A stretch of 34,061 nt of DNA from an uncultured Rubrobacteraceae bacterium (GTDB taxonomy: Bacteria; Actinomycetota; Rubrobacteria; Rubrobacterales; Rubrobacteraceae), in assembly GCA_902806095.1 (NCBI GenBank), contig CADCVF010000045.1:1-34061 (forward strand), in the 5' to 3' direction. The translations under genes were made by a program, and so were the position numbers. The notes beneath the pieces are model-generated. The model saw only the letters and a list, made by a program, of their open reading frames with translations, did not search any database and had not been told where the DNA came from. Shown here piece after piece: positions 1 through 34,061 of the stretch (positions are counted from its first letter, which is position 1; the number at the start of each line of letters is the position of its first letter).

Positions 1-1
1 G

Positions 2-70
2 CGGGAGATCCGGCGCGACCGGCGCAGGGAGCGCATAAGGGACCGCCTGACCTTGCGCAACCGCGGATAG
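2..70 (+). CDS. C-terminal tail of an upstream gene (partial)
   Basis: A frame is open from base 2 to a TAG at 68-70. It encodes a very arginine- and glutamate-rich tail of 22 residues ending in LRNRG. The stop lies only 4 bases before the GTG of the next gene, the spacing of a co-transcribed, translationally coupled pair. Too little is visible to name the product, and a high-GC window edge can stay open by chance. Confidence 0.35.
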   Translation, partial: REIRRDRRRERIRDRLTLRNRG

Positions 71-74
71 CACG

Positions 75-2174
75 GTGGCAGCCAACGAGGCCCTGCGCGC
101 GATGCTGGAGGCGCGTTCGGTCGCGATGGTCGGCGCGAGCCCGAAGTTCGACACGCCGGGCAACCATATGGTGAAACAGCTCATCATCGGCGGCTTCTCC
201 GGCGAGGTGGCGGCGGTCAACCCCAGATACGACGAGGTAGAGGGCATCGCCTGCTACCCTTCGCTGGGCGAGGTGCCTTTTGTCCCGGATCTGGTGCTCC
301 TGGGCGTTGGCAACCGGCGGCTAGGGAGGCAGATGGAGGAGGCGGCTGACCGTGGGGTGCGTGGAGTCGTCGTCTTCGCGAGTGGACTCGAGGACCCGCC
401 GGACGACCCCCCGCTAACAGAGCGGCTCAGGTGCATCGCGGCCGAGGCTGGTATGGCCGTCTGCGGCGCCAACTGCATGGGGTTTGCGAACGTCGAGCGT
501 GGGCTGCGCGCCCTGGCCTTTGAAGAGCGTGCGGATCTGGAACCAGGGAACGTAGCCTGGATCTCCCACTCAGGCTCGGCCTTCTCGGCGCTGCTGCACG
601 CGGAGAGGGGGATACGCTTCAACCTCGCCGTCTCCACGGGCCAGGAGCTGACGACCACGATGGCCGACTACATGCTCTACGCGCTCGAACGCGAGTCGAC
701 ACGGGTGATCTCATTGTTCCTCGAAACGGTCAGGGACCCCGAGGGTTTCAGGCTGGCGCTGCAAACGGCCGCGGAGCGCGACGTGTCCGTCGTCGCGCTG
801 AAGGTCGGGCGGACCCCAACCTCCCGCCGGCTCGTCACGGCCCACTCCGGCGCGCTGGCAGGGGACGACGCAGCCTACGAAGCGCTGTTCGACGCGTACG
901 GTGTGGCCCGCGTCGGGACGCTTAACGAGATGGCCGACCTCGTTGAGCTCCTCGGGGCGGGACGCCGCGCCGCGTCAGGAGGCCTGGCTGCCATTCTGGA
1001 CTCGGGAGGAGAGCGGGCGCACTTGGTCGACGCCGCAGCCGACCTCGCAGTTCCCCTGGCCAGGCCGTCCAAAGAGACCTTGCAGAGCGTCGCCTCACGG
1101 CTGGAACCGGGCCTGCCGGCCGTCAACCCGCTGGACGCCTGGGGTACGGACAACGACCCTTACAATATCTTCCTGGACTGCTCCAGATATCTGGCCGATG
1201 ACCAGGCCACGGGGGCTTTCGCTTATGTGGTGGATCTGCACAGCGACCGCGCCGAGCGGGGCCACGCCTGGGCCGCCGAGCGGGTCTGGGCCTCGACCGA
1301 CAAACCGTTCGCTGTGGTCTGCGGCGTCACCAGCGCGATCCAGGATAGCGCCGCAGCGCACCTGCGCACCCTCGGTATCCCTGTGCTCGAGGATGTCGCG
1401 TCCGGCCTTCGCGCCTTTCTGCGCCTCTTCGAGCGCCGCGATGCCAGCGCGCTGCCACCCCCTACGCCCCTCGATCCTGTGCCACAGGAGACCGTGCGGC
1501 GCTGGCGCGAAGTTCTGGCCGCGGGGGAACACCTCGGAGGAGCCAGCGCCCTGGAGATGCTCGCCGACTACGGGGTGCCTGTGGCGCGTACCGTCGCAGC
1601 GGCCGACCTCCCAGGGGTCCTCGCAGCCGCGAAGCGCCTCGGCTGCCCGGTCGCCCTGAAGACGCTCGCAGCGTCCCACAAGACCGAAGTCGCCGGGGTG
1701 AAGCTCGGTCTCGGGGACGAAACAGCCCTGGCCGCAGCATATCGGGAGATGTCCTCACGACTCGGGCCCGCCGTCACGGTACAGGAGATGGTAGAGCCCG
1801 GCGTCGAGATGGCGCTCGGGGTGGCGCACGACCTCCAGTTCGGCCCGCTGGTGATGGTCGCCGCCGGCGGAGTCCTGATCGAGACGCTCGGCGACAGGCG
1901 TCTCGGCCTGCCACCCCTTGATGAGGTAAGGGCCGCAAAGCTCATCGACAGGCTCGCCGCCCGTCCCCTGCTCGACGGGGTCAGGGGCGCACCACCGGCG
2001 AACGTGGACGCGCTATCCAGGGCTTTATCGCGGCTCTCCCTCCTGGCCATGGACCTTGGAGACCTCATCTGCGCCGTCGACGTCAACCCGATAGTCGTCG
2101 GCCCGTACGGATGCGCCGCGGTCGACGCCCTGGTCGAGCCCCGAGCCATCAGCAAACAAAAAGCTGAAAGCTGA
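75..2174 (+). CDS. ADP-forming acyl-CoA synthetase (fused alpha-beta)
   Basis: This 699-residue protein interconverts an acyl-CoA with the free acid, making ATP from ADP and phosphate (acetate-CoA ligase, ADP-forming, type). An N-terminal CoA-binding Rossmann domain spans about residues 10-135 (VAMVGASP). A succinyl-CoA-ligase-like domain follows, with the phosphohistidine motif AHSGA at H257. An ATP-grasp domain occupies about 480-695 (ALKTLAASHKTEVAGVKLG; DVNPIVV near the end). Both subunits that are separate in many archaea are fused here in alpha-beta order. The GTG start at 75 has no clear SD and sits 4 bases after an upstream stop, so coupling is likely. The gene converges on the Rieske oxygenase with 11 bases between stops. 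It could activate or discharge an acyl-CoA made by the acyl-CoA dehydrogenase at 4930; the acyl group cannot be read from sequence. Confidence 0.85.
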   Translation: MAANEALRAMLEARSVAMVGASPKFDTPGNHMVKQLIIGGFSGEVAAVNPRYDEVEGIACYPSLGEVPFVPDLVLLGVGNRRLGRQMEEAADRGVRGVVVFASGLEDPPDDPPLTERLRCIAAEAGMAVCGANCMGFANVERGLRALAFEERADLEPGNVAWISHSGSAFSALLHAERGIRFNLAVSTGQELTTTMADYMLYALERESTRVISLFLETVRDPEGFRLALQTAAERDVSVVALKVGRTPTSRRLVTAHSGALAGDDAAYEALFDAYGVARVGTLNEMADLVELLGAGRRAASGGLAAILDSGGERAHLVDAAADLAVPLARPSKETLQSVASRLEPGLPAVNPLDAWGTDNDPYNIFLDCSRYLADDQATGAFAYVVDLHSDRAERGHAWAAERVWASTDKPFAVVCGVTSAIQDSAAAHLRTLGIPVLEDVASGLRAFLRLFERRDASALPPPTPLDPVPQETVRRWREVLAAGEHLGGASALEMLADYGVPVARTVAAADLPGVLAAAKRLGCPVALKTLAASHKTEVAGVKLGLGDETALAAAYREMSSRLGPAVTVQEMVEPGVEMALGVAHDLQFGPLVMVAAGGVLIETLGDRRLGLPPLDEVRAAKLIDRLAARPLLDGVRGAPPANVDALSRALSRLSLLAMDLGDLICAVDVNPIVVGPYGCAAVDALVEPRAISKQKAES

Positions 2175-2189
2175 CGGCTGTAAGGCTAC
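2162..2189. repeat. Degenerate 7-mer tandem repeat at a convergent junction
   Basis: Four successive 7-mers read AGCTGAA, AGCTGAC, GGCTGTA, AGGCTAC. They run through the stop codon of the acyl-CoA synthetase (2172-2174) to the stop codon of the Rieske oxygenase (2186-2188). A similar 7-mer array lies at 30777-30804. Confidence 0.5.
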
Positions 2190-3373
2190 CGAACTTGCTC
2201 GGAGGCACGGTCCGGCGGTGTCCAGTCCAGCATCTGTGTGACCCGTCCTTCGAGGTATCCACGGGCGACTGTCGCCACGAACTTGCCCGACGTCGACTCG
2301 TCCGGTGACAACGGCCCCTGCCGGTAACCGCGCGAGGAAGCGCCTCTCTGCACTCCCTCGCAGGCTCCCCAGTCCTGCCCGTTGGTAATGTCCCAGAACT
2401 CGCTGGCGTATGATGGGTCGAAGCCCTCGGACTCGACCGCCTCCCTCGAGAACAGCCACTCGCACTCCACGGCGGTCCTGTCTGGGGCGATGGGCCTGAG
2501 GCGGTGGGTCATCACGTAGTCAGGATGGAGGCTTATGAGCAGGTTCGGGAAGAGCTGATAGTAATACACTTCCCTCTTCTGGAGATCCGTCAGGTGCGGC
2601 AGCATCGGGGCGAAGCTCTCACCGGTGAGCGACATGGTCTCGGCGTGATCCTCGAGCTCCATGGACCCGCCGAACCAGATCCCCCGCGCCTCGTGGTCCT
2701 CGCCGCTCTTCGGCGGGCTTACCTTGCAGAGCTCCGGATGTATGGAAGGGCAGTGGTAGCACTCGTGGTAGTTCTCCACGAGTATCTTCCAGTTCGCCTC
2801 TATCTCGTAACTGCGCCTGGCAGCTCTCACCAGATCGCCGGAGCGGTGGTTCCCGATCATCTCCCCCAGATTACCAACGTGCTCCTCGAAAGGAGGCGCG
2901 TCCCCGCTCGCGTTCGCGAACAGCCACCCCTCCCACTCCACGACCCGGACAGGGACGAGCGAGTAGTCGGCCCTGTCGAACCCTGCTAGCTGGCCGAAAC
3001 CAGGAGCCCCCTGCAATCTCCCGTCCAACCCATAAGCCCACGCGTGATACGGACAGCGGATGAACCTGCCGCCCGCCGCCTCGCCAACCCCCAAAAGCTC
3101 GTGTCCCCTGTGGCGGCACACGTTGTAGAAGGCCCTCAAGTTTCCTGCCTCGTCCCGCGCGAGAAGCGCGGACTCGTGGCCGAGCGCCACAGCACACCGG
3201 TCCCCCGCACCACGCAAGTCCTCCGTGCGCCCGACGCATACCCAACTCTCGTCGAAGAAGTGCTCCATCTCCCACTCGAGCACCGAAACGTCGGTGAAAG
3301 CCTCGGCAGGCAGGCTCATCTGCCCCTCGGAGCTCAACGACAAAGATAGCAATTCACGGTCTATGGGCACCAT
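2186..3373 (-). CDS. Rieske non-heme iron oxygenase, catalytic subunit
   Basis: A 395-residue alpha subunit of a Rieske-type aromatic-ring-hydroxylating or N-demethylating oxygenase. The [2Fe-2S] ligands are C86, H88, C107 and H110 (CRHRGH then CPYH). The catalytic domain shows NYHECYHC, with H207 and H212 as mononuclear-iron ligands and E204 beside them. D334 in NGQDWGACEGVQRG completes the facial triad. The NGQDW-CE-VQ block and overall length recall the betaine/choline/carnitine oxygenase branch (GbcA-like), but substrate assignment is inference. The frame is open further upstream; ATG 3373 is chosen because a GGGGAG SD precedes it and the upstream residues look non-coding. No ferredoxin reductase partner is encoded nearby, so electrons must come from elsewhere. 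It diverges from the FAD oxidoreductase at 3735, and the two probably share an operator. Confidence 0.85.
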   Translation of the reverse strand: MVPIDRELLSLSLSSEGQMSLPAEAFTDVSVLEWEMEHFFDESWVCVGRTEDLRGAGDRCAVALGHESALLARDEAGNLRAFYNVCRHRGHELLGVGEAAGGRFIRCPYHAWAYGLDGRLQGAPGFGQLAGFDRADYSLVPVRVVEWEGWLFANASGDAPPFEEHVGNLGEMIGNHRSGDLVRAARRSYEIEANWKILVENYHECYHCPSIHPELCKVSPPKSGEDHEARGIWFGGSMELEDHAETMSLTGESFAPMLPHLTDLQKREVYYYQLFPNLLISLHPDYVMTHRLRPIAPDRTAVECEWLFSREAVESEGFDPSYASEFWDITNGQDWGACEGVQRGASSRGYRQGPLSPDESTSGKFVATVARGYLEGRVTQMLDWTPPDRASEQVR

Positions 3374-3451
3374 AAACACTCCCCTTCCGACCCTCCAGTT
3401 ACACGCTTCTCGATAGCCTCGCCCCAGGCAGGCGGCCAACCAGCATGCCGG

Positions 3452-3480
3452 TTGCCCCAGCCCGCCGGCTTCAGTATAAT
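3452..3480 (+). promoter_or_regulatory. Promoter towards the FAD oxidoreductase gene
   Basis: TTGCCC at 3452-3457, a 17-base spacer, then a perfect TATAAT at 3475-3480. Transcription should start near 3487 and leave a leader of about 250 bases before the ATG at 3735. It overlaps the opposing promoter at 3473-3501. Confidence 0.6.
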
Positions 3481-3501
3481 CTATTTTGAATGGCGGTTCA
3501 A
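3473..3501 (-). promoter_or_regulatory. Promoter towards the Rieske oxygenase gene
   Basis: On the minus strand TTGAAC (3501-3496), a 17-base spacer and TATACT (3478-3473). The -10 box overlaps the -10 box of the plus-strand promoter, so only one polymerase could occupy the region at a time. The -35 hexamer is one arm of the inverted repeat at 3486-3501. The leader to ATG 3373 would be about 90 bases. Confidence 0.6.
3486..3501. promoter_or_regulatory. Candidate operator, TTGAA-N6-TTCAA, copy 1
   Basis: Perfect 5-base arms around six bases. It covers the predicted plus-strand start point and the minus-strand -35 box. A near copy lies 149 bases downstream (3635-3650). The two share TGAAT-x-GC-x-GTTCAAG, with only two differing positions in 16. 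Confidence 0.5.
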
Positions 3502-3634
3502 GAATACATGCTGATCTGGTCGTGGCTTCCGGTTCGTCGTGGCACATCCTGCCTGGCCTGGTCCGCAGAGTTCGGTAGCGGCGGGTGCCGCGGGCGGGCA
3601 GCCGTGGCGACGAGATCGTCGCGCCGGCGTTCTA

Positions 3635-3650
3635 CTGAATTGCTGTTCAA
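3635..3650. promoter_or_regulatory. Candidate operator, CTGAA-N6-TTCAA, copy 2
   Basis: Second copy of the site at 3486-3501, in the same orientation, with one mismatch in the left arm. It lies inside the presumed leader of the FAD oxidoreductase gene. A 149-base spacing would suit a looping repressor or two dimers of one regulator. The rest of the 3374-3734 gap shows no convincing gene. Confidence 0.45.
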
Positions 3651-3734
3651 GGGTGATGTGACGTTCGGGCTGCTTGGCGCCCGTGGACGGGCCCACGGCG
3701 GGTGTTGGCGACGGATCTCGAGAAGGAGTCGGGC

Positions 3735-4913
3735 ATGACGGTTTACGATGTCGTTGTGGTTGGTGGTGGCAACCTTGGGTTATGGACGGCGCACCGGCTG
3801 GCGCGTCGTGGTTTCGGCCGGATCGCGGTGTTGGAGCGGGGTTGGGCCGGGGGCGGGGCGACGAGCCGTTCGGCCGGCGTGGTCCGCCAGCAGGGTGGTT
3901 CCGAGACGGCGGCGAAGCTTGGCAAGCTCTCGCGGGAGATGTATCTGCGGCTCGGGGACGAGTTGGGTCTCGATTCCGGTTTTCGGGAGACGGGGTACTA
4001 CATCGTCGCCGAGACGGAGGAGGAGAAGGAGGGTTTTCTGCGGCTGGTCGAGGTGCGGCGGGCCGCCGGGGTCGAGAACGGGTGGGTCGAGCCTGAGGAG
4101 GGCAGGGAGCGGTTCTCCGACCTGAACTGGGACCGGTTTGTGGGGGCGACTTACACCCCGGACGACGGTTACGTCAACCCGCCGGTAGCGGCGCGTAATG
4201 CCACCTGCGCGGCGCTCCTGGATGATGCGGTCGACCTCTTCGAGATGTGCGAGGTGACGGGCGTCGGCCATAAGGGCGACCGATACTCTGTCGAGACTGT
4301 ACGGGGCGCCTTCGAAGCTGAGCGGGTTGTGGATGCTGGTGGGCCGCGGGGGGCGCGGGATGTCGGACGGATGGTCGGGGTGGAGGTTCCGGTGATGGCC
4401 GTGCGGCACCAGATCGTCAGCTTCCCTTACGTGCCCGAGGGGGCCGAGCATCCTTTCCCGCTCGTGTTCAACGTTGGCAAGGGTTACTACTGGCGGCCCG
4501 AGGAGCAGGGCGTCTTGCTCGGCATGAGCAACCCCGTCGACGAGGCCGACGAGACGGGGCGCTACCAGATCGACTTCGACTGGGATTACTACGATCGGTT
4601 GCGCCCTGATTGGGAGTCAGCACACCCGGTGCTCGCGGGCTTGCCGGTCTCGCGGGCGTGGGCGGCCTCCATCGACTACACACCTGACCATCTACCTATC
4701 ATCGACGAGCCGGTGGAAGGTTTCTACGTCCTGGCGGCGGGGGGACACGGGATGATGTGGGGACCGGCGCTCGGGGAGAAGATGGCCGGGCTCATCTCCG
4801 AAGGCACCGTCGAAGACCTGCCACAGGAGGACATAAAGCTTGCGCGGTTCTCGCGGGAGAGGGACCCGAACAGTGTAGAGGACACCATCGCCCTGCCCTT
4901 CCCCAAAAAGTAG
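3735..4913 (+). CDS. FAD-dependent oxidoreductase of the DAO family
   Basis: A 392-residue flavoprotein of the D-amino-acid oxidase/sarcosine oxidase beta/dimethylglycine dehydrogenase superfamily. The N-terminus carries the FAD dinucleotide motif VVVVGGGNLG followed by the ELERG-type acidic end of strand two (VLERG). The C-terminus has the second FAD-contact block DHLPIIDEPVEGFYVLAAGG with GHGMMWGP. Such enzymes oxidise C-N bonds of secondary or tertiary amines. The frame extends to a TTG at 3702, but ATG 3735 has AGAAGGAG at proper distance and begins directly at the FAD strand. It is 16 bases upstream of the acyl-CoA dehydrogenase and divergent from the Rieske oxygenase. Together these suggest stepwise breakdown of an N-methylated or amine-bearing compound. 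The substrate is unproven. Confidence 0.8.
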   Translation: MTVYDVVVVGGGNLGLWTAHRLARRGFGRIAVLERGWAGGGATSRSAGVVRQQGGSETAAKLGKLSREMYLRLGDELGLDSGFRETGYYIVAETEEEKEGFLRLVEVRRAAGVENGWVEPEEGRERFSDLNWDRFVGATYTPDDGYVNPPVAARNATCAALLDDAVDLFEMCEVTGVGHKGDRYSVETVRGAFEAERVVDAGGPRGARDVGRMVGVEVPVMAVRHQIVSFPYVPEGAEHPFPLVFNVGKGYYWRPEEQGVLLGMSNPVDEADETGRYQIDFDWDYYDRLRPDWESAHPVLAGLPVSRAWAASIDYTPDHLPIIDEPVEGFYVLAAGGHGMMWGPALGEKMAGLISEGTVEDLPQEDIKLARFSRERDPNSVEDTIALPFPKK

Positions 4914-4929
4914 AAGAGGAGACAGAGCT

Positions 4930-6105
4930 GTGACGACGGCGCAGATGAAGGCCGAAATTCCGGAAGAAGTAAAGGTGTTGAAGGCCCGCATCGCAGAGTT
5001 CGTGAGGGAGGAGCTTCATCCTTTCGAGACGGAGATCGCGGAGCGAGGGGAGATCGACGAGGAGAAGCTGATGGCGCTGCGTAACAAGGCACGCGAGGCC
5101 GGGTTCAGCAACCTCAACATGCCCGCGGAGTACGGCGGAATGGACCTGTCCATGGTCTCGCTCGTGACGCTGGAGGAGGAATCGGGGAAGACGACCAACG
5201 GCCTCGGGTACATGGTCGCCGACAGGGGACCGCGGGAGCTACTCGAGCTGGCCAGCCCCGAGCAGATAGAGCGCTACGTCATGCCCGTTTTGCGGGGCGA
5301 GACGCGGGAGGCGTGGGCGATCACCGAGCCCGAGGCCGGCTCTGACATAAAGGACATAAAGACCACCGCCGAAAGAGACGGAGCTGGGTGGGTTCTGAAC
5401 GGGGACAAGTGGTTCGTGACCGGCGGTGAGCGGGCTGGTTTCTTTATAGTGCTGGCGTGGGCCGGCGAGGAGCAGGCTTCTTTCCTGGTGGAGCGCGAGA
5501 CGCCGGGGCTCGAGTTCGGGCGCACGCCGGTCTTCATGCACGACCCCTACGCCTCCAAACACGTCGAGCTCAGGCTGAAGGCTTGCCGGGTGCCTGACGG
5601 CGCGCGGCTCGGGACAGGTGGGGATGAGGGGACCAAGCGCTGGTTCTCGCTGGAGAGGTTGATGATAGCCGCGCGTTGTTGCGGGGCCGCCGAGAGACTC
5701 ATAGATCTGGCCCGGTCGTGGTCGCTGGAGCGCTCCGCGTCGGGAAAGAAGATCTCCGAGTACCAGGCGATACAGTTCATGCTTGCCGACTCGGCGACCG
5801 AGCTGAACGCCGCCAGGCTGATGGTCTACCACGTGGCCTGCATGTGGGATGTGGACGCCCCCAGCATCCTGCACGGGAAGACGGCGATGGCGAAGCTCTT
5901 CGCGTCAGAGATGGCGGGCCGGGTCGCTGACCGGGCGGTCCAGATCTTCGGTGGCCGCGGATACATGACCGAGAACCCGGCCGAGCGGTACTACCGCGAG
6001 CTCAGGGTAGACCGCATCTGGGAGGGCACGAGCGAGATACAGCGTTCGATCATCGCCCGCGGCTTGCTGAAGCGGGGCCGAGACGCATACACGATGGGCG
6101 GATAG
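4930..6105 (+). CDS. Acyl-CoA dehydrogenase
   Basis: A 391-residue flavin-dependent acyl-CoA dehydrogenase that introduces a 2,3-double bond into an acyl-CoA and passes electrons to ETF. The first family signature is AITEPEAGSD with the FAD-binding WFVTGG just after it. The second is QIFGGRGYMTENPAERYYRE. The catalytic base sits in IWEGTSEIQ at E365, the MCAD-like position. The length is normal for the family. GTG 4930 is preceded by an AAGAGGAGA SD. It lies 16 bases after the FAD oxidoreductase and is probably its operon partner. No enoyl-CoA hydratase or thiolase is present in the window; the ADP-forming synthetase at 75 is the only other acyl-CoA enzyme here. Confidence 0.9.
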   Translation: MTTAQMKAEIPEEVKVLKARIAEFVREELHPFETEIAERGEIDEEKLMALRNKAREAGFSNLNMPAEYGGMDLSMVSLVTLEEESGKTTNGLGYMVADRGPRELLELASPEQIERYVMPVLRGETREAWAITEPEAGSDIKDIKTTAERDGAGWVLNGDKWFVTGGERAGFFIVLAWAGEEQASFLVERETPGLEFGRTPVFMHDPYASKHVELRLKACRVPDGARLGTGGDEGTKRWFSLERLMIAARCCGAAERLIDLARSWSLERSASGKKISEYQAIQFMLADSATELNAARLMVYHVACMWDVDAPSILHGKTAMAKLFASEMAGRVADRAVQIFGGRGYMTENPAERYYRELRVDRIWEGTSEIQRSIIARGLLKRGRDAYTMGG

Positions 6106-6148
6106 CGAGAAGTAGAGCATCCCCGTGGACAGGAAGAAGATCTCAAGA

Positions 6149-6204
6149 AGCTGACTGGCCGTCCAGCTGTAAGCCGAGGTTCGGCTGAACGGCCGGGGTC
6201 AGCT
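6149..6204. terminator. Bidirectional stem-loop between convergent genes
   Basis: Three nested complementary pairs lie in one structure: AGCTGAC (6149-6155) with GTCAGCT (6198-6204), GGCCGT (6157-6162) with ACGGCC (6189-6194), and AGCCGA (6172-6177) with TCGGCT (6181-6186). It sits between the stops of the acyl-CoA dehydrogenase and the WYL regulator and overlaps the latter's stop codon. There is no U-tract, as is common in high-GC actinomycetes. Confidence 0.6.
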
Positions 6205-7161
6205 ACGCTCCGCGAGATCTGTGATCGCGGCGGCCAGGCTCCTCAGGGCCTCGCGAAGCTCCGGCGGCGTGCGCACCACAAAGGGGAAAGAGAGTCCTGC
6301 CAGCACCCGCGCCATCCATGCGAGGTCTGAGGTCGAAGAGATCATGACGACACCCTCGGGTGTCTCCTTGAGCGTGACGCCCATCTTCGGGAGTTGTGCG
6401 CGTGCCTCTCCCGCCGTGGTCTCCAGCAACACCTCTACGGACCAGCGGTCCTCCCGCATATCCGCCATCGCCTCCAAAACACCCTGGGGTGTGTCGAAGC
6501 CTGGCGGGAGCTCGAACGACTCATCGAGTCTCTGCACCGAGAGTACCCGGTCCAACCTGAACAGGCGCCTTCCTTCCCGCAGGTGGCAGTAACCGAAGGT
6601 GTACCAGAAGGCATCCCCCTGAACGACGGCGTAGGGATCCACAGCCCTCTGCGTCTCACCCGAATCCCCTGACCGGTATCGTATCCTTACCCGCTTGCGC
6701 TCGCGCACGGCCGCACTCAAGGTCACGACGACCTCGCCCGCGGGGAGACGCGCCGGGATTGCGGCAGCAGGGACAACGACCTCCTCGAAGGTCCGCACCC
6801 GCTCGCGCAGCCTTTCAGGCATGACGCGCTCCAGCTTCGCCCGGGCACCCTCGACGGCAGGGGCGACGCCCGATAGACCGAGCCTACGGGCCGAGAGCAA
6901 CCCGAGGGCCAGCGCGAGCGCCTCGTCGTCCGTGAACATCATCGGTGGCAGCTTGAAGCCAGGCCTTAGAGTATATGCACCGTACCTACCCCTCTCGGCC
7001 TCCACGGGCACACCCATCTCCTGGAGCATCGCCACATAGCGGCGTACGGTCCTCTCGCCGACCTCGAGCCTACGGGCCAGCTCGGGACCACCCACCCTCC
7101 CCCGCGCCTGGAGCAACTCCAGCATCGAGAGCAACCTCGTCGTCGGACGGTAGCCGTACAC
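6199..7161 (-). CDS. WYL-domain (YafY/DeoR-like) transcriptional regulator
   Basis: A 320-residue regulator. The N-terminal winged helix-turn-helix covers about residues 5-60 (RLLSMLELLQARGRVGGPEL, VGERTVRRYVAMLQEMGVPV), followed by the linker typical of the family (PPMMFTDDEALAL). A WYL sensor domain spans roughly 145-215 (WYTFGYCHLREGRRLFRLDRV), and a WCX-type C-terminal region follows. The GTG start has AAGGGAG at 7-base spacing. WYL domains bind nucleic acids or small ligands; here it is probably a local regulator. It lies between the Rieske/FAD island and the sugar-acid cluster and could serve either. It ends inside a shared stem-loop with the acyl-CoA dehydrogenase. Confidence 0.85.
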   Translation of the reverse strand: MYGYRPTTRLLSMLELLQARGRVGGPELARRLEVGERTVRRYVAMLQEMGVPVEAERGRYGAYTLRPGFKLPPMMFTDDEALALALGLLSARRLGLSGVAPAVEGARAKLERVMPERLRERVRTFEEVVVPAAAIPARLPAGEVVVTLSAAVRERKRVRIRYRSGDSGETQRAVDPYAVVQGDAFWYTFGYCHLREGRRLFRLDRVLSVQRLDESFELPPGFDTPQGVLEAMADMREDRWSVEVLLETTAGEARAQLPKMGVTLKETPEGVVMISSTSDLAWMARVLAGLSFPFVVRTPPELREALRSLAAAITDLAERS

Positions 7162-7180
7162 CCTTCCGCTCCCTTCGGTC

Positions 7181-7243
7181 GCTCAGCACTTCAGCAAGTC
7201 AGCACGCTCAGCCCTTCGGGCTTCGCTTGTCAGCAGGTCAGCT
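7181..7243. repeat. TCAGCA-type repeat block, left copy
   Basis: Five to six TCAGC(A) units spaced about 7-10 bases apart, with a CCCTTCGGG hairpin in the middle and GCTTCGCTTGTCAGC near the right end. The inverse of this last piece recurs at 7360-7374. The block lies directly upstream of the WYL regulator start. Confidence 0.55.
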
Positions 7244-7333
7244 TACCCTTGAACAGTGTTGCCTGCGCTCTCGAAGCGACATTCCGCAGCGAGAGCCTCG
7301 TCTTGCGGAAGGTGGTCGCTATCTCCGCACGTC

Positions 7334-7423
7334 TGCTGACGAGCCGCCGCAGGCGGCGGGCTGACAAGCGAAGGCGTTAGCCTGAGTGTGCTGACGAGCC
7401 TGCGAAGCAGGCGTGCTGAAATG
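7334..7423. repeat. TGCTGA-type repeat block, right (inverted) copy
   Basis: TGCTGAC units alternate with GC hairpins: GCCGCC-GCA-GGCGGC at about 7343-7357 and GCCTGC-GAA-GCAGGC at 7398-7412. GCTGACAAGCGAAG (7360-7373) is the inverse of a segment in the left block. Together they look like a REP/BIME-like dispersed element. The 86 bases between the blocks show no gene. Confidence 0.55.
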
Positions 7424-7496
7424 CTTTTCATCAGGAAGGATTATGACCTGTTTCGCCAGTACTCTCGTCCGGTAGGCGAGAGAGGAGATGAGCGCC

Positions 7497-7718
7497 GTGA
7501 ACGATTGGTTTTCTGTGGAGCTCGCGCGGGAGAGGAACGCCGGGATTCTGGCTGAGGCAGAGGAGCGGAGGGTTGCGCGGCTGGCACCCCGCAGGCCGGT
7601 CTTTAGTGCACTGCGGGCGCGGGTGGCGAGGAGGATGTTCGAGTTCGCCATGGAACTGGAGAGGGAAGAGACCTGGCGGGCCGTGTGGGAGAGGCTGGAG
7701 GCTCCGAAACACCCTTGA
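7497..7718 (+). CDS. Small hypothetical protein
   Basis: A 73-residue charged, helical-looking protein rich in Arg and Glu (ARERNAGILAEAEERRVARLA; RMFEFAMELEREETWRAVWERLE). No membrane segment, signal peptide or metal motif is visible. GTG 7497 has GAGAGGAG at a normal distance. The ATG at 7488 in the same frame directly abuts that SD and would add three residues. It stands alone in a gap between a repeat block and the convergent dehydratase operon. I do not recognise it. The strong SD and good codon usage argue it is real. Confidence 0.55.
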   Translation: MNDWFSVELARERNAGILAEAEERRVARLAPRRPVFSALRARVARRMFEFAMELEREETWRAVWERLEAPKHP

Positions 7719-7738
7719 TCCCCTTCATGGCCATTCTC

Positions 7739-8950
7739 TCACGGTCGGATAACCGTCCCGTCCAGACGCCTGACGGGAGGCCATCCCCCGTTTAGAGGAT
7801 CCTCGGGGAACGGGTACTTGGCCGCGAGAACGTCGTCTATATCCACGCCGAGCCCGGGCGAATCGGAGGGCCACATGTAACCGTCCCTGATCTCCGGGCA
7901 CCCTGGGAAGACCTCGCGGGTGCGCTCGTCGAAGACGTGCTGTTCCTGGACCCCGAAATTGTGGCACGCTAGGTCGAGTTGCAGATTCGCGGCGTGGCCT
8001 ACGGGGGAGAGGTCGCCAGGCCCGTGCCACGCCGTTCTCACGCCGAAGAACTCGCAGAGGGCCGCCAGTTTGCGGGCCATGCTCAGGCCGCCGATGTCCG
8101 AGATATGCACGCGGATGAAATCGATCAAACGCTCCCTGATGAGCGGCACGTACTCGGCCTGATTCACGAACAGCTCCCCCATGGCGATGGGCGTCGCGGT
8201 TCGCTGGCGCAGGAGCCGGAAGTACTCTGCGTCCTCGGGCGCGAACGGGTCCTCGAGGAAGAACAGGTGGTAGGGTTCGAGTTCACTGGCGAGGCCCACT
8301 GCCTGGATCGGCGGGACACGCTCGTGGACGTCGTGCAACAGCTCGACCTCGTCGCCCAAGGAGTCGCGCAGGCGTTCGAAGAGCTTCGGGATCAAACGGC
8401 AGTAGGGCGTGGGCTCCCATGGGTCACTTCCTAGTCCCAAAGGCTGCGGTCCTGGTGAGATCGTTGACCCGTACGTAGAGTAGCCTGGCACGGAGATCTG
8501 GCACCGCACGTACCGGTAACCCTCCTCCTTGTACCTTCGCGCCTCGTCCTCGACCTCGCTGATGTCGCGACCGGTGGCGTGGGCGTAGAGGGCGGCAGCG
8601 TGGCGGCACTTACCCCCGAGGAGCTGGTAGACAGGCATCCCGGCCCTTTTGCCCTTGATGTCCCACAGTGCCATGTCCACGCCGCCGAGGGCGTTGTTGA
8701 GGACGGGCCCGCCGCGCCAGTACGAGCTCACGTAGGCGGACTGGTAGACGTCCTCTATGTCGTCGGGGTCTCGTCCGACGAGGAAAGGCTTCAGGTATTC
8801 CTCGACGGCCGTGACTACGGCCAGCGGACGCTGGGTGAACGTCGCGCACCCGAGGCCGTAGAGGCCTGGCTCGTCGGTTTCGACCTTTACCACCACGAGT
8901 CTTATGCCCTCTGGCGCAGTGCAGATGGTCCTTACGTCGGAGATCTTCAA
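7739..8950 (-). CDS. Sugar-acid dehydratase, enolase superfamily (ManD type)
   Basis: A 403-residue member of the mannonate dehydratase subgroup, which makes 2-keto-3-deoxygluconate from D-mannonate or D-gluconate. Metal ligands fit D207, E233 and E259 (LLHDVHE, LEDP, MGELF). H209 and H309 (WHGPGD) are the candidate acid/base residues, and YAHATGRD near 122-129 is typical of the subgroup. The TTG start at 8950 overlaps the TGA of the upstream aldolase gene by 4 bases, so the pair is coupled. As third gene of the kdgK-aldolase-dehydratase operon it supplies the 2-keto-3-deoxy acid. ManD-subgroup enzymes differ in specificity, so D-mannonate, D-gluconate or a pentonate are all possible. From memory and unchecked, Pro after the His-Gly pair marks low-efficiency or broader members. 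Confidence 0.85.
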   Translation of the reverse strand: MKISDVRTICTAPEGIRLVVVKVETDEPGLYGLGCATFTQRPLAVVTAVEEYLKPFLVGRDPDDIEDVYQSAYVSSYWRGGPVLNNALGGVDMALWDIKGKRAGMPVYQLLGGKCRHAAALYAHATGRDISEVEDEARRYKEEGYRYVRCQISVPGYSTYGSTISPGPQPLGLGSDPWEPTPYCRLIPKLFERLRDSLGDEVELLHDVHERVPPIQAVGLASELEPYHLFFLEDPFAPEDAEYFRLLRQRTATPIAMGELFVNQAEYVPLIRERLIDFIRVHISDIGGLSMARKLAALCEFFGVRTAWHGPGDLSPVGHAANLQLDLACHNFGVQEQHVFDERTREVFPGCPEIRDGYMWPSDSPGLGVDIDDVLAAKYPFPEDPLNGGWPPVRRLDGTVIRP

Positions 8951-9816
8951 CTGCCGGCTCCCTGACTAACGGCCTGCAGCGCGGGGGTGGGATCGTAGTC
9001 CGTGGGGACTGGCACGAAGGGGGGCCTGACGGTTCCCATCCGCGCCCCGTGCCTCGCCTGCGCAAGCTTCTTGAGGACGGCGGCAGAGGCGTACTCTTTG
9101 GTCATCGTCCGCGCCTTCTGGAGCCTCTCGGAGAGGGCCGTGCCTCCGGCCTCGTCGCCTTCGCCGTGCTTTTCGTACAGTTCGAGCACCTCTTCGGGGA
9201 TAAAGTTGGCCAGGGCGGAGATAATGCCCTGGGGCCCCGTATCGAGCTTCCGCCACAGGTCGTCCTCAGTGCCTAGGAGCACGCCCTTGCCAGCTTCGAG
9301 AACGGCCTCGGCGTAGCCTTCCTCCCCGCCAGAGTCCTTGACGCCCCAGACGGGGAGTTCTCTCACGACCCGGTCGGGGACAGGGACGGCGTACTTGGGG
9401 ATGTGGTAGACGATGGCGCTATGGCCCGTAGCACCTAGCGCAGACTCGTAGAAGCGCACCATCCCTTCGGGCTCGACCGGCTTGAAGTAGTAGGGCGGCA
9501 GGACAAGCACGGCGGTAGCAGGATAGTCTTCCAGGGCGCGCAGCATCTCTACTGTCTCGGGCAGGTTGTTCTGCATGACGGCTGGGATGACCTGGATCGG
9601 CAACCCGCGCCCGAATAGCGCCTCGAGAATCCGCAGCTTCTCACCGAGCGTCACAGAAGGTCCCTCGCCGTTGGTACCGAAGGGCACGATGCCCCGCACG
9701 CCCATCTCGGCCAGCCAGGCGACGTGGTCCAGGTACGCCTCCTCATCGACCGCGAAGGAGCTGTCGTCCCTGAACGGCGTCACGTTGGCGACATAGACGC
9801 CTCCTATCTCTGGCAT
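8947..9816 (-). CDS. DHDPS-family aldolase, probably 2-keto-3-deoxygluconate aldolase
   Basis: A 289-residue class I aldolase of the dihydrodipicolinate synthase/N-acetylneuraminate lyase family. The carboxylate-binding loop is GTNGEGPS (47-54), the catalytic tyrosine Y137 lies in YHIPKY, and the Schiff-base lysine is K160 in GVKDSGG. The C-terminal RPPFVPVP resembles archaeal KD(P)G aldolases. It would cleave KDG (or KDPG) to pyruvate and glyceraldehyde (phosphate). The frame is open to 9894, but ATG 9816 has GGGAGG at correct spacing. The upstream extension only translates the AATTC repeat, so it is excluded. It sits between kdgK and the ManD-type dehydratase. Other family reactions, such as a dehydratase on ketodeoxy-glucarate, cannot be ruled out. 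Confidence 0.8.
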   Translation of the reverse strand: MPEIGGVYVANVTPFRDDSSFAVDEEAYLDHVAWLAEMGVRGIVPFGTNGEGPSVTLGEKLRILEALFGRGLPIQVIPAVMQNNLPETVEMLRALEDYPATAVLVLPPYYFKPVEPEGMVRFYESALGATGHSAIVYHIPKYAVPVPDRVVRELPVWGVKDSGGEEGYAEAVLEAGKGVLLGTEDDLWRKLDTGPQGIISALANFIPEEVLELYEKHGEGDEAGGTALSERLQKARTMTKEYASAAVLKKLAQARHGARMGTVRPPFVPVPTDYDPTPALQAVSQGAGS

Positions 9817-9836
9817 CCTTGTACCTCCCGTACTTT

Positions 9837-9921
9837 GAATTGGGAATTGAGAGTTAGGAATTTGGAACTGGTCCATCACCTTGCCCCTTCCCAATTCACA
9901 ATTCCAACTTCACAATTCTGT
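9837..9921. repeat. AATTC-type short repeats with an inverted pair
   Basis: This AT-rich spacer between kdgK and the aldolase gene holds many AATTC/GAATT words at about 7-9 base intervals. GAATTGGGAA (9837-9846) is perfectly complementary to TTCCCAATTC (9888-9897), so the transcript could fold into a hairpin within the operon. The composition differs sharply from the GC-rich surroundings. Confidence 0.55.
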
Positions 9922-9922
9922 A

Positions 9923-10873
9923 TCATCTTCCCAGAGATTTCTCATCACCGAGAAAGGCCCGCAACTCGTCCCTGTCGGGTAGGCCCTCGTAGTCCCCGAG
10001 GGTCGCGACGCTGAGGGCGCCCATCGCGTTGGCGATGCGCAGGGTCTCTTCGGCTGGCAGGTCCCACAGGTGGCCGGCTAGGTATCCTGCGGCGAAGGCA
10101 TCTCCTGCCCCCACGGGGTCGACTTCTGCGACCGTGAAAGCTGGGTGCTCCAGGACTTCGCCATCCACTAGGGCCAGGCTTCCCGAGCTGCCCGTCTTGA
10201 GAACCACCTCTTCAGGTCCTTTGCGCGCCAGCTCCCGCACCAGCATCTCGTCGTCGCTGCCCCAGAGCGCCCTCGCCTCCTCGTTCCCGGCGAAGAGCAG
10301 GTAGACGTCGGGTAGGATCTCCTCGACGAACTCTCGCGCCTCCTCCGGCCCCCACAGCTTCGAGCGGTAGTTGACGTCGAAGCTGACGCGCGCGCCAGAC
10401 GCGTTGGCTTCCCTGGCTGCCTGCAGGACAAAGGCGCGGCAGCCTTCCGAGAGGGCCGGCGTGATGCCCGTCAGGTGCACGAACTTCGCACCCCCCAGGT
10501 AGCCGGCGTCGAAGGCGTCTCTTTGCATCGTCGAGGCGGCAGACCCTAGACGATAGTAGTAGACCCGGACGTCGGAGCCTACCTGCTCCCGAAGGTACAG
10601 ACCGGTCGGTCGCTCCTTTATCCTGCGCACCTGTGATGTGTCCACCCCTTCGGCGCGGATGTGATCGAGCACCAGTTGGCCAGGCTCGTCGTCGCCGAGG
10701 TAGCCGGCCCATCCGGCGGAGAGACCGAGGCGGGAGAGGGCGATGGCGAGGTTCGACTCGGCGCCCCCGATCTTGAGCTCCAGGCCACCGGCGTGGCGCA
10801 GACGCCCTGGCCGCGGCGGAACACCGAGGACCATCGTCTCGCCTGCTGTGATCACGTCGAGGTTCCCTGTCAA
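9923..10873 (-). CDS. kdgK: PfkB-family sugar kinase, probably 2-keto-3-deoxygluconate kinase
   Basis: A 316-residue ribokinase-fold kinase. The N-terminal glycine pair is in GGAESNLAIALSRLG. The C-terminal signature DPVGAGDAFAAGYLAG (about 255-270) contains the catalytic aspartate and anion hole. It would phosphorylate KDG to KDPG with ATP. The TTG start has AGAGG six bases upstream. It is first in a three-gene minus-strand operon with the aldolase and ManD-type dehydratase. It diverges from the UlaG-like gene across a 101-base gap. A GATAAT at 10910-10915 on the minus strand is a possible -10 box without a clear -35. The name rests on context as much as sequence, since PfkB kinases have varied substrates. 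Confidence 0.75.
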   Translation of the reverse strand: MTGNLDVITAGETMVLGVPPRPGRLRHAGGLELKIGGAESNLAIALSRLGLSAGWAGYLGDDEPGQLVLDHIRAEGVDTSQVRRIKERPTGLYLREQVGSDVRVYYYRLGSAASTMQRDAFDAGYLGGAKFVHLTGITPALSEGCRAFVLQAAREANASGARVSFDVNYRSKLWGPEEAREFVEEILPDVYLLFAGNEEARALWGSDDEMLVRELARKGPEEVVLKTGSSGSLALVDGEVLEHPAFTVAEVDPVGAGDAFAAGYLAGHLWDLPAEETLRIANAMGALSVATLGDYEGLPDRDELRAFLGDEKSLGR

Positions 10874-10974
10874 CTGTGGCCTCTGCTTCGCCTCTACTCT
10901 TGCCCTGGCATTATCTTACCTGGAGTGCGACTCTGCTTGTGCTAATCTGGTCGCCATCAATTCGATAAGGGGAG

Positions 10975-11811
10975 GTGGTCGGCATCGACCTGATCGGCAG
11001 GATCGACGCGATGGAGGTAGGAGAACAGTCGCTAGCCTTCTGGGGACTCGGGCAGGTGGGTGTGGCGATCAAAGGTCCGACCGGCGTCCTGTACGTCGAC
11101 CCTTACCTCACGGATTCCGACGGCGAAGGCGGCAGTCTGCCGCGCACTTACCCTCCCCCACTCGCCCCCGCCGAGGCCACCAACGCCTCGGCCACTCTGT
11201 TGACTCACGTCCACATCGATCACACAGATCCCGACACAGTGCTGCCGCTCTCAGAGGCCTCGCCCGATGCACGCTTCGTCGCGCCTTTCACCAGCAGCGA
11301 CACGCTGGTCGAGGCGGGGCTGGACGGGGCTCGCATCGTCGTGCCCGAGGTCGGGGAGCCGGTGGAAGTCGCCGGGTCCAGGGTAACGGCCGTCCCTTCG
11401 TCCCACACGGAGTTGGAGCACGACCCCGAGCGTGGCTACCCTTATCTTGGGTACGTGATCGAGTGGAACGGAGTTGTCGTCTACCACGCCGGCGACACCG
11501 TAGTCTACGACGGCCTGATCGAAACCCTCTCAGCCTGGGACATAGACGTCGCCTTCGTGCCTATAAACGGCCGCGACTACTTCAGGACAGAGAGGGGTCT
11601 TATTGGCAACACTGATTTCCGCGAGGCCGCGGAGCTCACCGAGACGCTCGAGATCGGTCTGATCGTACCCACGCACTACGATCTGATCGAAGGCAACACG
11701 GTCGACCCGGGACACTTCGTCAGTCACCTCTACGGCCTGAACCCGATGCGCCCACACAAGCTGCTCCGTCCCGGCGAACTACTCTACTTCGTCAAAGATC
11801 CAGACGTCTAG
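10975..11811 (+). CDS. UlaG-like metallo-beta-lactamase-fold hydrolase (candidate lactonase)
   Basis: A 278-residue MBL-fold protein. The metal-binding motif is LTHVHIDHTD (HxHxDH), further ligands are in PSSHTE and YHAGDT, and the late histidine is in VPTHYD. Features such as GNTDFREAAELTETLEIGLIVPTHYDL resemble UlaG, the L-ascorbate-6-phosphate lactonase. In this cluster a sugar-acid lactonase role is attractive: sugar dehydrogenases yield aldonolactones that must open before dehydration. The GTG start at 10975 overlaps the strong SD GGGGAGG. The ATG at 11011, which begins right at the domain, is a serious alternative. It diverges from kdgK and heads the plus-strand sugar-acid run. Substrate is inference. 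Confidence 0.7.
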   Translation: MVGIDLIGRIDAMEVGEQSLAFWGLGQVGVAIKGPTGVLYVDPYLTDSDGEGGSLPRTYPPPLAPAEATNASATLLTHVHIDHTDPDTVLPLSEASPDARFVAPFTSSDTLVEAGLDGARIVVPEVGEPVEVAGSRVTAVPSSHTELEHDPERGYPYLGYVIEWNGVVVYHAGDTVVYDGLIETLSAWDIDVAFVPINGRDYFRTERGLIGNTDFREAAELTETLEIGLIVPTHYDLIEGNTVDPGHFVSHLYGLNPMRPHKLLRPGELLYFVKDPDV

Positions 11812-11886
11812 AGGGTTACGTACGGCTCGGGGCGACGCTCCCTACGCCAACCACCCCCAAAGCCTAGCGCAACGGAGCCCCGATCA

Positions 11887-11905
11887 TGATAGCTTGTACG
11901 TATCA
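11887..11905. promoter_or_regulatory. Candidate operator TGATA-N9-TATCA upstream of the keto-deoxy-pentonate dehydratase
   Basis: Perfect 5-base arms at 11887-11891 and 11901-11905, with a self-complementary ATCATGAT at 11883-11890 overlapping the left arm. It lies 20-40 bases before the ATG at 11926, where a repressor could block transcription. No matching site was found elsewhere in the window. Confidence 0.3.
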
Positions 11906-11925
11906 AGGAAGGAGGCCCCGATACC

Positions 11926-12738
11926 ATGTACCTCTCCCGCCACAGGGCCGCAGGAGGCGCCCGCTGGGCGTTGGACGGACACTATCTCCCACAGGACTTT
12001 ACGCTGGAGCGGCTGCTCGAAGTTCATGCCACCGACGTTCGAGGCTTCCTCGAAGGGCAGGCTCTAGGGGAGGCGGCTGGAGACCCTTCCCTGCCTCCTG
12101 TGGAGCCGGGACACGAGGTCTGGGCTAGCGGGGTGACATATCTGCGCAGCAGGGAGGCCCGCGAGCTGGAGTCGACGGACGCCGACGCGTACGAGAGGGT
12201 CTACGACGCCGAGCGGCCCGAGCTCTTCTTCAAGGCTCTGGGGTGGCGGGTCATTGGCCACGGGGACAGGGTACGCGTCCGCCAGGACAGCCGTTGGAAC
12301 GTGCCCGAGCCCGAGCTGGTTGTGGTCGTCAACAGCGGGATGGAGGTCGTCGGCTACACCGCTGGCAACGACGTCTCCTCACGGGACATAGAGGGTGAGA
12401 ACCCGCTGTATCTCCCGCAGGCAAAAGTCTACGACGGCTCTTGCTCTCTAGGGCCAGGAATCGTTCTCTCGGACCCTGAGGCGATGCGGGAGCTCCGTAT
12501 CACCATGAGCATCAGGCGCGGTGATGCCCTCGTCTTCGAGGACGAGATAGATATGTCGCAGATGAAGCGCCTCCCCGAGGAGCTTGCGGCCTATCTGGGC
12601 AAGGAGCTCGACTTCCCCGGCGGGGCCTTCCTGATGACCGGAACGGGCATCGTACCAGGAGACGATTTCACGCTAGAGTCAGGAGATCTGGTCCGGATCT
12701 CGGTCGGAGATCTCGTCCTTGAGAACGAGGTAGCTTAG
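11926..12738 (+). CDS. 2-keto-3-deoxy-pentonate (arabinonate/xylonate) dehydratase, FAH fold
   Basis: A 270-residue fumarylacetoacetate-hydrolase-family protein. The metal-binding pattern is NVPEPE (E128, E130) followed 19 residues later by D149 in AGNDVSSRD. This is the spacing I recall for Sulfolobus 2-keto-3-deoxy-D-arabinonate dehydratase. Other matching blocks are ELFFKA near residue 100 and LYLPQAKVYDGSCSLGP near 161-177. The reaction removes water from a 2-keto-3-deoxy-pentonate to give 2,5-dioxopentanoate. The next gene encodes an aldehyde dehydrogenase suited to that product. SD GGAAGGAGG lies about 10 bases before the ATG. It follows the UlaG-like gene after 114 bases, so it may have its own promoter. 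Confidence 0.8.
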   Translation: MYLSRHRAAGGARWALDGHYLPQDFTLERLLEVHATDVRGFLEGQALGEAAGDPSLPPVEPGHEVWASGVTYLRSREARELESTDADAYERVYDAERPELFFKALGWRVIGHGDRVRVRQDSRWNVPEPELVVVVNSGMEVVGYTAGNDVSSRDIEGENPLYLPQAKVYDGSCSLGPGIVLSDPEAMRELRITMSIRRGDALVFEDEIDMSQMKRLPEELAAYLGKELDFPGGAFLMTGTGIVPGDDFTLESGDLVRISVGDLVLENEVA

Positions 12739-12804
12739 GGCGGCTCATAGAATGGGCGAGGATTGGGTAGAGAAGGAACAGGCATTTTATCCAGGAGGAA
12801 GATC

Positions 12805-14253
12805 TTGATCGAATCACAGATAGAATCCATGAACTTCATCGACGGTGAGTGGGTCCCCGCTGACTCTGGCGAGACCTCGGAGATAGTGAACCCATCGAAC
12901 CCCTCCGAGGTACTCGGGACCACCCCCAAATCGGACAAGGCGGAGACGGAGCGGGCGATACAGGCCGCTGCTGAAGCCCTGCCCGATTGGAAGGACACGC
13001 TGCCCGCCGCCCGCGGGGCCATCTTGATGGAGGCGGCGAACATTATCGAGTCGCGCGAGGACGATCTGGCGCGGCTCATGGCGCTAGAAGCCGGCAAGCC
13101 GATGAAGGAAGCCCGCATGGAGGTGGGACGCGCGGCGAGCATCTTCCGCTACTATGGCTCCGAGGGCTGGCGCATGCCAGACATAGCCCCGCCCTCCGCG
13201 CGGCCAGGCGTGACCCACACTTCCATGAGGGAGCCCCTCGGGGTAGTCGGCCTCATCACGCCGTGGAACTTCCCGCTGGCGATACCGTCGTGGAAGACGG
13301 CGCCGGCCCTGATCTGCGGCAACACCATCGTGATGAAGCCCGCTGGCAACGCCTCCCTGAACGCAGCAGCTCTCGTCCGGATTCTCGCTGAGGCAGGCCT
13401 ACCAGACGGGGTCCTGAACATGGTGACCGGCCCCGGCGGAGCGGTCGGGGATGCGCTCGTTACCGACCCGCGCGTCAAGGGCATCTCGTTCACGGGCTCG
13501 ACGAGCGTGGGCCTCGGTATACAAGGTCGGGCCACAGGTAAGAAGGTCCAGCTCGAGATGGGCGGCAAGAACCCGTACGTCGTGATGGAGGACGCCGACC
13601 TCTCCGACGCGGCGGCCAAGGTCTCCTTCGGCGCCTTCGGCTACGCCGGCGAGAAGTGCACGGCCTCGAGCCGGGCCATCGTCGTCGAGGAGGTCTACGA
13701 CGCCTTTCTCGAAGAGCTCAAGAGTGCGACCGAGGCCATGAAGGTCGGAGACCCGCTTGAAGAGGATACGGACATAGGACCCGTCGTCAACAAGAGCCAG
13801 TACGACAGTATTCTCGAAGCCCTGGAGACGGCCAAAAACGAAGGGCGTGTCGTCCTGGAGGGCGGCGCCACGGGCTCCGAGGACGAAGGTTACTACATCG
13901 CCCCTGCCATCGTCGCCGACGTGGACAACAGCTCGGAGACCGCACAGGAGGAGATCTTCGGTCCCGTCCTCGCCGTCATAAGGGCCAGCGACTTCGACGA
14001 TGCCGTCGGGCTCGCCAACGACACCCGCTACGGGCTAACCGCAGGGATAGCGACGAAGTCTCTGCGCTACGCCTACGAGTTCAGCGCCCGCTCGGAGACA
14101 GGCCTCGTGAACGTCAACCTGCCTACCGCGGGCCTCGAGTTCCAGGTGCCTTTCGGCGGCAACAAGGAGTCGGGCGTCGGCGGGCGGGAGCAGGGTCCGG
14201 CGGCCCTGGACTTCTACTCCGCATGGAAGACCGTCTCCATGATGCCGCTTTAG
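12805..14253 (+). CDS. Aldehyde dehydrogenase, probably alpha-ketoglutaric semialdehyde dehydrogenase
   Basis: A 482-residue NAD(P)-dependent ALDH. N155 lies in TPWNFP, the general base E251 in ELEMGGKNP-type context (LEMGGK), and the nucleophile C285 in GEKCTASSR. EEIFGPVL follows near the C-terminus. Placed directly after the keto-deoxy-pentonate dehydratase, it probably oxidises 2,5-dioxopentanoate to 2-oxoglutarate, the last step of the Weimberg route. The TTG at 12805 is chosen because AGGAGG lies six bases upstream. The frame extends to 12763, and an ATG at 12829 is also possible. Succinate semialdehyde or other aldehydes are alternative substrates. Confidence 0.8.
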   Translation: MIESQIESMNFIDGEWVPADSGETSEIVNPSNPSEVLGTTPKSDKAETERAIQAAAEALPDWKDTLPAARGAILMEAANIIESREDDLARLMALEAGKPMKEARMEVGRAASIFRYYGSEGWRMPDIAPPSARPGVTHTSMREPLGVVGLITPWNFPLAIPSWKTAPALICGNTIVMKPAGNASLNAAALVRILAEAGLPDGVLNMVTGPGGAVGDALVTDPRVKGISFTGSTSVGLGIQGRATGKKVQLEMGGKNPYVVMEDADLSDAAAKVSFGAFGYAGEKCTASSRAIVVEEVYDAFLEELKSATEAMKVGDPLEEDTDIGPVVNKSQYDSILEALETAKNEGRVVLEGGATGSEDEGYYIAPAIVADVDNSSETAQEEIFGPVLAVIRASDFDDAVGLANDTRYGLTAGIATKSLRYAYEFSARSETGLVNVNLPTAGLEFQVPFGGNKESGVGGREQGPAALDFYSAWKTVSMMPL

Positions 14254-14264
14254 GGGGCGTCAGC

Positions 14265-14708
14265 GTGCGGGCGAGAGGGTTCACCCACGTCAGCGTCAGC
14301 GCCACCGATCTGGAGGAGTCGGTCCGCTTCTACAGGGACTTCTTCGGGATGGAAGAAATCCCCTCGCCCGACTTCTCAGGTCCCGTGCGCTGGCTGCGGG
14401 TGGGTGATCTGCAACTCCACCTCTTCCTGGACGAAGACCCTGCGCCGGCCAGGCATCACTTCGCGCTCGACGTGGACGACTTCGAGGCCGCGTACGAGAG
14501 GGCTGAGGAGCTTGGCGTGAGAGACGAGGGAAGCTACTCGACCGTCAGGGAGTTGCCCGACGGAGCCGTCCAGATGTACCTGCGTGACCCTGCGGGTAAC
14601 CTTGTCGAGGTCAACTGGCCCGACGTTAAGACGCTCGACCGGGAGGTCATACCGGAGATCCAGAAGATCGGCGGCGATCCCGACGCTGTCCTCTACCTCA
14701 GGCGGTAG
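14265..14708 (+). CDS. Glyoxalase/bleomycin-resistance (VOC) family protein
   Basis: A 147-residue vicinal-oxygen-chelate protein with two beta-alpha-beta-beta-beta modules. Likely metal ligands are the His in FTHVSVSATD, the His in ARHHFALDV and the Glu in NLVEVNWPD. The first module contains the family hallmark SVRFYRDFFGMEE. GTG 14265 has AGGGGG exactly seven bases upstream. The frame also runs back into the ALDH end, but that start lacks an SD. It lies 11 bases after the ALDH and is clearly co-transcribed. It could isomerise, detoxify or cleave an intermediate of the sugar-acid pathway; nothing in the sequence fixes which. Confidence 0.75.
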   Translation: MRARGFTHVSVSATDLEESVRFYRDFFGMEEIPSPDFSGPVRWLRVGDLQLHLFLDEDPAPARHHFALDVDDFEAAYERAEELGVRDEGSYSTVRELPDGAVQMYLRDPAGNLVEVNWPDVKTLDREVIPEIQKIGGDPDAVLYLRR

Positions 14709-14768
14709 CCAGGAGCGTATCGAGCCCTGTCCGGTAGGACGCTACGCCACAAAGTGAAGGAGAGATCC

Positions 14769-15254
14769 ATGACCCAGGAGCAGACGGAGCGGATCATCGA
14801 AGATCTTGGCCTCCCCGATCAGGCCATACAGGGCGACGAGTTGCCCTGGGTGCCGCAGGGAGAGAGGGTCTGGTTCAAGCCCTTGAGGTTCGACCTTGCG
14901 ACGGGGCGTTGGATCAACATCCTCAAGGTCGAGGGCTCGGGCAGGGTCAACCGCCACCGCCACACTGGCGGGCAGGTAATGGGCTTCTGCATGAAAGGCT
15001 CCTGGCACTATCTGGAGCGCGACTGGGTCGCGAGGCCTGGCACGCTCGTCTACGAGCCGCCGGGCGACATCCACACGCTCGTCGTAGACGAGGGCGTCGA
15101 GGAGATGCAGACACTCTTCATCCTCGAAGGGACGGTCCAGTACATAGACGACAACGACGACCTGATCTACCAGGACGACGTCTTCTCCAAGCTGGAGCGC
15201 TACCTGAGGTTCTGCGAGGAGCAAGGCATCGAACCCCAGGACCTACGCTACTAA
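14769..15254 (+). CDS. Single-domain cupin (ChrR / dihydroxyacetophenone dioxygenase-like)
   Basis: A 161-residue cupin. Motif 1 is NRHRHTGGQVMGF: the HxH pair is kept but the usual Glu is Gln. Motif 2 is YEPPGDIHTLV with the third His. One metal site with three His and a Gln is therefore expected. ATG 14769 has AAGGAGAGA at good spacing, so the GTG at 14754 is not used. The stop overlaps the kduD start (TAATG), which makes the two translationally coupled. Coupling to KduD suggests a role in handling deoxy-keto uronates, as the small cupin KdgF does for unsaturated uronates. This is a hypothesis only; database-style naming would be a dioxygenase. Confidence 0.7.
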   Translation: MTQEQTERIIEDLGLPDQAIQGDELPWVPQGERVWFKPLRFDLATGRWINILKVEGSGRVNRHRHTGGQVMGFCMKGSWHYLERDWVARPGTLVYEPPGDIHTLVVDEGVEEMQTLFILEGTVQYIDDNDDLIYQDDVFSKLERYLRFCEEQGIEPQDLRY

Positions 15255-16024
15255 TGGGCGTCCTCGACGACTTCAGCCTCGACGGCAAGGTCGCGCTGGT
15301 AACTGGGGCGGCGCGCGGTCTCGGGCAGGGCATCGCCACAGGCCTCGCCGAAGCCGGCGCAGACATCGTGGCCCTGGATATCGTGTCCGTAGATGAGACC
15401 GGAGGCCTGGTCCAGAACGAGGGCTGCGACTTCCACGCCATGAACGTCGACCTGCTAGAGGCCGACGCGAAGCTCGCCGCCGAAGTCGTAGAGGAGTGCG
15501 TCTCCGGGCTCGGGCGCCTCGACATACTCGTCAACAATGCGGGCATCATCCGCCGCGCTCCGGCACTGGAGTTCGGTGAGGAGGATTGGGAGAGCGTCAT
15601 AAAGATCAACCTGAGCGCAGCGTTCTACCTCTCCCAGGCCGCAGCCAAACACTTCGTCGCAGAGGGCAAGGGGGGCAAGATTATCAACACCGCCTCTGTC
15701 CTCTCCCACGAGGGCGGGGTGATCGTGCCCTCCTATTCCGCGTCCAAGGCTGGTATCGCAAACCTTACCCGCGCCCTCGCCAACGAGTGGGCGCCGTTGG
15801 GGATCAACGTCAACGCCATCGCCCCGAGCTACTTCACCACCGAACTGACGAGCGCGCTGCGCGAGGACGCAGAGAGGTCCGAGGCCCTGCTCGTCCGCCT
15901 CCCCGCCGGACGTTTCGGCGAGCCTGAGGACCTAAAGGGCGCCGTGGTCTTCCTCGCCTCAGACGCCGCGGATTACGTGCACGGTACGATCCTGCCCGTA
16001 GACGGCGGCTGGCTGGCACGCTAA
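15254..16024 (+). CDS. kduD: 2-deoxy-D-gluconate / 2-keto-3-deoxygluconate dehydrogenase
   Basis: A 256-residue classical short-chain dehydrogenase. Cofactor motif G18xxxG22xG24 lies in VTGAARGLGQG. NNAGIIRRA follows, and the catalytic Ser, Tyr and Lys are in NTASVLSHEGG and SYSASKAG. NNAGIIRRA, QAAAKHF, IAP-Y and the terminal VDGGWLAR are all diagnostic of KduD. The enzyme interconverts 2,5-diketo-3-deoxygluconate and KDG with NAD(H) in uronate breakdown. Its ATG overlaps the cupin stop by one base. It converges on the uxaA-like gene with three bases between stops. It feeds KDG to the aldolase and kinase encoded at 8947-10873. Confidence 0.88.
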   Translation: MGVLDDFSLDGKVALVTGAARGLGQGIATGLAEAGADIVALDIVSVDETGGLVQNEGCDFHAMNVDLLEADAKLAAEVVEECVSGLGRLDILVNNAGIIRRAPALEFGEEDWESVIKINLSAAFYLSQAAAKHFVAEGKGGKIINTASVLSHEGGVIVPSYSASKAGIANLTRALANEWAPLGINVNAIAPSYFTTELTSALREDAERSEALLVRLPAGRFGEPEDLKGAVVFLASDAADYVHGTILPVDGGWLAR

Positions 16025-16027
16025 CGA

Positions 16028-18823
16028 CTACATCGAAACGCCGAGCAAGCCGCGCGTGAACTGGAAGTCGGTGTTGCCGGCCTCGAATAGCCTGGGAACG
16101 TACTCGCGCGAGGCGACGGCTGCGACTCTCTCCAGCATCTGTTCGGTCCAGCCAGATGAGTCCCCTTCCAGGAGCACGTCGAGGTCTTCGGCGTGTTTCT
16201 CGAGCGTCTCGGGGTCGGAGGAGGCCTGGAGGAGTGGGATCATGCGGTGCGCCTGCAAAGGATGCCCCGCAACGTGCGCCAGCATGACCTCGACTCCGGT
16301 GGCCCCTAGCCCGGTCGCAGTCTCGACCCAATGGTCCGTTGGCGCTTCCATGACGTGAAGACCCTGCTTGCCCACGGGGACAGCCTGCCCGTAAGCGAGG
16401 GTATTCTCTAGGGGACGATCGCCGAGCACGGCCTCCAGGTAGGCCGGCGAAGAGAGGAGCGCAGCCCTCTCGGGTACGACGACCGTGCCGCCCGAGCCCA
16501 CGACGGCGAGCGTTATCTCAGCGAGACTCCTGGCGGCCTCATCCGAGATGGGGCCGGAGGCGTACAGACCCAATCGCAGGGCTTCCGGGCCTGCGCCTTC
16601 GTACTCCAGCACTTCGGTGCTATCCAGGGTTTCGGTAAACCAGTCCTCGACCTTCGCGACGACGCTGTCTATACCGCCGTCGAGCTGGACACTCGCCCAC
16701 CCAAAACGACTCGGATCGAGGCCCGCCTCTTCGAGGCGGTTTCTGAAGTAGTCGTTGTGGGTCTTCTCGCAGCCGTGTTCGAGGAGCAACCCGAACCTCA
16801 CGCTGGGGCTTGCGAGGTGGCCGATCAAGGTGCGGGAGTAGATCGTTTCGGCCGAGCCGGCGGAGACGCCGCAGCCCTCTGTGTGGGGCAGGGCGACGAA
16901 GCGGGTTACTTTACCCTGTGTGGCATCGCGTTCGTTCAGACGGTTAGCGATGCGGCGTGAGATCTGACCCGAGCAAAGGCTCGTCGGCATGATGAGGCCC
17001 ACTTGATCCGAGACCGGCCCACGCCCACTCCCTATAGCCTCGAAGGAGAATTCTACGTCAGGAGCGTCGCCTTTCACGGGCAAAGGCTCGCCTTCCGGTT
17101 CCTGCTCGTTTTCGAGTTGGTTCAGGTTCTCGTCGCCCGTCTGCTTCCAGTCGCGCCAGATCGAGACCTGGGCGTGGCCTGCACGCTCTCCGACGGTCAT
17201 CTCGCCGGAAGCGGCCCTGAGCGTCCGCTCGAAAGTCTCGCGGCCGAGATCATCCATCGGGGTGCTGTCCAGGTAGGCGCCGGCGTTCACGTCCATGTCT
17301 TTGGACAAGAGTTCGTAGCGGCCTGTGGTGGTGACGAACTTTATGGTCGGGACGAAGGGGAAGTTGGTAATGGAGCCGTTACCTGTGGTGAAGAAGATCA
17401 TGTTAGCCCCTGAGGCGACCTGCCCGGCGACGCTCTCCAGGTCGTTGCCAGGGCTGTCCATAAAGTAGAAGCCGCCTTCGTCCATCCGCTCGGCGTACTC
17501 GATAATGTGGTCGATCCGCACGTCAGGGTGCTTCTTCATCGCTGCCCCGATGGACTTGATGGAGATGTTGTAGAGACCGCGGTAGTTGTTCCCTCCTGAG
17601 GGATTGTCTTCGGCCGTATGCCCGTGCCAGGAGACGCGTTCTTTGAACCGTTCGACTGTAGAGAGGAAGCGCTGTGCAGTTTCGAGGTCTTTGACGTTGT
17701 TGAGGACGTAGTGCTCGGCCCCGATCAACTCGTCCGTCTCGGCTAAATTGGCGATGCCGCCGTTCCTGACTACCTCCGCGCTCACCCACGCCACCAGCGG
17801 GTTCGCGGAGACACCTGAGAAGGCGTCGGACCCACCGCACTGGAGTCCTATCTTGAGCTCCGAGGCCGGCTCCTCGGTACGCCGCGCAGCGTCCACCTCC
17901 TCGAGCCAGCCTCGCACCACGGATTCGGCCCGTTCGAGATCCCGCCTGAAGCCCCCTTCCAGGCTCATGAACTCGTGCGGCAAGTCGTCCACCGGATAGC
18001 CGTGCTCTTCCAGGTAGGCCCCGAGCATCGTGTTCGTCACGGCCTCCTCGCCGCCGTGGTCGAGCACGAGCACGGCCCCGACGTTAGGGTTGACCATAAA
18101 GCCGCTCAGGGTCCGCAATAGCAAGTCCAGGTTGTTCGGCTTGCGATCCTCCCCACCCTCCGTGTGGGCGACGCAGACTATGCCGTCTACGTTCTCGTAG
18201 GCGTCTGCGATGCCGTTCATCTCGAACTCCAGCGCCCTGACGAACCCGGTGAGCCTCGACGTGACGCCCATCACGACTATGTAGTTACGCGTCCCTACGC
18301 CCCTGCCCAGACCGCGCCTGTAGCCCATAAAAGTGCGCGGCTCCTCGTGCAGAGGTACCTGCTCGCCAGGCCGGAAGCCCTCCTTGTCGAGGACGTAGGG
18401 TGCAAGCTCCGCGTCGCTGAAGTTCGGCTCTTCGGGCAGGCTCAGGCCGATCTCATCCTGCCCTCCTGGGACGCGTCCCCCACCCTGGTCCGAGGTCCCT
18501 TCAGGATCCTCCTCACGTCGGGGAGAAGCCTTGAAGCGTTCGCGCAGCACGCGCAGGATCTTCTCGTTGCAAGCGTAATCGCCGGGCGCGATGTCTTTCA
18601 CCGCCCGCCCGAAGCGCAGGCCCCAGGAGAGCAGGTCTTCCCCTTCCGCTATCGGCTCGACGGCGAAGCGGTGGCCTTCGAGGACCGTGTGACCGACCGC
18701 AAACTCCGAGCCTTCACGGGATACGCGCGTCCCCGCCTCCAGCCTGCGGGTCGCCATTGCCACGTTGTCACCCGGCGCCGGGAGGCGTCCGATCTCCCGA
18801 AAGTCCCATACTCGTTCCTTCAC
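16028..18823 (-). CDS. Altronate dehydratase-like protein with two tandem UxaA modules
   Basis: A 931-residue protein, nearly twice normal UxaA length (about 500). Residues 1-95 form a SAF-type N-terminal domain, and 96-160 are a charged linker. Residues 166-560 form UxaA module 1, and 608-931 form a diverged second module. Module 1 keeps the C-terminal-half motifs QCGGSD (328-333), NPSGGN, DSPGND (456-461) and TTGNGS (479-484). It has lost the N-half cysteines: HTEGG (220-224) and DHGGEE (255-260) replace HTYGC and GLGCEN of E. coli UxaA. Module 2 is the reverse. It keeps PTSLC (C617), HTEGC (C651) and EHGCEK (C685) but has lost CGGSD, PGND and TGNG. It likely dehydrates altronate or a related acid to KDG, with an active site built from both modules. 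GTG 18823 has GGAGG at seven bases. Confidence 0.8.
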   Translation of the reverse strand: MKERVWDFREIGRLPAPGDNVAMATRRLEAGTRVSREGSEFAVGHTVLEGHRFAVEPIAEGEDLLSWGLRFGRAVKDIAPGDYACNEKILRVLRERFKASPRREEDPEGTSDQGGGRVPGGQDEIGLSLPEEPNFSDAELAPYVLDKEGFRPGEQVPLHEEPRTFMGYRRGLGRGVGTRNYIVVMGVTSRLTGFVRALEFEMNGIADAYENVDGIVCVAHTEGGEDRKPNNLDLLLRTLSGFMVNPNVGAVLVLDHGGEEAVTNTMLGAYLEEHGYPVDDLPHEFMSLEGGFRRDLERAESVVRGWLEEVDAARRTEEPASELKIGLQCGGSDAFSGVSANPLVAWVSAEVVRNGGIANLAETDELIGAEHYVLNNVKDLETAQRFLSTVERFKERVSWHGHTAEDNPSGGNNYRGLYNISIKSIGAAMKKHPDVRIDHIIEYAERMDEGGFYFMDSPGNDLESVAGQVASGANMIFFTTGNGSITNFPFVPTIKFVTTTGRYELLSKDMDVNAGAYLDSTPMDDLGRETFERTLRAASGEMTVGERAGHAQVSIWRDWKQTGDENLNQLENEQEPEGEPLPVKGDAPDVEFSFEAIGSGRGPVSDQVGLIMPTSLCSGQISRRIANRLNERDATQGKVTRFVALPHTEGCGVSAGSAETIYSRTLIGHLASPSVRFGLLLEHGCEKTHNDYFRNRLEEAGLDPSRFGWASVQLDGGIDSVVAKVEDWFTETLDSTEVLEYEGAGPEALRLGLYASGPISDEAARSLAEITLAVVGSGGTVVVPERAALLSSPAYLEAVLGDRPLENTLAYGQAVPVGKQGLHVMEAPTDHWVETATGLGATGVEVMLAHVAGHPLQAHRMIPLLQASSDPETLEKHAEDLDVLLEGDSSGWTEQMLERVAAVASREYVPRLFEAGNTDFQFTRGLLGVSM

Positions 18824-18847
18824 AGCAATGCCTCCGTCATCCTTTCA

Positions 18848-18877
18848 AACATATGTTCTCGCTACGAGTGTATCGTA
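18848..18877 (-). promoter_or_regulatory. Candidate operator region upstream of the uxaA-like gene
   Basis: TACGA-N5-TCGTA (18863-18877) has perfect 5-base arms, and AACATATGTT (18848-18857) is a perfect 10-base palindrome next to it. On the minus strand the first element includes TACGAT, which fits a TAnnnT -10 box about 45 bases before the GTG. A repressor bound here would block this gene. Confidence 0.4.
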
Positions 18878-18961
18878 ACGCGTCCTGTCGCCGGGGATAG
18901 TAACCAGCCCGAGGTGGAGGAGGAGCGGTGAACGAGGTACATGTCTAGACGCTACAAGAAG

Positions 18962-19021
18962 CCTGAACCTCGCATCGGGCTCCGGCGACTCCAGAGTCTC
19001 GAGTTCGATGCGGGGTTCAGG
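18962..19021. terminator. Long stem-loop at the end of the small membrane protein gene
   Basis: A 16-base arm at 18962-18977 (beginning CCTGAACC) pairs with 19006-19021 (ending GGTTCAGG) with one G-T pair. The loop holds a second hairpin, GACTC-CA-GAGTC (18987-18998). It overlaps the stop of the gene at 19017. The rest of the 18878-19016 gap shows no gene. Confidence 0.6.
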
Positions 19022-19226
19022 ATCTGAGCAAACGCCTCACGAGGATCGAGGCCAGGATGGTCGATGTCGCGGTCGTCACCCCCTTGAGAAGCGCTTCGAT
19101 GGCGTCGTCTTTGACCCCGCGCTCATCGGGTAGGTCTATGAGTCTTTCGGTGACGTACTGGCTGATGAGGTAGGCTATCGCGACTGCCAGTATGGTTATT
19201 AGCCGCTGCTGCATCGCGTCGTTCAT
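19017..19226 (-). CDS. Small two-helix membrane protein
   Basis: A 69-residue protein with two predicted membrane segments, about 8-24 (LITILAVAIAYLISQYV) and 46-64 (VTTATSTILASILV), ending in RRLLRS. The loop is acidic (LPDERGVKDD), and the terminal arginines suggest the C-terminus faces the cytoplasm. The frame continues back to 19367, but ATG 19226 has GGAAAGGA just upstream and the earlier residues look non-coding. It follows the BTAD regulator by 133 bases on the same strand and ends within a strong stem-loop. Function unknown. Confidence 0.65.
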   Translation of the reverse strand: MNDAMQQRLITILAVAIAYLISQYVTERLIDLPDERGVKDDAIEALLKGVTTATSTILASILVRRLLRS

Positions 19227-19359
19227 ACGGTCCTTTCCGCCTCTTACGGTCTGCTCTGGTCGGTACCCACGATAGGCTGTGCGAAAACCCCGCGGGCCGC
19301 TCTCGTAGGGAATCCGGGTGTTGACTTCGCGTCCATTCCTCACTCCGGTCCGGCAGCCC

Positions 19360-20307
19360 TCATGCACTCTCGTCTCTAAGGAGTCTCACGTAGAGGGATC
19401 TGGTCTCCGGCGATGGTGAGGTACCGTACTCCTGTCCGAGTATCTGCTCGCACATCCTGTACTGGTGCAGCGCCCTGGCCCGCAGGCCGAGACTGGCGTA
19501 GCACTCCATCAGCAGGCGGTAGCTGTCCTCGTGGCAACGATCCTTCTCCAGTACCCTGTAGCAGGCGCGGATGCACTCCTGATGTTGCCCGACCTCCATA
19601 TAGTGGATGGCTAGCCGGCCAAGAAGGTCTATGTAGGCGTTGGCCAGCCGCTCACGCTCGACCATGGTCCAATCCTCGTAAAGGTCCTCTATCAGGTAGT
19701 CGCCCCTATACAGCTCGACGGCCTTCTCGTACTCGATAGCCGCCTCCCGCATCCTTCGGTCCTTCTCCAGCCGACGGCCTCGCTCGTGGTGCATATCGAA
19801 GTCGTCCACGTCCGTTGTAACCCTGACGCCCGGGGACAGACGATAGTATCCGTCCTCGAGGAAGACGTAGTTCATGGAGACCGAAGCCGCACATCCGCTC
19901 AAGAGTTTGCGCAGGCCGTGGATAGCTGAGTTCAGGGACCACCTGGCTTTCTTGAGGTTGGACTCGGGCCACAGCCAGCCCATGAGATGATCCTGCGAGA
20001 CAGGACGGGTACGGTTTGCCAGCAAGTATTTGAGTATGGTCAGCGCCTTGCCGTTACGGCCAAGGGGCATGGTCTCACCATCGCAGAGCATCTCGAAGTG
20101 GCCGAAGAAACGCACCTGTAAAGAAGGCTGGACGGCGGAATGCTCTCCCTGGACGGTCTCATGAACCATCCGCCGCACGGCTTCTGGGGCGGCGCCACGG
20201 GCTGAAAAAGCGCCCACCATAGACCCGTCTAGCCGACGCAGAGTCAAGATGTCGGGGTCTCTTTCCAGATAGTAGCCGGTCGGCAGATCTAACGATGATC
20301 CCTGCAT
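19360..20307 (-). CDS. BTAD/SARP-type transcriptional regulator
   Basis: A 315-residue regulator. Residues 1-60 are a unique N-terminal part. A winged-helix OmpR-like DNA-binding domain spans about 62-150 (VRFFGHFEMLCDG, KALTILKYLLANRTRPVSQDHLMGWLWPE, ARWSLNSAIHGLRKLL). A bacterial transcriptional activation domain of TPR-like helices follows (about 165-310; YRGDYLIEDLYEDWTMVERERL, YRLLMECYASLGLRARALHQY). The architecture matches SARP/AfsR/EmbR-like activators lacking the ATPase. ATG 20307 has GGAG six bases upstream. A long leader with several inverted repeats precedes it, and the two HD-GYP genes lie upstream on the same strand. Targets are unknown; a link to cyclic-di-GMP is only suggested by position. 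Confidence 0.82.
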   Translation of the reverse strand: MQGSSLDLPTGYYLERDPDILTLRRLDGSMVGAFSARGAAPEAVRRMVHETVQGEHSAVQPSLQVRFFGHFEMLCDGETMPLGRNGKALTILKYLLANRTRPVSQDHLMGWLWPESNLKKARWSLNSAIHGLRKLLSGCAASVSMNYVFLEDGYYRLSPGVRVTTDVDDFDMHHERGRRLEKDRRMREAAIEYEKAVELYRGDYLIEDLYEDWTMVERERLANAYIDLLGRLAIHYMEVGQHQECIRACYRVLEKDRCHEDSYRLLMECYASLGLRARALHQYRMCEQILGQEYGTSPSPETRSLYVRLLRDESA

Positions 20308-20331
20308 GTCTATCTCCAGACCGCTGATCCT

Positions 20332-20371
20332 GGGCCGGAAGGCCCCGGTTCGCCCCTAACAAACTTGTTTG
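20332..20371 (-). promoter_or_regulatory. Leader elements of the BTAD regulator gene
   Basis: A hairpin GGGCC-GGAA-GGCCC (20332-20345) lies about 25 bases before the start codon, and an inverted repeat CAAAC-TT-GTTTG (20360-20371) beyond it. A TATAGA on the minus strand (20399-20394) could be the -10 box, which would place both elements at the start of the transcript. The inverted repeat may be an autoregulatory operator. Confidence 0.35.
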
Positions 20372-20428
20372 CCGCAGTTACGCGCAGACATTCTCTATAG
20401 ACCAACCGCTGCGGCTCCTTTCCCTCCG

Positions 20429-20532
20429 GGACGAAACTCAAGAATCCCTGGTTCGCCCGATGCCACCTAGCGGGTACAGCATATTACAGAGATGGGGTTG
20501 CCCGTATCACCCAAATGAGTGATTCTTCGTCC
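20429..20532 (-). ncRNA. Candidate structured leader or terminator RNA
   Basis: GGACGAA (20429-20435) plus AGAATC (20441-20446) are complementary to GATTCTTCGTCC (20521-20532). This gives a 12-pair closing stem with one bulge around about 74 bases. An alternative hairpin ATCAC...GTGAT (20506-20523) shares three bases with the stem, so the two folds compete. It lies between the stop of the GGDEF/HD-GYP gene and the BTAD regulator. It matches no riboswitch class I know. Confidence 0.3.
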
Positions 20533-20594
20533 TTTCGAGAAAATTCTTTGGTAGGGGTGCCAGCCGGAGCAACTCGCGCTCTCGGTGCGTGTCG

Positions 20595-22616
20595 CTAACC
20601 GGCGGAGTTGGCCTGTTGGTCCCTGGGGGCGTATACGACTTTCAGGAGCGCCCTCACGATACGGGGATCGAACTGGGTCCCTGAGTTCTCCTCGATCTCC
20701 CCGAGGGCGGCTTTCCTTGAGATGCCGTAACCATAGGGCCTGGCACGGACCATGGAGTCGAAAGCGTCGGCCACCGAGACTACCCTCGCTATCAAGGGGA
20801 TATCCTCGCCGCGCAGCCCGTCTGGGTATCCTTTACCGTCGAAGCGCTCGTGATGGTGTTTGACGACCGGCAACGCGGATGCCAGCTCTCTTACGGGAGT
20901 GAGGATCGAGACGCCCAACGTCGGATGCCGCTTTATCTCCGCGTACTCATCCTCGGTCAGGCGACCGGATTTTTGCAGGATGTGATCCGGTATACCTATC
21001 TTACCCAAGTCGTGCAGCAAGGCCCCGCTATTCAGGGCCTCCAACTGTTCTCCCGGCAAGGATATCTCGCTGCCGATGCGCATGGCGAGGTTAGACACGG
21101 CACTCAGATGCCCCTTGATGTAAGGGTCTTTTGCTTCCAGAGCCTCTACAAGCGTCCTGGCGATCCCCAAGACCCTCTTCTTCTCGTCTTCGACGAATCT
21201 TCCGAGGCTCTGTGTCTCCGCAGGCAACCCGGAGATCCCTCCAGGTTGGCCTTTGGCTTTCTCCAGGGCGCGCAGGGCCGCGTCGAGAACAGATCCCTGG
21301 TCCCCTGGCTCGGCTAACACCCAGCCTACGGCGGCGGTCAAGTGCAGATCGGAGACCTGTTGCTGGAGCGCGAGCGCCGCCTGGCGGGCCCTGCTCTCGC
21401 CCGACCCGCTCAGGACGATGACAAACTCCTCGTCACCATAGCGAAACGCGCGTTGCCTCCCGTCCGTGAGCCTCTGGCCGATCCTCTGGAGCAGAGCGCC
21501 ACTCGAGGCCGGATCAGATTCACCAAAACCGGTCGGTTGCATCGCCAGGACCGTGAGCGGCCTGCCGTAGGAGAGTTCCCGGCGCAGAACGCGGTGGAGC
21601 GACGCGCGGTTCGGTAACCCCGTGAGCTGGTCCAGTCCGCCAGGGGCGTCTTCGGCGTCTTCCAGGGCAGGGCCCATTCCTCCTGCGAGGAGCTTCAAGG
21701 CACGCTCTTCCTCGGCGCCGTACTCACCGCCCCCGACGATCACAGCCCCCCACTTCTCGTCTTCGTCCGTGCCAAGGGGTATGGCCATGAAACCTTCAAT
21801 CCCGTGGATCTCCTCCTCGCTGCGCACGGTCTTGCCCTCGCGGCAACTCTGCAGTACGAGACGCTGGATCGAGGGATGCCACCAACTGGGGCAGACGTCG
21901 GAGTCTCCCTCCAGTATGGTACTGTGATGGTTGCCTTTCAGTGCGGCAACGTGCACGTAAGGCCCACCGCCCACCGTGTGGGCCGCCTCGACGGTCCATC
22001 CGAGTATGCCTTCCAGGCTCAAGACCTTCACTACGGGTACGAACTTCGAGATCAGACGCTCGTCGCTCTCCACACGGTCTATCTCGTTCGCCAGGGTGGA
22101 GGAGAGCCTGATAGCGAGTCTCCTGAAACCTTGCATCTCGGAGCCAAGGAACGCGACTGCCACGCAGAAGAGCGCTACGAGGCCTGTCCTCAGGGCCACA
22201 GGCGTAGAACCGAGCGCACCAACTCCTCCCGACGCGAAGACCGCGGCCGGGTACCCGGCCACCAACGCGGCCGCCGCTACGGCGACCTTCGGCCGAGTTT
22301 CGATCCAGGCTATTCCGAGCGCCGCGAGGAGAAAAAGCGAGAAGAACGGCGAGCCAGCCCCCCCTGTGTACGCGACCAGCACCCCGACGAGCGCGGTATC
22401 GACAAAGACGCGTACGAGCCTCTCGTGCAGGAGGAACGCCGGCCACCCCACGATCAAGAATATCCCGAACAGCAGCGCGAGTCCTGCCGCCAGGAGAGCA
22501 CCCCAAGCCGCGGGAAAAGCCCAGGCCAGCATCGGGGCTACGATTCCCGTCAGCGCAACACGCAGTAGTCCGGCTCTAGGCGAGGCCACTGTGGATGCCG
22601 GCTTGATCTGGCGCAT
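20595..22616 (-). CDS. Membrane protein with degenerate GGDEF and intact HD-GYP domains
   Basis: A protein of 673 residues (677 if the GTG at 22628 is used). The N-terminal third has about five membrane segments (roughly 20-165). A GAF-like region follows (about 200-320), then GGDEF (330-460), then HD-GYP (480-670). Numbered from 22628, the GGDEF signature reads GDEEF (398-402), so the second Gly is Asp and synthesis is doubtful. The HD dyad H539-D540 (LLHDLGKIGIPD) and HHERFDGKGYP (592-602) are complete, so cyclic-di-GMP hydrolysis is likely. ATG 22616 has GAGG six bases upstream and is preferred. It lies 26-38 bases after the second HD-GYP gene in the same operon. It probably senses a signal through the membrane or GAF part and lowers cyclic-di-GMP. 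Confidence 0.85.
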   Translation of the reverse strand: MRQIKPASTVASPRAGLLRVALTGIVAPMLAWAFPAAWGALLAAGLALLFGIFLIVGWPAFLLHERLVRVFVDTALVGVLVAYTGGAGSPFFSLFLLAALGIAWIETRPKVAVAAAALVAGYPAAVFASGGVGALGSTPVALRTGLVALFCVAVAFLGSEMQGFRRLAIRLSSTLANEIDRVESDERLISKFVPVVKVLSLEGILGWTVEAAHTVGGGPYVHVAALKGNHHSTILEGDSDVCPSWWHPSIQRLVLQSCREGKTVRSEEEIHGIEGFMAIPLGTDEDEKWGAVIVGGGEYGAEEERALKLLAGGMGPALEDAEDAPGGLDQLTGLPNRASLHRVLRRELSYGRPLTVLAMQPTGFGESDPASSGALLQRIGQRLTDGRQRAFRYGDEEFVIVLSGSGESRARQAALALQQQVSDLHLTAAVGWVLAEPGDQGSVLDAALRALEKAKGQPGGISGLPAETQSLGRFVEDEKKRVLGIARTLVEALEAKDPYIKGHLSAVSNLAMRIGSEISLPGEQLEALNSGALLHDLGKIGIPDHILQKSGRLTEDEYAEIKRHPTLGVSILTPVRELASALPVVKHHHERFDGKGYPDGLRGEDIPLIARVVSVADAFDSMVRARPYGYGISRKAALGEIEENSGTQFDPRIVRALLKVVYAPRDQQANSAG

Positions 22617-22654
22617 TCCCTGCCTCACTTGCCTCTATCCGAGACTACCGACGG

Positions 22655-24121
22655 TTACCGGGGGAGGATCTGGTCGAGGCCATCCTGGGTGCGTGGGTCG
22701 GCTACGTCGAGCCTCGCGCCACCCCTGCTCTCCGGGACAGGGAAGACGAACCGATGATCGTCGGCCCTGCGGTACCCTTCCGACTCGGTATCGAGGAGCC
22801 TCAGGAGCGCCCGGACGACGACCCCGTCGAACTCGGTGTCTATGCCAGCGCTCAACAGCTCCCGCGCCTCCACGGACTCCATGCCTGGACGGCTGGGTTG
22901 GTCGAGCACCATGGCGGCGTAGGCCTGCGCCACTGCGAGTATCCTGGCTTCCAGGGGTATCCAGGGACCGCGCAGCTTGTCAGGGTATCCCCTGCCGTCA
23001 GGGCGCTCGTGGTGCCAGCGAACCCACTGCGACATCTCTTCGAACTCGGGAACCGCTGCGAGTGCCTCTTCGCCGCGCGCCGCGTGCTCGGCCAGCCGAC
23101 CCTGGGCGATGGAGTTGAGCTTGCCCGTCGCCAGGAGCAGATCCTCCGGCAGCCCGAACAACCCGATGTTGTGCAGAAGCCCGGCCATCCGCAGCCGTCC
23201 CACACGAGCGTCGTCCAACTTCATCTCGTGGGCCAGGTCAGCCGCGTACGCCGCTGTGGCCGCCGCATGCCTGTGTGTGTACCCGTCCCTCGCGCCAAGG
23301 TCCCTGATGACCATGGTCCCGAAAGTGGTATTGGAGGTCGTGAGAGCCTGCTCCAGAGACCCCACCCGCGCCCTTAACTCACGGTTCTCTTTCGCCTTCT
23401 CCCGCGAGCGGTACACGAGCACCTGGCTCACGAGGGAGCCGGCTACCATGACCAGAGCCGCCATCGGACCGTATGTCAGCAAGACCAGTGTCCCCAATCC
23501 TACCGTAAGAACTGCTACGGCATGCGGGAGTAGATAGGGCTCTACGAATTCCTTCCAGGCCTCCTCGAACGTTTGACGATACTTCACGTGCAGGAGACCC
23601 ATGTTGAGCGCCTTGTTTGCACCGACCATAGTCACCCCTGCGGCCAAAGCCGCGTATACGGCCGAAGCCGTAGACTCAGGAGCGGCCGCCAACAGAGGTC
23701 CGGAGGCGAAGGAGAAGACTATGCTTGCCAGGTATATTTCTATTGTCACGCAGCTCATTTCGTAGGTCGTGCGTAGCCGGTCTTTCCCCCCTGTCAGCGC
23801 AGCACAAGGCACAGCCGCTGCCATAGCCCAGAGAGGGCCCAACATCACGACTGCTGCCAGTTGGCCGATCTCTACGGTGCTGATCTCGCCGCGCTCGCTG
23901 ATGCGTATTGGAAACGTGTCAGCCAGAACGAGGAGTACGGCGAAGACCGCTGCTCCGAGAATGAACCGTACCTCGGTTGGTGCACCGTACCAGTACGTCC
24001 AACACGCAGCGAGCGTTACGGCGAATGCCGCCAAAACCCCGATATAGGTTCTCAGGTTGGTCTCGCCCAAATTTCTCAGCCGCCTGCAGCCCTGTGTACT
24101 AGAGTCTGTATTCTCGCACAC
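22655..24121 (-). CDS. Membrane protein with a degenerate HD-GYP domain
   Basis: A 488-residue protein. About seven or eight membrane segments occupy residues 25-235, followed by a short coiled linker (about 238-262) and an HD-GYP-like domain (265-460). The HD dyad is H317-N318 (LLHNIGLFGLP), not HD. The later metal-binding Asp is Gln (AVAQAYAAM where ADA is usual). HHERPDGRGYP (370-380) is kept. Loss of two metal ligands predicts a poor or inactive phosphodiesterase that may still bind nucleotide or partner. GTG 24121 lacks a clear SD; a later start near the TTG in RNLGETN is possible. It is the upstream gene of the pair with the GGDEF/HD-GYP protein. The 24122-24329 gap is relatively AT-rich and shows no convincing gene. 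Confidence 0.8.
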   Translation of the reverse strand: MCENTDSSTQGCRRLRNLGETNLRTYIGVLAAFAVTLAACWTYWYGAPTEVRFILGAAVFAVLLVLADTFPIRISERGEISTVEIGQLAAVVMLGPLWAMAAAVPCAALTGGKDRLRTTYEMSCVTIEIYLASIVFSFASGPLLAAAPESTASAVYAALAAGVTMVGANKALNMGLLHVKYRQTFEEAWKEFVEPYLLPHAVAVLTVGLGTLVLLTYGPMAALVMVAGSLVSQVLVYRSREKAKENRELRARVGSLEQALTTSNTTFGTMVIRDLGARDGYTHRHAAATAAYAADLAHEMKLDDARVGRLRMAGLLHNIGLFGLPEDLLLATGKLNSIAQGRLAEHAARGEEALAAVPEFEEMSQWVRWHHERPDGRGYPDKLRGPWIPLEARILAVAQAYAAMVLDQPSRPGMESVEARELLSAGIDTEFDGVVVRALLRLLDTESEGYRRADDHRFVFPVPESRGGARLDVADPRTQDGLDQILPR

Positions 24122-24329
24122 AACGCAGACCCATCACAAGCGGACAGATCTATTTCACCAAGATTATCCTACCAACATTTGGTGCGCCACTTCATCATTG
24201 CACCCCCTCTCTGCTCGTCTCATTAGGATCATTGCTACCTGATTGTGCCAGAAAACCGCCGGAATCGAAAGTAAAAAGGAACAAAAAGTGCGTGCTGTAT
24301 TAGTCGGTTGTGCCCGCTTTGCACGGTGT

Positions 24330-25574
24330 TTACTCTCCCTTCTCTGCACGCAGTTGCGTTGCTTGGTCGGCTCTTCCCCAATCTCTTGTGGGGACGGCGA
24401 TCATAACGAGCAGGACGATGAGGCCTACCACCGCGGTTGCGATGCCCGCAAGAACGTATGTGGAGCGGGGCCCGACAGCATCCACAAGCAAGCCGCCCAC
24501 GAGGTAAGCGAGGGCCTCTCCGGCACTGTAGCCCAGGAACCTGATGGAGAATACGCGTCCCAGTAAGGCTTCGGGCACCCGCTTTTGAAGGATGGTGTCG
24601 GTCGCGACGTTGTCGATGCCGGTAGCCGCGCCCTCTACCGTCAGGGCACCGAGGGCGAGGATGAAGACGGGGGCCAGGCCCGTACCCACCAACGCGCAGG
24701 CCCCGACGAAGATACTCAGGAAGTACAAGAGCACCAGGTTGATCCTGTCCCCCACCACGACCATCATGGCGGAGCCAAGCACCATGCCGCCCCCCCAGAG
24801 GCCTACCAGCAGCCCGTAACCCGCGTCCCCGGCTCCGAAGGTCACCTTAGCGAGGAATACCTCCGCCGGGACCGTCGCGTTGATCGTCAGAAGGGTGAGG
24901 AAGGCTCCGACTACTATAGCCAGCGGAACGCGCGCACCGATAAGGTAGCCGAACCCTGACCGCAGTTCGCGGACGAAGCCCTCTTCTTCCTCGCTCTCCC
25001 GGCGGGGGCGGGGCAAGGGTACCCTGGAGAGGAGGATGGCTGAGACCAGGTAGGTTACGGCGTCTGCCAGGAAGGCCGCGTCGACCCCGATACTCGCGAC
25101 CAGCAGGCCTCCAAGGGCCGGACCGACCATTATGGAGGCGCTGAACGTGCCGCCTATGAGGGCGTTGGCGCGCGTCAGATCCCCCCCACCAACCACGCTA
25201 GGGAAGGCGGCACGGACCGTGGGGTTGAAGACCGTACGGGCAAGGCCCATAAGGAAGACGAGAATGTAGATGGTGGCGAGATCCCTGGCGAAGACAAGCC
25301 CTAGGACGAGAACCGCCCGCGCAAGGTCGCTGGCTACCAGGACGACCCTGCGGTCGACGCGATCAGCTAGCACTCCAGCAAGCGGGCTCGCGATGGTGGG
25401 CAGCAGACGGGCGACGAGCGCACCGCCAACGGCCGAGGCGCTGCCCGTGATCTGGACTACCAGGACCACGAGCGCGACCATCGAGACCGCGTCGCCCACG
25501 AACGAGGTCCCCTGGCCGATCCAGAGCCGCAAAAAGCGAGCGTTTCTTAGAAGAGAGTCGTTAGTGGAGTCCAT
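24330..25574 (-). CDS. MFS transporter (EntS/MFS_3-like exporter)
   Basis: A 414-residue protein with about 12 membrane helices. The MFS loop 2-3 signature is present as GVLADRVDRRVVLVASD. The central cytoplasmic loop is charged (LPRPRRESEEEEGFVRELRSGF). The second half contains a matching GLLVGLWGGGMVLGSAMMVVVGDRI. Overall layout resembles the enterobactin-exporter-like MFS group, which expels siderophores or drugs. The frame runs back to 25640, but ATG 25574 has GAGGGGG six bases upstream and begins at the usual RNARFLRLWIGQ. No biosynthetic genes adjoin it, so the substrate is unknown. Confidence 0.85.
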   Translation of the reverse strand: MDSTNDSLLRNARFLRLWIGQGTSFVGDAVSMVALVVLVVQITGSASAVGGALVARLLPTIASPLAGVLADRVDRRVVLVASDLARAVLVLGLVFARDLATIYILVFLMGLARTVFNPTVRAAFPSVVGGGDLTRANALIGGTFSASIMVGPALGGLLVASIGVDAAFLADAVTYLVSAILLSRVPLPRPRRESEEEEGFVRELRSGFGYLIGARVPLAIVVGAFLTLLTINATVPAEVFLAKVTFGAGDAGYGLLVGLWGGGMVLGSAMMVVVGDRINLVLLYFLSIFVGACALVGTGLAPVFILALGALTVEGAATGIDNVATDTILQKRVPEALLGRVFSIRFLGYSAGEALAYLVGGLLVDAVGPRSTYVLAGIATAVVGLIVLLVMIAVPTRDWGRADQATQLRAEKGE

Positions 25575-25697
25575 CCTCCACCCCCTCAACGAGACCCACC
25601 ACGCGGCCCCTGTCCTACGCCCTCCTCGCGGCGGGGCCACTACTCAGCTTAACCGACGGCGCTGGTACGCGCCTCCAGCCCGATCGTGTAAAGGACG

Positions 25698-25889
25698 CTA
25701 AGATCCTGGCTTCAAGGGCCCGTCTGAACTGCCCGGACCTGCCGGCGCCTTCCCGTCTCCACGACCAGGACGTTGGTCTTTCCACCGCTCCAGGGTGCGT
25801 CCTGGAAGATAGACGACGAAGAGCCAGGACAGGGCGACGACGAAGAACGCGATGACCACCATCAGGAACTGCCAGACCTCCGACGCCAA
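25698..25889 (-). CDS. Small single-helix membrane peptide
   Basis: A peptide of 63 residues from TTG 25889. One strong membrane helix (VWQFLMVVIAFFVVALSWLFV) is followed by YLPGRTLERWKD and a Pro/Gly-rich tail. AGAGG lies six bases before the TTG; the frame also extends to a GTG at 25928 (76 residues). It is upstream of the MFS gene on the same strand, 123 bases apart. Function unknown. The hydrophobic run and SD favour a real gene, but it is short. Confidence 0.5.
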   Translation of the reverse strand: MASEVWQFLMVVIAFFVVALSWLFVVYLPGRTLERWKDQRPGRGDGKAPAGPGSSDGPLKPGS

Positions 25890-26055
25890 AATCTTCCTCT
25901 CTGTCGCACGAGCAACAGTGCCGTACACAAAGAGTATCGTACATCAGGGCTGTATCCGCCGTAAGAAGATTACTCTGGTTTCACGGCACAGTGATGGTAC
26001 GCTTATGTTTCATGTGTCCGTGAGGTCACCCGATGAATGTCTGGCGAAGTCTGGC

Positions 26056-26964
26056 TCAGCGTTCCCAGAAGGGTGGATCGAAGACCCTGGGAGCCCATAT
26101 CTTTGTGTACTCGGGCCATAGCATGGTGTAATGGTTCGCGCCTTCGAGCAGTATCTCCGTGCGGATGTCGAGCGGTCCTGCCATCGCGTCACGGACTTGG
26201 TCAGAGATCAGCGGGTCGCTGCCAGGGAAGAAGCCCTGCGAGGCCCGCGCCAGCGCGACGGGACAACCCACGCCGCGCATCACTTCGGCAGTCGGGCTGG
26301 TGGAGGACACCGAAGGTGAGTCCTCTTCCGCCGCCGCACGGAGGGCTTTGGGCCTGTAGCCGTCCTCGACCTCCCCGAGGTCGTACAGGTAGAAATCGGC
26401 GAGGTCCTGGGGCAGGTCCTCCATCTTCAGGTTCTGGCCGGGGAACCAGAAGTCGAGGTAAGCTTCCGGGCTCTCGAAGGTCATGTCCAGGCGCTTGAAG
26501 GCCCGCGCAAGGCCCTCCTGTAGCGCGGCGGCCTCCTGTTTCTCTTCTTCGGTCATCTCTTCTGGCGTGCTCTCGACCCGGGGCCAGCCGCCGTCGAGCA
26601 GAACGAGGGCGCGTACGCGGTCGGGGAAAGCGAGAGCGGTCTTCAGGGCTACAAAACCGCCCATGGAGTGTCCTACAAGAACGGCGCTCTCCAGACCGAG
26701 GTGGTCGAGGACACGGACCACGTCGGCCGCATGCATTTCGAGGCCGTAGCCTGACTCGGGTTTGTCCGAGTCTCCACGGCCTCGCAGGTCCACGCCGACG
26801 AGGCCGCGCGAAGGGCCGAGGTAGCGCGCTGCGGCGTTGAACGCCCTGTGCTGGGCCGTGATGCCGTGCAGGCAGACCACGGGGTCGGGGCCTTCTCCGG
26901 CGCGTCCTATCGAGAGGTCCACCCCCCCGGGGACGCGTTCGCTCTTCCAGAGACTCTCTTCCAT
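26056..26964 (-). CDS. Alpha/beta hydrolase
   Basis: A 302-residue alpha/beta-hydrolase-fold enzyme. The oxyanion region is CLHG (31-34), VDLRGRGDSD is the usual second motif, the nucleophile is S100 in GHSMGG, and the catalytic histidine is H278 in GANHYTML. The acid is probably an Asp near 250-255 (FFPGSDPLISD). A cap domain with many Glu/Gln residues fills about 140-215. No SD precedes ATG 26964, but a TATAAT lies only eight bases upstream, which suggests a leaderless transcript. It diverges from the cystathionine beta-synthase gene over 56 bases. Substrate cannot be predicted. Confidence 0.85.
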   Translation of the reverse strand: MEESLWKSERVPGGVDLSIGRAGEGPDPVVCLHGITAQHRAFNAAARYLGPSRGLVGVDLRGRGDSDKPESGYGLEMHAADVVRVLDHLGLESAVLVGHSMGGFVALKTALAFPDRVRALVLLDGGWPRVESTPEEMTEEEKQEAAALQEGLARAFKRLDMTFESPEAYLDFWFPGQNLKMEDLPQDLADFYLYDLGEVEDGYRPKALRAAAEEDSPSVSSTSPTAEVMRGVGCPVALARASQGFFPGSDPLISDQVRDAMAGPLDIRTEILLEGANHYTMLWPEYTKIWAPRVFDPPFWER

Positions 26965-26972
26965 GGGCGGGG

Positions 26973-26978
26973 ATTATA
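26973..26978 (-). promoter_or_regulatory. -10 box of a likely leaderless promoter (alpha/beta hydrolase)
   Basis: TATAAT on the minus strand with eight bases between it and the ATG. Transcription would begin at or within two or three bases of the start codon. No -35 match is evident. Confidence 0.5.
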
Positions 26979-27008
26979 CGCGAAGGCGTTCTGAGGGGTA
27001 GGTGATGG

Positions 27009-27014
27009 TAATCT
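27009..27014 (+). promoter_or_regulatory. -10 box of a likely leaderless promoter (cystathionine beta-synthase)
   Basis: TAATCT (TAnnnT pattern) ends six bases before ATG 27021, and no SD lies between. The start point would coincide with the A of the ATG. Confidence 0.4.
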
Positions 27015-27020
27015 ACCCGG

Positions 27021-28025
27021 ATGGACTATTTCGAGAACGTACTCGAGGCTGTTGGGAACACGCCCCTGATCCGCATGGGCAAGATAGAACGTGACGAGGG
27101 TATAGAGGCCACACTCCTCGCGAAGGTCGAGTATCTGAACCCCGCCGGCTCTGTAAAGGACAGACCAGCCGTAAAGATGCTCGAGGTCGCCGAGAAAGAG
27201 GGGCTCCTGGGGCCAGGTGGGACCGTCGTCGAGCCGACAAGCGGGAACACCGGGGCCGGCCTGGCGCTGGCCGCCGCGGTCAAGGGTTACAGGTGCATCT
27301 GCGTGATGCCAGAGAAAGCCAGCAAAGAGAAACAGGACCTCCTGAAGGCCATGGGCGCCGAGGTTGTCGTCACGCCGCCCGCACCGCCCGAGGACCCCGA
27401 GAGCTACTACGCCGTCGCCGAGAGGCTTGCAGATGAGATCCCAGGCGGCTTCAAGCCAGGGCAGTACGAGAACCCGGCCAATCCCCTGGCCCACTACGAG
27501 ACGACGGGACCCGAGGTCTGGCGCCAGACGGAAGGCCGCATCACACATTTCGTAGCGGGGATGGGCACCTGTGGAACCATTACGGGAACAGGCCGCTACC
27601 TCAAAGAGCAGAGCCCCGAAGTCAGGATAGTCGGCGTCGACCCCGAGGGATCTATCTTCTCCGACCCCGACAACGTGCACTCCTACGCTGTGGAAGGGGT
27701 CGGGGAAGACTTCTATCCGGAAAACCACGACCCATCCGTGGTCGACGAGGTGATCCAGGTAGACGACCGTGAATCGTTCCTCATGACCCGCCGCCTGATG
27801 TCCGAAGAGGGCCTCTTCACCGGAGGCTCGTGCGGGATGGCAGCCGTAGGGGCGGTCCGCGCGGCTAAGGGGCTGCCAGAGGGCGCTGTGGTAGTCGTGC
27901 TCCTGCCAGACACAGGACGCAACTACGTCTCCAAGGCCTTCGACGACGACTGGGTGCTCGCCAACTCGGGCGCCACACAAGAGGATCTAGGAAGGCCCTA
28001 CCGCGTCTTCGAGGAGGGATCATGA
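27021..28025 (+). CDS. Cystathionine beta-synthase, short form
   Basis: A 334-residue fold-type II PLP enzyme. The PLP lysine is K46 in NPAGSVKDR, and the phosphate/substrate loop is TSGNTG (73-78). GMGTCGTITGTGRYL binds cofactor phosphate. EGVGEDFYP and the late GGSCGM are more like cystathionine beta-synthases than O-acetylserine sulfhydrylases. It lacks the C-terminal Bateman (CBS-pair) domains of longer bacterial and human forms, so SAM-type control through them is absent. The stop overlaps the gamma-lyase start by four bases (ATGA). Condensing homocysteine with serine here and cleaving cystathionine by the next enzyme gives reverse transsulfuration to cysteine. Confidence 0.82.
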   Translation: MDYFENVLEAVGNTPLIRMGKIERDEGIEATLLAKVEYLNPAGSVKDRPAVKMLEVAEKEGLLGPGGTVVEPTSGNTGAGLALAAAVKGYRCICVMPEKASKEKQDLLKAMGAEVVVTPPAPPEDPESYYAVAERLADEIPGGFKPGQYENPANPLAHYETTGPEVWRQTEGRITHFVAGMGTCGTITGTGRYLKEQSPEVRIVGVDPEGSIFSDPDNVHSYAVEGVGEDFYPENHDPSVVDEVIQVDDRESFLMTRRLMSEEGLFTGGSCGMAAVGAVRAAKGLPEGAVVVVLLPDTGRNYVSKAFDDDWVLANSGATQEDLGRPYRVFEEGS

Positions 28026-29182
28026 AGTTCGCAGATAGCGGGTTCTCCACACGCGCTATACACGCGGGGCAGGATCCTGATCCCGCGACGGGGGCGACGA
28101 TAGTCCCTATCTACCAGACCTCCACCTACACGCAGGAGGCGCCCGGCCAGCACAAGGGCTACGAGTACAGCCGAACGGGCAACCCGACCCGCACGGCCCT
28201 CGAAGAGTGCGTAGCGGCACTCGAAGGAGCCGAGTACGGCCTCGCCTTCGCCTCAGGGCTCGCCGCGACGACCGCGGTGATGAGCCTCTTCTCTCCGGGT
28301 GACCACGTCGTCGCCGGCGACGACCTCTACGGCGGCACGTACCGCCTCTTCGACAAGGTCCTCCCACGCACCGGCGGGCTTGACTTCACCTACGCTGATA
28401 CAACGGATGTTGCCTCCGTCGAAGAGGCGCTAAGGCCCGAGACGAGGCTGCTGTGGATCGAGACGCCGACCAACCCGATGCTCACCCTCTCCGACATCGC
28501 GATGCTCTCGGAGATGGCGCACGCACGGGGCGCCGTCGTCGCCGTAGACAACACCTTCGCCTCGCCGTACTTCCAGAACCCGCTCGGCCTGGGGGCGGAC
28601 ATCGTGGTCCACTCGACTACCAAGTACATGGGCGGCCACTCGGATGTGGTCGGCGGGGCGGTCGCGACCTCGAACGAGGAGTTCCACGAGGAGATCAAGT
28701 TCTACCAGAACGCCGCAGGCGCCGTGCCAGGCGCGTTCGACGCCTGGATCGTGCTCCGCGGCCTCAAGACCCTCTCCGTCCGTATGCGCCAGCACGAGGA
28801 GAACGCCCTCGCGGTGGCACGGTTCTTGCAGGATCATCCCGAGGTCGACACGGTGTACTACCCCGGCCTGCCCGACCATCCCCAGCACGAGCTGGCCAAG
28901 AGGCAGATGAGCGGTTTTTCGGGAATGGTCTCGTTTACCCTAACGGGCGGTGCCGAGGCCGCCTACGCCGCGGTGCAGAAGACCCGGGTCTTCCACTTCG
29001 CCGAAAGTCTAGGCGGGGTCGAGTCGCTCATAACCCATCCTGCCACGATGACCCACGCCGCCATCCCGCGCGAGCAGCGCGAGGCGAGAGGCGTCACCGA
29101 CGGCCTCATGCGCCTCTCGGTCGGCATCGAGGACAAAGATGACCTCATAGCCGACCTGGACGGCGCGATCAGCCCGCGATAG
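28022..29182 (+). CDS. Cystathionine gamma-lyase / gamma-synthase
   Basis: A 386-residue Cys/Met-metabolism PLP enzyme. The PLP lysine is K201 in [13 protein letters not shown]176 in [11 protein letters not shown] pairs with the pyridine nitrogen, and YSRTGNPTR (49-57) is the classic N-terminal block. The C-terminal [13 protein letters not shown] is also typical. Coupling to cystathionine beta-synthase through an ATGA overlap favours gamma-lyase activity (cystathionine to cysteine, 2-oxobutyrate and ammonia) over gamma-synthase. The two activities are hard to separate by sequence. Its 3' end overlaps the convergent LLM oxidoreductase by 14 bases. Confidence 0.88.
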
Positions 29183-29963
29183 CCTCTCCGTTGCGCTCCC
29201 TGTAGTCGTCGCGCCAGGCGATCAGGTCCTTCAAGGGGCTCATGTCGTAGTCGGGGCCGCCGAAGCCCATGATGAGGTGGGTTATGCCATTCTCTACGTA
29301 GCGGTCGGCGTCCTTGACCAGCTCCGGACTGACCATTATGGAGCGCTCTATCTCATTCGGATCGCGGCCTACCTTCTCGCACCAGTCGTCGAGGATGCCG
29401 CTCTTGCGGGCCGCCTCCTCCGGGTTCCCGAAGCCGTTCCAGATGTGGGCGTGCTCGGCGACGATTCGCAATGTTACCTTCTCGCCCCCGCCGCCGATGA
29501 GGATCGGGACCTCACGCATGGGCGGCGGGTTCAGCTTACCGAGCCGTTCCTCGATAACGGGCATCGCGGCGTCGAGATCCCGCAGCCGGCTCCCCGCCGT
29601 CCCGAACTCGTAGCCGTACTCGTCGTAGTCCCTCTCGAACCATCCCGAGCCGATCCCGAGTATGAGGCGTCCGCCGGAGATATGGTCGACCGTGCGAGTC
29701 ATGTCCGCGAGCAGGTTTGCGTTCCTGTACGAGTTGCACGTGACGAGCGCCCCGAACTCCACCCGCTCCGTGACCTCGGCCATCGCCCCCAGCAGCGTCC
29801 AGCACTCGAAGTGCTTGCCGTCGGGGTCACCGTAGAGCGGGTAGAAGTGGTCCCAGTTGAAAAGCGTGTCGGCCCCCATCTCCTCGACCCTGAGCCACGC
29901 ATCGCGCATCTGCGCGTAACTGGCTTGCTGTGGATGAAGCTGCGCCCCGACCCTTACCGTCAT
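29169..29963 (-). CDS. LLM-class, F420-dependent oxidoreductase
   Basis: A 264-residue luciferase-like TIM-barrel protein. Characteristic blocks are [17 protein letters not shown] near the N-terminus, [25 protein letters not shown] in the middle and [17 protein letters not shown] after it. [21 protein letters not shown] follows. These match actinobacterial F420-dependent family members, which move hydride to or from F420. ATG 29963 has AGGAGG six bases upstream. It is tail-to-tail with the gamma-lyase, with a 14-base stop overlap. Substrate unknown. Confidence 0.85.
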
Positions 29964-30015
29964 GCTTCGCCTCCTGTTCTGGCCAACCGGGAGATTATGC
30001 CACGTGGAGGGCAGG

Positions 30016-30756
30016 CTACAACAGCGCCCAGGCCGCGGTCGTGACGCCCAGAGTGCCGGTCAGGATCACGAGCCCCAGAGTGATCGCCCGGAACGCCCTC
30101 TCGGAGACGCGCCCAAGGAGCGCCGTCCCGATGGCCTTTCCGGCGATGGCAGCCGGAATGAGCAGGAGCCCCAGCGAGATTTCCGAGCCGTCCACAAGGC
30201 CGCGGAAGGCCAGGACCACGAGCCCGACGACGCTTATGGGCAAGAAGTACAGTGCGCTCGTCCCCCTGAATTCGTGCTTAGGGAGGTCGCGCGAGGCCAG
30301 GAGCAGCACTATCGGGGGACCGGCGAGCCCCGTCGAGGTCGAAAGCGCCCCGCTGGCCGAACCAGCGACGAGGGTCCCCCATCGCGTGCCCGTACCAGGC
30401 AGCCTGATGTCCCTGACCAGGAGCAGTGCCGAGAAGACGACGATTACGCCGACCCCGAGGCGCACGTAGTCAGGATCGATAATGCGCAGTACCTCGACAC
30501 CCAGCGCGACCCCGAAGAGAGCAGGGATCAGGAGAGCCAAGGCGAGCCGTCGCCTGGCTTCGCGCCAAGAATCCCACACCACGGCGCTGTTTATAACGAT
30601 CGAGAAGATAGCCGTAAGCACGACGACCGTTTTGGGCTCGTAGACGAAGAGGAGTATCGGCGTACTGATCAGGGCCAGCCCGAAGCCCGTTAGCCCCGTG
30701 ACGAGCCCTGCGAGCAACGCCGCAAAGAGCGCCACGAGCAGTGCCGCGCTCAACAA
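30016..30756 (-). CDS. TauE/SafE-family permease
   Basis: A 246-residue membrane protein with seven or eight helices in two related halves. The family glycine motifs are [19 protein letters not shown] in the first half and [19 protein letters not shown] in the second. Members export sulfite, sulfoacetate or other organic anions. The TTG start has GGAGGG eight bases upstream; a TTG one codon later is equivalent. It lies downstream of the siroheme decarboxylase on the same strand, separated by the 7-mer repeat. Both TauE-type transport and siroheme touch sulfur or nitrite metabolism, but a link is only suggestive. Confidence 0.8.
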
Positions 30757-30776
30757 GGGAGCATCCCTCCCCCGAA

Positions 30777-30804
30777 GCCTGTAGCCTGATGCCTGATGCC
30801 TAGA
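30777..30804. repeat. 7-mer tandem repeat (GCCTGAT type)
   Basis: Four 7-mers in a row: GCCTGTA, GCCTGAT, GCCTGAT, GCCTAGA. The array ends exactly against the stop codon of the siroheme decarboxylase gene (30805-30807), as the array at 2162-2189 does with its genes. Confidence 0.65.
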
Positions 30805-31839
30805 TCAACGCAGGATGCCTGCATAGAGGCGTTCCCAGGCCTCCATCTCGGGCGTGAAGTAGCGCACCCGCGTCTTCTTGTACTCGCGGGTCGAGTAGAG
30901 GGAGGTGTAGTCTGTGAGGCCCGTCTCTTCGGCCATCGCGGTGAGGACATTCTCGCACTCCTCGACGCTGCGGCCGTGGACCATGGAGAAGACAGAGTAG
31001 GGCCAGTCCTCGTAGGTCGGACGCTGGTAGCAGTGGGAGACGGCCTGGTAGTGGGCGAAGGCGTTGCCTACCTCGTCGATACGCTCGTCGGGCACCCTCC
31101 AGACCCCCATAGCGTTGGCCCTGAAGCCGGCCTTGCGATGGTATAGGACGGCGGAGAAGCGGCGCATGATCTTGCGGTCGCGCAGGTCGTAGGCCCTCTC
31201 CAGGAGCTCTTCGTAGGAGAGACCGACCTGCCGACCCCACAGGTCGAAAGGACGCGGCGTCAGCGGGACGTCCTCCTGGAGCGCCATGATGGCGGCCCTG
31301 TCGTCCTCCGAGATATTCCTGTCGGCGCTCTCCCTGTCGGACTCGCCGTACTGCGGGGCCTCCTTCTTCGCCGTAGCGCCGGCGTTCATATCCAGGGTCA
31401 CCCCGATCTTGAAGAGCTTCAGGGTGGGCAGAATGCGGGTCTTCTGCGCGCCGCTTATGTGGTGCAGCACATCGACGGTGCCCTGGAGTCCCAGGCGGGA
31501 GTCTGGCGGGACGGCGACGGTGTACCAGAGGTTGAACTCGTTGTTGCGTTCATAGTTGTGAGAGACGCCGGGGTGAGAGTTGATAGCCTTAGCACCCTCG
31601 TTGAGTTTGTGGGCCGGGATCCTGGCGGCGACCAGGCTCGACTCGTAGCCGAGGACGCGCGTGTCGAAGATAGCGCTGATCTGGCGTATCACCCTTCCCC
31701 TCTTGAGCGACTCTATACGCCGGATGACCTCATCGCCCGCGATCCCGAGGTCGCGCCCAATGGCCTCGAAAGGTTCCCGCTCCAGCGGGACCTCGCGCTG
31801 GATCCGGTTGAGTATCTCTCTGTCGGTGCTGTCCATCAT
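30805..31839 (-). CDS. Siroheme decarboxylase, fused AhbA-AhbB (NirDL-like)
   Basis: A protein of 344 residues made of two Lrp/AsnC-like halves joined by a charged linker. Siroheme decarboxylase turns siroheme into didecarboxysiroheme, for heme d1 or the alternative heme route. Numbered from the GTG at 31866, half 1 (11-165) has an HTH-like segment (TDREILNRIQREVPLEREPF) and VSHNYERNNEFNLWYT with H103. Half 2 (187-350) repeats this plan with VSHCYQRPTYEDWPYSVFSMVHGRS (H278, H297). REYKKTRVRYFTPE is typical of AhbB. AhbA and AhbB are usually separate subunits; NirDL fusions exist in denitrifiers. The ATG at 31839 is chosen because homologues begin near DSTDREIL; SD evidence is weak. A minus-strand TATAGT at 31909-31914 may be the -10 box. 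Confidence 0.85.
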   Translation of the reverse strand: MMDSTDREILNRIQREVPLEREPFEAIGRDLGIAGDEVIRRIESLKRGRVIRQISAIFDTRVLGYESSLVAARIPAHKLNEGAKAINSHPGVSHNYERNNEFNLWYTVAVPPDSRLGLQGTVDVLHHISGAQKTRILPTLKLFKIGVTLDMNAGATAKKEAPQYGESDRESADRNISEDDRAAIMALQEDVPLTPRPFDLWGRQVGLSYEELLERAYDLRDRKIMRRFSAVLYHRKAGFRANAMGVWRVPDERIDEVGNAFAHYQAVSHCYQRPTYEDWPYSVFSMVHGRSVEECENVLTAMAEETGLTDYTSLYSTREYKKTRVRYFTPEMEAWERLYAGILR

Positions 31840-31992
31840 GCGACTGCCGGTAGTTGTGCTTACCACGCTCTAGGTGCCCTTCTCGACGATTACTTTTTAC
31901 AAGAATGCACTATAGCAGGCGCGACCAAAACACGGTATGAGAATGTTTACGTTTCGTACTCGATGAGCAGGCGGTGCGAAGCCAGCCCACCC

Positions 31993-32640
31993 TTACGACT
32001 CTCGCGCCTCCATCGCCTTCTGGTACTCGGCGTAGACGTTCTGGATGTCTCTCCAGACCAGGCGCTTGGCATTGTTCAGGTCGTCGCCACGCTGCCTGAG
32101 GACGTAGGCGGGGTGGAAGGTCGCCATCGTCTTGATGCCGTCTCTCTCGTACCACGTGCCGCGGTCCTTGGTGATCCTGAAGTCCTTGTCTATGATCGTC
32201 TTCGCGGCTGGACCGCCGAGGCAGAGGATAATCTCCGGCTTGACGGCCTCGATCTGGCCCTGCAGGTAAGGGTTGCAGGCCCTAATCTCTGTGGTCTTCG
32301 GCTGGCGATTGCGCATTCTGCCGCCCTCCTCGACGGCGGCCCTGCACTTCACGATGTTCGTCAGGTAGATCTGCTGCCTGGTCAGGTCCACGGCCGCCAG
32401 GATGTCGTCGAGGAGCTTGCCGGCCCTCCCGACGAAAGGCAGTCCCGTGGCGTCTTCGTTCTCGCCAGGTCCCTCGCCGACCAGCATCAGGGGCGAGTAG
32501 GGATCCCCTGTCGCAAAGACCGTGTTGGTGCGGCTCTTCGCCAGGTCGCATTTGGTGCAGACGGAGACCTGACGGGCGAGTTCCTCCAGCCGTCTCTCGC
32601 GGTCCTCGCCGCCCTCAGCGGTATCGAAAAGACTCTCCAA
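31993..32640 (-). CDS. Uracil-DNA glycosylase, family 4 (iron-sulfur)
   Basis: A 215-residue enzyme that removes uracil from DNA in base-excision repair. Family-4 cysteines for the [4Fe-4S] cluster are C28 and C31 (CTKC), C99 (IVKCR) and C122 (RACNP). The active-site motif GEGPGENED (56-64) and the leucine-loop motif HPAYVLR (176-182) are present. The TTG at 32640 has GGAGG close upstream. A minus-strand TAAAAT at 32674-32679 is a plausible -10 box. The 126-base gap between its stop and the siroheme gene shows no further gene. Confidence 0.9.
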   Translation of the reverse strand: MESLFDTAEGGEDRERRLEELARQVSVCTKCDLAKSRTNTVFATGDPYSPLMLVGEGPGENEDATGLPFVGRAGKLLDDILAAVDLTRQQIYLTNIVKCRAAVEEGGRMRNRQPKTTEIRACNPYLQGQIEAVKPEIILCLGGPAAKTIIDKDFRITKDRGTWYERDGIKTMATFHPAYVLRQRGDDLNNAKRLVWRDIQNVYAEYQKAMEARES

Positions 32641-32673
32641 GGCTCCTCCGGGATGCTAGCGTGCCTACGGACT

Positions 32674-32679
32674 ATTTTA
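32674..32679 (-). promoter_or_regulatory. -10 box upstream of the uracil-DNA glycosylase gene
   Basis: TAAAAT on the minus strand, about 33 bases before the TTG start. No good -35 partner is visible. Confidence 0.35.
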
Positions 32680-32719
32680 CACCGCGCACCCTGAGTCCTG
32701 GGGGGTGTGTTGAGCACTA

Positions 32720-32748
32720 GCCGCGCTCTCTTAGCCCGGAGGCGCGGC
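32720..32748 (-). terminator. GC stem-loop after the universal stress protein gene
   Basis: GCCGCGC (32720-32726) pairs with GCGCGGC (32742-32748) around a 15-base loop, about 25 bases beyond the stop of the stress protein gene. There is no U-tract. Confidence 0.4.
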
Positions 32749-32774
32749 CCCAAGAGCTACTGGTCCCTTGCTCC

Positions 32775-33227
32775 CTACCGGGTTACGAGCACGGGGCATG
32801 GCGCGTGGTGCAGCACCTGGTAGGCCACGCTGCCGAGCACGATGGCCGCCACTGTCCCCTTCCCCCGTCCGCCGACGACGATCAGGTCGGCTTCAAGCTC
32901 GTCCGCGGCCCGAATGATCTGGTCGGCGGGCGCGCCGCCGCGGACCATGGTGTCCACGTTGGGGGTCATGTCTCGGAGCTCCTCAGCGACGCGTTGCACG
33001 GCCTCCTGCGCCGCCCGCTGAAACGAGTACCTACCCGCGTCTTCGGCCTCCTGGGCGGCGTGCTCTTCCTCGCCGAAGTCGCTCGCGAACGGCACGGCGG
33101 CCAGAGGTCGGACCACGGCTATGACGCTGACGCGCTCCAGCGAAGCGGGATCCAGGAGCGAGCGCAGGTACCTCGCCGCCTTGAGCGACTGCTCCGAACC
33201 GTCGGTGGCGATCAGAACGTGGGTCAT
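32775..33227 (-). CDS. Universal stress protein (UspA family)
   Basis: A 150-residue single Usp domain. The N-terminal strand and Asp are in HVLIATDGSEQS. The ATP-binding glycine pattern is GGRGKGTVAAIVLGSVAYQVL, with the terminal CPVLVTR strand. This is the nucleotide-binding type. ATG 33227 is preceded by AGGAGGAGG. It starts 14 bases after the stop of the APC permease, so the two form an operon. Usp genes often accompany transporters in actinomycetes and may modulate the permease. Confidence 0.9.
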   Translation of the reverse strand: MTHVLIATDGSEQSLKAARYLRSLLDPASLERVSVIAVVRPLAAVPFASDFGEEEHAAQEAEDAGRYSFQRAAQEAVQRVAEELRDMTPNVDTMVRGGAPADQIIRAADELEADLIVVGGRGKGTVAAIVLGSVAYQVLHHAPCPVLVTR

Positions 33228-33241
33228 GGTCCTCCTCCTGT

Positions 33242-34061
33242 CTACCCTCGGTCGTTACGGCCGTCGGTCCGCGATGGGTCCAGCCTGCGCTGCGTGAGGT
33301 TGTTCACGAAGTACAACCCGACCCCTACCGCCAGCATCACGAGGCACACCACAACCACGCTCTCCCTGATGCCGACGGCTCCCGCGACGAGGTCCTGGAG
33401 GTCGGTTATCAGCACGTAGAGCAAGAGTGCCGCGTTCACCACTACCCCGAGGTAAAGGATCGCCGTCGGTGCCGTGTAGTGCTCCTGGGGCACGCTATCG
33501 CGGCGCAAGACCAGCGCGCACAGGCAGACCAGCGTGAAGACCGCCAGGAGGAACGCCACGGTGGCGCTGGCCAACGTGTTGACGCCCTCCTCCCCGACGC
33601 CGACGATCAGGATCAGCGCGATGATCGTGGTGAAAACGATGGCAACCCAAGGCGTGCGCCGCGATTGGTGGGTGCGGGCGAAGATGCGCGGGACCACGTT
33701 CTCGCGTGCCATGCCGTACATGATCCGGGAGTTCGTTATCAACGCGACCAGACAGGTATTCGTGATCGCCACGCACGCTACGATCGCGAACAGCCAACCC
33801 GGGAAGGCTGGCAGGCCCTGCCGCACGACCTCCAGCAGCGCCACCTCCGAGCCGGCGAGCCGGCCGGTGGGCACCACCATCGAGGCGATAAACGCGATGA
33901 TAAGGTAGATAATTCCCGCCGACGCCATGCCGCCGAGCAGCGCGCGCGGGTAGACCCTGCTCGGGTTCTGAACCTCCTCGGCCACGTTCGCCGCGTTCTC
34001 GAAGCCTGTCATCGCGAAGAACGCGAGCGTTGCGCCGGTCAGGGCTAAGAGCGCAGGGTTT
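33242..34061 (-). CDS. APC-family amino-acid permease, C-terminal part (cut by window edge)
   Basis: The frame is open through the right edge, giving about 272 residues. The ATG at 34012 is internal, because residues before it (ALTGATLAFFAMTGFENAANVAEE) continue the fold. FENAANVAEEVQNPSRVYPRALL is the diagnostic APC helix-loop (FxGF...AEEVxNPxR). About seven membrane helices follow, including IIYLIIAFIASMVV and FLLAVFTLVCLCALVL. A conserved MYGMARENVVPRIFARTH lies between. It probably imports an amino acid or related cation by proton symport. It is the upstream partner of the stress protein. Confidence 0.85.
   Translation of the reverse strand, partial: NPALLALTGATLAFFAMTGFENAANVAEEVQNPSRVYPRALLGGMASAGIIYLIIAFIASMVVPTGRLAGSEVALLEVVRQGLPAFPGWLFAIVACVAITNTCLVALITNSRIMYGMARENVVPRIFARTHQSRRTPWVAIVFTTIIALILIVGVGEEGVNTLASATVAFLLAVFTLVCLCALVLRRDSVPQEHYTAPTAILYLGVVVNAALLLYVLITDLQDLVAGAVGIRESVVVVCLVMLAVGVGLYFVNNLTQRRLDPSRTDGRNDRG

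Follow-up and report, generated by a model that had tools for sequence, protein, structure and literature searches.

A fused double UxaA/GarD-type protein from a Rubrobacteraceae bacterium with a complementary split of the family cysteines between its two modules

The stretch of DNA analysed here (34,061 nucleotides from an uncultured Rubrobacteraceae bacterium, hereafter referred to as the window) contains on its minus strand an open reading frame for a protein of 931 amino acids, which starts with a GTG codon at position 18823 and whose stop codon ends at position 16028. The coordinates and the number of residues agree with those given in a sequence-only reading of the same DNA, and the translation of the open reading frame assigns it to the minus strand. 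The predicted protein and its parts are as follows:

16028..18823, minus strand: predicted fused double UxaA/GarD-type dehydratase (open reading frame and translation; full-length relatives in at least nine phyla)
18536..18823, minus strand: SAF (beta-clip) domain, residues 1-96, a single copy per chain (phmmer, Foldseek, SAF alignment)
17894..18343, minus strand: GD_AH_second domain of module 1, residues 161-310, without Cys1-3 (Pfam PF04295, 87.5 bits)
17144..17866, minus strand: GD_AH_C domain of module 1, residues 320-560, with all catalytic motifs (Pfam PF20629, 275 bits)
17837..17839, minus strand: C329, corresponding to Cys4, in QCGGSD of module 1 (Cys in 82/82)
17024..17143, minus strand: variable linker between the modules, residues 561-600 (mean pairwise identity 0.30, 0 invariant columns)
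16619..17023, minus strand: GD_AH_second domain of module 2, residues 601-735, with Cys1-3 (Pfam PF04295, 50.7 bits; hhalign 99.2%, E = 8.5e-19)
16973..16975, minus strand: C617, corresponding to Cys1, in PTSLC of module 2 (Cys in 82/82)
16871..16873, minus strand: C651, corresponding to Cys2, in HTEGC of module 2 (Cys in 82/82)
16769..16771, minus strand: C685, corresponding to Cys3, in EHGCEKTHNDY of module 2 (Cys in 82/82)
16031..16582, minus strand: degenerate GD_AH_C domain of module 2, residues 748-931 (hhalign 98.8%, E = 9e-16 to canonical proteins)

The fused gene adjoins a sugar-acid catabolic cluster (window positions 7739-16024), which also holds a glyoxalase-fold protein and a cupin in addition to these genes:

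7739-8950: mandelate-racemase/enolase-type enzyme (reading of the sequence, without a family search)
8947-9894: DHDPS-family aldolase/dehydratase (reading of the sequence, without a family search)
9923-10873: sugar kinase resembling 2-keto-3-deoxygluconate kinase (reading of the sequence, without a family search)
10975-11811: metallo-beta-lactamase-fold protein
11926..12738, plus strand: fumarylacetoacetate-hydrolase (FAH)-family protein (PF01557)
12763..14253, plus strand: aldehyde dehydrogenase, best match alpha-ketoglutaric semialdehyde dehydrogenase (NF042993, 523 bits, below the cut-off of 770)
15224..16024, plus strand: KduD-type SDR, convergent with the fused gene (TIGR01832, 347 bits, above the cut-off)

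No sulfite exporter was found among the genes that flank positions 16028-18823; a TauE-like gene is located 11 kb away (30016-30756).

Both modules described in the sequence-only reading were recovered, while the N-terminal SAF domain had been missed. Residues 1-96 match the SAF fragment of altronate hydrolase (3k3s_A; phmmer E = 1e-7), and the domain aligns with 3k3s with a TMt of 0.8 in Foldseek. In module 1, the Pfam envelopes comprise residues 167-310 for GD_AH_second, which scores above the curated cut-off, and residues 320-559 for GD_AH_C, which is the single strong occurrence of this domain in the chain. The SAF domain and the two Pfam domains of module 1, both of which pass their cut-offs, place the protein in the UxaA/GarD superfamily, and the score against the galactarate dehydratase equivalog TIGR03248 (182.8 bits versus a cut-off of 730.85) places it outside of GarD.

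Module 2 (residues 601-931) is a shortened relative of the UxaA/GarD module. Its GD_AH_second domain (PF04295) also scores above the curated Pfam cut-off. GD_AH_C is weak when module 2 is scanned alone (22.7 bits versus a cut-off of 26.8), and it takes a profile comparison to identify this C-domain (98.8%, E = 9e-16 to canonical proteins). In profile-profile alignments, module 2 matches canonical UxaA/GarD proteins from end to end (99.9%, E = 4e-36) and module 1 (99.9%, E = 2e-31), and a model of module 2 alone (pLDDT 91) has a TM-score of 0.71 to the GarD structure. Separate profile alignments of each module thus agree with the assignment of both to the UxaA/GarD family, and the profile-profile matches and the TM-score of 0.71 rule out that module 2 belongs to an unrelated family.

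According to a study of the D-arabinonate dehydratase (PMC6336799), in which Cys-to-Ser mutants were assayed, four cysteines are conserved across the UxaA/GarD superfamily except in the sulfo-lyase, and these four residues are proposed to hold one iron in a rubredoxin-like site. In our alignment, all of the intact canonical enzymes, including UxaA and GarD from E. coli, have cysteines at the four positions (CCCC), whereas the sulfo-lyase-like rows lack Cys1-3; three Actinomycete rows of the canonical alignment represent wrong-frame or misread open reading frames and were excluded from the trees. Module 1 has R190, G224, G258 and C329 at the positions of Cys1-4, and module 2 has C617, C651 and C685 followed by an alanine. 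Each fused chain thereby contains one copy of each family cysteine, three in module 2 and one in module 1, and this 3+1 partition is identical in all 82 fused proteins aligned, from at least nine phyla. Since the four residues are cysteines in 82/82 proteins and the complementary positions in 0/82, the partition is not due to chance. Neither module holds all four cysteines, which are found together only when the entire chain is considered. This bars the fused protein from the canonical subgroup and not from the superfamily, since the four-cysteine set is also missing from the sulfo-lyase (PMC6336799), which is accepted as a member.

The motifs listed in the sequence-only reading are all present in the translated sequence. 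Module 1 keeps QCGGSD, NPSGGN, DSPGND and TTGNGS, and the alignment shows that their counterparts in module 2 have changed to YASGP, EAPTDH and HVAGHP, as had been claimed, with the NPSPGN stretch being deleted rather than merely altered. Cys4 and the NPSPGN, PGND and TGRGS motifs have all been lost or deleted from the C-domain of module 2. A TDFQFTRG-like end, which had been ascribed to both modules, was not seen in module 1, which terminates in QVSIWRDWKQT. The HTEGG motif in the second domain of module 1 (residues 220-224, window positions 18152-18166) is nearly invariant despite the absence of the iron cysteine, which indicates that this domain is not simply decaying and that some other constraint has been kept.

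The C-domains of the two modules represent the extremes of conservation among the domains of the fused proteins. The C-domain of module 1 is the most conserved (mean pairwise identity 0.73, invariant columns 75/241) and that of module 2 the least conserved (0.47, 12/184), a contrast that fits a division of labour between them. The second domains of the two modules differ little overall (0.56 and 0.59), and the contrast between these sits in the cysteine loops. The EHGCEKTHNDY motif of module 2 is invariant in 64/64 homologues, in contrast to the divergence of the remainder of this module.

A scan of GTDB genomes identified 171 relatives of the query. Almost all of the best 80 of these 171 are full-length matches, and these 80 include members of the Bacillota, Chloroflexota, Actinomycetota, Latescibacterota, Poribacteria, Gemmatimonadota, Tectimicrobiota, Acidobacteriota and Deinococcota, i.e., at least nine phyla. 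A frameshift or an assembly artefact is excluded by this recurrence of the fused frame. An additional relative (42%) is encoded by a Pantoea plasmid; a full-length relative was not found among phage records. The fused gene is the sole gene with a GD_AH_second domain (PF04295) in this genome and in seven further Rubrobacteraceae genomes, and also in five out of another eight genomes that were searched. The protein cannot depend on a canonical partner in these genomes, which for them excludes a partnership with a canonical UxaA and makes it plausible that the pairing of the two modules is obligate.

The same complementary loss (xxxC in one large half and CCCx in the other) was found in operons from haloarchaea and Alicyclobacillus, which differ from the fused protein in that the two large halves and the SAF subunit are encoded by separate genes. 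Five loci on haloarchaeal plasmids contain three-gene operons in the order large1-SAF-large2, with proteins that are annotated only as UxaA family hydrolases. At the four cysteine positions, the haloarchaeal large1 reads ATTC (or TTTC, ATIC), while large2 reads CCC with S, A or, in one case, C at the fourth position, and has lost the C-half motifs in the same manner as module 2. In the Alicyclobacillus operon (locus L152, 2844-5448), large1 reads EVHC and large2 reads CCCF, with the SAF gene located between them. The operon is followed by an FAH-family gene with 50% identity to its counterpart in the window. The Alicyclobacillus genome with this operon (G176) also carries a fused gene, and its large1 groups with UxaA proteins from Priestia and Metabacillus.

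The phylogenetic trees placed module 1, the haloarchaeal large1 and the Alicyclobacillus large1 apart from each other. Trees in which all three Cys-poor catalytic halves were held together were rejected (AU p = 0.008), which excludes that the fused and split pairs all descend from one event, and trees that held the haloarchaeal and Alicyclobacillus proteins together were also rejected (AU p = 0.016). Holding module 1 together with the Alicyclobacillus protein was not firmly rejected (p = 0.064, with the trait columns dropped), and for module 1 together with the haloarchaeal proteins the values were 0.006 with the trait columns kept and 0.109 and 0.134 with these columns dropped. At least two origins of the complementary loss are therefore well supported, and there were probably three, one each for the fused, the haloarchaeal and the Alicyclobacillus proteins. 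A sister relationship between modules 1 and 2 was not rejected, with module 2 placed on a very long branch and its position being unsure. The shared family profiles, the fixed 3+1 partition and the occurrence of the same split in separate-gene pairs support the earlier suggestion of a duplication followed by mutual degeneration, and the strongest reason to believe that both of the retained halves work together is that the split arose convergently.

A full-chain model built with AlphaFold2 from 64 homologues has a pLDDT of 87.6 and a pTM of 0.89, which is too high for two independently floating modules; the model places both as one unit. Its TM-score to GarD (6u7l), by target length, is 0.86 in Foldseek. 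The segments with low confidence are residues 407-410 (NPSGGN), residues 652-654 after C651 and the C-terminal tail (925-931), and thereby include conserved motif loops, as expected if a metal or a ligand is missing from the model. Mutual information between the modules showed no enrichment for the module 1 C-domain paired with the module 2 second domain, in an alignment with an Neff of 39, which is too few sequences to be informative. Foldseek also produced weak matches of the full chain and of module 2 to Ni,Fe CO dehydrogenases (E ~1e-4, TM 0.1-0.25), which probably represent background from a generic Rossmann-like signal.

Compared to known systems, the fused protein is a variant within a known enzyme family and not a new kind of system. 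The D-altronate dehydratase UxaA from E. coli and the galactarate dehydratase GarD (6u7l) resemble module 1 in having the SAF, second and C-domains in this order with all motifs; they consist of a single module with four cysteines in one chain, as opposed to two modules with a 3+1 split. The sulfolactate sulfo-lyase SuyAB of the same superfamily is heteromeric, with a SAF and a large subunit, of which the latter lacks Cys1-3 like module 1, but it has no Cys-bearing second large subunit or module. The two SuyB-like genes examined adjoin sulfite exporters, and the fused protein is set apart from SuyB by the Cys1-3 residues that are kept in module 2. The D-arabinonate dehydratase C785_RS13685, described in PMC6336799 as a UxaA/GarD member with four Fe cysteines, is also encoded beside genes for FAH-family and dehydrogenase proteins, as is the fused protein, and differs from it in that a single module holds the four cysteines. 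Searches of the open literature did not reveal any account of a UxaA that is doubled or split in this complementary manner.

The sugar-acid neighbours, together with the FAH and dehydrogenase context of the D-arabinonate dehydratase, favour the dehydration of an aldonate to a 2-keto-3-deoxy acid as the most likely reaction. The neighbouring genes differ among the relatives, for which reason the substrate is not fixed. The product would be further processed by the FAH-family and aldehyde-dehydrogenase enzymes encoded next to the fused gene.

We propose, with a probability of about three in four, that the fused protein is a pseudo-heterodimer formed within a single chain, in which one Fe site works and the other is dead, and that it catalyzes the dehydration of an aldonate. 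The two homologous modules with complementary losses are what is expected of a pseudo-heterodimer, and such a pseudo-dimer probably arose in the UxaA/GarD superfamily by gene duplication and fusion. Module 1, with its SAF, second and C-domains, would provide the substrate and base motifs as well as the fourth cysteine (C329), the second domain of module 2 would provide the three iron cysteines (C617, C651, C685), and the C-domain of module 2 may be a structural remnant. If the packing of the modules resembles that of the subunits in a UxaA/GarD homodimer, the C-domain of module 1 and the second domain of module 2 would come together to form one composite, iron-binding site per chain, while the symmetric counterpart would be dead and without any parts. 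One live and one dead site is the logic of other fused or heterodimeric enzymes, such as the mammalian adenylyl cyclase.

The SuyB-like relatives count against a composite site in that module 1 might function without Cys1-3. It is conceivable, albeit unlikely, that module 1 is the enzyme on its own, as thought for SuyB, with module 2 serving as an appendage for structure, regulation or redox sensing whose cysteines are incidental. None of the C-half motifs is missing from module 1, and there are relatives, of the SuyB type and other single proteins, that have no Cys1-3, as PMC6336799 also states for the sulfo-lyase. An appendage does not easily account for the invariance of Cys1-3 (82/82) and EHGCEKTHNDY (64/64) amid the divergence of module 2, nor for a 3+1 partition that makes up the exact four-cysteine set of the family and recurs in split operons, and the SuyB-like enzymes have no Cys-bearing partner. 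A site could also be completed between two fused chains in a homodimer, by the module 1 C-domain of one chain and the module 2 second domain of the other. Canonical GarD is reportedly dimeric in crystals, which would be in line with such an arrangement, but the two modules of one chain are packed confidently by AlphaFold2 and their being fused already speaks for 1:1 pairing in cis, and we regard a site between chains as slightly less probable than a module 1 that acts alone. The least probable option is a second, distinct Fe or Fe-S centre in module 2 that is unrelated to the active site of module 1; three cysteines alone could ligate a cluster, but the invariance of Cys4 in module 1 and its absence from module 2 are the opposite of what two centres would need, and there is no known precedent for this in the UxaA/GarD family.

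If the pseudo-dimer has a composite site, an ordinary UxaA/GarD enzyme would complete its iron site across two subunits. We consider it somewhat more probable than the opposite that half-sites were lost in a complementary manner on at least two and probably three occasions, and that this reveals a superfamily-wide assembly of the iron site across the dimer interface, where one protomer contributes Cys1-3 and the other contributes Cys4 and the substrate pocket. UxaA/GarD proteins are widespread sugar-acid enzymes for which the assembly of the iron site is unsettled and the four-cysteine site only proposed; the sole full-length structure, that of GarD (6u7l), is said to have been reported with calcium. 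The natural 3+1 split of the ligands and its repetition in unrelated split operons provide a sharp prediction for a site across the dimer interface. Moreover, many of the proteins that are annotated as "UxaA family hydrolase" are probably obligate halves, and one that is cloned alone would be inactive.

Other UxaA-like genes were observed in Alicyclobacillus. A second paired large1/SAF/large2 locus (L153, 1992-4299) encodes two large proteins that both lack Cys1-3; the pair is SuyB-like, with a second half that has no obvious catalytic role. It counts against the composite-site reading in that a paired arrangement may also be maintained on other grounds. At another locus (L154, 1825-3083), a nearly identical duplicate of the Alicyclobacillus large2 gene lies with its SAF gene and has no large1 nearby. 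Two single UxaA-like proteins without Cys1-3 (L155, 2748-4079; L156, 1613-2812) are candidates for the SuyB type.
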